Origin: Paenibacillus bovis
GTDB taxonomy: Bacteria; Bacillota; Bacilli; Paenibacillales; Paenibacillaceae
Reading direction: 5' to 3'
DNA: 64,000 nt
Assembly (NCBI RefSeq): GCF_001421015.2
Contig: NZ_CP013023.1
Coordinates: 4,085,501-4,149,500, forward strand
The notes beneath the pieces are model-generated. The model did no database searches. It saw only the letters and a list, made by a program, of their open reading frames with translations, and was not told the DNA's origin. The position numbers and the translations under genes were made by a program. Position 1 is the stretch's first letter; every line of letters begins with the position of its first letter. This document shows positions 1-64,000 of the stretch, piece by piece.

Positions 1-411
1 GCGAAAAATGCGCTCACTCCGGGTAAGTAATCGTATTTGCGCACTGTCCATTTCCAGAAAAAGACGAACCAGTCGATTCTGCAAAGGCTGTTCCGTTCCT
101 GGCTGGATCATCAGCAATTCCGGCAGACTCAGCACCTGTGGCTGTACATCTTCCGGCAATACCGGATGCAGGAATTCATGCGACGCATCCCAGTCCTCCT
201 GGCGATAGACCGTAGTATGAATATCATACAGACTGCTGAGCGTTTTACTTTCTTCGAGTACACGCTGTTCCAGCTTGTCCAGCATCTGATCCTGATAATC
301 AACCATATTAACGAGGAATTCATTGACCAGCTGACGCATCAGCTTGCGATCTTCCAGCTGGCTCAGCTTATGAATCCGGTCCTGCATGAGGGACTCCAGC
401 ATTTCTTTCAT
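1..411 (-). CDS. Unknown protein, N-terminal 137 residues (cut by window edge)
   Basis: I do not recognise this gene. It starts at the ATG at 411 behind a GAGAGGGTGATCC ribosome site and runs out of the window at base 1. The visible start is helical and charged (MKEMLESLMQDRIHKLSQLE), with many Gln, Glu and Leu, and shows no signal peptide or membrane segment. It lies about 55 bases downstream of the degenerate PP2C gene, on the same strand, so it is probably the next cistron of the kinase/phosphatase/FHA/tube/sheath cluster. It might be a structural or baseplate component, but nothing in the sequence proves this. The longer plus-strand frame over the same bases is a shadow. Confidence 0.7.
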   Translation of the reverse strand, partial: MKEMLESLMQDRIHKLSQLEDRKLMRQLVNEFLVNMVDYQDQMLDKLEQRVLEESKTLSSLYDIHTTVYRQEDWDASHEFLHPVLPEDVQPQVLSLPELLMIQPGTEQPLQNRLVRLFLEMDSAQIRLLTRSERIFR

Positions 412-465
412 GGATCACCCTCTCCTTTCCCTGCTGTCTGTTCTAACTCTATAGAAAGACCAATA

Positions 466-2229
466 TTATCTGGCAATCCGGCTGTCTGTCAGTCCGTACT
501 GTGTTCCCGAACCTGTACCGGCTGCTGTACCGCTTGTGCCGGAAGCTGTTGTATCCGGGCTATTGGCTGCTGTACCGGCCGCATTTGTGCCTGCTGCAGC
601 TGCTGGCATGCTGTTGTTCATTGCTGCTGCAGCCGCTGCCTGGGCAGATGCTGCGGATGCCGCATCAGCAGCACTTTTGGCTTCTTCGGCAAGCTTGTCC
701 TGCTCGGCTTCGACTTTGCTGATTTTGCGTTCCATCGCCAGTACTTTCTCCAGCTTATCGATATCCTGGTAAATGCCCTGTGCATCCCCATAAGCATCTA
801 CAGCCAGATCATAGTTGCCGGCATCCAGTGCCTTGTCTCCACGCTTTTCCTGTTTCTCGGCGCGCAGTTCCTGGGTTTGCTGCTGAATATCATCCAGCTT
901 GGCCTGTGTATCATTGAGCTTGGTTGCTACATCTTTTTGGGCATCTGTGTAGGAAGCCTGAATAGCTTCTTTGCTCGCTTGTTCATACAGCTTTTTGGCT
1001 GCGCTGTATTCGCCGGACTGGAACTTGAGATCCGCATCTTTGACTGTTTCATTTACAGCGGCAAACGATTTGGTCTGATCCAGCTTTTTCTGGATATCCG
1101 CTTCACTGAAAATCGGATAATTCTCCGCCTGCTTTTGCGCCAGCTGATAACTGATAATGGCCTTATCGTATTCCTGGTTCTTGAGATGACCATCACCATC
1201 GACGAGCGCCTGGGCAATTTTCATCTTGTCGGTCAGTGTTATCTTGTGCAGGCGATCCTTGATCTTGATCGCCGCATTACGGGCTTGACTATAAGACTTG
1301 AGTGCTTTGCTGTAATCGCCCTGCTGGGTATACTGATCACCGGTCTGCTGATACTCGACCAGATTGGCCGCCGCTTCGGCTTTTTTCTCGATATTGCGAT
1401 AGGTGGCCCATAATACGCCCCCACCGAGTACAAAAAATACCAATGCAGCAATCAGAATACGACGGATAATCCGCCATTTTTTCTTGGGATCATCCTGATA
1501 CACCTTGTTCATATAAACGGCTGCTGCCGTATAGTTGTCATAGTAATAAGATTGCTTGCTCAGCAGTACCTCTTCCAGCGTATCCGTGAATTCCTCCGGG
1601 CCTTTGGCTTCAGATAGCGAATCCAGAATTTCGGTCAGGTCGAGACCTTTCCACAGTCCTGCACTGCTCAGTAGCAGTACATCGCCATCGACCATACGCG
1701 TTTTGCGGACAAAGGACATTCCAAATCCTTCCGGCATGCCAAGGTACTGCATCAGATTACTGCTCTCTTCGTGATGATATACACGGTCCGGTGCCAGCTT
1801 GCCGCGGTCCGCCATAATCTGGGCGAGACTCTGGTCATTACTTTTGAGCAACAAACGACCGTTACGCAGATGATGCAGACGGGTATTCCCGCTGGAGGCA
1901 CACACATACTTGGTATAGTCGGTAACGACAACAAGCAGACTGGCCTTGAGGCGCATCCGGCGACTCTCGAACTTGAGCGTCTCATGTGCTTCTTTTAACC
2001 ATCTGCGTATGCGCCATTTGGACATTGTCGGCTTTTCCATAAAGTTCTCGAGAATGATCTTGGCAGCCAGCTCGGCGCTGCGCTGCTGCTGATCTTCATC
2101 CAGCCCATCCGCCAGTACATAACAGGCCATATCATCCAGTTCCGTATATGCAAAATAATCACGATTATCGAGCAAAGAGCCTGCTTCCGACACAAAAGCC
2201 GTCTTTACATCGCTATTTTCCCTTCTCAT
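466..2229 (-). CDS. Degenerate PP2C-like membrane protein with long helical/TPR-like extracytoplasmic tail
   Basis: A 587-residue protein. Residues 1-245 resemble a PP2C phosphatase: the metal motif ADG is kept (about 40-42) and the late DN is kept (231-232), but the usual SDG aspartate motif reads SSAG (188-191). Metal binding is therefore probably impaired and the domain may sense or bind rather than dephosphorylate. One membrane segment follows (about 258-277), then some 230 residues of TPR-like or coiled helical repeats containing repeated 'GDYSKAL'/'GEYSAAKKLY'-type motifs, then an Ala/Gly/Thr/Ser-rich tail. The N-terminal domain should face the cytoplasm. It lies 11 bases downstream of an intact PP2C gene. 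Topology and loss of activity are inferred from residues only. Confidence 0.8.
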   Translation of the reverse strand: MRRENSDVKTAFVSEAGSLLDNRDYFAYTELDDMACYVLADGLDEDQQQRSAELAAKIILENFMEKPTMSKWRIRRWLKEAHETLKFESRRMRLKASLLVVVTDYTKYVCASSGNTRLHHLRNGRLLLKSNDQSLAQIMADRGKLAPDRVYHHEESSNLMQYLGMPEGFGMSFVRKTRMVDGDVLLLSSAGLWKGLDLTEILDSLSEAKGPEEFTDTLEEVLLSKQSYYYDNYTAAAVYMNKVYQDDPKKKWRIIRRILIAALVFFVLGGGVLWATYRNIEKKAEAAANLVEYQQTGDQYTQQGDYSKALKSYSQARNAAIKIKDRLHKITLTDKMKIAQALVDGDGHLKNQEYDKAIISYQLAQKQAENYPIFSEADIQKKLDQTKSFAAVNETVKDADLKFQSGEYSAAKKLYEQASKEAIQASYTDAQKDVATKLNDTQAKLDDIQQQTQELRAEKQEKRGDKALDAGNYDLAVDAYGDAQGIYQDIDKLEKVLAMERKISKVEAEQDKLAEEAKSAADAASAASAQAAAAAAMNNSMPAAAAGTNAAGTAANSPDTTASGTSGTAAGTGSGTQYGLTDSRIAR

Positions 2230-2240
2230 CGGTACCCCCG

Positions 2241-3104
2241 TTAGCCCTGCTGCATAATGATGACAGTCGCATTATCCTGATGCTTCAGATTTTTTTGCTC
2301 AATACTATCAATGATCTGATCAGCAGCATCCTGCGGATCGTCTGTACTTGTCAGAATAGCTTCTAGTTCCACTTCTGTCAGCGCGTCATGAATACCGTCG
2401 CTGCACAGCAGTACTTTGTCCCCTGGACGCAGTACGAATGGATAGTCTCCTATTTCCATACTGTCAAAAGCTTCATAGCCCAGATAATTGACCAGCTGCT
2501 TGCGCTGTGGACTGCTGTCTGCCTGCTCCCGGGTCATCTCGCCAGCGAGTACTTTTTGCTGCAGTACGGCACCCAGCGTATGCATGGAGTTGACCGGAAT
2601 AAAGCTGTTATTGCGAAATACGCTGATAATGCTGTCGCCTACGGCTCCCCAGTACAGATGATGTCCGTTAATGACAACGGCAGCTAGCGTAGTGCCTCCG
2701 TGATTGCCTTTGAGCTGCTGGACAATCTCGCGGTTGCTCGCATAGGCCGCTTCTTCCATATAATCCGGAATCTGCTGGTAATTCTGTACTTCATCATATT
2801 CCCGCAGGAAAGTCGTAACTGCCAGCGTACTCGCCATTCTTCCGTTGGCCAGACCACTGATTCCGTCCGCCAGAACAGCTAGTGTACCGGCTGCAGTCGT
2901 TTTGCTGGCAAAATAGTCATCCTGTTCGGCGCGTGTTCCAATCGTCTGGCCATTACCGATCAGCACCTGAGAAGCTTCTCTGGCTGTCTCGCCTACCAGA
3001 ATGAGATCTCCCTGCATTCCTGCTACTAAACGGCGGCGCCAGATGATGAGTACGATTAGTACAATACAGGCACAGAGCACGATAATATAAGGTATTCCAC
3101 TCAT
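2241..3104 (-). CDS. Membrane-anchored PP2C-type Ser/Thr protein phosphatase
   Basis: PP2C phosphatases are Mn/Mg-dependent enzymes that remove phosphate from Ser/Thr. I chose the ATG at 3104 (287 residues) because TAGGAG lies about 10 bases upstream, overlapping the stop of the preceding FHA gene; an in-frame start at 3128 would sit inside that gene. A membrane segment occupies about residues 5-25, so the catalytic part is cytoplasmic and tethered. The metal motifs are complete: VLADGISGL, GDSIISVF, CSDGIHDAL and DNATVIIM. It probably reverses phosphorylation by the kinase encoded at 8422-9444. This corresponds to the PpkA/PppA pair in type VI secretion; the link here is inferred from context. 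Confidence 0.9.
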   Translation of the reverse strand: MSGIPYIIVLCACIVLIVLIIWRRRLVAGMQGDLILVGETAREASQVLIGNGQTIGTRAEQDDYFASKTTAAGTLAVLADGISGLANGRMASTLAVTTFLREYDEVQNYQQIPDYMEEAAYASNREIVQQLKGNHGGTTLAAVVINGHHLYWGAVGDSIISVFRNNSFIPVNSMHTLGAVLQQKVLAGEMTREQADSSPQRKQLVNYLGYEAFDSMEIGDYPFVLRPGDKVLLCSDGIHDALTEVELEAILTSTDDPQDAADQIIDSIEQKNLKHQDNATVIIMQQG

Positions 3105-3117
3105 ACGATTCGTTCTC

Positions 3118-3654
3118 CTATTCTGCAATCATGGCGTTGTTTTCCCATTCGAAGTGGGCACCGCACAACGGGATAAAGATAAATTTGCTGTGTCCCAGCT
3201 GGATCACATCATACGCATTCAGCTCTACCGGCGAATACACGGCCTCATTGTTATGGTAAGCCAGTCCCGAAGCATCACCCGGCAGCAGATAGAAGTTGCG
3301 CTTTTTCGGATCATAGACGATAACGGCATGATTACGTCTGGAAATTGTGTTATCACCAATAATACGGATATGCATTTCTTCAGCACGACCGATAAAGTTT
3401 TTCTCCGCCATAATACGATAATCCTGACCCAATTGTGGTCCTTCGATGCAGACCAGCCAGCCGGTAACCGGATGAATGCCTACTGTCTCTCCGAGGTAAG
3501 GCATTGTTTTGTCTTCTTCATCCTGAACACGTACAGCAGGACGCTGATTCGGATACGCCGCTTCAGCAGCTACAACCGTATTGCAATAAGGGCAAGTACT
3601 TCCGTGTCTTCTTGTACTGAACATGTGTCCATTCGGGCATCTGGTCAAACTCAT
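3118..3654 (-). CDS. FHA-domain protein with putative N-terminal zinc-binding motif
   Basis: 178 residues. The first 25 residues carry CPNGH...CPYC, a plausible zinc ribbon or knuckle. Residues about 85-175 form an FHA domain, a phosphothreonine-peptide binding fold: FIGRAEE stands for the GR motif, ISRRNHAVI for the SxxH motif, and NNEAVYSPVELNAYDVI for the later strands. The usual NG of the NGT motif is degenerate (GLAYHNNE). No membrane segment is seen, so it should be cytoplasmic. It sits between a membrane FHA gene (20 bases upstream) and a PP2C gene that begins 13 bases beyond its stop. A role reading the phosphorylation state set by the neighbouring kinase is inferred. Confidence 0.85.
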   Translation of the reverse strand: MSLTRCPNGHMFSTRRHGSTCPYCNTVVAAEAAYPNQRPAVRVQDEEDKTMPYLGETVGIHPVTGWLVCIEGPQLGQDYRIMAEKNFIGRAEEMHIRIIGDNTISRRNHAVIVYDPKKRNFYLLPGDASGLAYHNNEAVYSPVELNAYDVIQLGHSKFIFIPLCGAHFEWENNAMIAE

Positions 3655-3673
3655 TTAGGCTCATCTCCCAATC

Positions 3674-4210
3674 TTAATTTACGAGTAGTCTGGTGTTCGC
3701 AATATATAAAACGTCTCCCGGTCCAATCTGATAGGGACGTCCGATTTCGATTTTATTGGACTTATTTTGGGCTGCAGAACGAATACCGGTACCATTGCTG
3801 GAATCTGCATCTTCTACATACCATTCGCCATTGACACAATTCAGTACGGCATGCTGCGAACTAATGAGTGAAGCATAGTCGCTGCCGGATAGATCAATAT
3901 CCACTTTGTTGTGACGGGTATTTTTGCCGATCAGCATGCTGGTTTCTCCAACGATATCCCAGCCTTTGATCCGCTCGCCGAATTCATCGATAAGAATAAT
4001 TTCGCGCACTTCCTGATAAACGGGTACATCGGTTTGATTTTTGAAAAAATGGTGATAGGCATACCAGCCGAAAGCAACAACCATAGCCAGAATCGCTACA
4101 ATTTTTAGCAAAATCGATGGAATTACAAAAATATACACCAGTGTAGACAGCGAGATCAGTGCAATACCGATATCAATACACCATAAACCTGCGGTTCTTT
4201 CCGATTTCAC
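3674..4210 (-). CDS. Membrane-bound FHA-domain protein
   Basis: 178 residues. Two hydrophobic segments lie at about 10-30 and 32-52 (LISLSTLVYIFVIPSILLKI and IVAILAMVVAFGWYAYH), so both ends should be cytoplasmic. The C-terminal FHA domain (about 92-175) has good motifs: MLIGKNTRHNKVDIDL, SSQHAVLNC, and DADSSNGTGI, matching the GR/SxxH/NGT pattern with G-K in place of G-R. It probably anchors a phosphothreonine protein at the membrane. Its start, 27 bases after the J-domain gene, places it in the same transcription unit as the tube and PP2C genes. The Fha protein of type VI secretion is the closest functional parallel, by inference. Confidence 0.88.
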   Translation of the reverse strand: MKSERTAGLWCIDIGIALISLSTLVYIFVIPSILLKIVAILAMVVAFGWYAYHHFFKNQTDVPVYQEVREIILIDEFGERIKGWDIVGETSMLIGKNTRHNKVDIDLSGSDYASLISSQHAVLNCVNGEWYVEDADSSNGTGIRSAAQNKSNKIEIGRPYQIGPGDVLYIANTRLLVN

Positions 4211-4237
4211 TTATGTACAACCTCCATCACTTCACGA

Positions 4238-4690
4238 TCATTTTTTTCCGGGGCCAAAATACTGTTCAAAAATTGCCGAGGTATCCAGCGGATTTTTCTT
4301 TTTGTTGTCATCTTTTTTGATAGATACATTATTATTTTTGGGATTAAAACCAAAAAAGCGCTCAAACTGGGTTTGCACATCACGCGGGTCAAAATCTTTG
4401 CTGCCTGCCGATGCAGTCGTTTTGTTGGAAGCACGGTTGCCTGCTGTCTGTCCATTGGGAGCAGTGCGACCTGTTGATGCTCCTGCCAGCTTTTGATCGT
4501 GTTGTTGACGGGTATCGTCATTACTCAGAATCTCATAAGCCTGCTGTACCTGCTTGAACTTCTGTTCAGCTTCTGTACTGCCCTGATTGGTATCCGGGTG
4601 GTACTGTTTGGCGAGCTTGCGATAGGTCTGTTTGATCTCGGCTGCTGTAGCTGTTCGGGATACCCCCAACACCTCATAATAATTGATCAA
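4238..4690 (-). CDS. Short DnaJ-like J-domain protein
   Basis: 150 residues starting at a TTG at 4690 with GGGAGG 9-14 bases upstream. Residues 1-65 form a J domain ([17 protein letters not shown], then YHPDTNQ with the essential HPD), which stimulates the ATPase of Hsp70/DnaK. The zinc-finger and substrate domains of true DnaJ are absent. The remainder is Ala/Thr/Asn-rich, then ends with two similar short motifs, [12 protein letters not shown] and [11 protein letters not shown], each preceded by charged residues. A specialised co-chaperone for assembly of neighbouring proteins is a reasonable inference. An overlapping minus-strand frame at 4207-4521 is a shadow. Confidence 0.88.
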
Positions 4691-4737
4691 GCGATCCTGC
4701 CTCCCTTAATAAAAAAAGCTACTTAAAAGTAAGTTAT

Positions 4738-4761
4738 GGAGCCGCGCAGCTGCACGGCTCC
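4738..4761 (-). terminator. Hairpin between tube and J-domain genes, possible attenuator
   Basis: On the minus strand GGAGCCG pairs with CGGCTCC around a GCAGCTGC palindrome, 12 bases after the tube stop codon. A run of seven T follows only about 20 bases later, so this is not a perfect intrinsic terminator. It could partly stop transcription or protect the 3' end of the tube mRNA, making tube protein in excess over downstream products. Confidence 0.5.
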
Positions 4762-4772
4762 AACTTGGTGGA

Positions 4773-5198
4773 TTAAACTGCGTATCCGCCCTCGATTTTC
4801 GCGAGTTCGGTTTTGTCTTTCTTTTGTTTGATGTAGATCGAGAATTGACCTACGCCTTCTACATCACCGAAGTGCTCTGTGTAATCTACAACAAAAGCGT
4901 TAGGGAAGTAGATTTTGCGGATCACTTGATCAGCAGCGATAACTTCCAGTGTTACTTTGCGGTAGCAATCTGCTTTCTCAGCAGGTACCAGGGACCACAG
5001 TGCCAGTTTCATGGTGTCATCTGCGTTGTCACCATCGGTAGCTGTGATGATTTTACCTGTGATTCTCAGTGTGGAACCAACGTCTGTGGAGCGAGCGTTG
5101 GAATCGTCCGGTGTATCTGTGTCATAGATCACCGTTTGGATGTTGTCCATGCCCAGTTCAATTGTTTCTGCGCCTTCTACTTTGAGTGTGAAACCCAT
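4773..5198 (-). CDS. Hcp/TssD-like tube protein (inferred)
   Basis: 141 residues behind a near-ideal ribosome site (AAGGAGGAACACAA, ATG at 5198), as expected of an abundant protein. It is beta-rich with no signal peptide or membrane segment. The C-terminal part (IRKIYFPNAFVVDYTEHF, then GVGQFSIYIKQKKDK) follows the pattern I recall for TssD/Hcp tube proteins of Bacteroidetes type VI systems (FkDAYVVeYsEnF ... fTIsareI). Hcp-like proteins form hexameric rings that stack into the inner tube of contractile injection machines. Its place immediately downstream of the sheath-like gene supports this. The length is slightly under typical Hcp (about 150-170). The assignment is from remembered motifs, not a search. 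Confidence 0.65.
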   Translation of the reverse strand: MGFTLKVEGAETIELGMDNIQTVIYDTDTPDDSNARSTDVGSTLRITGKIITATDGDNADDTMKLALWSLVPAEKADCYRKVTLEVIAADQVIRKIYFPNAFVVDYTEHFGDVEGVGQFSIYIKQKKDKTELAKIEGGYAV

Positions 5199-5508
5199 TT
5201 GTGTTCCTCCTTGATATAAGTGCTTTTTTTAATTTATGTAAAAGAGCGAGCCTGTTAGGGCGCTCCCAACATACAACCTGAGCATTATACCTGAGTACCG
5301 GCACAACTACGCTTGCTATGAAGTTCCTGTAATAAGTCCTAAAGTAAGCATACCGCCGATGACTCTATGTATAACGGTTCCGGCTTGTTACCCGATGCTT
5401 GTACAGCATATTGCCGATAAGGCATCAGGCGAGGCAGGGATGCCAGACGGTTGTACCCGTCTTCACATTGCGGAATCCCTGCCGTGTCCTGTTGCAAATA
5501 ATTAATGA
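5199..5508. other. Structured intercistronic region between sheath-like and tube-like genes
   Basis: 310 bases without a gene. They contain the nested inverted repeat described separately (5433-5483) and a weaker GAGCG/CGCTC hairpin near 5246-5270, followed on the minus strand by a T/A-rich run. I found no convincing promoter. The region could process or attenuate the transcript so that tube and sheath are made at different levels. Confidence 0.5.
5433..5483. repeat. Nested inverted repeat after the sheath-like gene
   Basis: GGCAGGGA (5433-5440) pairs with TCCCTGCC (5476-5483), enclosing AGACGG (5445-5450) paired with CCGTCT (5457-5462). It starts about 25 bases beyond the sheath stop codon. 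There is no T-run after it on the minus strand, so an mRNA-stabilising or processing element is more likely than a terminator. Confidence 0.6.
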
Positions 5509-7692
5509 TCAAGCTCTGGCAGCGCTGGTCGCCTTGGTAATCGTAACTTCCAGGTTCTTCACATTGCCGTTAAATACCAGATCAATATTGCAAAGATTAT
5601 TTTTCTCGTCGATCACATAATTCAGATCGTCGCCGTCCTGAACAATGGAATTGACTGCGCCTTTGGCACCGAGCCAGCGGCTCTTCTGACTGCTTGGATT
5701 GTTGCTAAAGAATTTGACGATATTCTCGTATTTGAAATCGCTTGTCTGGAAGCGCAGGATACGTTCTACATACGTACTGACCAGTGTTTTGTAGATTGAA
5801 TCAAAGCCGTCTTCGGACATGGCGAGACTTCTTGCTTTGTATACGGTAATTCTGCGGATATCTTTGCCCTGCAGCTGCGCATTTTCGGAAGAGAATACGA
5901 AGCCGAAGTTACGGCGGTTAATAGAATCCTTGATGCTGTTTGTGAAACCGGTAATTTCCTTGGCCATCGTGGTTACGAAACGCAGGCTGTTATCGCCGGA
6001 TTCGATATCAAAGCGTACGCCTGGAGCGTCGCGCTGTACATCCTTGAACATTTCTTTGAGATATTCTGGACACTGATACGCAGATACCAGACCAGCAGCC
6101 ACATAAGCAGCTCCCACGTAGACACCTTCGATCCACAGTTTGAGAATATCTTCTTTTTCCTTGGACAGCTGCACACCGGCTTCGGTCTGCATCATGCGGC
6201 TATCGATAATAACGCCGGATTTGTCTTTTGGAATAATCGTAAAGTTCGGTACGCAAGGAATCGCGAATTCGCTGTAATCCTGGCGCAGCAATGGTGTACA
6301 TTTCTCCATGAACTTGTCGATACCGGAAGTCGCCACATGGTTGAATGTCGTTTCTTCACCGGATTCAAAGTTGAAGAACAGCTGTACTTTGTAATTTTTG
6401 ACGATCTGCAGCAGCATGGACAGGGATTCCAGCGTGTTGCCTTCCTGCTTGGTCGATTTCTCCGTTCCTTTGAAACGGGCACGACTGACACGAACATTGC
6501 CTGCTGCTTCCATTTCAATAGATGGTACGATACCGAACCAGATCGTGTCGGTAAAGTCGTTTTTGGAGTTGACCGTGTTCAGGTATGTCTCCAGACGCGG
6601 TGCGTTTGTACTTTTCACCAGCATATCGAGCTTGGTATTGGTAATGAGCAGTGTTGGTGCCATACCGCGGTTTTTGGTTGCATACTGGTCGAAGAACATC
6701 TTCACACCGAGCAGTTTCTCTACCAGAGGTTTGACAGCTTTTACAAATTCGTCTTTGGCATTTTTGTAGAACTCCAGATACGTATTGTAGTTCTGTACTT
6801 CCAGCTCTGTATTGACTTCCGTGTTAATCGCAGGAAGCGGACAGAATGTACGAACAACCAGATCTTTGACGTACATAGAAGGGTTCTCGCTCACACTCTC
6901 ATAATCTTCTTCAAAAACAGAGATGAGCTCGGTTGTGCCGTTATCGTCCAGCAGCATCAGCTCGGTCGTATCCGCTTTGGGAGCTTCTACGATCTGCAGT
7001 TCGCCGCCTTCACCAATCGTCAGCATACCGATACGGAATTCTTCAGCCGTCTGATCATCCTGGGCACTTCCCAGCAGCAGACGAGTTTTGATATCTTCAA
7101 TAGCCAGTGGCAGCATCGCCATAACATTGTTATAGTTCTGGCTGGCTTCCTCGAACATCTGGTTGAGCTTGTCGCCCATTTCCAGTTTTTTCGGATCTGC
7201 TTCATCCAGCTGGTCATACTGTCCATACATATAATGAATTTCTTTACGTACCTGACGGATATCATCCATTACTTTTTTGGGAGAGATCATATCCAGCAGA
7301 TTCTCGAATTTAAAGTCAACGTTAGTGATTCCCTGGCTGCGCTTGGTGTCGATCAGGGTAAACAGCATTTTCAGGAAATCGTTGTTCTGGTCGATGCGAA
7401 TTTCGGAAATGCAGTCATCAGCAATACCTTCCGGCTTTTTGAGCGTATAGACTACTTTTTGATTCGCTGCATTAAAGAAAGAATATACAGTCGGTGTAAA
7501 TTTGTTCAGAAAATCATCGAAGCTGCGCACCAGCAAATGCTGGCTGATTTCCTTGATTTTATCGTCACTGAGGCTATCGATACCTTTGACATCACCAACC
7601 AGGGTGATTAGATCGAGCTTTTCCGGGTTAATTTCTTCAAAAAGCATTGTACGGTTCGTTTGATTAATAATATCCAACGCAATTTCCTCCAT
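5509..7692 (-). CDS. Contractile-sheath-like protein, TssB/TssC-like fusion (inferred)
   Basis: 727 residues from the ATG at 7692 (GAAGG just upstream; a GTG at 7704 is possible). Residues 1-160 resemble TssB, the small sheath subunit: LITLVGDVKG (28-37), SFDDFLNKFTPTVY (57-70), and VDFKFENLLDMISPKKV (125-141), which fits the TssB pattern 'f.s..DfsP..v'. The rest has TssC-like traits: DTIWFGIVPSIEM (382-394), IEGVYVGAAYVAAGLVSAYQ (521-540), INRRNFGFVFSSENAQLQG (591-609) and a beta-strand C-terminus. No membrane segment or signal peptide is present, as expected for sheath subunits that polymerise in the cytoplasm around the tube. It is followed by the tube-like gene. No catalytic motif was seen. 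The family call needs a profile or structure search. Confidence 0.6.
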   Translation of the reverse strand: MEEIALDIINQTNRTMLFEEINPEKLDLITLVGDVKGIDSLSDDKIKEISQHLLVRSFDDFLNKFTPTVYSFFNAANQKVVYTLKKPEGIADDCISEIRIDQNNDFLKMLFTLIDTKRSQGITNVDFKFENLLDMISPKKVMDDIRQVRKEIHYMYGQYDQLDEADPKKLEMGDKLNQMFEEASQNYNNVMAMLPLAIEDIKTRLLLGSAQDDQTAEEFRIGMLTIGEGGELQIVEAPKADTTELMLLDDNGTTELISVFEEDYESVSENPSMYVKDLVVRTFCPLPAINTEVNTELEVQNYNTYLEFYKNAKDEFVKAVKPLVEKLLGVKMFFDQYATKNRGMAPTLLITNTKLDMLVKSTNAPRLETYLNTVNSKNDFTDTIWFGIVPSIEMEAAGNVRVSRARFKGTEKSTKQEGNTLESLSMLLQIVKNYKVQLFFNFESGEETTFNHVATSGIDKFMEKCTPLLRQDYSEFAIPCVPNFTIIPKDKSGVIIDSRMMQTEAGVQLSKEKEDILKLWIEGVYVGAAYVAAGLVSAYQCPEYLKEMFKDVQRDAPGVRFDIESGDNSLRFVTTMAKEITGFTNSIKDSINRRNFGFVFSSENAQLQGKDIRRITVYKARSLAMSEDGFDSIYKTLVSTYVERILRFQTSDFKYENIVKFFSNNPSSQKSRWLGAKGAVNSIVQDGDDLNYVIDEKNNLCNIDLVFNGNVKNLEVTITKATSAARA

Positions 7693-7819
7693 TCTGGCCT
7701 TCACGCTATGTATACAACGTTCACACCCGGAGCCGGAAGCAGCTGAGGAAATACGAATACGATTAAAACGGTGTTTGCAATTCCCATTTCAGTTCCATGA
7801 CTTCCGAGTTACAAAAAGT

Positions 7820-7850
7820 ATCATACAATATGAATAGTATAGGTTGTCAA
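7820..7850 (-). promoter_or_regulatory. Candidate sigma-A promoter for the sheath-like gene
   Basis: Minus-strand TTGACA (7845-7850) and TATGAT (7820-7825) are separated by 19 bases, a longer spacer than the usual 17. Transcription from here would leave a leader of roughly 120 bases before the ATG at 7692. The long spacer suggests a weak or activator-dependent promoter. Confidence 0.45.
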
Positions 7851-7907
7851 TTTTTTGAATTCAGCCTTTATTATAGGAAAATACGACTATAAATACATAA
7901 GGGATAT

Positions 7908-7954
7908 TGTCGAAATCAGTGAATTATTCCTTCTTACCGAAAATTACTGTCGAA
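7908..7954. promoter_or_regulatory. Two exact Spo0A boxes (TGTCGAA)
   Basis: TGTCGAA occurs at 7908-7914 and again at 7948-7954, in the same orientation, 40 bp apart. This is the consensus heptamer bound by the sporulation regulator Spo0A in Bacillus. Both lie 60-105 bp upstream of the candidate -35 element of the sheath-like gene. Both are exact and in the intergenic region, which makes a real role plausible, though unproven. Confidence 0.5.
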
Positions 7955-8354
7955 AAAATAACAATATAAATTAATTTCTATTACTTTTTTACTTTTAATG
8001 AAAAATATGCTATTCTGCGTCGATACAGGTCTTTAGTCCTGATATGGGAAAGCACGTTCGCCTTTTCAATTAAAAGTCATTTTGATAAGGAATTTGAATT
8101 TCCCTTTACCTTACTGGGCGATATCAAAAATTAAGTATCCATTTATTAAGTATCGTCTGTAAAATCTTATCTTTTTATATTAACTTTAGAAAATTCACCG
8201 AAACTTTAGTACTATTTTTGAGTTGCACAAATATGATTCTAAAAATAGTCCATTTTTGAGCAGTTTACAGATTATTTTTGCTTTTTTGCGTCTTTATATG
8301 TAATATTCTTCTAATTTGTAAAATGATTTGAAAGAAAGTTTTACATTCTTCTAA

Positions 8355-8387
8355 CAAAAAAAACCACACAATCGACGTGTGGTTTTC
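8355..8387 (-). terminator. Intrinsic terminator of the kinase gene
   Basis: On the minus strand AAAACCACAC pairs with GTGTGGTTTT across a 7-base loop and continues into a run of T. It lies 35 bases after the kinase stop codon and separates the kinase transcript from the sheath-tube operon. Confidence 0.9.
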
Positions 8388-8421
8388 GTTATATACTCTT
8401 GTTAGATGATGGCATGATTCG

Positions 8422-9444
8422 TTATTTGGATAAATGAGTGCTTTCTTTCATACTCTCTTCTGCATCGGCAAATGCAGATAAAGAAGCTGTGTCCGGTACA
8501 GTGATGGACTCGGGTTCAACTGCTGCAGAAGCCCCCTTTTTGCTGCGTGTCAGCACCAGATTTCGCTTCCAGAAACGTTCTGCCTGCACAGCAATTTTGA
8601 ACCATTTCAGCGAAGTACAGCGCTTATCAGCCGACACCGCCAATCCCCAGTGAATAACCCGCGAAAGGATTGGAGAAGATACCTGCTCACTTCCGAGCTT
8701 TTCCAGGGTATCGTTAAACAGACGCTTGGGCACATCGACCGGAGCCCTGCCCTGACAGCAAAAATAGAACGTAGCGGCCAGACTATAAATATCCGATACC
8801 GGTCCCTGACTTGAACGCCCGGAATAAAACTCGATCGGCGAATAGCCTGCAGTGGTAAGGATACTGTGGGTTTTATTCTGATACCGTACTGCCGATCCAA
8901 AATCCAGCAGCTTGGTCTGTCCATCTTCGACCAGCATAATATTGCTAGGCTTTACATCCCGGTGAATATAACCGAGTTGATGAATATGCTCCAGCGCTTC
9001 AATAACCGGCAACAGTCTGGACTGCATAAAAGCAGGGTCAGCCTGTGGCGCAGATTGACGGATATAACGATCCAGCGTAATGCCGCGACAGTATTCCATT
9101 ACCAGATAAGCCGTATTATTTTCCTCAAACTCGTCCTCATATTTCACAATACCCGGATGATTCAATTCACGCAGAATACTGCCCTCCTGACGGAAGGTAG
9201 ACAGCATTTCGGTATATTTAGATTTTAGCCCTGGCTGGGAACATTGCACAGACCGGCGATCACGACTGCGCTCCACCAGCGCTCCTGGGAAAAATTCTTT
9301 GATTACATGCAGGGTGCCCTTTTCCATATGTCTTGCCACATAGACAACAGATAATTCGCTGACAGATAATGTGCGGCGAATCAGATATGTATTTGCAAGC
9401 TTCTGATTGCGGGTAAGGGCCGGATTGTTCATTTTCTTGTTCAT
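8422..9444 (-). CDS. Hanks-type Ser/Thr protein kinase
   Basis: 340 residues from the ATG at 9444, which has GAGGTGG five bases upstream; the 33-residue in-frame extension upstream has none. The kinase core has VIK with the ATP-anchoring lysine at about 49, HRDVKPSN (161-168) with the catalytic aspartate, and DFG (181-183), plus TAGYSPIEF as the activation-segment end. The glycine-rich loop is poor (TLSVSELSVVYVA lacks GxGxxG). No membrane segment or PASTA domain is present, unlike PrkC at 23472-25694, so it is soluble. It lies upstream of the sheath/tube/FHA/PP2C genes on the same strand, and is the likely writer of the phospho-sites the FHA proteins read. That partnership is inferred. Confidence 0.9.
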   Translation of the reverse strand: MNKKMNNPALTRNQKLANTYLIRRTLSVSELSVVYVARHMEKGTLHVIKEFFPGALVERSRDRRSVQCSQPGLKSKYTEMLSTFRQEGSILRELNHPGIVKYEDEFEENNTAYLVMEYCRGITLDRYIRQSAPQADPAFMQSRLLPVIEALEHIHQLGYIHRDVKPSNIMLVEDGQTKLLDFGSAVRYQNKTHSILTTAGYSPIEFYSGRSSQGPVSDIYSLAATFYFCCQGRAPVDVPKRLFNDTLEKLGSEQVSSPILSRVIHWGLAVSADKRCTSLKWFKIAVQAERFWKRNLVLTRSKKGASAAVEPESITVPDTASLSAFADAEESMKESTHLSK

Positions 9445-9883
9445 CGTCCACCTCTTCGCAACTTTCCCCGGCATAGCGGTCCTGTACGGGCAATCTTTTG
9501 GGATCGATACCCACCTGCCGGCGAGGAATAAATAACATGCCATGGTACTATCATATTTTATGCACAGAAAAGCCTGTACAAATGATGTATGGCCGTTATT
9601 ATAGCCATTTTAGCATGAAATCAGCAGAATGTGATTCCTTGAATAGAGAAATTTGCCCGATTTCAGCAAATTTCCGCTTTTTTTGGTGTTTGGTTGCTTG
9701 GTTTCAACTTTTCAAGCTTATCTACTGTAATGGCAAAAACGGTAAAAGCATCGTCTATGCCCTTACCGCTTTTATATTCGGCTACTATTGAAGACGAAAA
9801 GAGCATACAGACCGAATAGAGCAGATCCATTATCCAAACAGGAAAGTCTCAAGTACACTCAACAGCGCTTACGGATTAGCTGC
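9445..9883. other. Intergenic region upstream of the kinase
   Basis: 439 bases without a supported gene. The minus strand has an extended -10 like TGCTAAAAT and a nearby TATAAT around 9595-9620 that could start the kinase transcript, but no good -35 element. GGTAAAAGC...TTACCGCTTTT near 9742-9774 forms a weak hairpin that may end the HEAT-repeat transcript. Confidence 0.4.
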
Positions 9884-10489
9884 TTATCGCATCGTTCTCT
9901 CGACTTTCCAGTCGCTATTACGCATAATACGAATAGCGCTCTCTGCAATCATCGATACGCGCTCATCCGGGTCTTTCTCCGCTGTGCGCAGCAGCATGGA
10001 TTCGAACTCCTGCCAGCCTACAAAGCTGGTTGCAAATACAGCAGATTGTCTGACTCGCACATCCGTATCCTGCATATACCGCGTAAAAATTTCTATTATA
10101 TCAGGTCGTGCCTGAAAGTAGGAGGCAATACCTAGCCGGCAAATCGCATCTATTTTGTCTTCTGTAGTATCCGCCTGAAGACACCACTGCATCACTTCAT
10201 CGGCCGAGCCTACCATTCCCGTACTGTACAATAAATCAGCCGCCTCCTCGGCAGAAGGGCCGGATAAGAGCAAATACGGAATACTGGTAGACTGGTCGAT
10301 AATCACATAAACCAGCGTTGAATGATCATCCATCACAAACGTATAATATCCCGCTTCCGCCATCAGTTCTCTTCGTTCCACCGGTTCATGCTGCGCTTTT
10401 AACATGGATAGACGACTTTCCCTGGATAACGCTTCCAACAGATTCATATAAATGACCTGCGGCCGGGTACATAATCGGATCTGCAACAT
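9884..10489 (-). CDS. HEAT-repeat protein of unknown role
   Basis: 201 residues from the ATG at 10489, which follows AAAGGAGGAGTGAGACGT; a longer in-frame start lacks a ribosome site. The C-terminal half shows HEAT/armadillo-like helical pairs (DTDVRVRQSAVFATSFVG, DPDERVSMIAESAIRIMR). The middle part (FVMDDHSTLVYVIIDQSTSI) looks beta-rich. HEAT repeats usually serve as protein-binding scaffolds. There is no signal peptide. It is on the same strand as the kinase but 440 bases away, so co-transcription is not assured. I cannot name a substrate or partner. Confidence 0.75.
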   Translation of the reverse strand: MLQIRLCTRPQVIYMNLLEALSRESRLSMLKAQHEPVERRELMAEAGYYTFVMDDHSTLVYVIIDQSTSIPYLLLSGPSAEEAADLLYSTGMVGSADEVMQWCLQADTTEDKIDAICRLGIASYFQARPDIIEIFTRYMQDTDVRVRQSAVFATSFVGWQEFESMLLRTAEKDPDERVSMIAESAIRIMRNSDWKVERTMR

Positions 10490-10633
10490 ACGTCTCACTC
10501 CTCCTTTTGGGGTTGGGATAGAGATAGTTATATTTAATATTACTATATTCCCAGCTTCAAGAATCATTTTTCTAAATTTTGTAATTTAATTTCCATATTA
10601 CTTATATTCAAAGCAGCTATTTTGTGGATATAC

Positions 10634-10684
10634 AAAACAGCCTGCGATCCCGAAAAAAGTCAGTGTCCGGATTGCAGGCTGTTT
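10634..10684 (-). terminator. Terminator-like hairpin after the MFS gene
   Basis: AAACAGCCTGC and GCAGGCTGTTT form an 11-bp stem closing a larger loop that can pair further (ATCCGG/CGGGAT). On the minus strand it lies 74 bases after the MFS stop and ends GGCTGTTTTG. It separates this transcript from the HEAT-repeat gene. Confidence 0.7.
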
Positions 10685-10757
10685 ATAATGATCATCCACC
10701 ATAATGGTTTTGTATACCGATTTTATTGATATCCCATTCAGCGCTATGCAGGAATAA

Positions 10758-12107
10758 TTATCCACGTGCTGTATGCGGTTTGGCACTCCATTTGGCTTCT
10801 TTGGCGGCTTCTTCCTGCGCTGCCTGCGGCGCTACCGGAGGCTTGATAAATACCGCAATCAGGAAAGAAATAATACACATAATACCGATCACGATAAAGG
10901 TTGGCTTGAAGCCGCCCATCCATGCAGCTACAAATGAACCGGATAAAGCACCAATCCCAAAGCCCTGATAGATCACTCCATAGTTTTTGCCATGATTTTT
11001 CAGACCGAAGAAATCACTGACGATGGTAGGGAACACGGTAATATTACCGCCAAAGCAAAACGCAATCGCTGCTACAGCAGCAAAGAAAATGCCATAGGTC
11101 AATGGTACAAAGCTCAGTACAGCCACCGCCGCAGCTGTCACGATAAAGGTAACGCAAATGACTTTGATCCGGCCTACTTTATCTGACAGTGCGCCCAGAA
11201 TAATACGGCCCACCGTATTGAAAATGGCGATCATGGCAACGGCATTGGCTGCTGTGGCCAGATCCAGACCTGCCAGCTTTACACCGATATCCTTGACGAT
11301 ACCGATCAGATACAGACCGCTCATACAAGCGGTAAAGAACATAATAAACAGTAAGTACGCTTCTTTGGTTTTGAGCATTTCCTTGACGGAATAGTTATGA
11401 TTGACGACCATTGGCGCAGATGTCGATACTTTTTGATGTTTGTTTGTACCATTTTTCACTTGTTGAGCGTTTTGAGCAGGAGCAGTGTCAGTGACGACCG
11501 CTTCACGAATCAGGCGTGAACCAATAACGATCATGAGCAGAACAATAATTCCCCAGTACAGAAATGCCATCGATACACCGGCTGAACCAATCAACGAACC
11601 ATTGATATATTTAAAAATCAGACTACCTGTACCATAAGCACCCACCGAGATACCCGAGATCAGTCCTTTGCGTTCAGGGAACCATTTAATCAGATTCGAG
11701 AGTGAAGTCATATAGGCGGTACCATCTGCAAAGCCGACAACTACACCAGCCAGCAAATACAGCAGTGACAAGGAGGATACCTGCGAGCTAAGCATAAGAC
11801 CCAGACCAAGCACAATACCAGCTGTTCCAATGAGGCGACGAATCCCCCATTTTTCCTGTAATTTACCCGAGAACAAAGTGGCAAATGCCAGTGCAAAGCT
11901 GGTAATCGAAAATGTAATAGCAACCGAGCTGAGTTCCCAGCCAAACTTGTCAACAAGCGGCTGATTGAACAGGCTCCAGGTATAAATGGTACCGAGTCCC
12001 ATTTGTACAATAACGGTTCCGAGCGCGATCAGCCAGCGGTTGGCAGGCTTGCTGGAAGATTGGGGTTGTGACATCGAAGCTTGAGTGTGAGTTAACATTT
12101 GGCTCAT
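10758..12107 (-). CDS. OFA-family MFS transporter (YhjX-like)
   Basis: 449 residues with about 12 membrane segments in two halves, joined by a charged loop near residues 205-235. The start (RWLIALGTVIVQMGLGTIY, then TWSLFNQPLV) is characteristic of the oxalate/formate antiporter (OFA) branch of MFS, which moves small carboxylates. LSDKVGR after the central loop is the MFS loop motif. The ATG at 12107 follows AAAGGAACATCCACT. Upstream lie two direct repeats equal to the YpdB operator and a TATACT -10 element, and just beyond them a LytS/LytTR pair. In E. coli YpdAB activates yhjX, an OFA transporter, in response to pyruvate. The substrate here is probably a small carboxylate, by inference. Confidence 0.9.
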   Translation of the reverse strand: MSQMLTHTQASMSQPQSSSKPANRWLIALGTVIVQMGLGTIYTWSLFNQPLVDKFGWELSSVAITFSITSFALAFATLFSGKLQEKWGIRRLIGTAGIVLGLGLMLSSQVSSLSLLYLLAGVVVGFADGTAYMTSLSNLIKWFPERKGLISGISVGAYGTGSLIFKYINGSLIGSAGVSMAFLYWGIIVLLMIVIGSRLIREAVVTDTAPAQNAQQVKNGTNKHQKVSTSAPMVVNHNYSVKEMLKTKEAYLLFIMFFTACMSGLYLIGIVKDIGVKLAGLDLATAANAVAMIAIFNTVGRIILGALSDKVGRIKVICVTFIVTAAAVAVLSFVPLTYGIFFAAVAAIAFCFGGNITVFPTIVSDFFGLKNHGKNYGVIYQGFGIGALSGSFVAAWMGGFKPTFIVIGIMCIISFLIAVFIKPPVAPQAAQEEAAKEAKWSAKPHTARG

Positions 12108-12234
12108 AGTGGATGTTCCTTTCCGTAATTACCGCAAAGTATAGTGTGTATACAGGGTGAAAGGTACTCAACCTGTGCAGGCTGCCTGGTCTAGCAATGA
12201 AGCAGTCCGTTTATCGAGAATTCTCTACACCCCA

Positions 12235-12240
12235 AGTATA
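12235..12240 (-). promoter_or_regulatory. Candidate -10 element of the MFS gene
   Basis: Minus-strand TATACT lies 34 bp downstream of the nearer regulator repeat. The position expected for -35 reads GTTATC, a poor match, as usual for an activator-dependent promoter. The leader would be about 120 bases. Confidence 0.5.
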
Positions 12241-12273
12241 CCCCTCCAATAAGGAGCCGATAACGAATGCGGA

Positions 12274-12304
12274 ATGAAATGCGGTATTTACGGAATGAAA
12301 TGCC
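12274..12304 (-). promoter_or_regulatory. YpdB-type LytTR operator: two direct repeats, 21-bp phased
   Basis: On the minus strand GGCATTTCAT (12295-12304), an 11-base gap, then CGCATTTCAT (12274-12283). This fits the operator I recall for E. coli YpdB (GGCATTTCAT-N11-GGCATTTCAT). The 21-bp centre spacing places both half-sites on one DNA face, as LytTR domains require. The element starts one base after the regulator's stop codon and lies 167 bp upstream of the transporter start. Confidence 0.8.
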
Positions 12305-12305
12305 T

Positions 12306-13166
12306 TTATATATTCATGATCTGCCGGAACTCTTTGGCCTTGCTTCGGCTGACCGGAACTTCGTATTCCATATCATGTAATCGAAGTAAATAAGTGTTAT
12401 TAAACCACGGAACAATTTCCCGTATTTTGCTGATATTCACGATATAAGAACGGTGACAACGGAAAAAATACTCCTCCGGCAATGTAGCCTGAAATTCGCT
12501 GATACTCGCATTTACCGTATATTCGTCCCGACGGGTGTATACGTGGGTCACCTTCTCGCTCGCTGAGGCATAATAGACGTCATCTACAGGGATTACCTGA
12601 ATCTTGTCATTTTTCCAGAGACTGATCTTGCCCTGCAGCGCATGAGCAGTATGAGCGGCCGGATGATCGACCTGGTGATGTACAAAAGCCTGGCTGCTGC
12701 CTACAACAGGATGAGCTGCTGAACTCGTATGGTCCGGCTGCTGGGAGCTTGCAGAAGGACGTTGCGCATTCGGACTGGTGATACCGTCTGTGCGCTGCTG
12801 ATCACGCTCATACGTATTCTCTAGCTTGCGCAGCATGGACGTAATCCGTGATTCGCTGTATGGCTTCAGAATATAGTCGAACGCTTCGATCTCAAATGCT
12901 TCGGCCGCATGTTCCTTGTACGCTGTAATAAAAATAATATACGGCTTGCGCGAGAATTTGCTGATATTATGTGCGAGCAGTACGCCGTCAAGAGACGGAA
13001 TATTAATATCGAGGAATATGGCATCCACCTCATGATTTTGCACATATTTCAGCACATCCAGACCATCGTCAAAGCTTCCCGTGATCTCGATACTGCTGTA
13101 CGTTTTGATATAGTATTCCAGCTCCTGCCGGGCCAGAAATTCGTCTTCCACTACGATTGCTTTCAT
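12306..13166 (-). CDS. LytTR-family response regulator (YpdB/LytT-like)
   Basis: 286 residues. The receiver domain (1-115) has the acidic pair ED (8-9), the phospho-acceptor Asp in FLDINIP (about 53) and the lysine of LKPYSES. A Ser/Gln/His/Ala-rich linker (about 120-180) makes the protein longer than E. coli YpdB. The LytTR DNA-binding domain (about 185-286) has [19 protein letters not shown] and [15 protein letters not shown], typical of the family. The ATG at 13166 overlaps the kinase stop by 4 bp and has AAGGAG upstream, so both proteins are translationally coupled. It probably binds the direct repeats right behind its own gene to activate the MFS transporter. Confidence 0.93.
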
Positions 13167-14857
13167 AGACGCTCCTTTTTGATCTTGAATTGGATGCGGG
13201 TACCTTTGTCTAGCCGCTCGATATGCAGCCCTTCTCCGTAGATCAGCTTTACCCGCTGATGTACATTGGAGAGACCGATCCGATTTTCCGGCATCTGACT
13301 GGTATACACTTTGCGGATAATTTCATCCTCTATGCCTGTGCCGGTATCTTCTACGATAATCTCTACCTCTTCACCACGATCTTTGACAGACAGGGTGACT
13401 GTACCAGATCCTCTCCCTTTGAGAATACCATGCACGATTGCATTTTCCACAAGCGGCTGAATAATCAGGCTTGGAATCTTTACTTCCACTTCTTCGTCGA
13501 TATCATAAATAACCGTCAGCTTGCTTCCGAATCGTGCTTTCTCAATCTCTACATAATTGACTACCTGACCGAGTTCTTTGTTAATATCGATCAGCTGATC
13601 GCTCCATTCCAGACTATGGCGCAAATAACCGGACAGATTAATAATCATTTCCCGTGCATTATCCGGATCAATGCGGATAGAGGACGCAATCGCATTTAGT
13701 GCATTGAATAGAAAATGCGGATTGATACTTGTCTGCAGCGCCTTGATCTCGGCTTTGTTGGCCATCTCCTTCATCTGCTCGATCCGTGAAACTTCCATCA
13801 GAGTGGAAATGATCTGGGACAGCCCGACAGCCAACGTCTGCAGGGAATAGGTGATTTTGTAGGCTTTGCTGTAATAAATTTTGAGAGCGCCAGTGACGAT
13901 ACTTTTCTCCTTGAGCGGAATAATAATCAGGGATTGAATATTCGGCACCTTACCCTCGGTATCATCATTAATAATGACAATCTCTCCGCTGGAAATCGCC
14001 TGCTTGGTCGCATCCGTAATAATCTCATTGCCAATATTATACCGCTCTTCGCCAATCCCTACATAAGCCAGGATAAATCGCGTATCTGTAATTGCTACCG
14101 CATCAGCCTGTATATCTTCGCGGATAATAGTGCATATTTTGCGCAGCGAATCGCTGTTGATCGATCGGAAATACGGCAGGGTCTTGTTGGCGATGTCCAG
14201 CGCAAGCTTTGCCTGTCTGGCAGCAATATTTTCCCGCTCGCCTTCTACACCCTGTACAAATAAAACAATCAGTCCTACACTCACTTCACCAATAATCATC
14301 GGCAAAGCAATAATCGAGACAATCTCACGCCCCAATTCTGCCGGATTCGCCATCAGCAGAATTAGCAGCATGGTCAGTGCTTCACAGGCCATCCCTGCAA
14401 TAATTCCAACGATCCAGCGCCGTTTGCGGCTGATCCGGCTGTGAATATATCCCGATAAAATACCAGCGATAATGCTGGTGATCAGACAGGGCAATGAAGT
14501 GACTCCGTCTATATCAATCAGATAGCGGTGCAGCCCCGATACCACACCTGTAATCAGACCCACCGGCCATCCAAAAAGAATCCCCCCGGACACGACTGCA
14601 ATAATACGCACATTGACCAGAGAGCCTTCTACATTGATGCCGGTATACGTGCCCAAAATAGCAAACCCACTAAAAATAACCGATAAAATAATCCGGTCTT
14701 TGGTATCCAGCACTTCCTTTTGGAAAATCTGCCGAAAATGCGGCAGCTTGCTGAGTAAAAACAAGCAAATAAGCAGCAAAGCTGCCCGTTCGAATAGTTG
14801 CAACAATATAATACCTGTATAGTTTCCGCTCAATGCCAATGCCTCCAGCTTCGTCAT
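13163..14857 (-). CDS. LytS/YpdA-family sensor histidine kinase
   Basis: 564 residues from the ATG at 14857, chosen because LytS proteins begin shortly before the first membrane helix; E. coli YpdA has a similar length. The ribosome site is poor, and an in-frame start at 14998 would add an unlikely 47 residues. Residues about 10-210 form the 5TM-5TMR_LYT membrane sensor ([17 protein letters not shown]). A GAF-like part follows (about 225-365), then the His_kinase box [14 protein letters not shown] with the phosphorylated His, and an ATPase domain ([17 protein letters not shown]). Related LytS/YpdA/BtsS kinases respond to pyruvate or similar acids. It pairs with the overlapping LytTR regulator. 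Confidence 0.92.
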
Positions 14858-15030
14858 TAAAACCCATAATCTATAGTATAAACGATGTATCCAACTGGTG
14901 TGTGACAGGTTTGCAAAAAGCATGCATTTTGCGTCAATTTCATCCAAATTTAAGTTTGCCTTAACCGACTGTTCATGCAGCAAGGGTACAATGTACACAG
15001 TATCTTTACAGCAGAGAGGCAGGAAACATC

Positions 15031-15660
15031 ATGAAGATGAAACCTATTCTTACCGGTAGTTCGATGGCTCTGGCCATTTCTATAGGCAGCACAGCGTGCA
15101 GTACATCTTTATCTGCCGCAGCCGGATTCAAAACAGGTCCTAACCGGACCTTACTATCTACTGGCTTCATGCCGGATTCCAGCAGATTATCTTCATCTCT
15201 ACACAACAGCCCTTATTCCGATTTATATACAGCATCAGCATCAGCATCAGCATCAGCATCAGCATCAGCATCAGCATCAGCATCAGCATCAGCATCAGGC
15301 CAATTATATGCGGATCGGCTGATAGATCGCCAGCAGTCTGATAGCGAAAGTTCAGATACAGCTCCCGACTCCGAGCTTATGCTGTCCTATATTCTTGATG
15401 GAGCAGCCAGTCTGCTTGGACTTACACCTTTGGAATTAAAGCAGTATTTGCAGGATGGCGACAGTATCCGGCATATTGCAGAGCATCAAGGCTTCAGTGC
15501 CGCACAATTCAGCGAGCAGCTGCTCGAGCACATAAGTATGACCCTCAAGGAAGCGCAGACTTCCGGGCAAATTACACAGCGGCGACATGAAGACGATTTG
15601 CAGCTGGCCAGACAGCAGATTGAACGGCTGGTCGATATCCATGAGGATCAGGAGTTTTGA
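15031..15660 (+). CDS. Exported small protein with Ser-Ala repeat tract
   Basis: 209 residues. The start (KPILTGSSMALAISIGSTAC) looks like a signal peptide; the cysteine could be a poor lipobox, since the -3 residue is Ser. Residues about 67-90 are a pure Ala-Ser alternation encoded by a hexanucleotide repeat. The C-terminal part (LLGLTPLELKQYLQDGDSIR, IAEHQGFSAAQF, then helical residues to the end) resembles small secreted Firmicute and actinobacterial proteins in which 'GLs..eL...L..GkSla.iA...Gv' precedes a helix. Function is unknown. The ATG at 15031 follows GGCAGGAAACATC. The gene is divergent from the LytS gene and convergent with recG. Confidence 0.8.
   Translation: MKMKPILTGSSMALAISIGSTACSTSLSAAAGFKTGPNRTLLSTGFMPDSSRLSSSLHNSPYSDLYTASASASASASASASASASASASGQLYADRLIDRQQSDSESSDTAPDSELMLSYILDGAASLLGLTPLELKQYLQDGDSIRHIAEHQGFSAAQFSEQLLEHISMTLKEAQTSGQITQRRHEDDLQLARQQIERLVDIHEDQEF
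15231..15298 (+). repeat. Hexanucleotide microsatellite (AGCATC)n inside a coding region
   Basis: Eleven perfect copies of AGCATC plus two bases, read as alternating Ala and Ser codons. Because the unit is six bases, gain or loss of copies keeps the frame and changes only the length of the Ala-Ser spacer. Confidence 0.95.
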
Positions 15661-16067
15661 TCGATAAGCTGTTTTAAGCTGCAAGTATAGAAACGGATAC
15701 CTGAAAAGTTATCTTTTCGAGTATGTAATCTTCTCAGTATTTGATTTCTTTCTCTAACTTTTTCTCTGTTCTTTTTTTCTTTTTTTCTTTTTTTCTTTTT
15801 CTTTCTTCTTTCTTCTTTCTTCGCAGTAATGGTATGTTCTAACTGCTTTATGTATAAATCTTATCACACACAAAAGGTTGTATTCTCTATCCACTCAGCC
15901 GCTATGACTGATGAATTGGAGAATACAACCTTTTGTGTAATTTCTGTATATGGGGTGTATACACTTCTTTGGATACAAGCTGCCAATCGTTCAGATACTA
16001 TCAACCTATTCGATACAATGAATCGATAACATCAGCTAAAATCAGTTAGTGAACCCGATTCATAAAA
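15661..16067. other. Convergent intergenic region: pyrimidine tract and inverted repeat
   Basis: Between two convergent genes. A pyrimidine tract (about 15745-15822) of T runs broken by C, then CTT repeats, precedes a perfect 20-bp inverted repeat (separate entry) and GGGGTGTATACAC near 15951. I saw no reading frame with a ribosome site. The stretch may end transcription from both sides. Confidence 0.5.
15868..15938. repeat. Perfect 20-bp inverted repeat with 31-base loop
   Basis: ACACAAAAGGTTGTATTCTC (15868-15887) is the exact reverse complement of 15919-15938. It lies between convergent genes. As RNA it forms a long hairpin on either strand; each 3' arm ends with a short T-containing segment, so it may act as a bidirectional terminator. 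A relic of a miniature element is the alternative. Confidence 0.75.
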
Positions 16068-18119
16068 TCAGTCAATCAGTTCGCCCTGGAAGACCTGCTG
16101 TCTGTTCAAAAACTCACGTAGCGGCTCATATTCCGGAGACGTCCAGAAAAACTCATTGCTGACCAGTCTGGCTGCATCATTGCGGGCAATTTCCAGCACT
16201 TCAAAATCGCTGACCATATCTGCAATTTTGAACTCCGGCAGACCACTTTGCTTCGTTCCGAAAAATTCGCCAGGCCCGCGCAGCTCCAGATCTCGCCGGG
16301 ATACTTCAAAACCGTCATCCGTCTCGGTCATTGCCCGCATCCGCTCCTGACCAATATCGGATTTGGGATCGGCGATCAGGATACAGAATGATTCATGCTC
16401 TCCCCGACCTACACGTCCGCGCAGCTGATGCAGCTGGGACAGCCCGAATCGGTCTGCATCCATAATGATCATCAGCGTAGCATTTGGTACATCGACGCCT
16501 ACCTCGACAACTGTCGTAGAGACCAGCAGCTGCATTTCATTGCTGTAAAAGGCACGCATTGTTTCTTCCTTTTCCGCAGCGCTCATCCGGCCATGCAGCA
16601 GTCCAACCTGATATTTCGGGAATGCCTGATCCATCTGTACGTACAGATCAATCGCATTTTGCACATCCAGCTTATCGGACTCTTCGATCAATGGACAGAT
16701 CAGATAGGCTTGACGCCCCTGATCGATCTCTTTGGAAATAAAGCCCATCACCCGGTCCATCATATTTTGCTTGACCCAGTACGTGGAGATCGGCTTGCGT
16801 CCTTTTGGACGTTCGGAAATGGTAGATACATCCATATCGCCAAATGCTGTTATTGCCAGCGTCCGCGGAATCGGTGTAGCCGTCATAGTCAGTACATCCG
16901 GGTCAAACCCTTTGCGTCTTAGTACACTGCGCTGATTGACACCAAAGCGATGCTGTTCATCTGTGACAACCAGACCCAGACTGCGGAAAAAGACATCTTC
17001 CTGAATCAACGCATGGGTGCCGACGATAATATCGGTCATACCCATTTGCAGGGAAGCGATCAGATCTTTGCGCTTGCGTCCTGTGACACTGCTGGTCAGC
17101 ATCTCCACTGTAATGCCAAACGGCTCAAACATGCGCTTGAGTGAACGTACATGCTGCTCTGCCAGAATCTCGGTTGGTACCATAAGTGCTCCCTGATGAC
17201 CGGAACGAACCGTTGCAAACAAGGCAATCGCTGCAATAACTGTTTTGCCTGAACCGACATCCCCCTGCAGCAGTCGATTCATACTATGGGGTGAACGCAT
17301 GTCTTTGAGAATTTCGAGTTCTACCTGCTTCTGCGCATCGGTCAATTCGAACGGCAGACTGCGTACAAATTCGCGAATCGTCGCATTATCCGTCGTATGC
17401 ACAATACCTGTCGACCGCTTGCGATTCATACTGCGATAGGCCTGCAATTTGAGCTGAAACAAAAATAATTCCTCATACACCATCCGTCTACGCGCCTGCT
17501 TGCCTTCGCCTGCGTCAACCGGTTGATGCAGCTGGCGAATGGCTTGCTTGCGTGGCATCAGTTTGTACTGCCGAATCAGCTCCTGCGGCAGCACTTCGGG
17601 AATCATTTCTCCATACTGATCCAGCGCCTGTCCGATCATTTTGCGGAGCCAGGTCTGTGTAATCTTGCCACCGATCGAATAAACCGGCTGCAGACTGCCG
17701 CTGCGCTGGGTGCCTTTATCCGGAAATTCCGAATCGGTAATAGTCATAGTCGAACGGCGCTGATCCCATTTGCCCGTCAGAATAATTACTCTGCCGGAAG
17801 TGAGCTGGTCTTTGAGAAAATGACGGTTGAACCAGGTTGCTGTTACCATCCAGTCATCCACCATTACTTTACAGGTCAAACGTGATTTTTTGCCATAGCG
17901 CTGTAATACCGGCAGGCCGACAATCTTGCCTTCAACCGTAATTTTGTCGCCGTCCTTGACCTCCTGAAGCGCTCGAAGCCGATAATCTTCATACCGGAAC
18001 GGGAAATACTCCAGTAGATCAAGTACAGTAGAGATGCCAAAGGCGTGAAGCTCCCCTTCTTTGGAAGCACTCACGCCACTGACCTGCCGAACGCCAATCT
18101 GATCCAGATTGATATTCAT
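16068..18119 (-). CDS. recG: ATP-dependent DNA helicase RecG
   Basis: RecG remodels stalled replication forks and Holliday junctions. It has the N-terminal wedge/OB part (KITVEGKIVGLPVLQRYGKK), Walker A QGDVGSGKTVIA, the DEQH box VVTDEQHRFGV, TATPIPRTLAIT, and the helicase C motifs QLHQLRGRVGRG and ending GPGEFFGTKQSGLPEF. Length is 683 residues, normal for the family. Three ATG codons lie in a row; the third (18119) has GAGGG six bases upstream, so I used it, though 18125 is possible. It follows degV by 13 bases, so the two are probably co-transcribed. Confidence 0.97.
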   Translation of the reverse strand: MNINLDQIGVRQVSGVSASKEGELHAFGISTVLDLLEYFPFRYEDYRLRALQEVKDGDKITVEGKIVGLPVLQRYGKKSRLTCKVMVDDWMVTATWFNRHFLKDQLTSGRVIILTGKWDQRRSTMTITDSEFPDKGTQRSGSLQPVYSIGGKITQTWLRKMIGQALDQYGEMIPEVLPQELIRQYKLMPRKQAIRQLHQPVDAGEGKQARRRMVYEELFLFQLKLQAYRSMNRKRSTGIVHTTDNATIREFVRSLPFELTDAQKQVELEILKDMRSPHSMNRLLQGDVGSGKTVIAAIALFATVRSGHQGALMVPTEILAEQHVRSLKRMFEPFGITVEMLTSSVTGRKRKDLIASLQMGMTDIIVGTHALIQEDVFFRSLGLVVTDEQHRFGVNQRSVLRRKGFDPDVLTMTATPIPRTLAITAFGDMDVSTISERPKGRKPISTYWVKQNMMDRVMGFISKEIDQGRQAYLICPLIEESDKLDVQNAIDLYVQMDQAFPKYQVGLLHGRMSAAEKEETMRAFYSNEMQLLVSTTVVEVGVDVPNATLMIIMDADRFGLSQLHQLRGRVGRGEHESFCILIADPKSDIGQERMRAMTETDDGFEVSRRDLELRGPGEFFGTKQSGLPEFKIADMVSDFEVLEIARNDAARLVSNEFFWTSPEYEPLREFLNRQQVFQGELID

Positions 18120-18132
18120 CATCATCCCTCAT

Positions 18133-18993
18133 CTATTCCTCATCCGGCCATGCAAACATGGCGATTGTGCCCGGTCCTGCATGTGTACCAATCACAGGCC
18201 CCACTTCAGAAAAGACCAGTTCGCCAATCTCATAATGCTCTCTGATCATCTGCAGCAAGGGTTCACACGATTCCCGATTCGCCGTATGTCCAAGAGCCAG
18301 ATTAATTTTACGTACATTCAGATGTTGACGCATCATCTCAACGATGCGTGTCATTGCTTTTTTCTGCCCGCGTACCTTTTCCACCGGATAGATGACACCG
18401 TTCTCGTCGATAGAGAGAATCGGCTTGACGTTGAGCAGTGTCCCTAGTACCGCCGAGGCTCTGCCAATCCGGCCGCCTTTGCGCAGATATTCCAGGTCAT
18501 CCACCATAAAATAAAGCTCACGTCTGCTGAGTATATGCGCTACACCTGCTTCGATCTCGGCGACACTTTTGCCCTGCTGGGCCAATCGGGCTGCATGTAC
18601 AACAGCCAGTCCATATCCGTACGATGCCGACTTGGAGTCAATCACGGTAATATGACTGTGATCATCCAGCATGGAGCGTCCGATCGTCGCCGACTGATAC
18701 GTACCGCTAAGACCCGAAGATAGATGGATAGATACGATTGGACTGCCTGGATGCTCTGCTGTCAGCTTCTCATACATTGCTGTATAATCGGCCGGTGAAG
18801 GCTGGGAAGTCGTAGGCAGCTGCGCTGAAGCAGATAGCTTGCTATAAAATTCAGCCGAAGTGATATCGACTCCATCCGCATAAGACTGTTCTCCAAAAAA
18901 TAATCGTAACGGGATAATGCGTATATCATACTTTGCAATCAGTTCTGCAGGGATATCTGCCGTGCTTTCTGTCACAATAATGGTATGTGTCAT
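18133..18993 (-). CDS. DegV-family fatty-acid-binding protein (FakB-like)
   Basis: 286 residues. DegV/FakB proteins hold a fatty acid in a buried pocket and present it to the kinase FakA for phosphorylation. Family marks are visible: TESTADIPAELIAKYDIRIIP at the start, PTTSQPSPADYTAMYE, HLSSGLSGTYQSA with the head-group serine region, DSKSASYGYGL, and GRIGRASAVLGTLLNVKPIL. The ATG at 18993 follows AAGGAGGGATAAGCT. It lies between fakA and recG on the same strand, which supports a direct FakA-FakB partnership; B. subtilis has serine dehydratase genes at this place instead. Chain-length preference cannot be read from sequence. Confidence 0.92.
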   Translation of the reverse strand: MTHTIIVTESTADIPAELIAKYDIRIIPLRLFFGEQSYADGVDITSAEFYSKLSASAQLPTTSQPSPADYTAMYEKLTAEHPGSPIVSIHLSSGLSGTYQSATIGRSMLDDHSHITVIDSKSASYGYGLAVVHAARLAQQGKSVAEIEAGVAHILSRRELYFMVDDLEYLRKGGRIGRASAVLGTLLNVKPILSIDENGVIYPVEKVRGQKKAMTRIVEMMRQHLNVRKINLALGHTANRESCEPLLQMIREHYEIGELVFSEVGPVIGTHAGPGTIAMFAWPDEE

Positions 18994-19089
18994 AGCTTAT
19001 CCCTCCTTCTCTCCAAAATACACAACTGCTGCGAAATGCCGGTTGTATCAGACATTCCGCAGTATTTGATATATAACACTTCTTAATAA

Positions 19090-20898
19090 TCAGGATTCTA
19101 CAGAGAACAGGTAATGGTATACCGGTTGATCGCCTTCATGGATTTCCACTTCGGCATCGGGATAAGTTTCGCTGATCCAGCTCGCGAGAGCTGTCGTATC
19201 TGCATCATTTGCTTCACTACCTACCAGTACGGTTACCACTTCCTGACCATCCTCGATCATCGAAGACAGCAGCTCCTGACAGGTCTGCAGCAGTGCCGGG
19301 GCAGTAGCTACGATTTTGGAATTGTAAATTCCGATATAATGACCTTCCTTGATATCGATATTCTCCATTGTCGTATCGCGTACTGCTACGGTTACTTGAC
19401 CTGATTTGACATGATTCAGTGCTTCTGTCATATTGCTCTCGTTCATATCCACACTCTCGTCTTCCTGGAAAGCAAAAGCAGAAGCGATCCCTTGCGGAAT
19501 ACTTTTGCTCGGAATAACCGTAATCTGACGGCTGTCTTCCAGCAGATCGCGTGCCTGCTGTGCAGCCAGTACGATATTCGAGTTATTTGGCAAAATAAAG
19601 ATATGACGTGCAGACAGATTCTCTACTGCTTTGACGAAATCTTCCGTGCTCGGATTCATCGTCTGCCCGCCGGCCAGAATCGTATCTACCCCAAGACTAC
19701 GGAAAATCTCCGAAATACCGTCGCCCGACGAAACAGCAATCAGTCCATAAGCTGCTACTTCTTCTGCAGGAGGAACAGCTGCTGTCTGCGGATCAAGCGG
19801 TTCCTGTGGAATATCGGCAAACAGATCGGGCGGCGGAGCAATATCCAGTCCGGCAGACAGCAAATCGCGATGCTGCTCACGCATATTCAAAATATGGATC
19901 TGTGTAATTTCTCCGTACTGCAGAGCCAGATTGAGCACTTCACCCGGCGCTTTGGAATGAACATGCACCTTGATAACCTCATCATCGGCAATAACGATAA
20001 TGGAGTCGCCATTTACAGCCAGTGCCTGACGGAACTTCTCTTCCTCAAAACGAACATTACGGTTCTGTCCCAGCTGACGATTAATGAAAAATTCCATATC
20101 ATACAAGAATTCGATATCTTCGGTTTCCAGGCGTGCCTGAGCCGGCATCGGTGTATCAAATGCAGGATTCTGAGCTACTGCAGAAGCTGAAGCTGGATTG
20201 GATGTACCTGTAATGCCCGGCTGCATAGCCTGACCTGTATGAACGGCTGCAAATGTCTGCTCTGTACTTGTAGCTGTCGTTCCATTCTGCAGATAGGCAT
20301 AGAACCCTTCATAAATATATACAAGCCCCTGACCACCGGAATCAACTACGCCTACCTGTTTCAATACCGGCAGCATTTCCTGCGTCTGGGCCAGCGTCTC
20401 CTGGGCGCGTCGAAGTACTTCGCCCATCAATTCCGTAATATCGGTCGTACGACGTGCATAATAGGTTGCATGCTTGGCTGCTTCCTTGGCAACAGTCAAA
20501 ATGGTGCCTTCAACAGGCTTGACTACAGCTTTGTAGGCAGTTTCCACGCCATTTTGTAATGCAGCTGCAAATTGAGCGGCATTCAGTTCATCCCGTGATG
20601 CAGCCGCCCGGCTAAAACCACGGAACAGCTGGGATAAAATAACGCCGGAGTTACCGCGGGCTCCCATTAACAAGCCTTTGGACAGTATTGTAGCTGCTTG
20701 ACCGATCATCGGAGAACTGCTGCGTTTGAGTTCATTCACTCCGGCAGTCATGGTCAGATTCATATTGGTTCCTGTATCGCCATCCGGCACAGGAAATACA
20801 TTAAGGGAATTGACGTGCTCCGCATGCTGATGCAGACGCTCCGCTCCCGCCAATACCATAGCGGTAAAATCAGTTCCATTTAAAGAACGCTTACTCAA
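19090..20898 (-). CDS. fakA: Fatty acid kinase catalytic subunit FakA (YloV, DAK2 domain)
   Basis: FakA uses ATP to phosphorylate FakB-bound fatty acids for membrane lipid synthesis. I chose the TTG at 20898 (602 residues), which has AAGGGG about 8 bases upstream and gives MSKRSLNGTDF. The DAK2/DhaL domain follows with FPVPDGDTGTNMNLT, KGLLMGARGNSGVILSQ and DSGGQGLVYIYEGF. The middle and C-terminal domains (FIFPNN-like IFILPNNSNIVLAA) match YloV. It is longer than B. subtilis YloV; an Ala/Pro/Thr-rich insert lies around residues 225-265. It is divergent from rpmB, as in Bacillus, but the usual yloU gene is absent between them. Confidence 0.94.
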   Translation of the reverse strand: MSKRSLNGTDFTAMVLAGAERLHQHAEHVNSLNVFPVPDGDTGTNMNLTMTAGVNELKRSSSPMIGQAATILSKGLLMGARGNSGVILSQLFRGFSRAAASRDELNAAQFAAALQNGVETAYKAVVKPVEGTILTVAKEAAKHATYYARRTTDITELMGEVLRRAQETLAQTQEMLPVLKQVGVVDSGGQGLVYIYEGFYAYLQNGTTATSTEQTFAAVHTGQAMQPGITGTSNPASASAVAQNPAFDTPMPAQARLETEDIEFLYDMEFFINRQLGQNRNVRFEEEKFRQALAVNGDSIIVIADDEVIKVHVHSKAPGEVLNLALQYGEITQIHILNMREQHRDLLSAGLDIAPPPDLFADIPQEPLDPQTAAVPPAEEVAAYGLIAVSSGDGISEIFRSLGVDTILAGGQTMNPSTEDFVKAVENLSARHIFILPNNSNIVLAAQQARDLLEDSRQITVIPSKSIPQGIASAFAFQEDESVDMNESNMTEALNHVKSGQVTVAVRDTTMENIDIKEGHYIGIYNSKIVATAPALLQTCQELLSSMIEDGQEVVTVLVGSEANDADTTALASWISETYPDAEVEIHEGDQPVYHYLFSVES

Positions 20899-21356
20899 TG
20901 ATAATTCCCCTTCCTCATGTATCCATACCAGCTCTGTCCGGGATGATATTTGGACAGAACACATTTTGATTTTTCGTTTTCAGGTTTGTTTATTAAATTA
21001 TTTGTATTGTAAAAAAGCATATATGGGTTACTTATACGCTTTCTGTTCTCTGCCCGTTTCAAATAATTTAGAACCTTGTACTTGTACCAAGTACCAATAA
21101 CGGGCAAAGCCTTGTGTAATGTAGTGTATTTGGCTGCATGCGAACCTTGACAGTATAGGTTCACTACTCTGTCAGCTGGCAAAATGATACCTGCCAATCA
21201 TGCAAAAAAAATACATATTGAACTACCTTATATTGTACTATAACCCTTTACAGAAATAAATAAAGTATTTAGAAGTGTTGACGTCGCTTTCTTGATTGTG
21301 ATAATATGTTATGAGTGTTGTTTTCATGCACTTTTTTGGAAATAGGAGGTGTAACT
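20899..21356. other. Divergent fakA/rpmB intergenic region
   Basis: 458 bases with no convincing gene; a 100-codon minus-strand frame here lacks a ribosome site and overlaps the fakA start. It contains the rpmB promoter (separate entry) and a palindrome, GTACTTG-TAC-CAAGTAC (21078-21094), about 180 bp upstream of fakA that could be an operator. TTGACA-like TTGACAGTATAGG near 21147 has no clear -10 partner. Confidence 0.5.
21278..21305 (+). promoter_or_regulatory. rpmB promoter, sigma-A type
   Basis: TTGACG (21278-21283), a 16-base spacer and GATAAT (21300-21305) with an extended TGT just before the -10. Predicted transcript start is near 21313, giving a 44-base leader with AGGAGGTG before the ATG. 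Confidence 0.75.
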
Positions 21357-21545
21357 ATGGCTCGTAAATGTTATGTAACTGGTAAAACAGCTGGTAGCGG
21401 TAACCACGTATCCCACGCTAACAACCGTAACCGCCGTACTTGGGGCGTGAACGTTCAAAAAGTTCGCATCCTCGTAGACGGTAAACCAAAACGCGTATAC
21501 GTAAGTACTCGTGCTTTGAAATCCGGTAAAGTTACCCGCGTATAA
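21357..21545 (+). CDS. rpmB: 50S ribosomal protein L28
   Basis: 62 residues from the ATG at 21357, which follows ATAGGAGGTGTAACT; an in-frame start at 21315 is discarded because the family begins MARKCYVTG. The sequence ([20 protein letters not shown], then [19 protein letters not shown]) is typical bacterial L28, a small 23S-rRNA-binding protein of the large subunit. It has one cysteine (C5), so it is not the four-cysteine zinc form. The gene stands alone, with its own promoter and terminator, divergent from fakA. Codon use is strongly biased, as in other highly expressed genes here such as rpsD. Confidence 0.98.
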
Positions 21546-21561
21546 TGATATGTCGATGAAG

Positions 21562-21593
21562 AAAGCATCTCTATTGACTAGAGATGCTTTTTT
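21562..21593 (+). terminator. Intrinsic terminator of rpmB
   Basis: AAAGCATCTCTA and TAGAGATGCTTT form the stem, followed by T-rich sequence, 17 bases after the rpmB stop codon. Confidence 0.92.
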
Positions 21594-21684
21594 GCTATAT
21601 TCAGATCGGTAGAACTGTTCTGCGATCACCGGTGTATCCATCTTTGCAGCAATAATATTCAAGCGATATCTAAGATTAAACATA

Positions 21685-21719
21685 CAAAGCGCTAATCCTG
21701 TAAATGGATTAGCGCTTTG
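21685..21719. terminator. Symmetrical hairpin between rpmB and rpe
   Basis: CAAAGCGCTAATCC pairs with GGATTAGCGCTTTG over a 7-base loop: a 14-bp perfect stem. It lies about 115 bases after the rpe stop on the minus strand and may end that transcript, although the T-run is short on either strand. Confidence 0.65.
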
Positions 21720-21835
21720 TTATTATACCTATTAACTCGTATAAGATGAACAGCTTGTCCACAAATATGTGCGAGTAGTTATAAGATCCATTCTTGGCTA
21801 CTGCCGTTTATATTCAGCAGTCACACGGCAGCTTC

Positions 21836-22498
21836 TTAGTGAAGGCTATCGCGGATACTCCGGATTGCTTTGGCACGGTCAGGCGTATTGAATACGGCGC
21901 TGCCGGCTACAAGTACATCTGCTCCTGCTTCTACGACCTGTTTGGCTGTAGAAGCTGTAATACCACCGTCTACTTCGATATGAAGAGCCGTATGCCCCAT
22001 CTCATTGGCCCATTCACGTATCTGGCGAATTTTGTTCACGGTACGCGGGATAAAGCTCTGACCGCCAAATCCCGGATTCACGGTCATAACGAGCACCATG
22101 TCGACATCTTCCAGCACTTCACGGATCGCTGCTGCCGGTGTAGCCGGATTGATCGCTACGCCTGCTTTGACACCATGTTCCTTGATTTGATGAATAACGC
22201 GGTGCAGATGTGTACATGCTTCGGCGTGAACCGTAATCATCTGTGCTCCAGCTTTGACGAAATCTTCGATATAACGATCCGGATTTTCGATCATCAAATG
22301 AACATCTTTGAACAGACCGGTATGTGCCGAGATGGACTGCATTACCGGCGCTCCGAATGTAATATTCGGAACGAAGTGGCCATCCATTACATCAATATGC
22401 ACCCAATCCGCTCCGCCGCGCTCGACATCAGCGACTTCAGCCAGCAGTTTACCAAAATCCGCTGACAGAATAGAAGGGGCTATTTTTACTTTATGCAT
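21836..22498 (-). CDS. rpe: Ribulose-phosphate 3-epimerase
   Basis: Interconverts ribulose 5-phosphate and xylulose 5-phosphate in the pentose phosphate pathway. The 220-residue TIM barrel has all the family motifs: [30 protein letters not shown] with the metal-binding His and Asp, [27 protein letters not shown] and HIEVDGGI. The ATG at 22498 follows GGAGG, two bases after the rsgA stop codon, so the two are co-transcribed. It is the last gene of the long minus-strand ylo block before rpmB. Confidence 0.98.
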
Positions 22499-22500
22499 GA

Positions 22501-23424
22501 TTAATACCTCCGTTTCTCATCTTTCATTTCCTGATAAAATTGCTCGTAGTGCTTGTAGCGGCTGTTGGCTATTTCTCCGTTTTCCAGAGCATCCAGCACT
22601 TTGCAGCCCGGCTCATGTAAATGTGTGCATCCACGGAACTTGCAGTCACTGGAATAGCGATTAAATTCGCGGAAGCATGAGCCCAGATCCTCGACGCCCA
22701 GCTGCGTGAAATTCAGCTGACTGAAACCGGGAGTATCGGCCACATAGCCGCCACCCTCCAGTTCGATCAACTCTACGTGGCGGGTGGTATGCTTACCACG
22801 ACCGAGACGCAAGCTGATTTCGCTGGTATTCAGATCGCTGCCCGGAATCACCTTGTTCAGCAAGGAGGATTTACCCACACCTGACTGTCCGGCAAACATG
22901 CTGATTTTGTTATTCAGCTCCTGGCGAATCTGATCGGTACCCATATCCAGTTCGGCACTGGTAAGAATAACCTGATAACCAATATCCTCATATAGCTGTT
23001 TGGCTCTCTCTACAGCCTCGCGCATCACTGTATCTTCTTCACGCAGCAAATCCATTTTGGTAAAGCAGATCAACGGTTCCAGGCCAGCATGCTCGATATG
23101 TACCAGGAATTTGTCCAGCAGAATCAGGCTCAGATCCGGTTCTTTTACCGAAAACAGCAAGACAGCCTGACGAATATTAGCCACAGGAGGACGAATTAAT
23201 TCCGTCCTCCGCGGCAGTATTTTGTCTACTGTGCCTTCTCCATTTTCTGTCAATGAAAAGATAACCTGATCGCCGACCAGAGGGGATTCCCCTCTTTTTT
23301 TGAAGATTCCGCGGCCCCGGCACTGTATAGTAGCCGGTTGATCCGCAGGAACCACCTCATCTGTCTGCTCGGGTTTTACATAATAGTATCCGCTTAGCGC
23401 TTTGACGATTAAGCCTTCTGGCAT
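22501..23424 (-). CDS. rsgA: Ribosome small-subunit-dependent GTPase RsgA (YloQ/CpgA)
   Basis: A late 30S assembly factor whose GTPase is activated by the small subunit. Order of parts: an N-terminal OB fold (about 1-75), a circularly permuted GTPase domain with CFTKMDL (G4) before [14 protein letters not shown] (G1) and [10 protein letters not shown] (G3), and a C-terminal zinc motif with [16 protein letters not shown]. 307 residues, normal size. It is preceded by prkC, matching B. subtilis, where CpgA is a substrate of PrkC and PrpC. The ATG at 23424 follows GAGAGGACGGATTAC. Confidence 0.97.
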
Positions 23425-23471
23425 GTAATCCGTCCTCTCATTGATCTTGCATTTTGAATCATGATCTTCAA

Positions 23472-25694
23472 TTACGGTGTATTCGTATCATTACCCGTAT
23501 CATCGGTATTTTCATTACCGTTCCCCTGGCCTTGGCCATTTCCTTGACCATTGCCATTTCCGTTACCAATACCATTGCCGTTTCCATTGCTACTGCCATC
23601 TACTGCGGCGGGATCCTCTGTCTCCTGCTCTTCCGGAGGCGTAGTCTCTTCGGCTGGTGGAGTTGTAGTCTCCGGTGGAGGGGTTACTTCTCCGGTATTT
23701 TCGGGTTCCACTACACCTTCAGGTAGTGTTCCCTGTTTGGCTTCATTATATCCAATCGCAAAAGTATCCAGGAACTGACCATCACGGTAGACTTTAACAA
23801 CGCCATTCTGGTTAGGGTCCAGCACCATATTGATCTGCAGCGATTTGCGGGAATCAATTGTTTTGGTTCCCCAGTCGCGGTCAGCACCACGCGCATCCGT
23901 ATAGACAATATTGATTTTGCTGGTTTTGCCTGCTGTAGCTGGTGGTACCGATACCGTATACGTGTAATTCAGTGCTTCCGGCGGATAACCGGTGCTAATC
24001 CACAGATCCACTGCACTTCCTTTGGTAGCAGAACCACCAGATTGCGGATTCTGACGGGTGACTTTGCCTTTATCAACCGTATAGCTTGCTTCCTGCTGCA
24101 CATTGCCTACTTTGAGGCCGGCAGAAGAAATTTTGGACTGGGCATCCGACTGGCTGATACCTGCTACCGATGGAACCGATGTTGTAGATACGCCTTTGCT
24201 TACCGTTAGCGTGACCGGTTGGGATTCAGGGTCTACGTCTTCGTTCGCTCCCGGCTTCTGGTCAAATACCTTACCGGCTTCTACACTGTCGTTATTTTCA
24301 TCCTGTCTGGCAATCTGATCATCCTTAAAGCCCATCTCGATCAACTCTTTGCGAGCATCATCATACGTCGAATTGGTAAAGTCGGGCATTTTCTTGAGTT
24401 CTTTGGCCATGGCTACGCTGAGTTTGATCTCGGTATTCTGCTTGACCAGTGTATTCGGCTGCGGATCCTGTTCATACACCGTACCGGGTGCTATCCCTTC
24501 CTTGTACTCTCGGTGTACGTCATCTGCGACTGCCAGACCATATTTTTGCAACTCTACCTTGGCCTGCTGTTCTGTCATATTCGTGACACTCGGAACGGTA
24601 ACCTCATCCTTGTTCAGCGTCTGATTTACATAGAATACAATCACAAACATAATCAGCAGTACTGCCAGCACCGAAGAGATAATAATCGCTGCTTTTTTAC
24701 GGCTTTTCTGCTTGGAAGCTGTCGCCGTTTTGCTTTTGCCTCGGTCTCTCTCCATGCTTCGCACCTCATCATCCGGCAGACCGACCGGGATCGAGTTGGG
24801 GCGAATCGCTGATACGACCTTGGTCTGCTCGTCATCATCATTACTCGCAAAGTAGACTCTGGATTCCGTGCTGCGCTCTGGCAGCAGACAAGTATCCAGA
24901 TCCGTAAGCATATCATGGGCAGAATGATATCGTTCTGCAGGGTTTTTACGCATTGATTTAAGTATAATATTCTCTACGCTCTGCGGAATCAGCGGATTAA
25001 TGAGTCTTGGATCTTCGAACTCATCCTGCAGATGCTTCAGCGCAACACTGATAGGACTTTCTCCCTGAAAAGGAAGTCTGCCGGTCAGCATTTGGTAGAG
25101 AACAATTCCGAGCGAGTAAAGATCAGACTTTTCTCCGGTCGTTACGCCTTTGGCATGTTCGGGAGAAAAGTAATGTACCGAACCGATAACAGAACCTGTC
25201 TGTGTAATCGTGGTCGATGTGACTGCACGGGCAATACCAAAATCGGTTACCTTTACCCGTCCGTTACGGCCAATCAGTATATTATGCGGCTTGATATCAC
25301 GGTGAATAATCTGATTATGATGCGCATGTTCCAGTGCATCACAGATTTGCGTTGCAATTCGCACCGCTTCTTCGACCGGCAAAGGAGCGCGTTCCTTGAT
25401 AATTTCGTTCAGATTCTGGCCGTTTACATATTCCATAACAATGTAATGAATATCATCTTCCTGTCCAACATCATAAATGCTGACAACATTCGGATGAGAC
25501 AAAGATGCCGCAGATTGAGCTTCACGGCGGAATCTGCGAATAAATTCTTCATCGTATACAAACTGCTGACGCAGTACCTTGATCGCTACATGGCGATTCA
25601 GCAGTACATCCTTGGCACGATAAACGAGTGCCATACCACCGCCGCCGATTTCTTCGAGTACTTCATAACGACCGCCCAGAATGCGTCCTATCAC
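23472..25694 (-). CDS. prkC: PASTA-domain Ser/Thr kinase PrkC, with unusual glycine-asparagine tail
   Basis: Membrane kinase that senses cell-wall fragments (muropeptides) and phosphorylates translation and cell-wall proteins. The GTG at 25694 is preferred: it overlaps the prpC stop as GTGA and has AAAGGGG upstream (740 residues). The kinase domain has IGGGGMALVY, AIKVLR, HRDIKPHNIL, DFGIARA and GSVHYFSPEHA. A membrane segment lies at about 335-357, then three PASTA repeats (VPSVTNMTEQQAK; MPDFTNSTYDDAR; VPSVAGISQSDAQ). A further beta domain, then a Pro/Thr/Glu-rich stretch and a GNGNGxGN tail complete the protein, extending it well beyond B. subtilis PrkC. Confidence 0.97.
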   Translation of the reverse strand: MIGRILGGRYEVLEEIGGGGMALVYRAKDVLLNRHVAIKVLRQQFVYDEEFIRRFRREAQSAASLSHPNVVSIYDVGQEDDIHYIVMEYVNGQNLNEIIKERAPLPVEEAVRIATQICDALEHAHHNQIIHRDIKPHNILIGRNGRVKVTDFGIARAVTSTTITQTGSVIGSVHYFSPEHAKGVTTGEKSDLYSLGIVLYQMLTGRLPFQGESPISVALKHLQDEFEDPRLINPLIPQSVENIILKSMRKNPAERYHSAHDMLTDLDTCLLPERSTESRVYFASNDDDEQTKVVSAIRPNSIPVGLPDDEVRSMERDRGKSKTATASKQKSRKKAAIIISSVLAVLLIMFVIVFYVNQTLNKDEVTVPSVTNMTEQQAKVELQKYGLAVADDVHREYKEGIAPGTVYEQDPQPNTLVKQNTEIKLSVAMAKELKKMPDFTNSTYDDARKELIEMGFKDDQIARQDENNDSVEAGKVFDQKPGANEDVDPESQPVTLTVSKGVSTTSVPSVAGISQSDAQSKISSAGLKVGNVQQEASYTVDKGKVTRQNPQSGGSATKGSAVDLWISTGYPPEALNYTYTVSVPPATAGKTSKINIVYTDARGADRDWGTKTIDSRKSLQINMVLDPNQNGVVKVYRDGQFLDTFAIGYNEAKQGTLPEGVVEPENTGEVTPPPETTTPPAEETTPPEEQETEDPAAVDGSSNGNGNGIGNGNGNGQGNGQGQGNGNENTDDTGNDTNTP

Positions 25695-26464
25695 GATGTC
25701 CACCCCTTTGTATCCGACCTGGGTGCAGTGTCATTGATTTCGAACAGGGCAACCGTGATATTATCTTCCCCACCGGCTTCCAGTGCAAGAGCGACCAGAT
25801 GCTTGGCACGGTCTTCCAGCGGAATCCCTGCCAGCGCAACGGTCTCGATCTGATCACCGGTAATCATATTGGTCAATCCATCACTGCAGAGCAGCAGAAC
25901 TTCTCCGGCTGACAATTGAATATCATCCAGCTCCACACTCACTTCGGAATCCGTTCCCAGCGCACGTGTCAGTACGTTGCGACGCGGATGGGCAGCTGCT
26001 TCTTCCTGACTGATCTGCCCTGTTTTGAGCAGCTCGTTGACAAGGCTGTGATCCTGCGTCAACAGACGCAGTTCATCCTCGCCGACCAGATAAGCCCGGC
26101 TGTCTCCAATATGCCCAATAATGCCTTGATTGCCGCGCAAAAGTGCCGCTACGATCGTCGTTCCCATGTTGTAGTAATCGCTGTTCGTCTTTGCCATATG
26201 AAAAACAATGTCATTGGCATGCAAAATAGCGTCATGAAGCGCTGCACGGCAGGCTTCAGCCGATAATCCGGCCTCCAGCCCCTGCAGATCGCTCACTACC
26301 GTCTGGACGGCCAGCTGGCTGGCTGTATCGCCTGCCCGATGGCCCCCCATTCCGTCTGCCACAATACCAAGTGTATATTCTTCCTGTATACTGCCGATCC
26401 ACACCGAATCCTCATTTACCTGTCGAACGCGTCCCTTATCACTCAGCTGCGCTGCTCTAATCAA
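25691..26464 (-). CDS. prpC: PP2C-type phosphatase PrpC (Stp)
   Basis: Cytoplasmic phosphatase that reverses PrkC phosphorylation. 257 residues starting at a TTG (26464) with GAGGTGATCAGAG upstream. All metal motifs are intact: RQVNEDS, GIVADGMGGH, HIGDSRAYL, LLCSDGLTNMI and GGEDNITVAL. Its stop overlaps the prkC start by 4 bp, which should fix the phosphatase and kinase at a constant ratio. It has no membrane segment, unlike the PP2C at 2241-3104. Confidence 0.97.
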   Translation of the reverse strand: MIRAAQLSDKGRVRQVNEDSVWIGSIQEEYTLGIVADGMGGHRAGDTASQLAVQTVVSDLQGLEAGLSAEACRAALHDAILHANDIVFHMAKTNSDYYNMGTTIVAALLRGNQGIIGHIGDSRAYLVGEDELRLLTQDHSLVNELLKTGQISQEEAAAHPRRNVLTRALGTDSEVSVELDDIQLSAGEVLLLCSDGLTNMITGDQIETVALAGIPLEDRAKHLVALALEAGGEDNITVALFEINDTAPRSDTKGWTS

Positions 26465-26470
26465 CTCTGA

Positions 26471-27517
26471 TCACCTCGCTGTCGATTCCATATGCTTCGC
26501 CCGCAGCTGTCCGCAGGCCGCAGCGATATCGTGACCCTGTTCACGACGGATCGTTACATTAACGCCTTTATCCGCCAGGATACGCTGGAATTCAAAAATA
26601 TCTTTGCGTGGTGTACGCACATAGTTACGTTCAGGTACATAGTTGACAGGGATCAGGTTGACGTGACACATCATATCCTTGAGGACATTTGCCAATTCTT
26701 CAGCATGCTCCGGACGGTCATTCACGCCGCCGATCAGTGCATATTCAAACGTAATGCGGCGTCCTGTTTTTTCCATATAGTAATGCAGGGATTTCATCAC
26801 ATCATCAAACGGGAAACGGCGGTTAACCGGCATCAGTTTGGAACGCAGCTTGTCGTTTGGAGCATGGATAGAGATTGCCAGATTGATCTGGGTTTCTTCG
26901 TCTGCAAATTTGTAGATATTCGGTACGATACCACTGGTGGATACGGTGATATGACGCTGACCGATATTCAGGCCTTTTTCATGAATCATGATACGCAGGA
27001 ATTTCATGGTTGCTTCGTAGTTCTCGAACGGCTCACCGGAGCCCATGATCACGATACTGCTGACACGCTCATTGGTCTCATCCAGGATTTTCTGTGCCTG
27101 AACGACTTGGGCTACGATCTCGCCTGCAGTCAGGTTACGCTTCAGTCCACCCAGTGTCGACGCACAGAATGTGCAGCCGATCCGGCAGCCAACCTGTGTT
27201 GTTACACAGATACTGTTACCATAGTTGTGACGCATAATAACCGTCTCGATCGCATGATCATCATGCAGGCCGAACAGGAATTTCACTGTACCGTCTTTGG
27301 ATTGCAGCTTGGTAATTTCGCTCAGTGTTACAAAAGAAAACTGGTCGTTCAGCTTGGCGCGCAGTCCTTTGGAAAGATTCGTCATTTCCTCAAAAGAAGA
27401 TACACGCTTCACATACAGCCAGTCAAAAATTTGTCCTGCACGGAAAGCAGGCTCGTTATTTTCTTGCACCCATGCCTGGAGATCTTCCAGCGAATAATCA
27501 TATATAAAGGGTTTCAT
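26471..27517 (-). CDS. rlmN: Dual-specificity 23S rRNA/tRNA adenine-C2 methyltransferase RlmN
   Basis: Radical SAM enzyme that methylates A2503 of 23S rRNA and A37 of some tRNAs. The ATG at 27517 ([17 protein letters not shown]) was chosen over an in-frame start at 27562 by family comparison; TAGGTG lies upstream. The Fe-S motif is [12 protein letters not shown], preceded by [15 protein letters not shown] and STSGIVPNI are SAM-binding parts; the C-terminal AACGQL supplies the second catalytic cysteine. About 348 residues, standard length. It sits upstream of prpC by six bases, as in Bacillus yloN-prpC. Confidence 0.97.
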
Positions 27518-27737
27518 TGGATTTATCACACCTATTCTTTGGCTCTTATTTTTGTAAGTCATTTTTGATCATTTGCAATACGAGTTACATCGGGTTTACA
27601 TCTTTACTATTTTAGCACAAAAAAAAGAAAGCCTAAAGAGGTACCCGCCAGCTTCTGCTATTTTAGAGCGAAAGCATTGTCTGACGTACCTGCTGTAGGC
27701 CGTTATTGTATATCCGTAGTTGTGCTAAGACCCTATA

Positions 27738-29213
27738 CTAACTCATTCTGCGCAAAGCCGCAATATAAAATCCGTCCGAATGATAATCCTGCGGCAATAT
27801 TTGCAGCCCGATACTGGATTCGGTACTTTTTTTGCCTGAGGAAACTCGCTGCTTGGCAGCGGCTTCCTTTAGAGGAGAAAGCGGTGTGTCCGCTGCTTCA
27901 AATGAAGGGTGCTGCTCCAGGAAGCTGCGAACCACGTATTCATTCTCGCTGTATTCAATTGTGCAGGTGCTGTATACCAAAATCCCGCCCGGCTTGAGCA
28001 GCGTGGATACCTGGCGGATCAGCTGCTGCTGAAGCTCGGAAATATCCTGAATATCCTGCGGCGATTTGTTCCATTTGAGATCCGGTTTACGCCGGATCAC
28101 GCCAAGACCCGAGCATGGTGCATCCAGCAGGATACGGTCAAACGAAGCTGCCGGATAACGCTCGGTTAGCGTCAGTGCATCGCCGATCGCTGTCTCGATC
28201 ATATTCAGATGCAGGCGCTGTGCCTGATCATCAATCAGCTTGCGCTTGTGATCGTGAATATCGTTGGCAATAATCTGCCCCTGATCCTTCATCTTCTCGG
28301 CCATATGTGCTGTTTTGCCGCCAGGAGCTGCGCAGCAGTCCAGCACTTTCATGCCCGGCTGTGGCTGAACCGCTTCGGCTACCAGCATGGAACTCTCATC
28401 CTGAATAGAAATCAGTCCCTCACGATACCAGTCCGTCAACGCCATATTGCCGCTGCCGCCTACCAGAATACCATCCGGAGCGACTGCCGAAGGCTGTGCG
28501 TAATACCCGGCTTCATTCAGTGTAGCCATCATATCGTCACGCGAAATCCGGAATGTATTCACCCGCACGCTGACAGCTGGAGGTTCATTATTGGACATAC
28601 AGATCTGCTCTGTTGTCTCTTCTCCGTACTGCTTGATCCAGCGCTTCACCATCCATTGTGGATGAGAATACTGCAGGGATATCCGCTGCGCCGCCGGCAG
28701 ACCTTCCGGAATCGATAATTCATCCAGCTGACGAAGCACATTGCGCAGAACACCATTTACCATACCGGATACACCCTGATGTCCACGACGCTTGGCGATA
28801 TTGACAGCTTCATTCACCGCAGCATGGGATGGAATGCGATCCAGGTAATAAATCTGGTAAAAGCTCATGCGCAGCAGATTGCGTACCCATGGCTGCAGCT
28901 TTTGGATGCCTTTGGCGACAAGCTGGTCAAGAAAATAATCAATCGTATTCAGATGGGCGACGGTGCCGTAGACCAGCTCTGTAGCCAGACCCGTATCCGA
29001 ACGTTCCAGATCCGCCTGAATTAGTGCCTGATTCAGCTTGAGATTACTGTAAGCACCTTCTACTTCTACATCGGTCAGTACATTCAGCGCTACATCACGG
29101 GCTGACAATTTGCGAGGTGAGCCGCTGCCAGTACGCTGCCGCTGCGTATTATGTCTATTTCCGGCAGGACGCGACTGACCGCTATTGCTATTATTTTTCT
29201 TCTGGTCGCTCAC
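27738..29213 (-). CDS. rsmB: 16S rRNA (cytosine-967-C5)-methyltransferase RsmB
   Basis: Methylates C967 of 16S rRNA (E. coli numbering) using SAM. N-terminal NusB-like helical domain (ARDVALNVLTDVEVEGAYSN; YLDRIPSHAAVNEAVNIAK), then the SAM domain with DCCAAPGGKTAHMAE, NDIHDHKRKLI, DAPCSGLGVIRRKPD and STCTIEYSENE with the catalytic cysteine. The first 35 residues are an extra Ser/Asn/Gln/Arg-rich lead. The GTG at 29213 overlaps the fmt stop codon as GTGA. 491 residues, slightly long because of the lead and a Ser/Lys-rich piece near the end. Confidence 0.96.
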   Translation of the reverse strand: MSDQKKNNSNSGQSRPAGNRHNTQRQRTGSGSPRKLSARDVALNVLTDVEVEGAYSNLKLNQALIQADLERSDTGLATELVYGTVAHLNTIDYFLDQLVAKGIQKLQPWVRNLLRMSFYQIYYLDRIPSHAAVNEAVNIAKRRGHQGVSGMVNGVLRNVLRQLDELSIPEGLPAAQRISLQYSHPQWMVKRWIKQYGEETTEQICMSNNEPPAVSVRVNTFRISRDDMMATLNEAGYYAQPSAVAPDGILVGGSGNMALTDWYREGLISIQDESSMLVAEAVQPQPGMKVLDCCAAPGGKTAHMAEKMKDQGQIIANDIHDHKRKLIDDQAQRLHLNMIETAIGDALTLTERYPAASFDRILLDAPCSGLGVIRRKPDLKWNKSPQDIQDISELQQQLIRQVSTLLKPGGILVYSTCTIEYSENEYVVRSFLEQHPSFEAADTPLSPLKEAAAKQRVSSGKKSTESSIGLQILPQDYHSDGFYIAALRRMS

Positions 29214-30166
29214 TGGAACACCGTGCCTTTGGTCAGGGATGTGCCGCGTACAAAATCTGCTGCGCGCAGTGCTTTTTTACCTGCTGGCTGCACTTCGGTC
29301 AATGTAATAACGCCATCTCCCGTACGCACGGTAATGCCTTCGGCTCCTATGTCCACGACTGTACCCGGCACAGCGTCTGCCGCACCTGCAGGCAACGAAG
29401 CCGATGGATCAGGGTGGAGGGTTTTCCATACTTTGAATACTTCATCATTCCAGAGGGTGAATCCACCGGCAAAAGGTACAAGTCCGCGAATCTGGTTATA
29501 AATAGCACGGCTGTTTTTCGACCAGTCAATTTTCTCATCGTCCCGTGTCAGGTTAGGCGCATATGTCGCCTGCTCATCGTCCTGCGCTTCCGCTTCAAGC
29601 GGTCCTTGCAGCAGACGCGGCAGTTCCTGACGTAGCAGTACCGCCCCGGCTTCACTCATTTTGGCAAACAATGTTCCTGAGGTATCTTCATCGGTAATCG
29701 GAACTTCCAGACGGGAAATCATATCTCCGGTATCCAGTCCTTCCGCCATGTACATCAGCGTAATACCGGTTACGGTCTCTCCGTTAATAATAGAACGCTG
29801 AATAGGTGCTCCACCGCGGTATTTGGGCAGCAAGGAACCATGAATATTGACACAGCCCAGACGAGGCAGCTCCAGCACCGCTTTGGGCAGAATCTGTCCA
29901 TAGGCAGCAGTTACAATCAGATCCGGTTCATAAGCAGCCAGTTGAGCTACCGCTTCGGGACTGCGCATACGCTGCGGCTGAAGAACAGGCAGTCCGTGCT
30001 CCAGCGCTGCTGCTTTGACCGGAGTAGGCGTCAGTACTTTTTTGCGTCCTTGCGGACGATCCGGTTGCGTGACTACACAGACCACGTTCAGGCCTTCTTC
30101 CAGCAACACGTTCAGGCTGGCTACAGCAAAATCAGGTGTTCCCATAAATGCAATTTTAATAGTCAA
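29210..30166 (-). CDS. fmt: Methionyl-tRNA formyltransferase
   Basis: Formylates Met-tRNAfMet with 10-formyl-THF for initiation. 318 residues starting at a TTG (30166) with AAGGAG eight bases upstream. Motifs: FMGTPDFAVASL, TQPDRPQGR, AAYGQILPKAVL, NIHGSLLPKYRGGAPIQ with the catalytic Asn-His, and the C-terminal OB part. It lies three bases after def and overlaps rsmB, the common def-fmt-rsmB order. Confidence 0.97.
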   Translation of the reverse strand: MTIKIAFMGTPDFAVASLNVLLEEGLNVVCVVTQPDRPQGRKKVLTPTPVKAAALEHGLPVLQPQRMRSPEAVAQLAAYEPDLIVTAAYGQILPKAVLELPRLGCVNIHGSLLPKYRGGAPIQRSIINGETVTGITLMYMAEGLDTGDMISRLEVPITDEDTSGTLFAKMSEAGAVLLRQELPRLLQGPLEAEAQDDEQATYAPNLTRDDEKIDWSKNSRAIYNQIRGLVPFAGGFTLWNDEVFKVWKTLHPDPSASLPAGAADAVPGTVVDIGAEGITVRTGDGVITLTEVQPAGKKALRAADFVRGTSLTKGTVFQ

Positions 30167-30169
30167 CGC

Positions 30170-30649
30170 TTATTCTCCTTCCTCGTCCAGTCTGCGGTCA
30201 TAGACACGCTCGGCAATATCGGTAAACAGTACACCGTTCAGATGATCGATCTCATGCTGCAGCGCACGTGCGAGCAGTTCACGTCCGGTAATGGTAATTT
30301 CCTGTCCGTTGCGATCCAGCCCCTTGACAGTCACTTCCATTGCACGACGAACTTCGCCATTCAGTGCAGGTATGCTCAGGCAGCCTTCCGAACCGAACTG
30401 TTCTCCGCTGCTGGATACAATCTCCGGATTGATCAGTTCAATTAGACCATGATCATCTCCTACATCCACGACGATCGCGCGCTTCAGTATACCAACCTGC
30501 GGTGCAGCCAGACCGACGCCATCTGCGTCATACATGGTATCCGCCATATCAGTCAGCAGTTTTTGTACATTAGGAGTAATTTTGGTTACTTCTTTTGCTT
30601 TTTTGTGCAATACTTCATCAGGTTCTTTTACAATAATACGAATTGCCAT
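30170..30649 (-). CDS. def: Peptide deformylase
   Basis: Removes the N-formyl group from new proteins. 159 residues from the ATG at 30649; a start 12 bases upstream would sit directly on the AAAGG ribosome site and is rejected. The three family motifs are present: [17 protein letters not shown] with the metal-binding cysteine, and [11 protein letters not shown] with the two histidines and catalytic Glu. The short C-terminus and motif 2 form resemble type I deformylase. It lies immediately upstream of fmt. Confidence 0.97.
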
Positions 30650-30783
30650 CGGGTATCCCATCCTTTATTTATTCTACATTACAAGTGTTTATTGCTGTGC
30701 ATTACAGATTTCAATCACACATAGGTGCAGTGCATACTGTTATTCTCGGTCTGACAGGTATTCCTGTTTGTACGCAGAGTACA

Positions 30784-30809
30784 GGGCAGCACTTCAACAG
30801 CTGCTGCCC
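30784..30809. terminator. Hairpin between priA and def
   Basis: GGGCAGC and GCTGCCC form a 7-bp stem around 12 bases in the 250-base gap between priA and def. No T-run follows on the minus strand, so it may only attenuate read-through from priA into def. Confidence 0.4.
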
Positions 30810-30901
30810 CTTTGCTCTGGCTATCCCATATCCGTTATACCGCCTGGTCGCGATCCATTATAATACTGGAAATGTATCCCGGATCATTATTTGACGGATG
30901 A

Positions 30902-33454
30902 TTACATCAATACCTGTGGGTCTACGTCGATACTGATCTGAAGATCCTTATCCCGTACGCTGTCCTGAAGCTGCTCCGATATATGCTCTGCCAGCCGGGC
31001 AACGTCCATATCTCCACGCCATTTTATCATACATTGGAATCTGTATCTATTTTTCAGTCTCGGAATCGGGGAAGCGACAGGTCCCAGTACATCCAGCGCT
31101 TCGGCGGAGAAACGCTCCAGACTACCGAGCCAGCCCAGCTTATGCGAATGATCCTTGACCATCTGCACATAATTTTCCGCAATCCGCACGAGCAGCGGCA
31201 GCTTTTCATGGGAAAAGGTAATCAGTGCCAGTCGGCAGTACGGCGGATAGCTGAGCACCTGGCGATGCTTGAGCTCCTCACGTACAAAGGATGCATAATC
31301 GTGACGGCTGGCATGGACAACCGAGTAATGATCGGGATTATACGTCTGCACGATAACTTCACCGGGTAAATGGTGTCGCCCCGCTCGTCCGGCTACCTGG
31401 GTAAGCAGCTGGAATGTTTTCTCCGCAGCACGGAAATCCGGCAGATGCAGCGCCGAATCGGCAGCAATAACGCCGACCAGTGTTACATCCGGAAAATCCA
31501 GTCCTTTGGCGACCATCTGCGTACCGAGCAGCAGATCTGCCTGCTTATCCCTGAACTGGTTCAGCAGCTTCTCATGCGAGCCTTTTTGTGTAGTGGTATC
31601 CACATCCATACGTACGACGCGGATGCCCGGGAACAGTTTGGCCAGTTCTTCCTCCACCCGCTGCGTCCCTGTACCAAAGTAACGGATATGCTCGCTGCCA
31701 CATTCCGGGCAGATCTCAGGTGCCGGCTGTGCATGCCCACAGTAATGGCAACGCAGATTGTTGGAACGCTGGTGGAACGTGAGGGAAATATCGCAGTTGG
31801 GACATTCTGCTACATAGCCGCATGTACGGCACATGACAAAGGTCGAATGACCGCGGCGGTTCAGCAGCAGTACAATCTGCTGCTTTTTCTCCAGACGATC
31901 TTCGATCGCCTGATGCAGAGGGCGGCTGAACATCGAACGATTGCCTTCCTTGAGCTCTTCGCGCATATCGACGATATGAACTTCGGGCAGCTCGCTTCCC
32001 AGCGCCCGTCCGTGAATTTCCAGCAGTGCCGGATTGAATTCGTCGCTGCTCTGGGAACGGGCTGCATGGTAGCTTTCCAGTGAAGGCGTCGCCGAACCCA
32101 GAATCACAACCGCTCCATGCTGATGAGCACGATGTACTGCTACGTCGCGGGCATGATATTTGGGGCTCTCTTCCTGCTTGTAGGAAGTCTCATGCTCTTC
32201 ATCCATAATAATCAGACCCAGATTGGCAAAAGGAGCAAAAATCGCCGAACGCGCACCAATCGCCACGAGTGCCTGACCTTCGCGGATTTTGCGCCATTCA
32301 TCATAACGCTCTCCACTGGATAGACGGCTGTGCATCACCGCGACATGATCGCCGAAACGGCTTTTGAAGCGCTCTACCATTTGGGGAGTCAGAGCAATCT
32401 CGGGCACGAGCATAATCGCCTGGCGATCCTGCTCAATCACACGCTGGATCGATTGCAAGTAGACTTCGGTCTTGCCGCTCCCTGTAATACCGTGTACAAG
32501 AAATTCTCCTTCAGTGCGTGTATCCAGGCGCTGAACAATAGCATTGTAGACCATCTGCTGTTCATCTGTTAGCACAAACGGCTGGCTCGGTGCAAAGCTG
32601 TGGTTTTTGTACGGATCACGGAATACTTCCATATCACGGATAACAATATAACCTTTGTCTGCCAGCGATTTGACTGTGCCTGCGGTTACGCCGAGTACGG
32701 TCATAATATCCTTGAGCGGAATCTCGCCACCGGTATCTGCGATAAAGGTAAGCACTTCTTTTTGACGCCGTGCTTTGGCCGGGAATTCTTCGATAATGGT
32801 ACGAATCTCGTCTTCGGGCAAATGCAGGGATACGGTACGGATTGTTTTTTTCTGTACTTTATCGCGAATGCTGCGGCTCTCAGATAATACGCCGCGCTGC
32901 AGTAGCTGCTTGATCACATCCGCGTGACTGGCGAACTTGCGGGTTAGATGTTCCATCCGAACTTCCTGCTGCTTCTGGATATGTGCAACAATCTGCGCTT
33001 CCATATCCGTCAGTTCATCTGCACTTTCAAACAAAACCAGTTCATCCGGATCACGCTGCAGATTCGACCCGCGTTCTGCCCATTCCGAACGATCAGTTAC
33101 CCGGATATAACGTTCCGCTTTGCCTTTGAGAGCAGCAGGCAGCATAACCTGGAGTGCAGTAATCCGATGGCACGCATAACGCGCACTCATCCATTCCGAC
33201 AGCTCGACCAGATCCTCGGACAAAGGAGGAGTTAGATCGAGCAGCTCTTTGATCGGCTTGAGCTTGACCGCGGGAGTATCCGATTCCATACTCAACCCCA
33301 CGACAAATCCCTGCAGAGTGCGCGGACCAAAAGGAACGCCTACTCGGCTCCCGATCTCCAGCCAGCCTTGCATGGATTCGGGAATAATATAATCAAACGG
33401 CCGATCGGTACCCCGGCTGGGTACATCGACAATGACCTGGGCAATCCTGCTCAT
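30902..33454 (-). CDS. priA: Primosomal helicase PriA
   Basis: Restarts replication at repaired or stalled forks by loading the replisome. 850 residues, longer than E. coli PriA. N-terminal DNA-binding domains (VPFGPRTLQGFVVGL), Walker A HGITGSGKTEVYL, the DEEH box IIMDEEHETSYKQ, GSATPSLESYHAA, an eight-cysteine zinc region (CRTCGYVAECPNC and CHYCGHAQPAPEICPECG) and the helicase C motif QVAGRAGRHHLPGEV are visible. Its ATG overlaps the coaBC stop codon by 4 bp, as in the Bacillus coaBC-priA pair. Confidence 0.97.
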   Translation of the reverse strand: MSRIAQVIVDVPSRGTDRPFDYIIPESMQGWLEIGSRVGVPFGPRTLQGFVVGLSMESDTPAVKLKPIKELLDLTPPLSEDLVELSEWMSARYACHRITALQVMLPAALKGKAERYIRVTDRSEWAERGSNLQRDPDELVLFESADELTDMEAQIVAHIQKQQEVRMEHLTRKFASHADVIKQLLQRGVLSESRSIRDKVQKKTIRTVSLHLPEDEIRTIIEEFPAKARRQKEVLTFIADTGGEIPLKDIMTVLGVTAGTVKSLADKGYIVIRDMEVFRDPYKNHSFAPSQPFVLTDEQQMVYNAIVQRLDTRTEGEFLVHGITGSGKTEVYLQSIQRVIEQDRQAIMLVPEIALTPQMVERFKSRFGDHVAVMHSRLSSGERYDEWRKIREGQALVAIGARSAIFAPFANLGLIIMDEEHETSYKQEESPKYHARDVAVHRAHQHGAVVILGSATPSLESYHAARSQSSDEFNPALLEIHGRALGSELPEVHIVDMREELKEGNRSMFSRPLHQAIEDRLEKKQQIVLLLNRRGHSTFVMCRTCGYVAECPNCDISLTFHQRSNNLRCHYCGHAQPAPEICPECGSEHIRYFGTGTQRVEEELAKLFPGIRVVRMDVDTTTQKGSHEKLLNQFRDKQADLLLGTQMVAKGLDFPDVTLVGVIAADSALHLPDFRAAEKTFQLLTQVAGRAGRHHLPGEVIVQTYNPDHYSVVHASRHDYASFVREELKHRQVLSYPPYCRLALITFSHEKLPLLVRIAENYVQMVKDHSHKLGWLGSLERFSAEALDVLGPVASPIPRLKNRYRFQCMIKWRGDMDVARLAEHISEQLQDSVRDKDLQISIDVDPQVLM

Positions 33455-34680
33455 GAAGCAGACACCCCATTTAACCGGCCTGCAGCGATCTGCAGCAGTT
33501 GGAACGCCACCTCATCCTTGCTCATCAGCGGCAGATCTTCAACCAGTCCTCCAGCATCATAAATCTGTACTTTATTCGTATCGGTACCAAAGCCTGCTCC
33601 AGCTTTGGTTACATCGTTAGCTACCAGTAGATCACAATTTTTGCGTTTTACTTTGTCCATCGCATATTCGTCCACATTATTCGTTTCTGCAGCAAAGCCG
33701 ATCAAAAACTGATGCTGTTTGCGCTGACCAAGACTTTCCAGAATATCAACTGTTTTTTCGAGCTCAAGTACCAGATCATCGTCTTTTTTCTTCATTTTGG
33801 TAGCATGTACAGTCTTGGGACGATAATCGGCAACTGCAGCAGTCTGAACCATAATATCAGTATGATTCCACTCTCCCAGTACAGCTTCGTACATATCCTG
33901 TGCCGATTGCACCTGTACGGTATCGATTCCTTCTGGAAGCGGCACCTGTATAGAACCAGCGATCAGCCGTACCTCTGCGCCCATCGCATGTGCAGCGCGA
34001 GCGACGGCTATGCCCATTTTGCCGGAAGAATCATTGGTAATATAACGTACAGGATCTATCCGCTCTATAGTGCCTCCTGCAGTTACCGTTACTTTGCGTC
34101 CAGCCAGCAGCTGACGCATCGCTTCACGCTGCTGCTGGGCAGCAAAGAAATCGTTAACGACACGAATAATCGTCTCGGGTTCTTCCAGACGACCTTTACC
34201 CACGTATCCGCAGGCAAGCATGCCTTCGCCCGGTTCGATCATCAGTACACCACGGTTGACCAGTGTATTCATGTTCTGAATAATCGCCGGATGCTGGTAC
34301 ATGTGTACATTCATTGCCGGAGCGACCATAATCGGAGCCGTAGTTGCCAGCAGCATGGAAGAGAGCATATCGTCTGCCAGACCGAGTGTCATTTTGGAAA
34401 TGGTATTGGCTGTCGCCGGCGCGATCAGCACCAGATCGGCCAGATCGGCCAGATGGATATGTGTTACTACTTCCGGATTACGTTCGTCAAATGTATCAAT
34501 ATGAACCGGATTACGGGAAAGCGTCTGCAGCGTCAGCTCTGTAATAAATTTGGAAGCCGATTCCGTCATGATGACATGTACATCCGCTCCCTGCTTCACC
34601 AGACCACTGCACAGCGCAGCTGCTTTGTAGGCTGCAATACCACCTGTAATACCGAGTACGATCTTTTTACCTCGTAGCAT
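33451..34680 (-). CDS. coaBC: Phosphopantothenoylcysteine decarboxylase/synthetase (CoaBC)
   Basis: Two consecutive steps of coenzyme A synthesis: CTP-dependent joining of cysteine to 4'-phosphopantothenate, then FMN-dependent decarboxylation. The N-terminal CoaC half has GITGGIAAYKAAAL, APATANTISKMTLGLADD, APAMNVHMY and EGMLACG with the active cysteine. The C-terminal CoaB half begins at KVTVTAGGTIERIDPVRYI and includes VADYRP. 409 residues. The ATG at 34680 follows CAGGGAAAATAG. Its stop overlaps the start of priA. Confidence 0.97.
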   Translation of the reverse strand: MLRGKKIVLGITGGIAAYKAAALCSGLVKQGADVHVIMTESASKFITELTLQTLSRNPVHIDTFDERNPEVVTHIHLADLADLVLIAPATANTISKMTLGLADDMLSSMLLATTAPIMVAPAMNVHMYQHPAIIQNMNTLVNRGVLMIEPGEGMLACGYVGKGRLEEPETIIRVVNDFFAAQQQREAMRQLLAGRKVTVTAGGTIERIDPVRYITNDSSGKMGIAVARAAHAMGAEVRLIAGSIQVPLPEGIDTVQVQSAQDMYEAVLGEWNHTDIMVQTAAVADYRPKTVHATKMKKKDDDLVLELEKTVDILESLGQRKQHQFLIGFAAETNNVDEYAMDKVKRKNCDLLVANDVTKAGAGFGTDTNKVQIYDAGGLVEDLPLMSKDEVAFQLLQIAAGRLNGVSAS

Positions 34681-34900
34681 CTATTTTCCCTGCTTTCCTA
34701 TAGAATAATTGGAAATAAAGAAAGTAAAAAAGAGTGGATTTCTTCGTCTACTCCTGTATTCGATATCGTAAAAATATATAATAGAATTATCTATGATTGC
34801 CTGTTTGTACAGCCTTCAGGACAAAAAAAGATCGAACATTCCGCTATCTAGCACCATCATGTTCAATCCCTTAATTATACCTCTTTTTCACCAAAAAAGT

Positions 34901-34927
34901 AACCGGAAGAAAGAGCTTCTTCCGGTT
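34901..34927 (-). terminator. Intrinsic terminator upstream of coaBC
   Basis: AACCGGAAGA and TCTTCCGGTT form a 10-bp stem; on the minus strand it is followed by ACTTTTTTGG. It is the second terminator after rpoZ. Confidence 0.85.
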
Positions 34928-35042
34928 ATTCTGACATGAGTTTATGATCTGCAGCGCAGAATATTATCGGCATCACCCAAGCACCTGTACCCTGTACTGC
35001 TGCTTAATCGTTATATTTTTATCTTTTTTGGGCACAAAAAAT

Positions 35043-35060
35043 AACAACCTCGCGGTTGTT
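35043..35060 (-). terminator. Intrinsic terminator of rpoZ
   Basis: AACAACC and GGTTGTT with a 4-base loop, followed on the minus strand by ATTTTTTG, about 85 bases after the rpoZ stop. Confidence 0.8.
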
Positions 35061-35145
35061 ATCCTTGTCTGCCGGTCTGATTACCGGCTGCTACTATTTC
35101 ATTTTTCTTATAGCCACCAGATGATCGATGCCTTTAAAGAAAAAT

Positions 35146-35379
35146 TTATTTGTTTTCGCGATCACTTTGCTCCAGCTCGGCTTCGGTTCTGCGCTCGATT
35201 TTGATGTTGTCATTGTAGATTTCTTCCAATGCCACACCTACATATTTGTGGGAACGTGGATCATGCAGTTCGCTTTTGCTGCCATCGCGCAGTTGTCTTG
35301 CACGACGGGAAGCTGCTACAACGAGGGAATACTTGCTGTCTACTTTGTTCATCATTTCATCAATAGAAGGATATAACAT
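35146..35379 (-). CDS. rpoZ: RNA polymerase omega subunit
   Basis: 77 residues. Omega stabilises the beta' subunit of RNA polymerase. Typical features: MLYPSIDEMM, KYSLVVAASRRARQL and VALEEIYNDNIKI. The ATG at 35379 follows GAGGTGCTTAATTC. It is downstream of gmk by 46 bases, the order found in Bacillus (gmk-yloH) and many other bacteria. Confidence 0.97.
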   Translation of the reverse strand: MLYPSIDEMMNKVDSKYSLVVAASRRARQLRDGSKSELHDPRSHKYVGVALEEIYNDNIKIERRTEAELEQSDRENK

Positions 35380-35425
35380 GAATTAAGCACCTCTTCATTG
35401 GGCTCGAAGCTCAGGCTTCAGCCTC

Positions 35426-35998
35426 TTATTTGCGGATCTTGCAATGCTCGGCAATAATAATGCTCTCGATACGCTTGCACGCCAGATCAATCTCGTCATT
35501 TACTACCGAATAATCGTAATGCTTCATCATTTCGAGTTCATCCGCAGCAACGGTCATACGATTGTTGATCGTATCCATCGTCTCGGTTCCCCGATTTTGC
35601 AGACGATTCTGCAGCTCTTCAAATGATGGAGGTGTCAGGAAAATAAATACGCCCTCCGGAAACTTCTCCATCACTTTCAATGCGCCCTGTACTTCAATTT
35701 CCAGGAAAATATCATTACCTGCCTCAAGCGTTCTATCCACAAAATCACGCGGCGTTCCATAATGATTACCTACATATTCCGCATATTCCAGCAGCATATC
35801 GTTATCAATCATCTTTTTGAACTCATCATGTGTCTTGAAGAAATAGTTCACTCCATCGACTTCGCCGGTTCGCGGCTGACGAGTCGTCGCCGATACCGAA
35901 TAAATCAGCTCAGGCTTGCGAATACGCAGTTCTGCGCTTACGGTTCCTTTACCCACACCGGACGGACCGGATAATACAAATAATAATCCCTTAGACAT
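35426..35998 (-). CDS. gmk: Guanylate kinase
   Basis: Converts GMP to GDP with ATP. 190 residues from the ATG at 35998 ([14 protein letters not shown]), which has TTGGAGTG upstream; the in-frame start at 36010 falls on that ribosome site. P-loop [13 protein letters not shown]-binding residues [17 protein letters not shown], and [13 protein letters not shown] are present. It follows remA by 67 bases. Confidence 0.97.
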
Positions 35999-36065
35999 GG
36001 TACACTCCAATGTAGGGCTGTCGACGGTCGTTGCAACAGCAAGGAGGCCGACAGCCTGTTTTTGT

Positions 36066-36326
36066 TTATTCGTCGTTATCGTCGTCTTTGAGAGACAGAC
36101 GATGTGCTACAGTCTCCGGCTGTACAGCCGACAGGATAACATGATCGCTGTCTGTGATGATAACCGCACGGGTACGTCTTCCGTAGGTGGCATCGATCAG
36201 CATATGACGATCACGCGCTTCCTGAATAATACGTTTGATTGGCGCGGATTCCGGGCTTACGATTGAGATAATCCGGTTCGCTGATACAATATTACCAAAA
36301 CCAATATTGATAAGTTTGATTGCCAT
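36066..36326 (-). CDS. remA: Biofilm regulator RemA (DUF370)
   Basis: 86 residues from the ATG at 36326 ([19 protein letters not shown]); the longer frame adds 11 residues not found in the family. RemA is a DNA-binding activator of matrix and osmoprotection genes in B. subtilis. [24 protein letters not shown] and [14 protein letters not shown] are family hallmarks. It lies between yicC and gmk, as in Bacillus. AGGGGG lies 15 bases upstream of the start. Confidence 0.95.
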
Positions 36327-36389
36327 CTTCAGGTTTTTCCCCCTATACATTTGACTCAATCGCGCCGAAATAAGGTCGCTTGTTGGTCT

Positions 36390-37277
36390 TCATTCCAAAT
36401 TGGCGGCTTGTTCACGGATTTTTTCCAGCTCCGCTTTCATCTCGACGACATGGTTAACTAGAGCCAGATGATTAGCTTTGGAACCAATGGTGTTCACTTC
36501 CCGGTTCATTTCCTGAAGCAAGAAATCCATTTTTCGCCCGATCGGCTCATCGGTATGCAGAAGATTTCTGAACTGTTCAAAATGACTCGCCAGACGTGTC
36601 AATTCCTCGTCAATATTGGAACGATCCGCGAAAATGGCGATTTCCATCCCCACCCGGGATTCATCCCAGTGAAAACTTCCGTCCTGCAGTTCGGACAGAC
36701 GCTGACGCAGCCGGACACGATGCTCTTCTACGACTGTAGGCGCCAAACGGCGCATCTCGGCGTAAATCTGCTGCAGATGATCAAGCCTTCCGCGCAGATC
36801 TTCCGCCAGATGACGGCCTTCTCTGACACGCATCTCAAGCAGGCCTGTCAGCGCTTCGCCTAGACCTTGCTCCAGTAGCTCTCTCCACTGCTCCGGATCA
36901 TCATCGTTCCCATTCTCCTGAACGGTCATGACCCCGGGCAGCGACAGCAGCTGATTGATATCCAGCCGACCTTCCAGTTCCCCGAACTGCTGGAGCTCGC
37001 GGGCTGCCTGAATATAGGATCGGACTGCTGCCTGATCCAGCTTCAGTGCTGCCTGTTCGCCGCCATCCTGCTCCTTGTTTACAAACACATCAATCCGTCC
37101 CCGCTTTAGCCGGCTTTGTACCAGTTTGCGCAGCGTGTCTTCCAGGCCAGCCCATTCGCGGGGCAGCCGGAGCATCACTTCACAGTAGCGGTGATTGACG
37201 GATTTGACTTCAATCTGGATTTTGTAGCCGCCATATTGAACGGCGGACTGACCGTATCCGGTCATACTGAATGACAT
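36390..37277 (-). CDS. YicC-family endoribonuclease-like protein
   Basis: YicC proteins are metal-dependent endoribonucleases linked to stationary phase and stress; B. subtilis names it YloC. 295 residues. Visible family motifs: SMTGYGQ at the start, SVNHRYCEVMLRLPRE, RGRIDVFV, and at the end EMNREVNTIGSKA and MKAELEKIREQ. Three start codons are close together (37286 GTG, 37283 and 37277 ATG); I used 37277 by comparison with relatives that begin close to SMTG. It is upstream of remA by 63 bases. Confidence 0.93.
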   Translation of the reverse strand: MSFSMTGYGQSAVQYGGYKIQIEVKSVNHRYCEVMLRLPREWAGLEDTLRKLVQSRLKRGRIDVFVNKEQDGGEQAALKLDQAAVRSYIQAARELQQFGELEGRLDINQLLSLPGVMTVQENGNDDDPEQWRELLEQGLGEALTGLLEMRVREGRHLAEDLRGRLDHLQQIYAEMRRLAPTVVEEHRVRLRQRLSELQDGSFHWDESRVGMEIAIFADRSNIDEELTRLASHFEQFRNLLHTDEPIGRKMDFLLQEMNREVNTIGSKANHLALVNHVVEMKAELEKIREQAANLE

Positions 37278-37309
37278 CGGCATCACATCCGTTATTCTAT
37301 TGTAATTGA

Positions 37310-39202
37310 TTATTTACCATGAAACAAGGGGTTCGGACGCTGCTTTGCTTTTGCCCATACATATTCTGTAAGCTGCGCGCTCATATCATACAGCATAAAT
37401 GGAGTCATGATATAAATTCCGTTAAAATACTCCAGGGCCACATCCAGCAGCTCGCGGGCGATAGCGACACCTGTTTGTCTCGCCTCCGGTCCTTCCAGAC
37501 CAGCCATACGGCCGCGAATATGGTCAGGCAGCTGAATCCCCGGAACCTCATTATGCAGGTATTCCGCATTGCGCCCGCTGGCCAGCGGCATAATACCGAT
37601 AAAAACAGGTACGCTCAGATGCTTGGTCGCTTCATGCATCTCACGAATTAGATGCTCGTCATAGACCGGCTGGGTCATGACATAATCGGCGCCTGCAGCG
37701 ATTTTCTTTTCCAGACGCTGCACGGCTTTGTCCAGATGCTTCACATTCGGGTTAAAGGCAGCTCCAACAACAAAGCGCGCCCGGTGTTTGAGCACTTTGC
37801 CCGAAAAGGCGATACCCTCATTGAGCTGTTTGATCATTCGGATCATATCAAATGAAGTCATATCGTAGACCGAGCTTGCTCCCGGCAGATCACCGAATTT
37901 GGATGGATCACCTGTGACGGCAAGGATATGATCCACACCCAGTGCATTCAGTCCCATCATATGCGATTGGTTGCCAATCATATTGCGATCCCGGCATGTG
38001 ACATGCACGAGCGGACGCAGTCCGGTCTCCCGCTGAACCAGATGAGCCAGCGCCATATTGCTCATCCGCGTAACCGCCAGTGAATTATCCGCCATCGTCA
38101 CCGCATCGGCTCCGGCTTTTTTGAGCGCTTCGGCTCCAGCCATAAACCCTGTAATATCTAGATCACGCGGCGGATCAAGTTCCACAATCACTGTTGGTCG
38201 TTCTTTGACCAGCTCAACCAGCGTAGGCGGCACATCATCACGATCAGAGCCCCAGCCGCCGAGAATATCCTTTTCCATCGTAATACTGATCTGCGGCGAA
38301 GGAACCTGCACATTCGAAAAGTCGAGTGGTGCAGGCACATAATCAGCCAGCGCACGCGCAATCGCGGCAATATGCTTTGGCGTTGTTCCGCAGCAGCCGC
38401 CGATTACTCTGGCGCCCAATTCTGCCAGACGAACCGAACTTTGACCAAAATACGAAGGCTTCGCCTTATAGCGGTATTCACCATCCACATAGCTGGCTAC
38501 ACCCGCATCCGGATACACAGACAGCGGCAATGATACTTTGCCGCGTACATATTCCAGCGCACGCATGGTACCATTGGGGCCTACACGGCAGTTCAGACCG
38601 ACCATATCTGCTCCTGCTTCTGTCAGAATAGCAAAAGCATCCGGCAGACTGTAGCCATCCAATGTACGCACCGCATCCTCTACCGTCAGCTGGCAAATGA
38701 CCGGAATATCGGTCAGCTTGCGTACCTGCTTCAGCGCAACAGCCAGCTCTTCCAGCTCAAAAAACGTCTCCAGCAGAATGCCATCCACGCCTTCTTCCAG
38801 TATCGCATTCAGCTGTTCCCTGAAATATTTGCGCAGCTGTGGTAGTGGTGTATTGGAGCGCTTGCCTTCGCGAATTGCGCCGACCGAACCCACGACATAA
38901 GCCTGGTCGCCAGCAGCCTGACGGGCAATGCGCACCCCTGCACGATTAATTTCTTCCACTTTATGTTCAAGCCCGTATTTGGCGAGCTTCTCGTGATTCG
39001 CAGAAAAGGTATTCGTCTCCAGCATCTCTGCTCCTGCAGTGACATACTGGCGGTGCACATCCTCAATAATATGCGGACTCAGCAGGTTCAGCTCCTCATA
39101 GGAAATGCCTACCGGGAATCCCAGCTGATATAAATAGGTTCCCATTGCTCCGTCGCCTACAATAACACCGTCTGTCCATCTTGATCGCAAATCCGGCTTC
39201 AT
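37310..39202 (-). CDS. Bifunctional homocysteine S-methyltransferase/5,10-methylene-THF reductase (YitJ type)
   Basis: 631 residues from the ATG at 39202, which has GAGGTGTGGCAG upstream. The N-terminal half is a homocysteine methyltransferase: DGAMGTYLYQLG, ETNTFSANHEKL, zinc ligands in LNCRVGPNGT and IGGCCGTTPKHI. The C-terminal half (from about 315) is a MetF-type flavin reductase: VELDPPRD, HVTCRDRN, LAVTGDPSKFGD, GAAFNPNVK and YVMTQPVYDE. The fusion makes 5-methyl-THF and supports methionine synthesis. No SAM riboswitch is visible in the 100 bases upstream. It is inserted between yicC and dapF, breaking the usual ylo order. Confidence 0.95.
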   Translation of the reverse strand: MKPDLRSRWTDGVIVGDGAMGTYLYQLGFPVGISYEELNLLSPHIIEDVHRQYVTAGAEMLETNTFSANHEKLAKYGLEHKVEEINRAGVRIARQAAGDQAYVVGSVGAIREGKRSNTPLPQLRKYFREQLNAILEEGVDGILLETFFELEELAVALKQVRKLTDIPVICQLTVEDAVRTLDGYSLPDAFAILTEAGADMVGLNCRVGPNGTMRALEYVRGKVSLPLSVYPDAGVASYVDGEYRYKAKPSYFGQSSVRLAELGARVIGGCCGTTPKHIAAIARALADYVPAPLDFSNVQVPSPQISITMEKDILGGWGSDRDDVPPTLVELVKERPTVIVELDPPRDLDITGFMAGAEALKKAGADAVTMADNSLAVTRMSNMALAHLVQRETGLRPLVHVTCRDRNMIGNQSHMMGLNALGVDHILAVTGDPSKFGDLPGASSVYDMTSFDMIRMIKQLNEGIAFSGKVLKHRARFVVGAAFNPNVKHLDKAVQRLEKKIAAGADYVMTQPVYDEHLIREMHEATKHLSVPVFIGIMPLASGRNAEYLHNEVPGIQLPDHIRGRMAGLEGPEARQTGVAIARELLDVALEYFNGIYIMTPFMLYDMSAQLTEYVWAKAKQRPNPLFHGK

Positions 39203-39302
39203 CTGCCACACCTCGCTGTATCGATTTATGCTTAAATGTATCATAAATCCCAAGCAAATCGAGGCAGAAATGGCTGATATAGCTAAAAGGTATAACCGGA
39301 GC

Positions 39303-40139
39303 TTAATCCAGCGTCTGTCCGGTATATACCGTTGCTGCCGGGCCAGTCATATAGACATGATTACTGCTCTCATCCCACTCAATATACAGGTCTCCGCCCT
39401 TGAGCGAGACATGCGCATTACGGTCGGAATAACCATTCAGCACCGAAGCCACGAGTGTCGCACAGGCTCCTGTACCACAGGCAAGCGTCGGTCCTGCTCC
39501 GCGTTCCCAGACTCTCATATCGATCCGGTCGCGGCTCTGTACAGTGGTAAACTCTACATTCACCTTGCGTGGAAACAGTGGATGCGTCTCCAGCTGCGGT
39601 CCCCATTGATGCAGATCAAAACTCACTGCATCCTCTACATAGATCACGCAATGCGGATTCCCCATCGATACAGCTGTAAAATGAAACTGCTCTCCCTCCA
39701 CCTCTATCGGCTGGTTGAGCACCGGATTGCCTTCTATTGCTACCGGAATCAGACCGGCTTCCAGTACAGGCTCGCCCATATCGACACGTACCGTAACCGC
39801 TTTGCCATTCTCTGCCTGTACAGTGACTGCTTGTACGCCAGCACCAATCGTCTCGATCTGAATCTCGGTGCCTGCCGCAAGACCGTGGTCAAATACATAT
39901 TTGGCTACACAGCGGATCGCATTGCCGCACTGCTCTGCTTCCGATCCATCTGCATTAATAATCCGCATCATATAATCCGCCCGGGCTGAAGGCAGTATAA
40001 AGACCAGCCCGTCTGCACCAATCCCAAAGTACCGGTTGCAGTGCCGAATCGCCAGCTCCGCCGCATTGGCGGGCAGAGAAGGCTCGCCGTACACTACGAT
40101 AAAATCATTGCCAAGTCCGTTCATTTTGGTAAATTCCAT
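39303..40139 (-). CDS. dapF: Diaminopimelate epimerase
   Basis: Converts L,L- to meso-diaminopimelate for peptidoglycan and lysine. 278 residues. Both catalytic cysteines are in place: SEAEQCGNAIRCVAKY and TLACGTGACATLVAS. The start KMNGLGNDFIVVYG is typical. The ATG at 40139 follows GGGGAGAGAGCAGCG. It is 100 bases upstream of the YitJ-type gene on the same strand; divergent from rqcH across the tandem-repeat region. Confidence 0.97.
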   Translation of the reverse strand: MEFTKMNGLGNDFIVVYGEPSLPANAAELAIRHCNRYFGIGADGLVFILPSARADYMMRIINADGSEAEQCGNAIRCVAKYVFDHGLAAGTEIQIETIGAGVQAVTVQAENGKAVTVRVDMGEPVLEAGLIPVAIEGNPVLNQPIEVEGEQFHFTAVSMGNPHCVIYVEDAVSFDLHQWGPQLETHPLFPRKVNVEFTTVQSRDRIDMRVWERGAGPTLACGTGACATLVASVLNGYSDRNAHVSLKGGDLYIEWDESSNHVYMTGPAATVYTGQTLD

Positions 40140-40484
40140 CGCTGCTCTCTCCCCTGAATATGCTGTTTAATCACTTCCTACTGGGTAAGCATACATGATA
40201 CGACTATAAATTGCGAATGCTTTGTGGCATGATAGAATAGGTGTATTGGGAGTAAGAATATCGCGATATTTTGCTTTGCAAAAATCGCTTTTTTATTGGA
40301 TACCGCGTTTAACAAGTTAAACGTTTGTAATGCAAGATATTTTGCTTCGCAAAAATCACTTTTCATTTGAACACCGCGTTTAACAAGTTAAACGCTGTTC
40401 TGTACAATATTTTGCTTCGCAAAAATTGCTTTTTCATTTGAACACCGCGTTTAACAAGTTAAACGCTAGAATAGGAGAATTGAT
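40140..40484. other. Divergent dapF/rqcH region with three 71-bp tandem repeats
   Basis: 345 bases with no gene. About 205 of them are the tandem repeat described separately; the last copy ends 20 bases before the rqcH start, just ahead of AGGAG. I saw no other clear promoter elements, so the promoters of dapF and rqcH may lie within or beside the repeats. Confidence 0.6.
40262..40466 (+). repeat. Three tandem copies of a 71-bp unit, each with two hairpins
   Basis: Each unit has TTTTGC-ttc/ttt-GCAAAA (40269-40283, 40340-40354, 40410-40424), then CACCGCG or TACCGCG, and the palindrome CGTTTAAC-AA-GTTAAACG (40306-40323, 40377-40394, 40448-40465). The palindromes are exactly 71 bp apart; the short variable part is near TGTAATGCAA/TTCTGTACAA. 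The first copy is the most divergent. Regularity, palindromes and the position just before rqcH suggest an operator array or RNA element. Confidence 0.95.
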
Positions 40485-42305
40485 ATGGCACTTGATGGTA
40501 TTGTAACTCGCGCGATTGTACAGGATCTGCAGATTCTGGTGGGGTCGCGTATTAATAAGATTTATCAGCCTACAGATAGTGATATTGTTTTTCAGATTCG
40601 GGCACAGCGGGAGAATCGTAAATTATTGCTTAGTGCGAATCCGACGTATCCGCGTGTGCAGTTTACCGAGCAGTCTTTTATGAATCCGCAGGAAGCGCCG
40701 ATGTTCTGTATGCTGCTGCGCAAGCATTGTGAGAGCGGGATTATTGAGGCAATTGAGCAAGTGGGCATGGAGCGTATTATTCATTTCCAGGTTCGTCAGC
40801 GTGATGAGCTGGGAGATGTATCGGTCAAACGGATTATTGTGGAACTAATGGGTCGACACAGTAATCTGATTCTGCTTGATCCGTCGACAAATACGATTAT
40901 AGACGGTATCCATCATGTGACTCCGGCAATCAGCAGCTACCGCATTATTATGCCTGGCTTCAGCTATCAAGAGCCCCCGCAGCAGAACAAGTTGAATCCG
41001 CTGGAAACCGGTCGGGAGCCGTTTACAAGCAGCTATGCCGAGTATACAGATACATCCGCCCGTTTTATTCTGGATACTTTCACAGGTATTAGCCCATTGA
41101 TTGCGAGCGAAGTCGTACAGCGTGCAGCGAATAGTTCCGTTTCTGCTGCTTCTGCACAACATTCTGATGCTCCAGCTCCGGACTTGAACGCCAATGAATC
41201 GGATCCAGCTTCATCCAAGTTACCCGATCGGGTAGATGCGGATGCATTGTGGACCTCTTTTGATACATTAATGGAACAGGTACGTCAGGGACAGTTTGAT
41301 CCCGTGAGCGGACTCAATGCCAAGAACAAGCTTGTTTTCTCGGCTGTACCGCTTGTACAAATTCAGGACGAAGAAAAACATTATGCTTCGATGAGCGAAT
41401 GTATCGAAGCGTATTATGGCAACAAGGCAGAACGCGATACCGTCAAGCAGAAAACGAGTGATCTGCTGCGCTTTTTGCAAAACGAACGCAGCAAAAACAT
41501 TAAAAAGCTCGATAATCTGCGCAAAGATCAACTGGAAGCGGACGATGCCGAGAAATACCGTATTCAGGGTGAATTGCTATTCGCTTCCCTGCATCAGATT
41601 ACCAAAGGAGACAAAGAAATTGAGCTTATCAATTTCTATGATGAAGAGCAGCGCCCGATCAAGATCCAGCTTGATCCGCAGCTATCTCCTTCCGATAATG
41701 CCCAGCGCTATTTCAAAAAGTACAACAAATACAAAAACAGCCTTGCGGTAATCGAAGAACAGCTGACCCGTACGCATGAAGAAATTGCCTATCTCGATTC
41801 CCTGCTCCAGCAGCTGCAAAGTGCCGCCCTGCAGGATATCGACGAGATTCGTGAAGAACTGGCCGAGCAGGGCTACGTCCGCAACCGCAACAAAAAGAAC
41901 AAAAAGAAAAAGAAAGACAATCGTCCGACCCTGCATATTTATACTTCCAGTGAAGGTATCGAAATGTATGTAGGCAAAAACAATTTGCAAAATGAATATA
42001 TTACCAACAAAATGGCGAATAATAATGATACCTGGCTGCATACCAAGGATATTCCGGGTTCCCATGTCGTTATCCGCAGCAGCGAATTTGGCGATGCTAC
42101 GCTGGCCGAAGCGGCGCAGCTCGCTGCCTACTTTAGCCAGGCCAAGGAATCAAGTAGTGTACCGGTCGATTATACCCAGATTCGCCATGTACACAAACCG
42201 AACGGTTCCAAGCCGGGATTCGTTATTTACGATCATCAGACGACCCTGTTTATCACACCGGAAGAAGATATGATCAAACGCCTGAGCAGCACGATCAAAA
42301 TGTAA
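40485..42305 (+). CDS. rqcH: Rqc2 homolog RqcH (YloA/FbpA, NFACT family)
   Basis: RqcH binds stalled 50S-peptidyl-tRNA complexes and adds alanine tails that mark nascent chains for degradation. 606 residues. The NFACT-N domain runs about 1-200 (MALDGIVTRAIVQDL; INKIYQPTDSDIVFQIR; VELMGRHSNLILLD), followed by a variable Ser/Ala/Asp linker (about 205-245), a coiled-coil middle (about 310-460), a lysine-rich stretch (RNKKNKKKKKDN) and the NFACT-R domain with GKNNLQNEYITNKMA, WLHTKDIPGSHVVIR and TLAEAAQLAAYFS. The ATG follows AATAGGAGAATTGAT. B. subtilis yloA lies at the same end of the ylo block. Confidence 0.95.
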   Translation: MALDGIVTRAIVQDLQILVGSRINKIYQPTDSDIVFQIRAQRENRKLLLSANPTYPRVQFTEQSFMNPQEAPMFCMLLRKHCESGIIEAIEQVGMERIIHFQVRQRDELGDVSVKRIIVELMGRHSNLILLDPSTNTIIDGIHHVTPAISSYRIIMPGFSYQEPPQQNKLNPLETGREPFTSSYAEYTDTSARFILDTFTGISPLIASEVVQRAANSSVSAASAQHSDAPAPDLNANESDPASSKLPDRVDADALWTSFDTLMEQVRQGQFDPVSGLNAKNKLVFSAVPLVQIQDEEKHYASMSECIEAYYGNKAERDTVKQKTSDLLRFLQNERSKNIKKLDNLRKDQLEADDAEKYRIQGELLFASLHQITKGDKEIELINFYDEEQRPIKIQLDPQLSPSDNAQRYFKKYNKYKNSLAVIEEQLTRTHEEIAYLDSLLQQLQSAALQDIDEIREELAEQGYVRNRNKKNKKKKKDNRPTLHIYTSSEGIEMYVGKNNLQNEYITNKMANNNDTWLHTKDIPGSHVVIRSSEFGDATLAEAAQLAAYFSQAKESSSVPVDYTQIRHVHKPNGSKPGFVIYDHQTTLFITPEEDMIKRLSSTIKM

Positions 42306-42375
42306 CAGCCTGCATCCGGTAGTCTGCAAAGATGGGTAGAGCTATTTTGTCTGATAGCACCTGCCTAATCATGCA

Positions 42376-42425
42376 TAAAAAAGCGTTCCTATACGTCGAA
42401 AATAGACGTTTGGAACGCTTTTTTG
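42376..42425. terminator. Bidirectional terminator between rqcH and the SDR gene
   Basis: AAAAAAGCGTTCC pairs with GGAACGCTTTTTT; the loop contains the extra pair ACGTC/GACGT. A-rich 5' and T-rich 3' arms make it usable from both of the convergent genes. Confidence 0.92.
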
Positions 42426-42485
42426 ATACATACTATTCGTACTGATCGCATAGGTGTATATTATGGACCAACAGCTCCCTCACAC

Positions 42486-43232
42486 TTATTTCCGATCCTT
42501 GAAAATCTCCTGCAAAGCAAACGCATCATCCTGCGGTTTGTAGCCCAGTTCACGAATCGCCTCTTCAATATTAAGTCGTTTGAAGCGATTATCCGAAATC
42601 GCATTTACGAGTAGGAAGGGCTCTCTTAGCTGAGCAGTCAATCCCTTTTCCACCAGCTGGCACAGATCTCGCGGACTCAGGTAAGCACTCGTATCGCGCA
42701 CGGTCATCGGTTCTCCCGGATGGAAGTCATCAAATGCACCGATTCGCAGTCCCACACTTTCCAGTCCCTGTTCATAGGCATAGTAGCTGGCGAGCGACTC
42801 CAGAAATACTTTACTGACTCCGTACATATTTTTGGGGCGCACCTGCATGGAAGTTGTGGTCTGAACATCTACAGGATAGGCTTCCATCGTCTGTGCACTG
42901 CTGGCAAATACGATGCGCTGTACTCCATTTTGCTGACAGGCGTGGAACAGATTATAACTACCTTTGATATTGTTATCGAGCAAATGCTCATAAAAGTCCG
43001 CATCCGGTGAAGGATTGCCTGCCAGATGGACTACCCTGTCTATACCGGAAGTTAATTTCAGGCAGGCTTTCAGATCAGACAGATCAATAACATGCTGCTC
43101 AGTTTGCTCCCGAATCTCTGGAGGCAGCCGATCAAAATGAAGATCTGCCAGCACCAGATCATGATTGTCCACGAGATAAGCGGTAAGCGCCGTGCCTATT
43201 CTGCCGGAAGAACCCGTAATTAATATCCGCAT
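42486..43232 (-). CDS. NAD-dependent epimerase/dehydratase, uronate-dehydrogenase-like
   Basis: 248 residues from the ATG at 43232 with AAAGGAGCAGTAT upstream. Extended short-chain dehydrogenase: nucleotide motif ITGSSGRIG, VVHLAGNPS, NNIKGSYNLFHACQ, FASSAQTMEAYP, catalytic YGVSK, and LRIGAF followed by AYLSPRDLCQLVEKGL. The last parts resemble uronate dehydrogenases, which oxidise galacturonate or glucuronate to aldarolactones with NAD+. No other uronate gene lies near, so the substrate remains open. The gene seems to be alone, facing rqcH across a shared terminator. Confidence 0.85.
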   Translation of the reverse strand: MRILITGSSGRIGTALTAYLVDNHDLVLADLHFDRLPPEIREQTEQHVIDLSDLKACLKLTSGIDRVVHLAGNPSPDADFYEHLLDNNIKGSYNLFHACQQNGVQRIVFASSAQTMEAYPVDVQTTTSMQVRPKNMYGVSKVFLESLASYYAYEQGLESVGLRIGAFDDFHPGEPMTVRDTSAYLSPRDLCQLVEKGLTAQLREPFLLVNAISDNRFKRLNIEEAIRELGYKPQDDAFALQEIFKDRK

Positions 43233-43315
43233 ATACTGCTCCTTTGTGAAACCCATTTTAGAATCGAAAAATGACAGGACAGACTTCTAAAGGGACTGCT
43301 TTTACAATATATGCT

Positions 43316-44191
43316 CTATGCCTGACTTGAAGCCCGTTCAAGTAGCCGCGTCAATACATCGGCCGGTACCCGTTTGCTGCCAAGTGCACCATGGAATACT
43401 TTGCCCTGACGCTCTCCATGATAATCAGAGCCACCCGTCACAATCAGCTCTCTCTGCTCTGCCAGCTCCAAGTAGCGCTGTTCATCTTCTGGTGAATGAT
43501 CCGAATGATATACCTCCAGACCCGCCAGTGCGCTTTCACCAAGTATACGAGCGACCAGAGCGTCATCTCCATAGATTCCTGGATGCGCCATGACAGGAAC
43601 CCCACCTGCTTCTATAATCCATTGTGCTGCTTCTTGGGGACGGATACGTGGCGGAGATACATAGGCGGCTGCGTCCTGGGCCAGGTATTTGTTGAATGCA
43701 TCGCGCATATCTTCGGCATAACCCTTGGCTACAAGCGTATCTGCCATGTGCGGTCGTCCGATACTCTCATCCGGCAGCAGTTCGCGTCCGAGCTGCTTCA
43801 ATACATCTTCCATCGTAATCTCGACACCAAGCCCGCGCAACTTTTCCAGAATCATCTCATTGCGTGTATCCCTGATCTGACGAAGTCCGGCCAGCCTTTC
43901 CAGAAAAACGGGATCTTCGATATTCATGTAATATCCGAGAATATGAATATCCTTGCCATCCTCCATCGTACTGATTTCTACTCCCGGTACGACAGTTATT
44001 CCATGCCGCTCACCTGCTGCCAGTGCTTCTGCCACTCCTGCCACGGTGTCATGATCTGTAATAGCCAGTGCGCTCAAGCCAGCTTCAGCAGCCAGCTGCA
44101 CATTTTCGGCAGGCGTATTCATTCCATCCGAAGCCTGTGTATGGCTGTGCAGATCGACATAGCCCAGCTGCAGGGTTGTTTTATTATCCAT
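43316..44191 (-). CDS. PHP-domain phosphoesterase (RNase AM/YciV-like)
   Basis: 291 residues. The PHP metal motifs are clear: VDLHSHTQASDG, AITDHDTVAG, VVPGVEIST, VMAHPGIYG and TGGSDYHGE. Related proteins remove phosphate from 3',5'-nucleoside bisphosphates or trim 5' ends of RNA (TrpH/YciV, RNase AM). The inserted helical domain (MEDVLKQLGRELLPDESIGR, then PHMADTLVAKGYA) is typical of this group. The ATG at 44191 follows AGGAGTGAACACAG. It lies 83 bases upstream of the SDR gene and might be co-transcribed with it. Confidence 0.92.
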   Translation of the reverse strand: MDNKTTLQLGYVDLHSHTQASDGMNTPAENVQLAAEAGLSALAITDHDTVAGVAEALAAGERHGITVVPGVEISTMEDGKDIHILGYYMNIEDPVFLERLAGLRQIRDTRNEMILEKLRGLGVEITMEDVLKQLGRELLPDESIGRPHMADTLVAKGYAEDMRDAFNKYLAQDAAAYVSPPRIRPQEAAQWIIEAGGVPVMAHPGIYGDDALVARILGESALAGLEVYHSDHSPEDEQRYLELAEQRELIVTGGSDYHGERQGKVFHGALGSKRVPADVLTRLLERASSQA

Positions 44192-44322
44192 CTGTGTTCA
44201 CTCCTGTCTGTTTATATTCATGTTCTGTACAATCTGCCTATATCATCTGTCTTGGATATAGGGGATACACTAATTCGTCTGTCCAGAACATCCGAATTGT
44301 ATTCACCCTATCCGGTACTACA

Positions 44323-45225
44323 CTAGGTTAACGAATATTCCTGCAAAAACTGTAAAAAAGCAATCGACGGGATACCAAGCAGTGTCGATTTGAGATGAAT
44401 CGAATAGAACTGTCTTTGAAAAGAGACATTCTGGATATCCAGTACCTTGAGCAGTCCCAGTGCCACTTCATGCTTCACCGAAGACGGCGAGAGGATCGTA
44501 ATGCCCAATCCGGCTTCTACCGCCGACTTAACCGCTCCTGTGCTGCCCAGTTCCATAACCGTATCGATACGTTCCAGATCCATATGATGCCGGATAAATT
44601 CTTCCTCCATAACCTGTCTTGTACCCGATCCTTTCTCCCGCAGCACAAAAGAATAATTCAGCACATCTTCCAGTGTAATCCTGGGCAGTTCATCCAGCGG
44701 ATGTCCCGCAGGCACGATCAGCTTCAGTTCATCCTGCATGACCGGCTTGATCGTCATATCGGGATGCTCTACCGGCGCCTCAATCAGACCAAAATCGAGC
44801 TGGTTACGACTGATCTCATCCAGAATCTGTGTCGTATTCATAACCTTAAGCATAATTTTCATATCGGGATAACGCTGCCCTAGCGGAACGAGAAGGCGGG
44901 GCAGCACATACTCACCAATCGTATTACTCGCCCCCAGCATCAGCCGACCGGCCATATTATCGGTAAATCGCGACATTGCCGCATCTGTTTCTCGCATCAG
45001 CTCTATGCCCCGACGCGCAAAAGGCATCAGCGCATGACCGGCTTCTGACAGCTCGATTCGTTTGGTTGTACGAATCAGCAGCTTGGTCCCAAAATGATCT
45101 TCCAGCGATTGCACCTGCATGGTCACTGCCGGCTGGGTCATGTGCAGCGCCTGGGCTGCTGCCGAAAAACTTCCCCGCTCGGCAACTGTATAAAATATAT
45201 GTAATTGATGAAAGTTAAATGCCAA
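44323..45225 (-). CDS. LysR-family transcriptional regulator
   Basis: 300 residues from a TTG at 45225 with AAGGAGG nine bases upstream; the 17-residue upstream extension has no ribosome site. Winged helix at 1-60: NFHQLHIFYTVAERGSFSAA, LHMTQPAVTMQVQSLE and FGTKLLIRTTKRIELSEAG. The effector domain (about 90-295) has GASNTIGEYVLPRLL, where CysL/CbbR-like members bind small anions or metabolites. It lacks an obvious divergent target gene; the gene upstream is on the same strand. The target is unknown. Confidence 0.93.
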   Translation of the reverse strand: MAFNFHQLHIFYTVAERGSFSAAAQALHMTQPAVTMQVQSLEDHFGTKLLIRTTKRIELSEAGHALMPFARRGIELMRETDAAMSRFTDNMAGRLMLGASNTIGEYVLPRLLVPLGQRYPDMKIMLKVMNTTQILDEISRNQLDFGLIEAPVEHPDMTIKPVMQDELKLIVPAGHPLDELPRITLEDVLNYSFVLREKGSGTRQVMEEEFIRHHMDLERIDTVMELGSTGAVKSAVEAGLGITILSPSSVKHEVALGLLKVLDIQNVSFQRQFYSIHLKSTLLGIPSIAFLQFLQEYSLT

Positions 45226-45283
45226 TGCCGTTTCCCTCCTTGGTCGTACTTTGATTGTACCCCAAAAAAAGCACATAACAAAA

Positions 45284-45303
45284 GAGCCTGCATATGCAGG
45301 CTC
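45284..45303 (-). terminator. Perfect palindromic terminator between the unknown gene and lysR
   Basis: GAGCCTGCAT and ATGCAGGCTC form a 10-bp stem without a separate loop, followed on the minus strand by TTTTGTTATG. It follows the 145-residue gene at 45395 by about 90 bases and precedes the LysR gene. Confidence 0.75.
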
Positions 45304-45394
45304 TCCGGGTCCGTATTAATGATAGGCAGCCTGCTCCTCCAATACGAAGGCAAGTTAGGCCAATTCATAAATGTACCTGATAAAATATGAAGTA

Positions 45395-45832
45395 TTATTT
45401 GCGTTTACGGCTATTTTTGATTAGCGTCATGCGGCGAGAGTGTCTCAACCATGAATAATAAGATTTCAGATCACGGAGTTCGATCGTTTCGGACATTTTC
45501 CCAAGGAAAGTAACTACGATCATTTTGTGAAGCGGATTGCCTGCAAGATCAAATTCACCGGGCAGTTCAGCAAACTCAGCAACAACAACCACATCTTCGT
45601 CAATCAGATACACATCTTCTTCCTTGCGATAATAGGAGATGATGCGATCCTGCTTCAGGCTATCCCACATAAAGGAAGCGATATCTTCTGTAGGGGTATC
45701 TGATTTGGCAATCCGATCATTAAAACGACTGATAGCATGATTGGTAATAACTACATCTGCCACTTTTTTCTCGCCCAGTGCAACATGAAATGGTTCATAA
45801 GTACTCCAGCGCTCCATTACTTTGTCTCTCAT
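45395..45832 (-). CDS. Conserved-looking protein of unknown function, 145 residues
   Basis: I do not recognise a named family. The protein has a plausible start (45832, GGGGAG 13 bases upstream), balanced codon use and a compact alpha/beta pattern: VVITNHAISRFNDRIA resembles the start of small toxin-fold or DUF4258-like proteins ('H...R...R'), followed by strands YYRKEEDVYLIDEDVVVVA and KMIVVTFLGKMSE. The C-terminus is strongly basic (LRHSRRMTLIKNSRKRK), which could bind nucleic acid. No signal peptide or membrane segment. It stands alone with its own terminator. Confidence 0.75.
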   Translation of the reverse strand: MRDKVMERWSTYEPFHVALGEKKVADVVITNHAISRFNDRIAKSDTPTEDIASFMWDSLKQDRIISYYRKEEDVYLIDEDVVVVAEFAELPGEFDLAGNPLHKMIVVTFLGKMSETIELRDLKSYYSWLRHSRRMTLIKNSRKRK

Positions 45833-46267
45833 TATAATTATTCACTCCCCATCTTCGCAGGTCTTTCCGCCTAAGTATTAGTGCCTATTGATTATCGTTT
45901 TATAAATCTAAAGACCTACAATAGGACGAGAAAGCTACCAATTGATATATTGTTTTACGGCCCAGACTACGTTACGGTGTCATTTTTATCATATTAATTG
46001 ATTAACTGTACTATTCCTACAGTTCTTGAGTCCCACTACAGAGTATATCGACAGTTCCTTACTCTCTTTTAACCCATAAAGTCAAAAAGTTAAAAATTAT
46101 ATCATATATTTTACTATTTTATACCAATTTACACCCTTTTATGAAACCGCTTTCCAGAAAAGAATAAAAAAAGCGACCCAATGGCCGCTGCTATATTTCA
46201 GTCGGGCCTGCCGCAGCACTCTGCCAATGAGTGCTGCCTGCATCCCCATTATTGATAAATTGTAAAA
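45833..46267. other. AT-rich intergenic region with ylbG terminators
   Basis: 435 bases without a supported gene. The left two thirds are AT-rich with no motif I can name, beyond possible promoter-like sequence for the unknown gene. The right part carries GCAGCACTC/GAGTGCTGC (46213-46237) and an imperfect AGCGGCC/GGGTCGCT hairpin (46171-46188) followed by TTTTTTT on the minus strand, which together end the ylbF-ylbG transcript. Confidence 0.6.
46164..46237 (-). terminator. Double hairpin terminator of ylbG
   Basis: On the minus strand GCAGCACTC pairs with GAGTGCTGC, and 24 bases later an imperfect AGCGGCC...GGGTCGCT hairpin runs into seven T. The second is the likely stop point. Confidence 0.75.
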
Positions 46268-46588
46268 TTAAATACCGTAGAACTGCGTCTGATCCGGTAC
46301 ATTTTTGCTGTATTCTGTCTTGATTTCGTTACGATAGGAACGTTCGATCTTCCGTACATAAGGAAGTCTGCGCATATTTTTGATTATATCATCCGTTTTT
46401 TCGGAATTCATATACATCACTACATACTGCATACGGCGTGAAATATAATGTACACATCCGTATTTCTCCAGATTACGGGCTGCTTTTACATCACTGACCC
46501 AGATAATATATCCGATCCGTTCCGGAAAAACTGCCTGTTCCTGTTCTTGGCGCGGATTGTTATCCGCCGCATCCACATGAGCCTCCAC
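46268..46588 (-). CDS. ylbG: YlbG (DUF2129) protein
   Basis: About 106 residues from the GTG at 46588, which has AAAGGAGG nine bases upstream, a ribosome site that lies inside the end of ylbF; an in-frame ATG at 46621 lacks one. The family core is GYIIWVSDVKAARNLEKYG, VHYISRRMQYVVMYMN and MRRLPYVRKIERSYR. Function is unknown; the gene pairs with ylbF in Bacillales. It overlaps the ylbF coding region by 29 bases, which implies coupled translation. The C-terminal YRNEIKTEYSKNVPDQ tail is typical of Paenibacillus members as I recall. Confidence 0.85.
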   Translation of the reverse strand: MEAHVDAADNNPRQEQEQAVFPERIGYIIWVSDVKAARNLEKYGCVHYISRRMQYVVMYMNSEKTDDIIKNMRRLPYVRKIERSYRNEIKTEYSKNVPDQTQFYGI

Positions 46589-47003
46589 TGCCGCATCCGC
46601 CTCCTTTTGGTAAAGGATCATTACTTGGAACCTTGATTGTCTCGGAGACCGAATGTGCGATCATCTCAGACATCTCATACAGCATGCGATCCAGGTTGTT
46701 CTCAGCTTCGGTGAATCTGCGAACTTCCTCGATACGCTGCATTTCCTCCTGCACAGCTTCGACTTCTTGCATCGCCGCATGATAATTGGGATGGAAATGA
46801 CCAAAACGCTGGGTTTCCTCGAAAAGCTCCTTCTTGCTATTCAGCTTGATTACCAAGCGCTGTACTTCCGGATGGACTTGCATCCGTTCTTTCCAATATA
46901 GATAATTCGCGACTTCGATAGAATTGTTGATCATATCGCCCAAATCATAGGCGCATGTCAAGACTTCGGCCATATCAACCGTTCTGGTCTCGGTTACGCT
47001 CAT
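46560..47003 (-). CDS. ylbF: YlbF/RicF, RNA-processing and development regulator
   Basis: YlbF, YmcA and YaaT form the Ric complex that binds Fe-S clusters, guides RNase Y maturation of mRNAs and affects Spo0A phosphorylation, competence and biofilm. 147 residues from the ATG at 47003 (ATG at 47012 is possible). Helical core with RFGHFHPNYHAAMQE and EAENNLDRMLYEMSEMIA, then VSETIKVPSNDPLP and the Cys/Gly tail GGCGSGGSCGCGG, which supplies Fe-S ligands in this family. The tail's codons also contain the ylbG ribosome site. Confidence 0.93.
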   Translation of the reverse strand: MSVTETRTVDMAEVLTCAYDLGDMINNSIEVANYLYWKERMQVHPEVQRLVIKLNSKKELFEETQRFGHFHPNYHAAMQEVEAVQEEMQRIEEVRRFTEAENNLDRMLYEMSEMIAHSVSETIKVPSNDPLPKGGGCGSGGSCGCGG

Positions 47004-47160
47004 GAAGTTCATCCCATTCCTGTATATAATGGACAGCGATTATACGTGGAAATCACACGTGCTGTCCTTTCCATCATAGCATAAGGAATTGGCAGATTAG
47101 AAGCCTTTTTCCAAAAACAATAAACAGCATGTTACGGATTCTGCCATAAGCAAGTTAGCA

Positions 47161-48339
47161 CTATTCTATTTCCGGTTGATTCAGAAAATCCTCAGCCATC
47201 CCTGCTAGAATGCGGGCTGCATTCAGCATAGAGGACTCATCAATATCAAATCGGGCATGATGATGCGGATAGATAGCTCCACTGCTCGCATTGCCTGCTC
47301 CTACAAAGATAAAGCAGCCAGGGACCTTTTGCACATAATAGGCAAAATCCTCGGCAGGCATCATCGGCGGAGTCTGGAACACCTGCTCTTTGCCAAACAT
47401 CTCTTCGGCTACCCGGAAAAAGCGTTCGGTCTCACCGGCATGATTAACCAGCGTCGGATAACCCATCATATACTCGATATCCACTGTTGCCCCGTTCAGC
47501 GCACACAGCTGACGACTGACCTCTTCAATCCGCTGACGGATCAATGCCCGTGTCTCCTCGTCAAATGTTCGTACAGTTCCGGTGATCCGGCAGTTCTCTG
47601 CAATAATATTTTGCGCCGTACCACTCTGGATCGTGCCTACTGTCAGCACTGCCGGATTAAGCGGATTGACATTGCGGCTGATAATCGACTGCAGCTGTAC
47701 GACCAGCTGAGCACCGGTCAGCAGACTGTCCACGGTCACATGCGGAATACCGCCATGGCCACCTTTTCCCGTAATCGTAATAAAAAATTCGTCGGTTGAT
47801 GCCATGACAGGTCCTGGCGCGCTTGCCAGCGTACCTGCTGCAAATGGAGTCCACAGATGGACGCCATAGATCGCATCCACACCTTCCAGCGCACCTGCGT
47901 CGATCATTTTGAGCGCGCCACCCGGACATACTTCTTCGCCAGGTTGAAAAATCAGACGCACTTCACCACGCAGCTGCTCCCTGTTCTCGCTAAAATAACG
48001 TGCTACCGCCAGCAGACCGGAGGTATGGCCATCATGGCCGCAGGCATGCATCACGTCAGGCACCTGTGAAGCATACTCGCATTCTTTTTCATCCTGGATG
48101 GGCAGCGCATCCATATCGGCACGCAGTGCTACCGTTTTGCCAGGCAGGCTGCCTTTGATCACGCCAATCACTCCGGTATCGCCTGCGCCTACCTGAATCT
48201 CTACGCCAAAAGATCGCAAACGTTCTGCGACAAATTCCATGGTCTGATGTTCCTGATAAGACAGCTCCGGATGCTGGTGGAGATAACGCCGCCACTTTAC
48301 CATATCCGGATATAACGCTTGCCAGTTGTAATCCCCCAT
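47161..48339 (-). CDS. M20-family amidohydrolase (N-acyl amino acid deacylase type)
   Basis: 392 residues from the ATG at 48339 with GATGGAGTGCAG upstream. Zinc-dependent peptidase M20D family: HQHPELSYQEHQT, ALRADMDALPIQ, MHACGHDGHTSGLLA, FQPGEEVCPGGALKMID, and GGHGGIPHVTVDS in the lid domain; MPAEDFAYYVQKVPGC near the end. Relatives hydrolyse N-acetyl amino acids, hippurate or indoleacetyl amino acids, so the substrate is not defined. It is divergent from the ftsW leader ORF and stands alone. Confidence 0.93.
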   Translation of the reverse strand: MGDYNWQALYPDMVKWRRYLHQHPELSYQEHQTMEFVAERLRSFGVEIQVGAGDTGVIGVIKGSLPGKTVALRADMDALPIQDEKECEYASQVPDVMHACGHDGHTSGLLAVARYFSENREQLRGEVRLIFQPGEEVCPGGALKMIDAGALEGVDAIYGVHLWTPFAAGTLASAPGPVMASTDEFFITITGKGGHGGIPHVTVDSLLTGAQLVVQLQSIISRNVNPLNPAVLTVGTIQSGTAQNIIAENCRITGTVRTFDEETRALIRQRIEEVSRQLCALNGATVDIEYMMGYPTLVNHAGETERFFRVAEEMFGKEQVFQTPPMMPAEDFAYYVQKVPGCFIFVGAGNASSGAIYPHHHARFDIDESSMLNAARILAGMAEDFLNQPEIE

Positions 48340-48586
48340 CTGCACTCCATCCCTTCGCTGTATACCTAAATTCATTCTTTTTTACCTTATTTCATGTTTC
48401 AGTTGCTTAATGAAGGTTAAATAAACTGTTAGGCATTATTTTGAAGCAAAAACAGTTGTTTGTAAAATGCCTTTATGCGCACTCATCCAAAAGCGACCAA
48501 AAGCTTGCACCTGCTTTTAAAACGTACTATCATGAAAGATAAACTTAACATAATTGATTGCTTTTATTTCAAAGGAGGATTTGTGC

Positions 48587-48667
48587 ATGATGAAAAATCG
48601 TCTGAACATAGACAACCGTGCTGCACAATTGTACATATCCGTTCCATTACCGGGGATACATGAATGA
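48587..48667 (+). CDS. 26-residue leader ORF translationally coupled to ftsW
   Basis: ATG at 48587 (or 48590) has an ideal AAAGGAGGATTTGTGC ribosome site. The ORF reads MMKNRLNIDNRAAQLYISVP and six more residues (LPGIHE), and its TGA stop overlaps the ftsW ATG as ATGA. ftsW itself has a poor ribosome site, so ribosomes ending here probably restart on ftsW. The peptide is unknown; it may be a leader only. Confidence 0.7.
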   Translation: MMKNRLNIDNRAAQLYISVPLPGIHE

Positions 48668-49986
48668 ATAAAATAAGACAAACTACATCAAGATCTTCCA
48701 ACCAGAGTATTGCGGATCGTTACCGTACCAAAAATTCCAATGTCCGTAACATGCCTAGACCTTCACAGACAGCTCCAAAAGTCATCAAAAAAGGAGCACC
48801 GGATTTTCAGCTGCTCGTTCTGACCTTTGTGCTGATCGGCTTTGGTATTCTGATGGTATTCAGTGCCAGCTCCAGTCTTGCATTGACCAGTGCCAGCTAT
48901 AATAATGATGCACTGTACTTTACGAAGCGTCACATTATGTATGCCATTATCGGTACCATCGCCATGTTCTTTGCGATGAAAGCCCATTACAGTAAATATA
49001 AAAAGTGGTTTGCGCCCTTTTTCCTCGTCACCCTAGTTCTGCTGCTGGCCGTACTTGTGGTCGGCGTACATCTGAATGGTGCACGAAGCTGGATTCGCTT
49101 GCCGGGTGGTGCTTCACTGCAGCCAGCGGAATTTGCCAAGTTGGCGGTTATCCTTTATCTGTCTGCTCTGATTGCCAAAAAGGGCGATCGACTCAGGGAT
49201 CTGCGAACCGGTTATATTCCGGTTATGCTGATCGTCGGACTCGTCGCCGGACTGATCATGCTGCAGCCTGACCTTGGTTCCTGTATGATTCTAGTCGCAA
49301 CAGCAGGCCTCATTATTTATGTGGGCGGAGCCAGTATGAAGCATATTATGGCTTCTGTCATGCTGCTTGTACTCGGGGCGGCAATTGTATTTGGCATCAG
49401 TTCTCTGTTCACTAAAGATGAGCCTGCCAGCGGCAACTACCGAGCCGACCGGATTGAAGCCTATCTCAACCCATTTGCCGATCCGACAGGCGGCACTTAC
49501 AACATGCTTCAGTCGCTTATAGCCATTGGCGAAGGCGGCGTTACAGGCGCCGGGTTCGGTCAAAGTATTCAGAAGCTGCATTATCTGCCCAATCCGTACA
49601 ATGACTTTATTTTTGCTATTATCGGTGAGGAATTCGGGTTGATCGGAACCGTATTGTTCCTGCTCGTGTATGCCTACTTTATCTGGCGAGGCATTATTAT
49701 CGCACTCAGGTGTCCGGATATTTTCGGCACACTGGCCGGTGTCGGGATTATGGGATTGTTTGCGATTCAGGCCTTTATCAATATCGGCGGGGTGACCAAG
49801 ACGATCCCACTTACCGGGGTTCCGCTGCCATTTATCAGTTATGGTGGTACTTCACTCGTTATTATGATGCTGAGTATGGGTATTATGCTCAGTATCTCCA
49901 GAGAAACCAATCGTGCTCTTGCTGAAAAGCAGGAGACCGGCAATGGATACACACGTCGTCAATCTGTCTCGATGCGGATGAAATAA
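48664..49986 (+). CDS. ftsW: Peptidoglycan glycosyltransferase FtsW/RodA family (SEDS)
   Basis: SEDS polymerase that builds septal glycan strands with a class B PBP. 440 residues with about ten membrane segments after a basic 45-residue cytoplasmic N-terminus. Motifs: NGARSWIRLPGGASLQPAEF, KLAVILYLSALIAKK, MLQPDLGSCMILV, GEGGVTGAGFGQSIQKLHYL, PNPYNDFIFAIIGEEFGLIG and TGVPLPFISYGGTSL. The upstream ribosome site (GGGGATACATGA) is weak, and the start overlaps the leader ORF. FtsW is favoured over RodA by the sequence and by ylaN nearby, the ftsW neighbour in Bacillus, although here two genes intervene. Confidence 0.93.
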   Translation: MNKIRQTTSRSSNQSIADRYRTKNSNVRNMPRPSQTAPKVIKKGAPDFQLLVLTFVLIGFGILMVFSASSSLALTSASYNNDALYFTKRHIMYAIIGTIAMFFAMKAHYSKYKKWFAPFFLVTLVLLLAVLVVGVHLNGARSWIRLPGGASLQPAEFAKLAVILYLSALIAKKGDRLRDLRTGYIPVMLIVGLVAGLIMLQPDLGSCMILVATAGLIIYVGGASMKHIMASVMLLVLGAAIVFGISSLFTKDEPASGNYRADRIEAYLNPFADPTGGTYNMLQSLIAIGEGGVTGAGFGQSIQKLHYLPNPYNDFIFAIIGEEFGLIGTVLFLLVYAYFIWRGIIIALRCPDIFGTLAGVGIMGLFAIQAFINIGGVTKTIPLTGVPLPFISYGGTSLVIMMLSMGIMLSISRETNRALAEKQETGNGYTRRQSVSMRMK

Positions 49987-50016
49987 TCATCCGGTATCCA
50001 AACCAAATACTAATAT

Positions 50017-50047
50017 AAAAAACGGCGGGGAATCCCCGCCGTTTTTG
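50017..50047. terminator. Bidirectional terminator between ftsW and the Asp23 gene
   Basis: AAAAACGGCGGGG pairs with CCCCGCCGTTTTT around AAT. A-rich and T-rich flanks serve both convergent genes. Confidence 0.95.
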
Positions 50048-50082
50048 TATGTGCAGTTCTGGTATGCTTTTGTATAGGCTGC

Positions 50083-50475
50083 TTAGGATCTGGAACGAAC
50101 TGGCTGCTCAAAATCGATCATGTCATCCTTGAAGGCGACGCCTTCTACTTTGACATTTACTTCGACCACTTTGAGACCGGTCAGGTTCTCTACTGCTTCA
50201 CGCACATTTTGCTGGAGCATACGGCATACTTCGTGAATCGGTGTCTCGTACAGTACAATGATGCGCAGATCAATGGCTGCCTCGCGTTGTCCGACTTCAA
50301 CAGTTACCCCTTTTTGTACATTCTTACCGCTTAGACGTTTGGCGAATCCTTCGGATAATCCGCCGGACATAGCAGCAATCCCCGGTGTCTCCAGTGCGGC
50401 CATGCCCGCCACTTTTGCTACGACATCGTCGGCAATCTTGATTGTGCCCATCTCCAATTGTAATGATTCGGTCAT
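50083..50475 (-). CDS. Asp23/Gls24-family envelope stress protein
   Basis: 130 residues from the ATG at 50475 with GGAGGAGGATGGAC upstream (50481 is possible). Family marks: MGTIKIADDVVAKVAGMAA, ETPGIAAMSGG, VEVGQREAAIDLRIIVLY and VREAVENLTGLKVVEVNV. Asp23 proteins are membrane-associated cytoplasmic filaments involved in cell-envelope homeostasis. It could be the YloU counterpart that is missing between rpmB and fakA in this genome; YqhY is the other candidate. The gene is monocistronic. Confidence 0.93.
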   Translation of the reverse strand: MTESLQLEMGTIKIADDVVAKVAGMAALETPGIAAMSGGLSEGFAKRLSGKNVQKGVTVEVGQREAAIDLRIIVLYETPIHEVCRMLQQNVREAVENLTGLKVVEVNVKVEGVAFKDDMIDFEQPVRSRS

Positions 50476-50896
50476 GTCCATCCTCCTCCAAAGCTTGCAT
50501 CCCTGTTAGCCATATTGCGACCTGGATGCAACTAACCATAATGTTTACTTCTCTATTTTATTGCATATTGCGCAGATATTCAAAAACAATATTTATACCC
50601 TCTATTTCTGCTTATGAAACGTTTATGCTGTGTCGTTTACATTTTCATTAGATTTGGGTATATTGTTAAAGAATTTACATAGTTAGTATGATGCGATTCC
50701 CATGTCCTGACCTGTGCGAATATAACAAAACCTGGTCATATGCGGCGGATGATTGGTTAATGAATAGGAAGATCACGCTGTACGGTACATTCGCAGACCG
50801 CTGCCGTACTGTTCGTCCTGTCATTGATTCTGTAGTGGAAGCATCAACCATATGTAGAATATCAAACATATATTTATTCAAAAGTGAGGTGGCGCA

Positions 50897-51958
50897 ATGA
50901 AAAAGAATCTTTCTACTATTCTGCTTATTATTTTCTTCGTATTCAGTGCAATCGCTCATTATGCCCATCTGAATCCGATCCTCCAGTTTATCGTATCGGC
51001 GATTGCTGTTGTACTGGTAGCAGGATTCCTGGGACGTGCAACAGAGAATGTAGCACACTATGCCGGACAGCGGCTGGGCGGCTTTCTGAATGCAACCTTC
51101 GGTAATGCAGCTGAGCTGATTATCGCCATCATGCTGCTGCGCGAAGGACTGTACGATATGGTCAAAGCCAGTCTGACCGGTTCTATTATCGGTAATCTGC
51201 TGCTGGTACTTGGTCTGAGTATTTTCGCCGGCGGCGTGAAATTCAAAGTGCAGAACTTCAACGTCTCGTTGGCAGGCATGAATGGATCGCTTATGATCGT
51301 AGCGGTTATTGCCCTGTTCGTACCGGCACTGTTCCTGAATACGCACTCTATTACGAGTACCGAAGTGGACACACTCAGTCTGATCGTAGCCGGACTGCTC
51401 ATTCTGGCTTATATCGCCTGGCTGATCTTCTCGATGTTTACTCACAAGACCTATCTGGCAGATGTCACCAATGAAGGTGACGACGAGCATGAGTCTCCAG
51501 AATGGAGCAAAGGCAGATCTATTCTTTATCTGATTATTGCAACCGTTATGACTGCTTTTGTCAGTGAATGGCTCGTGGGTACACTCGAAACCTTTACCGA
51601 GGACTTTGGATTCAGCGAGTTATTTGTTGGTGCCTTTGTGGTTGCCATTATCGGTAATGCTGCCGAGCACAGTGCAGCGATTATGCTTGCCATGAAAAAT
51701 AAAATCGGTGCCTCTGTCGAAATCGCAGTCGGCAGCAGCTTGCAAATTGCTTTATTTGTAGCTCCTGTACTGATCTTTGTCAGCTTTTTCCTGGGCAACA
51801 CGATGGATATCGTTTTCACTACGCTGGAACTGGTAGCTATTATGGTATCCGTCTTTATCGCCAAGTCGATCATTCAGGATGGTTCAACCAACTGGTATGA
51901 AGGTACTCTGCTGCTGGTTGTGTACATTATACTCGGTGTATCTTTCTATCTCGTTTAA
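50897..51958 (+). CDS. Ca2+/H+ antiporter (ChaA/YfkE type, CaCA family)
   Basis: 353 residues, about 11 membrane segments. The two inverted alpha repeats that bind the cation are clear: LNATFGNAAELIIAIMLL and AIIGNAAEHSAAIMLAMKNK. An acidic stretch (EGDDEHESPEW) links the halves. CAX exchangers expel or sequester Ca2+ against protons. The ATG at 50897 follows GTGAGGTGGCGCA. It matches the size of B. subtilis ChaA (YfkE). The 271-codon minus-strand frame covering its first half is a shadow. Confidence 0.95.
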   Translation: MKKNLSTILLIIFFVFSAIAHYAHLNPILQFIVSAIAVVLVAGFLGRATENVAHYAGQRLGGFLNATFGNAAELIIAIMLLREGLYDMVKASLTGSIIGNLLLVLGLSIFAGGVKFKVQNFNVSLAGMNGSLMIVAVIALFVPALFLNTHSITSTEVDTLSLIVAGLLILAYIAWLIFSMFTHKTYLADVTNEGDDEHESPEWSKGRSILYLIIATVMTAFVSEWLVGTLETFTEDFGFSELFVGAFVVAIIGNAAEHSAAIMLAMKNKIGASVEIAVGSSLQIALFVAPVLIFVSFFLGNTMDIVFTTLELVAIMVSVFIAKSIIQDGSTNWYEGTLLLVVYIILGVSFYLV

Positions 51959-52027
51959 AAAAGAGACTCAAAGTCCACTGTATGATCCAAGTATAGGCTT
52001 TGTTGATCATCATAAACCAGTTTAAAT

Positions 52028-52077
52028 AAAGACCCTGTCTACCAGCTGCCCTGTGCAGTCTGGGGAGAGGGTCTTTT
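52028..52077 (+). terminator. Terminator of the antiporter gene
   Basis: AAAGACCCT pairs with AGGGTCTTT over a partly paired 31-base loop (CAGCTG... CAG), ending TTTT, 70 bases after the stop. Confidence 0.8.
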
Positions 52078-52140
52078 GACGATCATCCTGCCTACATCCT
52101 ATCTGCAGGTTTGACAGATTGTACAGTACTTATAGCAAAA

Positions 52141-52173
52141 ATGCCTGTACCCTAAATAGCAGAGTACAGGCAT
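52141..52173 (-). terminator. Terminator of ylaN
   Basis: ATGCCTGTAC and GTACAGGCAT form a 10-bp stem, with TTTTTGC following on the minus strand, 20 bases after the ylaN stop. Confidence 0.9.
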
Positions 52174-52193
52174 TTCTATGTCATTCAAATCTG

Positions 52194-52493
52194 CTATTCT
52201 GCAGACTGTGTCTTATTGTTCATGGCTTCATACAATACGGACAAATTACGCTCCAGATTACTGATGAGCTGCTTGCCTACAGGATCCGACACCAGACCAG
52301 CACGTACAGCAAAATCCACTTCCTTGGAAAAGCCGTATACCTGTGTATCCAGCACTTCCTCATAGAGAGGACAGTAACGGGTATCCAAATTCTCCATCTG
52401 GATTTCGATCAACTTTTCGATTTTATGTGCATCTTCCTGAAGAAGATTTAATGCTTTTATATTCAACTGCTCTTGCAAATCAGATGAAGTCAT
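52194..52493 (-). CDS. ylaN: YlaN, Fur-interacting iron-homeostasis protein
   Basis: 99 residues from the ATG at 52493 with GGGGGGAAGAAC upstream; the 25-residue upstream extension has no ribosome site. Family sequence: LNIKALNLLQEDAHKIEKLI, QMENLDTRYCPLYEEVLDTQ, YGFSKEVDFAVRAGL and LERNLSVLYEAM. In B. subtilis and Staphylococcus YlaN binds iron and the repressor Fur and is needed at low iron. In Bacillus it sits next to ftsW; here it lies two genes away. Confidence 0.94.
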   Translation of the reverse strand: MTSSDLQEQLNIKALNLLQEDAHKIEKLIEIQMENLDTRYCPLYEEVLDTQVYGFSKEVDFAVRAGLVSDPVGKQLISNLERNLSVLYEAMNNKTQSAE

Positions 52494-52705
52494 GTTCTTC
52501 CCCCCCATGTTCAAGAACTCTCGGCCATTACTATTCTTAATATTAGACGAAATTGAAGGGCAATACAAGAACCTCCCTGTAAATCGGGCGGAAATATCTT
52601 ATATTTAAAATATCTATCCATGCTGCTCGTTATTCCTTCCATTTTCTGCATGTATGGTACTGTTACAACAGCAGAATGAACACGAAGAGCATCGCGTGAA
52701 AGCAA

Positions 52706-52736
52706 AAATGCTGCTGTCCTATAGACAGCAGCATTT
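52706..52736 (-). terminator. Terminator of the HPr-like gene
   Basis: AAATGCTGCTGTC pairs with GACAGCAGCATTT over a 5-base loop; TTTTTGCTTT follows on the minus strand, ten bases after the stop. Confidence 0.93.
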
Positions 52737-52746
52737 CTGATATACA

Positions 52747-53001
52747 TTAATTATCCGCAAGTTTGACGCTTAGACCATGTTTTTCAAAAGCAGCGACAAC
52801 CGCAGCTTTGGCTGCTTCTTCGTCTGGTCCGTGTACGTGCAGCTCGTAGTTATGGTTGGCTACCAGCGTAGTGAACAGTCCCAGAATACTTTTGACATCG
52901 ATAAACTTGGTTTCATACTGCAGTACGATTGAAGAAGTGTACTGACCGGCAGTTTGTGCAATCTCTACGACTGCTGCGTTATTTGTGTTACTGGTTGCCA
53001 T
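52747..53001 (-). CDS. HPr-fold protein lacking the phospho-histidine segment
   Basis: 84 residues, ATG at 53001 with ATAGGAGGGTTTCTC upstream. From residue 10 it aligns to HPr/Crh: VVEIAQTAGQYTSSIVLQ for helix 1 and strand 2, FIDVKSILGLFTTLV for the Ser46 region (Ser about 38), and GPDEEAAKAAVVAAFEKHG for the last helix. The first strand and the GIHARPA loop with His15 of real HPr have no counterpart. It therefore cannot carry phosphate from Enzyme I; a regulatory role by Ser phosphorylation, like Crh, is possible. Monocistronic. Confidence 0.8.
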   Translation of the reverse strand: MATSNTNNAAVVEIAQTAGQYTSSIVLQYETKFIDVKSILGLFTTLVANHNYELHVHGPDEEAAKAAVVAAFEKHGLSVKLADN

Positions 53002-53108
53002 GAGAAACCCTCCTATTTTGCTTTGAATTTCACTAAACCTCGTTTTCCCTTACATCATAAATGAATACGCTTTCTTATGCAACTTCTTTCTTAGGTCCAT
53101 TTTCAGAG

Positions 53109-53169
53109 AAAAAGAGGTTATATCGTGAAGTCGCCTATCAGGCGCCCTATCCATATATAACCTCTTTTT
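53109..53169 (-). terminator. Long hairpin terminator of the aminopeptidase gene
   Basis: AAAAAGAGGTTATAT pairs with ATATAACCTCTTTTT; the loop holds GCC/GGC. It follows the aminopeptidase stop (53235) by 65 bases on the minus strand. Confidence 0.88.
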
Positions 53170-53234
53170 GCCTATTTGATCAAGCTATGAATAACAGTAT
53201 TTTGCGAACCGGTTATCATTGACACCAATATTCC

Positions 53235-54350
53235 TTATTTCAGGTTCTCGGGATTCAGTGGCTCCAGCTCAGGCAGTACGAAAATGCCATCTTTGCGAAT
53301 CAGTACATCGTCAAAATAAATTTCGCCGCCGCCGTATTCCGGACGCTGGATAAATACCAGATCCCAGTGGATAGAAGAGCGGTTACCGTTATCGGTCTCT
53401 TCATAAGCCTGTCCTGGAGTAAAGTGGAAGCTGCCGGCGATTTTCTCGTCGAACAGAATATCATTCATGGGATGCAGGATATGCGGATTGAAGCCAATTG
53501 CGAATTCACCGATATAACGCGCGCCTTCATCCGAATCCAGAATATTATTCAGCTTCTCGGTATCATTGCTCGATGCTTCTACAATTTTGCCGTTTTCAAA
53601 ACGGAATGTGACACGCTCAAAGCTGATGCCATTGTATACAGTCGGTGTATTGTACGTAATCGTACCATTGACCGAATCGCGTACCGGTGCACTGAATACT
53701 TCACCATCCGGAATATTGCGCTGACCGGAGCATTTTTTGGCACCGATATCTTTGATCGAAAAAGCAAGATCGGTATCTTTGCCGACCAGACGCACTTTGT
53801 CGGTACGTTCCATGAGTGCCTGCAGAGCATCCTGGGCTTTATCCATTTTGGCATAATCCAGATTGCATACATCAAAGTAAAAGTCTTCAAACGCTTCTGT
53901 GCTCATGCCGGCCAGCTGGGCCATGCTTGCATTTGGATAGCGCAGTACAACCCACTTGGTATGCTTGACACGCTGCTCGCTATGTACCGAGTGCTGGTAG
54001 AGTCGGTTGTACATTTTGATTTTCTCTTCCGGCACATCAGCCAGATCATTGATATTATCGCCGGCACGAATACCGATGTATCCCTGCATCTGTTTCATAC
54101 GCTCCAGATCAAGTGCTGCCCATGCAGCCAGACTCTCTTCGGTCGCATTGATCAGCATTGCACGCTGTACCTTGCGGTCTGTCAGCTGTACAAACACATT
54201 ACCGCCTCTGGCACCTACTTCGTGGATAACCGCATTTAACAGATCACGCTCTGTACCGATCATTTCGACCAGTACATTCTCGCCTGGCTGTACATCGATG
54301 GAATACTGTACCAGATTTCTGGCGAGTACTTTTATTCTAGGATCCTGCAT
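53235..54350 (-). CDS. M29-family metallo-aminopeptidase (AmpS/AmpT-like)
   Basis: 371 residues; removes N-terminal residues from peptides using two divalent metals. Family features: LARNLVQYSIDVQPGENVLV near the start, LVGKDTDLAFSIKDIGAKKC, RNIPDGEVFSAPV, RFENGKIVEA with a metal-ligand Glu, IGEFAIGFNPHI and RSSIHWDLVFI near the end with His and Asp ligands. The ATG at 54350 follows AAAGGGGACGAGACA. The protein is cytoplasmic, without a signal. It is transcribed alone. Confidence 0.95.
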   Translation of the reverse strand: MQDPRIKVLARNLVQYSIDVQPGENVLVEMIGTERDLLNAVIHEVGARGGNVFVQLTDRKVQRAMLINATEESLAAWAALDLERMKQMQGYIGIRAGDNINDLADVPEEKIKMYNRLYQHSVHSEQRVKHTKWVVLRYPNASMAQLAGMSTEAFEDFYFDVCNLDYAKMDKAQDALQALMERTDKVRLVGKDTDLAFSIKDIGAKKCSGQRNIPDGEVFSAPVRDSVNGTITYNTPTVYNGISFERVTFRFENGKIVEASSNDTEKLNNILDSDEGARYIGEFAIGFNPHILHPMNDILFDEKIAGSFHFTPGQAYEETDNGNRSSIHWDLVFIQRPEYGGGEIYFDDVLIRKDGIFVLPELEPLNPENLK

Positions 54351-54503
54351 TGTCTCGTCCCCTTTTCATGATGTTTTTGAACAACGGTTAATTATTCAAA
54401 AAACAGTGTACCATGCGCACCTGTTTTTTGTCCTCACCAAAAAAGCACAGCTCGATTCCCTGTCAGGGATAATCTGCTGTGCTGCTTATTTACGATTGCG
54501 GAT

Positions 54504-56468
54504 TTAACCCCGCATCTCCGCATCCATCCGGATCTGATTCCGTCCATTATGTTTGGCCTGGTATAATGCCATATCTGCCCTGTAAAAGAGTGATTCCACA
54601 CTGACATCCTTATCTTTCCAGTTCCAGTCAGCCACTCCGCCGGATACCGTTACTTTGGGATCCGTCTCTTCACTTATTGTCTCCCTGATCCGTTCAGCGA
54701 TATGGTAGGCACGGCTTTTATCCACCTGTGGAAAATAAACAGCCAGCTCCTCGCCACCCCACCGGGCAGCAATATCTCCGTCACGAATCAGCCGCTGAAT
54801 AATCCGGCTTACCTGCTTGAGAATCTCGTCGCCCACCTGGTGACCGTACGTATCATTGACTACCTTGAACTTATCAATATCGACCATTAACAGCGATCCA
54901 CTATACGTCGCATTCTGATAATTGCTGATCGAATCATCTAGATATCGCCGTTGATACAACCCGGTCAATGCATCCCGGCTCGCCATCCGCTGAACTTCTG
55001 AATGAAGCGCAGCATTGGATACCGAGAGTCCGATATGGGTCGTAATAACCTGCAGCAATTTAAAATTGTCATAAGAGAAGTAATGACTCTGCGGATGGCC
55101 CAGATAAATAGCGCCATTGACTTCTCCGCTGCTCATAAGCGGCGAAGCGATCATCGAGCACGAACCTGTTTCTCTCATAAAAATCGATTCCGTGCCCGGT
55201 ACGCTGCAATAATCGGACATAATAATCGGCTCCTTGTTCCGGTAAATCAATCCGGTATAGCCTTCATTTTTGTCGACCGAACCGCCATCCAGCGCGGGAA
55301 CGTTCCCTGAAACGATTTCGAATCGATCGGTTTTCGGATTCAAGTACAGCACGATCACATGCTCGGCCTTGAATACTTTCAGCAGCTCGCCCACCGCAAA
55401 TTGAAATATCTCCTCCAGCTTCAGACTCTGGTTGAGCCGGTGGGTAATATTGTTGATCAGCCGCAGATCTTCATTGAGCATCTGAGACTGTTCATACAGC
55501 CTGGCATTTTCAAAAGTCCGTCCGGCAGCCTCTGCGATAATCATCAACAGTTCCAGATCTTCTTCCTCCAGCGGATAATCCGCCATAATGTGAAAAACAC
55601 CATATATCCCCTGTTTGCCCATCAGTGGAAGCGCTGCTTCCATTTTATCGGAATTGCCATCTGTACCCGGATGGACAGCAACCGATACTTCACCAGTCGA
55701 AAAGGTACGTACACACATATCATCTGCAGAAGACTGCATCACAAGCGGCTTGACGCGTGGATTCCGATTCTGAGCGCCCTGCGATACCAACAGCTCGAAT
55801 TGAACAAGCGGATACATCTGATCCACTATAGCGAACATCTCTGTAATAATCGCATCTACCTCGAACTTGTCATACATCCGCTGAATAATATGGAACAGTA
55901 CGGTACGACGCTGTGCCTCACGTTCAATGACCGTCTGCGAACTCAGCATATCGGCGACAAACGTATATTCAAACCGCTTGTAAAATAACGACCGATAATG
56001 CATACCCAGCATCTCCAAATCATTTGCCGATACCGGATGGTCTGCTGAGGAAATACAGCCAAGCAGCACAAACAATGTACCCTTTGTACGTGTATACAGC
56101 GGACATGTGATGACCCCTGACGGTTCTGCAGATGATGTTGCAGCTGCTTCAGATTGCTGCCGGTCTTTGATAGACTGCTGGATCAGCAGCTCCTGGCCGG
56201 ACAGCAGGCCCACTCCTCCTATATATTTACGCTGATGGTTCAGCAAAAACCAGGCAGAATGACAGACTTTATCAATCATCCGATTCTGCTCGTACCAGTC
56301 TTTGAGAGATTCTTCAAGCAATGCTTCAATATGCAGAAAATCAGATTCGCCGATATCTGCCTTTTGCAGCCAGAACGTGTCATCATTGACAGGCACCACA
56401 GGGTAGGAGGTATGCCCGGCTTCAGCGCGCCAGCTCTGCGCTGGCGAATTCCATGGATGGTCTGGCAT
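54504..56468 (-). CDS. GAF-GGDEF diguanylate cyclase
   Basis: 654 residues, no membrane segment. The first 490 residues contain two or three GAF-like sensor modules (one about 205-340, one about 355-490 with LINNITHRLNQSLKLEEIFQ). The GGDEF domain begins at SRDALTGLYQRRYLD and has VDIDKFKVVNDTYGHQVGD and the active site GGEEL (571-575), so it should make c-di-GMP. The inhibitory I-site RDGD (562-565) lies at the correct spacing, which implies feedback inhibition. The ATG at 56468 follows GAGGAGGATTTT. It is divergent from rpsD. Confidence 0.94.
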   Translation of the reverse strand: MPDHPWNSPAQSWRAEAGHTSYPVVPVNDDTFWLQKADIGESDFLHIEALLEESLKDWYEQNRMIDKVCHSAWFLLNHQRKYIGGVGLLSGQELLIQQSIKDRQQSEAAATSSAEPSGVITCPLYTRTKGTLFVLLGCISSADHPVSANDLEMLGMHYRSLFYKRFEYTFVADMLSSQTVIEREAQRRTVLFHIIQRMYDKFEVDAIITEMFAIVDQMYPLVQFELLVSQGAQNRNPRVKPLVMQSSADDMCVRTFSTGEVSVAVHPGTDGNSDKMEAALPLMGKQGIYGVFHIMADYPLEEEDLELLMIIAEAAGRTFENARLYEQSQMLNEDLRLINNITHRLNQSLKLEEIFQFAVGELLKVFKAEHVIVLYLNPKTDRFEIVSGNVPALDGGSVDKNEGYTGLIYRNKEPIIMSDYCSVPGTESIFMRETGSCSMIASPLMSSGEVNGAIYLGHPQSHYFSYDNFKLLQVITTHIGLSVSNAALHSEVQRMASRDALTGLYQRRYLDDSISNYQNATYSGSLLMVDIDKFKVVNDTYGHQVGDEILKQVSRIIQRLIRDGDIAARWGGEELAVYFPQVDKSRAYHIAERIRETISEETDPKVTVSGGVADWNWKDKDVSVESLFYRADMALYQAKHNGRNQIRMDAEMRG

Positions 56469-56613
56469 AAAATCCTCCTCATCATTCGGCCTATTCAGCC
56501 GGTGAATATTAGATATGAATCATTTTCATTTTACAAGCAGACTCCACGGATTGCACGTATAATTCCAAACAACGAACCCGGAAAATTTCTCTTGGATTAT
56601 TGCGTGAAAATGA

Positions 56614-56643
56614 TTGACTTTATGTTTATATTCAAGATATAAT
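56614..56643 (+). promoter_or_regulatory. rpsD promoter, sigma-A type
   Basis: TTGACT (56614-56619), an 18-base spacer and a perfect TATAAT (56638-56643). The transcript would begin near 56651, about 210 bases upstream of the rpsD start. Confidence 0.85.
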
Positions 56644-56650
56644 TTATTCT

Positions 56651-56862
56651 TGATGAAGAATGGATAGATTCTGATTTGGGCGTAACGTTGTTTCACCCTC
56701 ACGCTTATGGTTGCTGACAAGACTGCGGCTGAACATTCCTGTCAGTAGTGTGGTTTTCTATCCTGCCTCACGACAAATCATAAGCGGCAACTTGAATCAA
56801 AGACCCAAAGCCCCGTATTTTTATCAAAAACTATACTTTAATTACGAAGGAGCTTGCTATAA
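56651..56862 (+). promoter_or_regulatory. Structured rpsD 5' leader, probable S4 autoregulatory RNA
   Basis: The 210-base leader contains long-range pairs: CGCTTATG (56702-56709) with CATAAGCG (56779-56786), enclosing CTGACA with TGTCAG; GTTGC (from 56709) can also pair with GCAAC after 56786, which would cross the first stem like a pseudoknot. In Bacillus, S4 binds its own rpsD leader to repress translation. Equivalence is inferred from position and structure. Confidence 0.55.
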
Positions 56863-57462
56863 ATGGCACGTTACACTGGTCCTAAATTTAAATTAAGCCG
56901 TCGCGTAGGTATTTCCCTGAGCGGCACTGGTAAAGAATTGAAACGCCCTTTCCCTCCTGGACAACACGGTCCTAACCAACGCAGAAAAATGAGCAACTAC
57001 GGTATGCAGTTGCAAGAAAAACAAAAACTGCGTTTCATGTACGGTCTGGGTGAAAAACAATTCGCTACACTGTTCGAAAGAGCACAAAAACTGCCAGGCA
57101 TCGCTGGTGAGAACTTCATGTTCCTGCTGGAAAGCCGTCTGGACAACCTCGTTTACCGTATCGGCTTCGCAAACAGCCGTCCAGGTGCTCGTCAACTGGT
57201 AGCTCACGGTCACGTGACTGTAAACGGTAAAAAAGTAGATATCGCTTCTTACTCCGTAAAACCAGGCGATGTAATCGGTCTTCGTGAAAAAAGCCGTGGC
57301 CTGACTTCCGTTAAAGAAGCTCTGGAAAACCGCACTCATCTGGTAGCTTATGTTGAGTTCAACGAAGGCGCAACAGAAGGAAAATACATCCGTCTGCCTG
57401 AGCGTTCCGAACTGACTCAAGACATCGATGAAAGACAAATCGTTGAGTGGTACAACCGTTAA
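56863..57462 (+). CDS. rpsD: 30S ribosomal protein S4
   Basis: 199 residues. S4 is a primary 16S rRNA binding protein that starts 30S assembly, and in Bacillus it represses its own synthesis. Sequence: [58 protein letters not shown] in the S4 RNA-binding domain, and RQIVEWYNR at the end. No four-cysteine zinc motif, so it is the zinc-free form. Codon use is highly biased. ATG follows GAAGGAGCTTGCTATAA. Monocistronic with a strong terminator. Confidence 0.98.
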
Positions 57463-57473
57463 TCTTAACGATC

Positions 57474-57503
57474 AAAAACCGCCGGAATCTCCGGCGGTTT
57501 TTT
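57474..57503 (+). terminator. Intrinsic terminator of rpsD
   Basis: AAAAACCGCCGG pairs with CCGGCGGTTTTTTT around AATCT, 12 bases after the stop codon. Confidence 0.96.
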
Positions 57504-57609
57504 TATGCTTTATATACAATTTTAATGGGGCTGGTTCGACAGATTCATGCTGACAATAGATTCTTTCTATTCTCGGCAATTGGCTGTTCTACCTGCCCCA
57601 TTCTTTTTA

Positions 57610-59661
57610 TTATTGAACTTTGAATTGTGAAACAACCGAATTCAGTGCATCGGATACCCGATTTAGTGATTGGGAAGACTGATTCAGCTCTTCCAGTGAA
57701 CTCAACTGCATCCGCGAGCGTTCCAGCGCATTCGCTGCTCCTGTCGAAGACGTTCTGGCGATGTCAGCCAGCTGGCTAATCGATGCACTCACTTCCTCCG
57801 AACCCGCAGACATTTGCTCGGAAGCTGAAGACACCTCCTGCACCTCATCTGCTACCCGCTCAATATCACGACTAATAGCAATAAATCTTGCTTCGATCTC
57901 CTCCAGAACATGCAGTCCTTCATTTACCTGCATACTGCCTTCCTTCATGCCCTGCAAAGCAGCACGTGTCTCTGACTGCATGGCACTTACCTGGGTAGTA
58001 ATCTGCCCTGCAGAAGAGCTTACGTTTTCAGCCAGTTTGCTAATTTCCGAAGCGACTACAGCAAATCCTTTGCCATGCTCGCCTGCACGCGCCGCTTCAA
58101 TCGAAGCATTAAGGGCAAGCAGCTTGGTCTGTCCACTGATTTCCTGAATAATATCAATAATACCGCCGATCTGGATCGAACGTTCATCCAGAGAGTGTAC
58201 GACTTCTCCTGCCTGATCCAAAGCATTTTTGGCTGTATGAATCTGCTGATTCAGTTCAGCCAGCTTGGCATTGCCCTGGCGGGTCTTGTGATCAATTCCC
58301 TGGGTCGCCTCGGATACCTGCTGTACCGATTCTGCGACACGCTGAATACCGATAGCCATCTCTTCCATGGCTGTTGTACTTTCCGAAGCAGCTACCATCT
58401 GGACTTCTGCTCCATGTTTCACTTTCTCCATCTGTTCCACGTTTTGCTGGGCTTCACGCGCAGCCTGGGACATTCCATCAGACAGATGACCTGCCGTCTC
58501 CTGCACGGTCTCGGATTCCTCACGCAGCTGGCTGATTACCGCAGAAGTTGATTTTAATACACGCTGGAATCCATCGGACATTTGCCCGAACTCATCCTGG
58601 CGATCACTGGTCAGCTCATTGGAATAATCTCCCTGTGCCATCTGATCACTCAACTGGCGGATTTTGCGAACTTCTTTGACCATACTGCGGTTATTCATCC
58701 ACAGTGTGCTTAGAATAATCACAATGCCGATCAGACTGATAATACTGAGCAGCAGTAGCAGATCATTGGTAGGTTTTTGCACCTGTGCTTCAGGCAGCAT
58801 AATCCCAATTTTCCAGCCGGTCTGTTCGATTGTATGGAACAGGAACTGCTGATCTTCACCACCGAGAGTTAGATTCATCTGTCCGGAAGCATTGCTCTGA
58901 AGCTGCTGTTCAAAGGCGCTGCCGGCAGCATTGGATACCGAGCTGCCTGTTTTCAAAGCCGGATTGCCGCTTGCCAGAATATTGCCCTCACGGTCGGTCA
59001 GCACAGCTGTTCCTCCCATACCTACATTCAGCTTGCTGACGATACTCTGAATATTGCTCATATCCAGATCCCCGGTCGCTACCCCGATCAATTTATTGTT
59101 GGCATCATAGATCGCCTGACCTGCTGTAATCATGGATACATTGAGCTTACTATCCACATACGGAGCCGAATAATACATATTGGGCTTGGCAGCTACAGTA
59201 TCTGTATACCATGCCTGATTCAGATAATCATAAGCCGGATCATCGTATTCATTCGTAGCCGTAAGCTGCTGCCCGTCATGGTGTACATAAGAAGAACGAT
59301 ATTTCACTCCTGGAGCATACGCATCTGCTGCAAAAAATACGCCCAGTCCATAAGTAATATTACTTTGTTTAAGATCTTTTTCGATAATGGCTGTATATCT
59401 GGCTATATCAACATCGGAGCCGAGTTGCCCTGCTGTATTCGCAAATGAAGATACAAGCAGCGAATGGCTGGACAGCTGATTGTTAATATTGTCGGTTACA
59501 TTGTTCAAAGAGTGGCTGACACTGTTGTTGATCTGTTCGTTCAGCTTTTGCTTGGCAAACTCATAAGAGATACCACTGATAAGCAAAAGTACAACAAATA
59601 TAATAGGCATGACAGTCCACATCATTCTGGCCTGGATGCTTTTGAATCGATATTTGGTCAA
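57610..59661 (-). CDS. Methyl-accepting chemotaxis protein (Cache-HAMP-MA)
   Basis: 683 residues from the TTG at 59661, which has AAGGAAGAAGGAT upstream and matches the start of its paralogue ([10 protein letters not shown] versus [11 protein letters not shown]); the ATG at 59679 has no ribosome site. First membrane segment about 16-36, an extracellular dCache-like sensor (about 40-300: [20 protein letters not shown]), second membrane segment about 300-320, HAMP ([19 protein letters not shown]), then the signalling helices with the tip [21 protein letters not shown]. Such receptors control CheA. No che genes are near. The ligand is unknown; Cache receptors often bind amino or organic acids. 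Confidence 0.93.
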
Positions 59662-59911
59662 ATCCTTCTTCCTTTCCATGGTAGGATAGTTATCTAAATC
59701 CTTTTATCGACATTTTTGGATAAAATCTATATAGCAAAGTAAGCAGACCATAAAATATACATCGATATGGAAATCTGTGAGAAAGGGCTGGTATGTATCG
59801 CAGGTGATCTTCTTCAGTATGCAAATCATAGACAGAGCTATCCCATCGCGGCAGAAGAGAGATTTTTGCAGCTGGGTATGCAAATATACTTGCAATAAAT
59901 CTGTCTGTAGC

Positions 59912-59944
59912 AAAAAGGAATAGAACCATGTTCTATTCCTTTTA
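59912..59944 (-). terminator. Terminator of the upstream chemoreceptor
   Basis: AAAGGAATAGAAC pairs with GTTCTATTCCTTT over a 4-base loop, followed by TTGCTAC on the minus strand, 33 bases after the stop of the receptor at 59977. It separates the two receptor transcripts. Confidence 0.85.
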
Positions 59945-59976
59945 TTTAGTAGCTGCTGGAATGTATCACTTGCGAA

Positions 59977-62235
59977 TCAAGCGGATTGAGGTCCGGATGT
60001 ATCGGTCTCCGATTGTTCTGAATATTTTTCTGAGGTATTTTTTTCATGCTGTCTTTGATCTGTGTCTGCTGCGGACTCCACATCTACTTCATCTTGTTGC
60101 TGCGCCTGTTCCTGTTCATCAGCAAGCTCATGCTTATCGGACGAACCGGCCTCCGTCTCTGGATTGGCTACAGATGCAGGTTCTGTCTGGAACTGTGCAA
60201 TCAGCTCATTCAGGGTATCCGAGATATGGTGCAGCGACTGGGCAGATCCTTCGAGTCGATCAAGCGCAGTTAGCTGCTCCACAGAACGTTTATTGGCCTG
60301 GCCTGCTTTGGATAAAGTATTTTTGGCGATATCCGCCAGATTTTCGAGTGAAGCTGTTATCTGTTGTGCACCTGCAGACATTTCTTCGGAAGCTGAGGAT
60401 ACTTCCTGGATCTCTGCAGACATCTGCTCCACATCTCCTTTGATTGAGTCAAACATCCGGCGTGTATCTTCCAGCGAGCTGAGTCCACGGGTCACGCGTA
60501 CTGCTCCACTTTCCATTCCCATCAATACAGCGGCTGTTTCTTCCTGCATAGCGACAATCTGCGCAGTAATCATTTTGGTAGAGTCACCTACACTGGTTGC
60601 CAGATTACTGATCTCGGAAGCGACCACACCAAATCCGCGTCCTGCATCTCCTGCACGTGCCGCTTCGATCGAAGCATTGAGTGCCAGCAGTGTGGTTTGC
60701 TTGTTGATGCCCTGAATCACATCAATAATACTGCTGATCTGCTGTGCCCGTTCATTGAGCGAGCCAGCCATTTTACCAGCTTCGTCCATGACCAGCTTGG
60801 CTGAATCCATTTGCTTGACGACTTTGTGCAGCTGCTGGTTGCCTTCTCCGGTTTTCTGTTCCATCTGCTGTGCAGCACTGGCTACTTCCTGTACCGATTC
60901 GGCAATTCGCTGTACGCCCGCTGCCATTTCTTCCATGGCTGTTGTACTTTCATCCGTAGCTTGCAGCTGTGTCTGAGACCCCTGCTCCATATCTACCAGC
61001 TCATCCACATTATGCCGCGCGTCTACTGCAGTCTGTCTGGAATCATCGACCATATGCGCTGCAGTCGTCTGGATCAGGGAAGATTGTTCATCCAGTCTCT
61101 GGATTACCGCGCCGGTAGATGCGAGAATATGATTGAATTCCACAGCCATTTGCCCAAACTCATCACGGCGGCTCACTTCCAGCCGATCGGAATAATCACC
61201 CGCTGCCATTTTGCGGCTCAGGTTCATCATTTTGCGAATCTCACGAATCATGCCCAGATTATTCCACAGTATGGCTACTGCCAGTACGATCAGACTGATA
61301 CCACCAATAATCAGCAGGGTATGCAGCATTTCGCGTGCAGGTTCCTGAATTTCAGCCTGGGACAAAACAATCCCTGTCTTCCATCCAGTTCCCTCCAATG
61401 TCTGAAAATACAAGGTGTAGCTTTGACCTGCCAGCTGAATAGAAGTTTGACCTTTATTTTGTGCCATTACATTAGCCAGTGCAGCTTTGTTCATACCATC
61501 TGCTCCGGTAAATCCACCGCCTGCTTTGATACCGGTCTCGCTGCTGGCGAGCACATTACCATTATGATCGAGCAGCAGCGCGTGGCCGATCGCTCCAATA
61601 TCCATATTATTCACATAGTCGCGAATGCTGTTAATATTCAAATCCGATGTTGCGACTCCCAGAGCCTGTCCGGTAGCACTGCGGATCGTTTTACCTGCTG
61701 TAATCATCGTAATGCCAGTCTTTTCATCGGTAAAAGGCTCAGTATAATAGATCCGGTCAAAATTACCCAATGTGCCTGTATACCATGGCTTGCTCAAATA
61801 ATCATACGCCGGATCATCATATTCAAAAGTAGCCGAAATATTGTCTCCTTTGCGCGCTGCATAGACAGAGTGGTATTTGACTCCGTCATCAAATGCATCG
61901 GCAGCAAAGTAAATGCCGCTGCCATACGTCATTGCACTCAGCATCGTCCAGCGTTCGGTAAGCTGGGCATAATCATCCATATTCATTGTTTCATGAGCCT
62001 GCCCGGCTGCAGCTGCCAGTGAAGAAGCAACGGTCGAATTGTTGGTAATCTGCTCCTTGATGCTCGCAGTCACACCATTCAGGCTGCTGGTCGCCGTATT
62101 ATTCATTTCTTCATTAAGCTTTTGCTTGGCGAACTGGTAAGAAAGCACACTAATAAGTACCAGCACGATCAGCACAATCGGCAATAAGGTTGCGAGTGTG
62201 CGCGCCTGGATACTTTTAAATTGAAAACGTCTCAC
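59977..62235 (-). CDS. Methyl-accepting chemotaxis protein, paralogue with acidic C-terminal tail
   Basis: 752 residues from a GTG at 62235 with AGAGGAGACAGGATTATC upstream. Same architecture as the receptor at 57610: membrane segment about 13-33, dCache-like sensor ([20 protein letters not shown]), second membrane segment near 310, HAMP ([19 protein letters not shown]), and signalling tip [21 protein letters not shown]. It differs by about 60 extra residues at the C-terminus rich in Glu, Ser, Gln and Asp ([19 protein letters not shown]). The pair lies in tandem, so gene duplication is likely. No CheB/CheR-binding pentapeptide was seen. Confidence 0.93.
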
Positions 62236-62405
62236 GATAATCCTGTCTCCTCTATTATGTATTCAAATTAACCCCACAATCTATATATATATATCGGTTT
62301 ACTGCTTCTATAACTTTAGAACTATATTCATACAATTATTGTTCATGCAATATTTGTGTTAAGAAAGTGTCTACAGGTTTTCTCACTTAAAAAAACTACA
62401 CAAAA

Positions 62406-62451
62406 AATACACGCTCTTTTCACCTGTGGTTCCGTGAAAAGAGCGTGTATT
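62406..62451 (-). terminator. Intrinsic terminator of tyrS
   Basis: AATACACGCTCTTTTCAC pairs with its exact complement at 62434-62451 over a 10-base loop, and TTTTTTG follows on the minus strand. It lies 54 bases after the tyrS stop. Confidence 0.93.
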
Positions 62452-62504
62452 TAATGTGCTAATTAGCAATATTTAATTAGGAATGCGTGTACTGTTTCAA
62501 TAAA

Positions 62505-63761
62505 TCAGCTGGTTTTCAGTTTGGCAAATTTGCGTTTACCGACCTGTACGATATCTCCATCTGCGGGTGTGATCGTAGCATTCACGTCGTCGATTTTCTG
62601 TTCGTTGATTTTGACAGCACCCTGCTGTACACTGCGTCTTGCTTCGCTCTTCGAAGAAGCAAAGCCCAGATGGCTGATCAGGTCGATCAAACCGATACTT
62701 CCGTCTGTGAGCATACCTTGTTCCAGAGTTACTTCCTGAATATCATCCGGCAGTGCACGCTGCTGGAATACGGTAACAAAATGATTTTTCGCCGCTTCTG
62801 CCGCTTCCTGGTTATGGTACATACGAACATAAGTATGAGCCAGATTCATTTTGGCATCACGGGGATGTACACTACCATCTTCCAATCCTTTGCGCAGTGC
62901 AGCCAGATCCTCATTGGAAATGTCTGTAGTCAGCTCGTAGTATTTCACCATCAGTTCATCAGGGATACTCATTGCTTTACCGTAGATTTCATTTGGCTCT
63001 TCATCGATACCGATGTAGTTGCCCAGACTTTTACTCATCTTCTGCACGCCGTCCAGACCTTCGATCAGTGGCAGCATAATGGCTACCTGCTGCTCTTTGC
63101 CGTACTCTTTTTGCAGTGTACGACCCATCAGCAGATTGAACTTCTGATCCGTACCTCCCAGCTCGATATCACTTTCCAGTGCCACCGAGTCCATACCCTG
63201 CATCAGCGGGTAGAAAAATTCATGAATACTGATTGGCAGTCCACCCTGGAAACGTTTGGTAAAATCATCCCGTTCCATCATGCGTGCCACGGTAACTTTG
63301 GCAGCCAGGTTAACAACCTCTGCAAAGTTCATCGGACTCAGCCATTCCGAGTTGAAGTATACTTTGGTCTGCGCAGGATCAAGAATTTTGTTGATCTGCT
63401 TCTGATAAGTCTCTGCATTATGTTTGACCTGTTCTTCGGTAAGCTGTTTGCGTGTCTCGGATTTGCCGGTAGGGTCACCGATTCGTCCGGTAAAGTCGCC
63501 GATAATCAGCTGAACCATATGACCGAGTTGCTGGAACTGGCGCAGCTTTTGCAGTACAACGGTATGGCCTACATGAATATCAGGTGCAGAAGGATCAAGA
63601 CCCAGCTTCACCGTCAAAGGTTTACCGGTTGTCACGGATTTGATAATTTTGCGGCGTAGTTCATCCTCCGGTACAATCTCGGTTACGCCGCGCCGGATTA
63701 CGCTTAGCTGACGCTCCACTTCGGCTTGTTGATCTGGTGTTAATTCTTCCCATTTTGTCAT
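62505..63761 (-). CDS. tyrS: Tyrosyl-tRNA synthetase
   Basis: Charges tRNA-Tyr with tyrosine. 418 residues from the ATG at 63761 (an adjacent ATG at 63764 is possible); AAAGGAGCGATT lies upstream, whereas the 63851 extension runs back toward the T-box terminator. Class I signatures: DPSAPDIHVGHTVVLQKLRQ with HVGH in the HIGH position, and KMSKSLGNYIG. A C-terminal S4 RNA-binding domain (about 350-418) ends the protein. The sequence is of the second TyrS subtype (TyrZ-like, with KMSKS rather than KFGKT). It is controlled by the T-box leader. Confidence 0.97.
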   Translation of the reverse strand: MTKWEELTPDQQAEVERQLSVIRRGVTEIVPEDELRRKIIKSVTTGKPLTVKLGLDPSAPDIHVGHTVVLQKLRQFQQLGHMVQLIIGDFTGRIGDPTGKSETRKQLTEEQVKHNAETYQKQINKILDPAQTKVYFNSEWLSPMNFAEVVNLAAKVTVARMMERDDFTKRFQGGLPISIHEFFYPLMQGMDSVALESDIELGGTDQKFNLLMGRTLQKEYGKEQQVAIMLPLIEGLDGVQKMSKSLGNYIGIDEEPNEIYGKAMSIPDELMVKYYELTTDISNEDLAALRKGLEDGSVHPRDAKMNLAHTYVRMYHNQEAAEAAKNHFVTVFQQRALPDDIQEVTLEQGMLTDGSIGLIDLISHLGFASSKSEARRSVQQGAVKINEQKIDDVNATITPADGDIVQVGKRKFAKLKTS

Positions 63762-63849
63762 CATAATCGCTCCTTTAAGTTGCCTTCTTTTATCCTGATT
63801 CATCGGTTCCTGACAGGACGGACAGGCTTGCGATATCCTAAATGAATGC

Positions 63850-64000
63850 AAAAAAGACCTGTCCGCCCCTATAAAGGGACGAGCAGGTCTCGCGTTACCA
63901 CCCTAATTAGAATCTGATCTATTATTCATCTCTCGGCTGCTATCATGGCAGTACCGATTCTGAGAACAATCATTCATGATTCTCACTTCATTATTCATAA
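63850..64000 (-). promoter_or_regulatory. T-box leader of tyrS (3' part; stem I beyond window)
   Basis: Minus-strand TAGGGTGGTAACGCG (63891-63905) matches the T-box sequence that pairs with the acceptor end of uncharged tRNA. A terminator follows: AGACCTG...CAGGTCT and T6 (63850-63890). Uncharged tRNA-Tyr would stabilise the antiterminator and allow tyrS expression. Stem I and the specifier codon appear to be cut by the window end. Confidence 0.93.

Follow-up and report, generated by a model that had tools for sequence, protein, structure and literature searches.

A candidate tail-derived injection machine with kinase, phosphatase and FHA genes in Paenibacillus bovis

Results

Gene layout of the cluster

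The window, the whole stretch of 64,000 nucleotides of Paenibacillus bovis DNA that was analysed, opens within a single gene cluster, all reading frames of which are present and lie on the minus strand (Table 1; a window coordinate is the L001 coordinate minus 18000). An earlier note on this DNA had placed a Ser/Thr kinase, a PP2C phosphatase, a degenerate PP2C, two FHA proteins and a J-domain protein in line, and each of these was recovered as a reading frame with a match to its family. The presumed sheath gene, previously read as 5509-7692, was taken here to 7704; this frame encodes 731 amino acids from its first GTG, and the database entry starts nine codons later (722 amino acids). Left of the window the cluster also includes two VgrG genes, one for the hub-spike and a longer second one, as well as genes for a DUF4280 PAAR-like tip, an Hsp70-like ATPase and baseplate candidates. 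Those genes that were found keep one order in 79 of 80 related loci and are rearranged in L087 only. The hairpin after the kinase gene suggests that the kinase may have its own transcript; both it and the promoter sequence are treated as leads only, because across the region terminator-like sites (10 versus 9.7 in shuffles) and promoter-like sites (21 versus 20.5) are at chance level.

Table 1. Features of the cluster that lie in the window.
Feature	Position	Strand	Evidence
Ser/Thr protein kinase	8422..9543	-	Pfam Pkinase E 1e-34
Terminator-like hairpin directly 3' of the kinase gene	8359..8387	-	12 pairs, T tail
Sigma-70-like promoter sequence upstream of the sheath gene	7886..7913	-	Promoter scan
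722/731-aa protein, presumed sheath	5509..7704	-	Gene position, followed by tube gene
141-aa Hcp/TssD-like tube protein	4773..5198	-	Weak, repeated TssD/Hcp matches
J-domain protein, HPD motif	4238..4690	-	DnaJ E 1.9e-27
FHA protein, hydrophobic N-terminal stretch	3674..4210	-	FHA E 5e-10
Soluble FHA protein	3118..3654	-	FHA E 7.8e-7
PP2C phosphatase, hydrophobic N-terminus	2241..3128	-	PP2C_2 E 7.5e-15
Degenerate PP2C with TPR-like C-terminal part	466..2229	-	NCBIfam Stp1 E 2.5e-15
441-aa conserved protein, baseplate candidate (first 137 residues in window)	1..411	-	Whole gene L001:17086-18411

The tube protein and the presumed sheath

The tube protein has 1287 relatives, to which databases often give the name 'membrane-associated protease 1'. 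Pfam TssD was matched by 17 of 41 close relatives at E up to 0.01 (best 4.9e-5) and by 10 of 19 diverse members at E up to 0.1 (best 3.2e-5), and the best PDB match of the diverse profile was Hcp1 (6bdc, E 0.0089). The window protein itself scored under the curated Pfam cut-off (16.6 versus 25.8 bits), the profile of close relatives alone did not retrieve Hcp, hhalign against five Hcp sequences gave no match, and a genome-wide search for plain Hcp (PF05638) was negative at E up to 0.001. We conclude that the Hcp/TssD-like assignment made earlier holds weakly, through matches that are faint but repeated.

The same note had described the product of the preceding gene as sheath-like, a likeness that no sequence method bore out, either in sequence databases or in the PDB. 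This protein has 2501 relatives (120 among the matches listed), which databases, where they give a name, call 'transcriptional regulator' or hypothetical; it occurs in 13 of the 398 Bacillota genomes of our phylum sample, and of 336 stretches that fitted its pattern in GTDB species genomes 315 were confirmed. PDB searches with its profiles gave implausible weak matches only (a parvovirus-type NS1 at E 0.004, a metastasis suppressor at E 0.013, and E 0.64), PHROGs and Pfam scans of 68 relatives gave scattered matches with at most three members each, and VipB and TssC were not matched genome-wide at E up to 10. When the sheath and tube were compared by hhalign with TssB, TssC and Hcp (E. coli SE11, plasmids) and with T4, P2 and Bacillota phage sheaths, probabilities did not exceed 2.2%. 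This failure says little, because six of seven control pairs, all of which we take to be homologous, failed as well: TssC-phage sheath (0.2%), TssC-T4/P2 (0.1%), TssB-phage sheath (0.2%), Hcp-gp19 (0.06%), Hcp-P2 FII (0.07%) and gp19-FII (0.45%). Only Bacillota phage sheaths against T4/P2 passed (77%). Stretches that proved to lack T6SS genes came from E. coli SMS-3-5, K-12 and SE15, and genes of SMS-3-5 and SE15 served as negative controls in the profile comparison.

An 'ARTL'-like motif, presumably important in sheaths, gave the best local match to eCIS-type sheaths. We dropped it as evidence because its score of 17.2 was barely above the reversed control (16.8) and below those of two unrelated cluster profiles, the pseudo-PP2C (18.7) and the Hsp70-like protein (22.1). 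A viral-contig scan with P2 FI was set aside; it yielded 80 loci from close relatives of P2, at 84-99% identity.

That the 722-aa protein has no sequence link to any sheath would fit a non-contractile tube-and-spike secretion device, or a role for the protein as an assembly scaffold. We regard this as unlikely, since in all 80 close loci, as in 59 of 61 others (some genomes counted twice), the 722-aa gene is directly followed by the tube gene. The corresponding order, tssC before hcp, is seen in three of the T6SS stretches compared, but not in E. coli SE11. The 722-aa protein, the tube and the soluble FHA protein are also the best conserved of the cluster (median identity 78, 86 and 80%, versus 37-57% for the others), and there is no other large conserved structural candidate. 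From position and conservation we infer a one-piece sheath; contraction is presumed, since no homology of the protein with TssB/TssC or phage sheaths could be detected.

Spike, tip, toxin pieces and baseplate candidates

The earlier note had proposed looking left of base 1 for spike and baseplate genes. Spike genes were found there: two VgrG-like proteins with Phage_GPD and Phage_base_V domains, and a DUF4280 PAAR-like tip (E 1.8e-35) that also matches the IglG model (E 1.8e-6). The VgrG family profile retrieved 17 PDB sequences at E up to 0.001, the best being a T6SS VgrG (E 1.8e-23); the match to vgr_GE (E 2e-7) is below that model's cut-off. Spare pieces beside VgrG carry toxin domains (CdiA_C, 1e-19; XOO_2897 deaminase, 1e-16) and have in common with VgrG a long variable part; the C-terminus of the 969-aa VgrG itself matched no toxin family.

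For the baseplate the outcome was divided: conserved unnamed genes occupy the positions where baseplate genes would be, and no canonical T6SS baseplate gene was matched among them. The candidates are the 441-aa protein, present in 76 of 80 loci and with a distant-clade homologue (E 2e-16), and the 229-aa and 278-aa proteins around the VgrG hub; none gave a convincing match, the 441-aa protein neither in Pfam nor in the PDB. A chaperone role was also weighed for the pentapeptide, 221-aa and 181-aa genes, which lie between the VgrGs. Likeness to Imm11 was seen in two of four near members scanned of the 181-aa family (not the host's own) and in four of four far ones; with the likeness thus confined to part of the family, the 181-aa protein may be either an adaptor or an immunity protein.

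Canonical genes that were not matched

Among the cluster proteins there was no Pfam match to TssE, TssF, TssG or TssK at E up to 1, although remote baseplate homologues may be present, and none to a TssJ or TssL family. A genome-wide search at E up to 10 did not retrieve IcmF_C, and none of the cluster proteins was recognisable as a trans-envelope channel. The search for a ClpV or eCIS-type AAA+ gene, also proposed in the earlier note, came back negative: no Clp/AAA+ family exceeded its cut-off among the cluster proteins, and the one sub-threshold match (AAA_15, E 0.29) fell on a coiled stretch. The ATPase candidate of the cluster is Hsp70-like.

The tail-type spike genes could be taken for the remains of a prophage tail in decay. 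This is highly improbable, as the scanned proteins of the cluster gave no match to a head, terminase, portal, tape measure, integrase or lysis family, the cluster is conserved in eight families of the sample, and the prophage-type sheath of this genome lies elsewhere (C1:1929749).

A potential explanation that would not need a cell-anchored machine is an extracellular CIS, whose particles are assembled in the cytoplasm and released by lysis or secretion. The VgrG profile does match the eCIS spikes Pvc8 and Afp8, and two of seven DUF4280-positive, sheath-negative genomes look like conventional eCIS, with Phage_sheath_1 beside the tip in G222 and an AAA+ ATPase in G448. However, the scan that finds these two families there leaves both unmatched in this cluster, and no AAA+, Phage_sheath_1, fibre or lysis family was found in 19 cluster and neighbouring proteins, several of which match nothing at all. 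Three regulators in the window have hydrophobic stretches, and their genes are kept in 79 of 80 loci. Further VgrG islands lie elsewhere in the same genome, as they do in T6SS genomes. The long variable part that VgrG shares with the toxin pieces also differs from PVC-type systems, in which VgrG is never fused to toxins according to the available part of Zhang et al. (2012). An extracellular particle is therefore, in our judgement, unlikely.

The phospho-signalling module

The catalytic Lys, HRDxKPxN and DFG residues of the kinase are kept in all 71 aligned rows, and 70 of 80 loci have a kinase match, in many cases 1-4 kb ahead of the sheath. The metal-binding residues of the PP2C are intact, with the active-site Asp kept in 73-78 of 80 rows; in the pseudo-PP2C, 70 of 80 rows have Pro, Ser or Ala in place of the Asp of SDG. 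The Stp1 match of the latter is below the model's cut-off, its TPR matches are at E 2e-4 and weaker, and it has one hydrophobic stretch (residues 252-278). Hydropathy of the window protein alone gives hydrophobic residues 6-52 in one FHA protein, which is probably membrane-anchored. The HPD motif of the J-domain protein is kept at H in 61, P in 69 and D in 62 of 73 rows.

It was claimed earlier that the machine has its own phosphorylation switch. In this clade the genes are conserved: those for the J protein, both FHA proteins, the PP2C and the pseudo-PP2C accompany the tube gene in 79 of 80 loci, and most of the module persists in loci of other families with sheaths 54-75% identical (for example L247, L253, L254, L258, L260 and L262). 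The claim does not extend to eight distant core loci (L244, L245, L248-L251, L256 and L263), which match none of the kinase, phosphatase, FHA or J set. This absence might indicate a separate stress or signalling module that shares the cluster by chance, a reading rendered quite improbable by the conservation just described and by the distant genome G248, in which a gene resembling a kinase (E 3e-25) is located some 15 kb beyond the sheath (L265). Because it is missing from those eight loci the module is not essential to the machine, and we regard it as regulatory and as lying outside the minimal machine.

Distribution in Bacillota

In the phylum sample DUF4280 occurs in 12 of 13 genomes with the sheath and in 7 of 385 without it (Fisher 2e-17), and in one other family in 24 of 28 versus 1 of 123 (1e-22); it is thus absent from one and four sheath-positive genomes, respectively. 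Sheath, tube, VgrG and baseplate candidates all recur in a distant clade, 21-31% identical. Homologous between the two clades are the VgrG (E 1e-32), 441-aa (2e-16), 229-aa (5e-33) and Imm11-like (8e-14) proteins, and an Hsp70-like protein is present in both; in the distant clade an AHH-like domain (E 1.5e-4) lies beside Imm11 (E 3e-9).

Discussion

The earlier proposal of a contractile machine is supported by tube, spike and tip genes; the sheath fold is presumed, and no canonical baseplate gene or AAA+ ATPase was matched among the cluster proteins. We consider it likely that the cluster encodes a tail-derived, probably contractile and cell-anchored injection machine of a lineage distinct from described T6SS and eCIS; judged by its genes, it is probably T6SS-like in working rather than a canonical T6SS.

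In such a machine an Hcp-like tube would stand on a baseplate, formed round the VgrG hub by the 441-aa, 229-aa and 278-aa proteins, and be enclosed by the 722-aa protein, with VgrG as spike and the DUF4280 protein as its tip. Effector domains would be carried on the VgrG C-terminus, near which lie spare pieces with nuclease and deaminase domains, or else, in the distant clade, on the DUF4280 protein, next to immunity-like genes. On contraction, spike and toxin would be pushed across the membrane and wall of the firing cell and into a neighbouring one. Firing would be set by the kinase and soluble FHA protein together with the other FHA protein, the PP2C and the pseudo-PP2C, these three probably membrane-anchored: contact or envelope stress sensed outside could shift the kinase/phosphatase balance, and the FHA proteins would read the phosphorylated state. 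The Hsp70-type ATPase, joined in this clade by the J protein, might perform the assembly or sheath recycling that AAA+ proteins perform elsewhere.

The threonine phosphorylation pathway of the P. aeruginosa H1-T6SS consists of PpkA, PppA and Fha1, and the cluster resembles it in having a kinase, a PP2C phosphatase and an FHA protein beside tail genes; one of its FHA proteins shows a weak likeness to TagH (E 0.005). It adds a second FHA protein, the pseudo-PP2C-TPR protein and the J protein. The tube is closest to the TssD family and Hcp1 6bdc, which we take to be of the Bacteroides type, and with the VgrG spike this recalls T6SS subtype iii of Bacteroidota. The DUF4280 PAAR-like tip is as in IglG of the Francisella T6SS (PMC5349215; PMC5014421, available part). 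The cluster differs from both in that TssB/TssC, TssE/F/G/K, a membrane complex and ClpV were not detected, in its Hsp70-like ATPase and in its monoderm host. With eCIS, PVC and Afp it shares tail derivation and a VgrG-type spike, and monoderm hosts of such systems exist, as in the Streptomyces CIS with its membrane protein CisA (PMC12237407, available part); it differs from all of these in that neither Phage_sheath_1 nor AAA+ was matched. Like the haloarchaeal T6SS it would inject from inside over a single membrane without an outer-membrane complex, but that system is built of recognised Cis proteins (PMC11566945, available part), whereas here only tube, spike and tip are recognisable.

The available part of a 2021 survey (PMC8651086) describes DUF4280 proteins that adjoin Phage_GPD proteins in Firmicutes and refers to an 'unknown phage-like translocation system', a possibility also raised in PMC5349215. 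Where that part of the survey finds no conserved eCIS or T6SS genes in the vicinity, we can name a tube, an ATPase, candidates for the baseplate and a presumed sheath. The cluster is a strong candidate for this system, and a concrete one for the machine that the DUF4280 and VgrG-type proteins of Gram-positives have lacked since the gap was pointed out in 2016. If this is true, the delivery machine suspected behind Gram-positive spike and toxin genes is at hand, and T6SS-like antagonism extends to monoderms, which raises the questions of how a spike would get through a thick wall and of whether ClpV can be replaced by Hsp70. There is an even chance, in our view, that these loci form a separate, widespread branch in Bacilli, Clostridia and Selenomonadaceae MAGs, of contractile weapons that fire from inside through the Gram-positive envelope and use Hsp70-family ATPases instead of ClpV-type AAA+, one clade being gated by a membrane-anchored kinase/phosphatase/pseudo-phosphatase/FHA switch. 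Among the genera with such clusters are the easily grown Paenibacillus, Brevibacillus and Lysinibacillus, which offer genes for deletion and proteins for structure determination. The database names, where given, of the presumed sheath ('transcriptional regulator') and of the tube call for correction.

Layout of the cluster

The window covers 64 kb of the 5.35-Mb contig of a Paenibacillus, and ORF and domain scans located all of the genes named in the earlier note on its minus strand, each with the domains assigned to it there. The cluster extends beyond the left window edge into the adjoining stretch L001, and the features found on that side are listed in the table.

Features of the cluster left of the window (window coordinate = L001 coordinate - 18000; L002 is a further stretch on the left)
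Feature	Length (aa)	Coordinates
441-aa protein	441	L001:17086-18411
229-aa protein	229	L001:16400-17089
Hsp70-like protein	898	L001:13690-16386
278-aa protein	278	L001:12198-13034
221-aa protein	221	L001:11415-12080
VgrG-like protein	471	L001:10019-11434
Pentapeptide protein		L001:8653-9987
181-aa protein	181	L001:8111-8656
DUF4280 protein	178	L001:7574-8110
VgrG with long C-terminus	969	L001:4646-7555
Spare toxin piece, related to VgrG C-terminal half		L001:2089-3315
Spare toxin piece, related to VgrG C-terminal half		L002:18644-19996

Upstream of the kinase gene, window 9884-10567 encodes a HEAT-repeat-like protein that was seen in only 3/80 related loci and is unlikely to belong to the system. 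A second Hsp70 (567 aa) and a J-domain/TPR-like protein (635 aa, with hydrophobic stretches) are encoded on the same strand as the cluster, some 26 kb left of the window (L002:8078-12414, or 4055578-4059914 of the host contig C1); none of the 80 related loci, which stop short of that distance, matched the 567-aa protein. The host also has a conventional Phage_sheath_1 gene elsewhere, of a prophage or tailocin (C1:1929749-1930228, L190).

Tube and presumed sheath

The TssD model PF17642 matched the tube protein of the window at E 0.007. It also hit 17 of the 41 close relatives with an E-value limit of 0.01 (best 4.9e-5) and, with the limit raised to 0.1, 10 of the 19 diverse ones (best 3.2e-5). 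When a profile of the 19 diverse tubes was compared with 177,635 distinct PDB sequences, the top match was Hcp1 (6bdc, E 0.0089), along the second half of the profile; a profile of the close relatives alone found no Hcp in the PDB search. It can be seen in an alignment of 19 tubes, from the window and further loci, that nine invariant columns are held in common. The scores are all modest and mutually consistent, and at that level the apparent Hcp/TssD likeness put forward in the earlier note was borne out. The tube gene is doubled in tandem in loci L247 (genome G318) and L262 (G361), and L255 (G456) has a second, shorter tube gene near the first.

Family and PDB searches with the presumed sheath gave nothing convincing, of the 2501 proteins related to it (E up to 0.001) the 120 listed are all without a Pfam domain, and a profile comparison found no match, with little power since 6/7 control pairs failed likewise and one passed. 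The name 'sheath' therefore rests on gene context. The tube gene directly follows the sheath gene in the 80 close loci, and in 59 of 61 further loci, which count several genomes twice, a same-strand ORF of 100-260 aa lies at most 900 bases downstream of the sheath, a criterion not specific by itself. Sheath, tube and soluble FHA are by far the best conserved cluster genes, with median identities to the window across the 80 loci of 78%, 86% and 80%, against 37-57% for the others. The 722-aa protein is likely to act as a sheath.

Spike and toxins

In a PDB sequence search the VgrG profile matched both T6SS VgrGs and eCIS spikes. Left of the 969-aa VgrG, whose C-terminus had no match in family model scans, lie two pieces that have sequence in common with the middle part of this long VgrG; each ends in a toxin domain, one in CdiA_C (nuclease, E 1.2e-19) and the other in an XOO_2897-like deaminase (E 1.4e-16). 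We regard them as a row of spare toxin tips; the small gene without family match behind each may encode immunity. Two further VgrG islands of the host, L289 (C1:3668400-3688399) and L290 (C1:439000-458999), have pentapeptide and 181-aa-like genes and each a VgrG with a long C-terminal part, with DUF4280 in L290.

Signalling proteins and putative ATPase

The kinase keeps its Lys, HRD and DFG residues in 71/71 aligned rows and the PP2C its metal-binding Asp in 73-78 of 80, the other rows apparently being wrong-frame picks. The pseudo-PP2C is probably inactive because the SDG Asp is replaced by Pro, Ser or Ala in 70/80 rows; some other Asp residues are retained, for example in 74/80. Among the window's own proteins a simple hydropathy script found hydrophobic stretches in one FHA protein (6-52), PP2C (7-38) and pseudo-PP2C (252-278), and none in the other cluster proteins. 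The conservation of the soluble FHA (window 3118-3654), which equals that of sheath and tube and is far above that of the other signalling genes, hints that it contacts tube or sheath directly. The set as a whole likely forms a phospho-switch.

No AAA+ family reached the cut-off among the cluster proteins scanned. The 898-aa protein has weak similarity to Hsp70 (E 0.04 with Pfam, 0.002 with NCBIfam), and both phosphate motifs are retained, most of their positions in 71 or more of the 74 rows; the similarity is strong in the distant locus L248 (E 7e-61). We infer that this protein takes the place of ClpV.

The earlier note had proposed a type VI-like contractile machine with a phospho-switch, and this was a good guess. 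With tube, spike and toxins the cluster very probably encodes a Bacillota injection machine, and the sheath and switch of that proposal are likely; searches made mostly within the cluster turned up neither ClpV nor a membrane complex nor known baseplate families, and therefore the machine should not be named T6SS.

Spread and conserved core

A GTDB species scan showed a relative of the sheath to be encoded in 315 of 336 pattern-matching stretches, and the best 80 of the 315 were taken as loci (sheaths 70-99% identical); P. wulumuqiensis and P. dauci have sheaths that share 98-99% identity with the host's. The 80 come from Paenibacillus, Brevibacillus, Aneurinibacillus, Lysinibacillus, Sporosarcina, Solibacillus, Clostridium and MAGs, along with one Acetivibrio record flagged as unverified/contaminated. 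Under even sampling, the sheath was present in 13/398 Bacillota genomes, from 8 families. It occurred in 40/197 genomes of the host's own family and, as both close and distant types, in 28/151 of f34, a family of the same phylum and a different class that we take for Clostridia. Distribution is patchy: among the genomes listed in the host's genus, 4 have the sheath and 12 lack it.

Sheath and tube are present in 80/80 close loci, J, both FHA, PP2C and pseudo-PP2C in 79, the 441-aa and 229-aa proteins in 76, the Hsp70-like protein in 75, the kinase in 70 and the 278-aa protein in 42, counts limited for later genes by the many loci that stop before them. In 79/80 loci the genes that were found follow one another in an unchanged order, the exception being the rearranged L087. 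In L084 and L088, PAAR-like and VgrG genes follow the pseudo-PP2C, with no 441-aa, 229-aa or Hsp70-like match. Among seven close-type genomes whose downstream side was read, the 278-aa gene is followed in five (the host, G105, G478, G066 and G501) by genes for a VgrG, a pentapeptide protein, a PAAR-like protein and a second VgrG, with the 181-aa gene in four of these five. Close-type G484 has a PAAR-like gene past the signalling genes and no VgrG match, and close-type G351 has neither in the next 20 kb.

A distant clade

Sheath relatives 21-31% identical form a distant clade. One member, G248, has sheath, tube, VgrG and homologues of the 441-aa, 229-aa, Hsp70-like and 278-aa proteins, together with a 994-aa protein resembling Hsp70 (E 0.005), an Imm11-like protein (E 3e-9) and a DUF4280 protein (E 2e-6) bearing an AHH-like nuclease domain (E 1.5e-4). 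Homology between the clades extends to VgrG (E 1.4e-32) and the 441-aa (2e-16), 229-aa (4.7e-33) and Imm11-like (7.6e-14) proteins; for the 278-aa protein it holds for some members (L244, 2e-17) and fails for a mixed set (E 0.009). Our Hsp70 model matched ORFs in four of eight distant core loci (L244, L245, L248 and L256); in the remaining four, that position is occupied by an ORF of 525-533 aa. Kinase, J, FHA and PP2C models had no match in any of the eight. About 15 kb past the G248 sheath lies a kinase-like gene (L265:7647-9218, E 3e-25), the core there being otherwise without phospho-genes. As source names in this clade include MAGs of Selenomonadaceae, a family with an outer membrane, the system is not necessarily limited to monoderms.

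Co-occurrence of sheath and DUF4280

DUF4280 proteins in Gram-positives were pointed out by Lays et al. (2016), who raised a phage-like system as a possibility (PMC5349215). A 2021 PAAR survey (PMC8651086) reports Phage_GPD adjoining DUF4280 in Firmicutes with no conserved eCIS or T6SS genes nearby, and speculates on an unknown system. A table in PMC3482391 counts firmicutes as a T6SS-bearing phylum; this cluster is not described in the portion seen. No description of the machine was found in the open literature, to which the search was confined (subscription papers and preprints lay outside it), including the portions seen of PMC3482391, PMC11566945 and PMC5014421.

DUF4280 was found in 19 of the 398 sampled Bacillota genomes, 12/13 sheath-positive versus 7/385 others (Fisher 2.3e-17), and in f34 in 24/28 sheath-positive versus 1/123 others (p 1.1e-22); kinship of genomes inflates both p-values, and the samples overlap in two positive genomes, G248 and G351. 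Sheath and nearest DUF4280 starts are 2-18 kb apart in 23 genomes (16 from f34, 7 from the phylum sample). In G351, left out of the distance script, the nearest DUF4280 is 200 kb off on the same contig, and in the remaining genomes with both, mostly drafts, the two are on separate contigs.

For the seven DUF4280-only genomes of the phylum sample, 4-20 kb was fetched each, and proteins from three were scanned with Pfam. Two proteins scanned from G509 gave nothing useful, AAA+ proteins were found in G448, and in G222 Phage_sheath_1 adjoins the tip. G378, a genome without a sheath match, has three DUF4280 matches inside 6 kb (contig C41).
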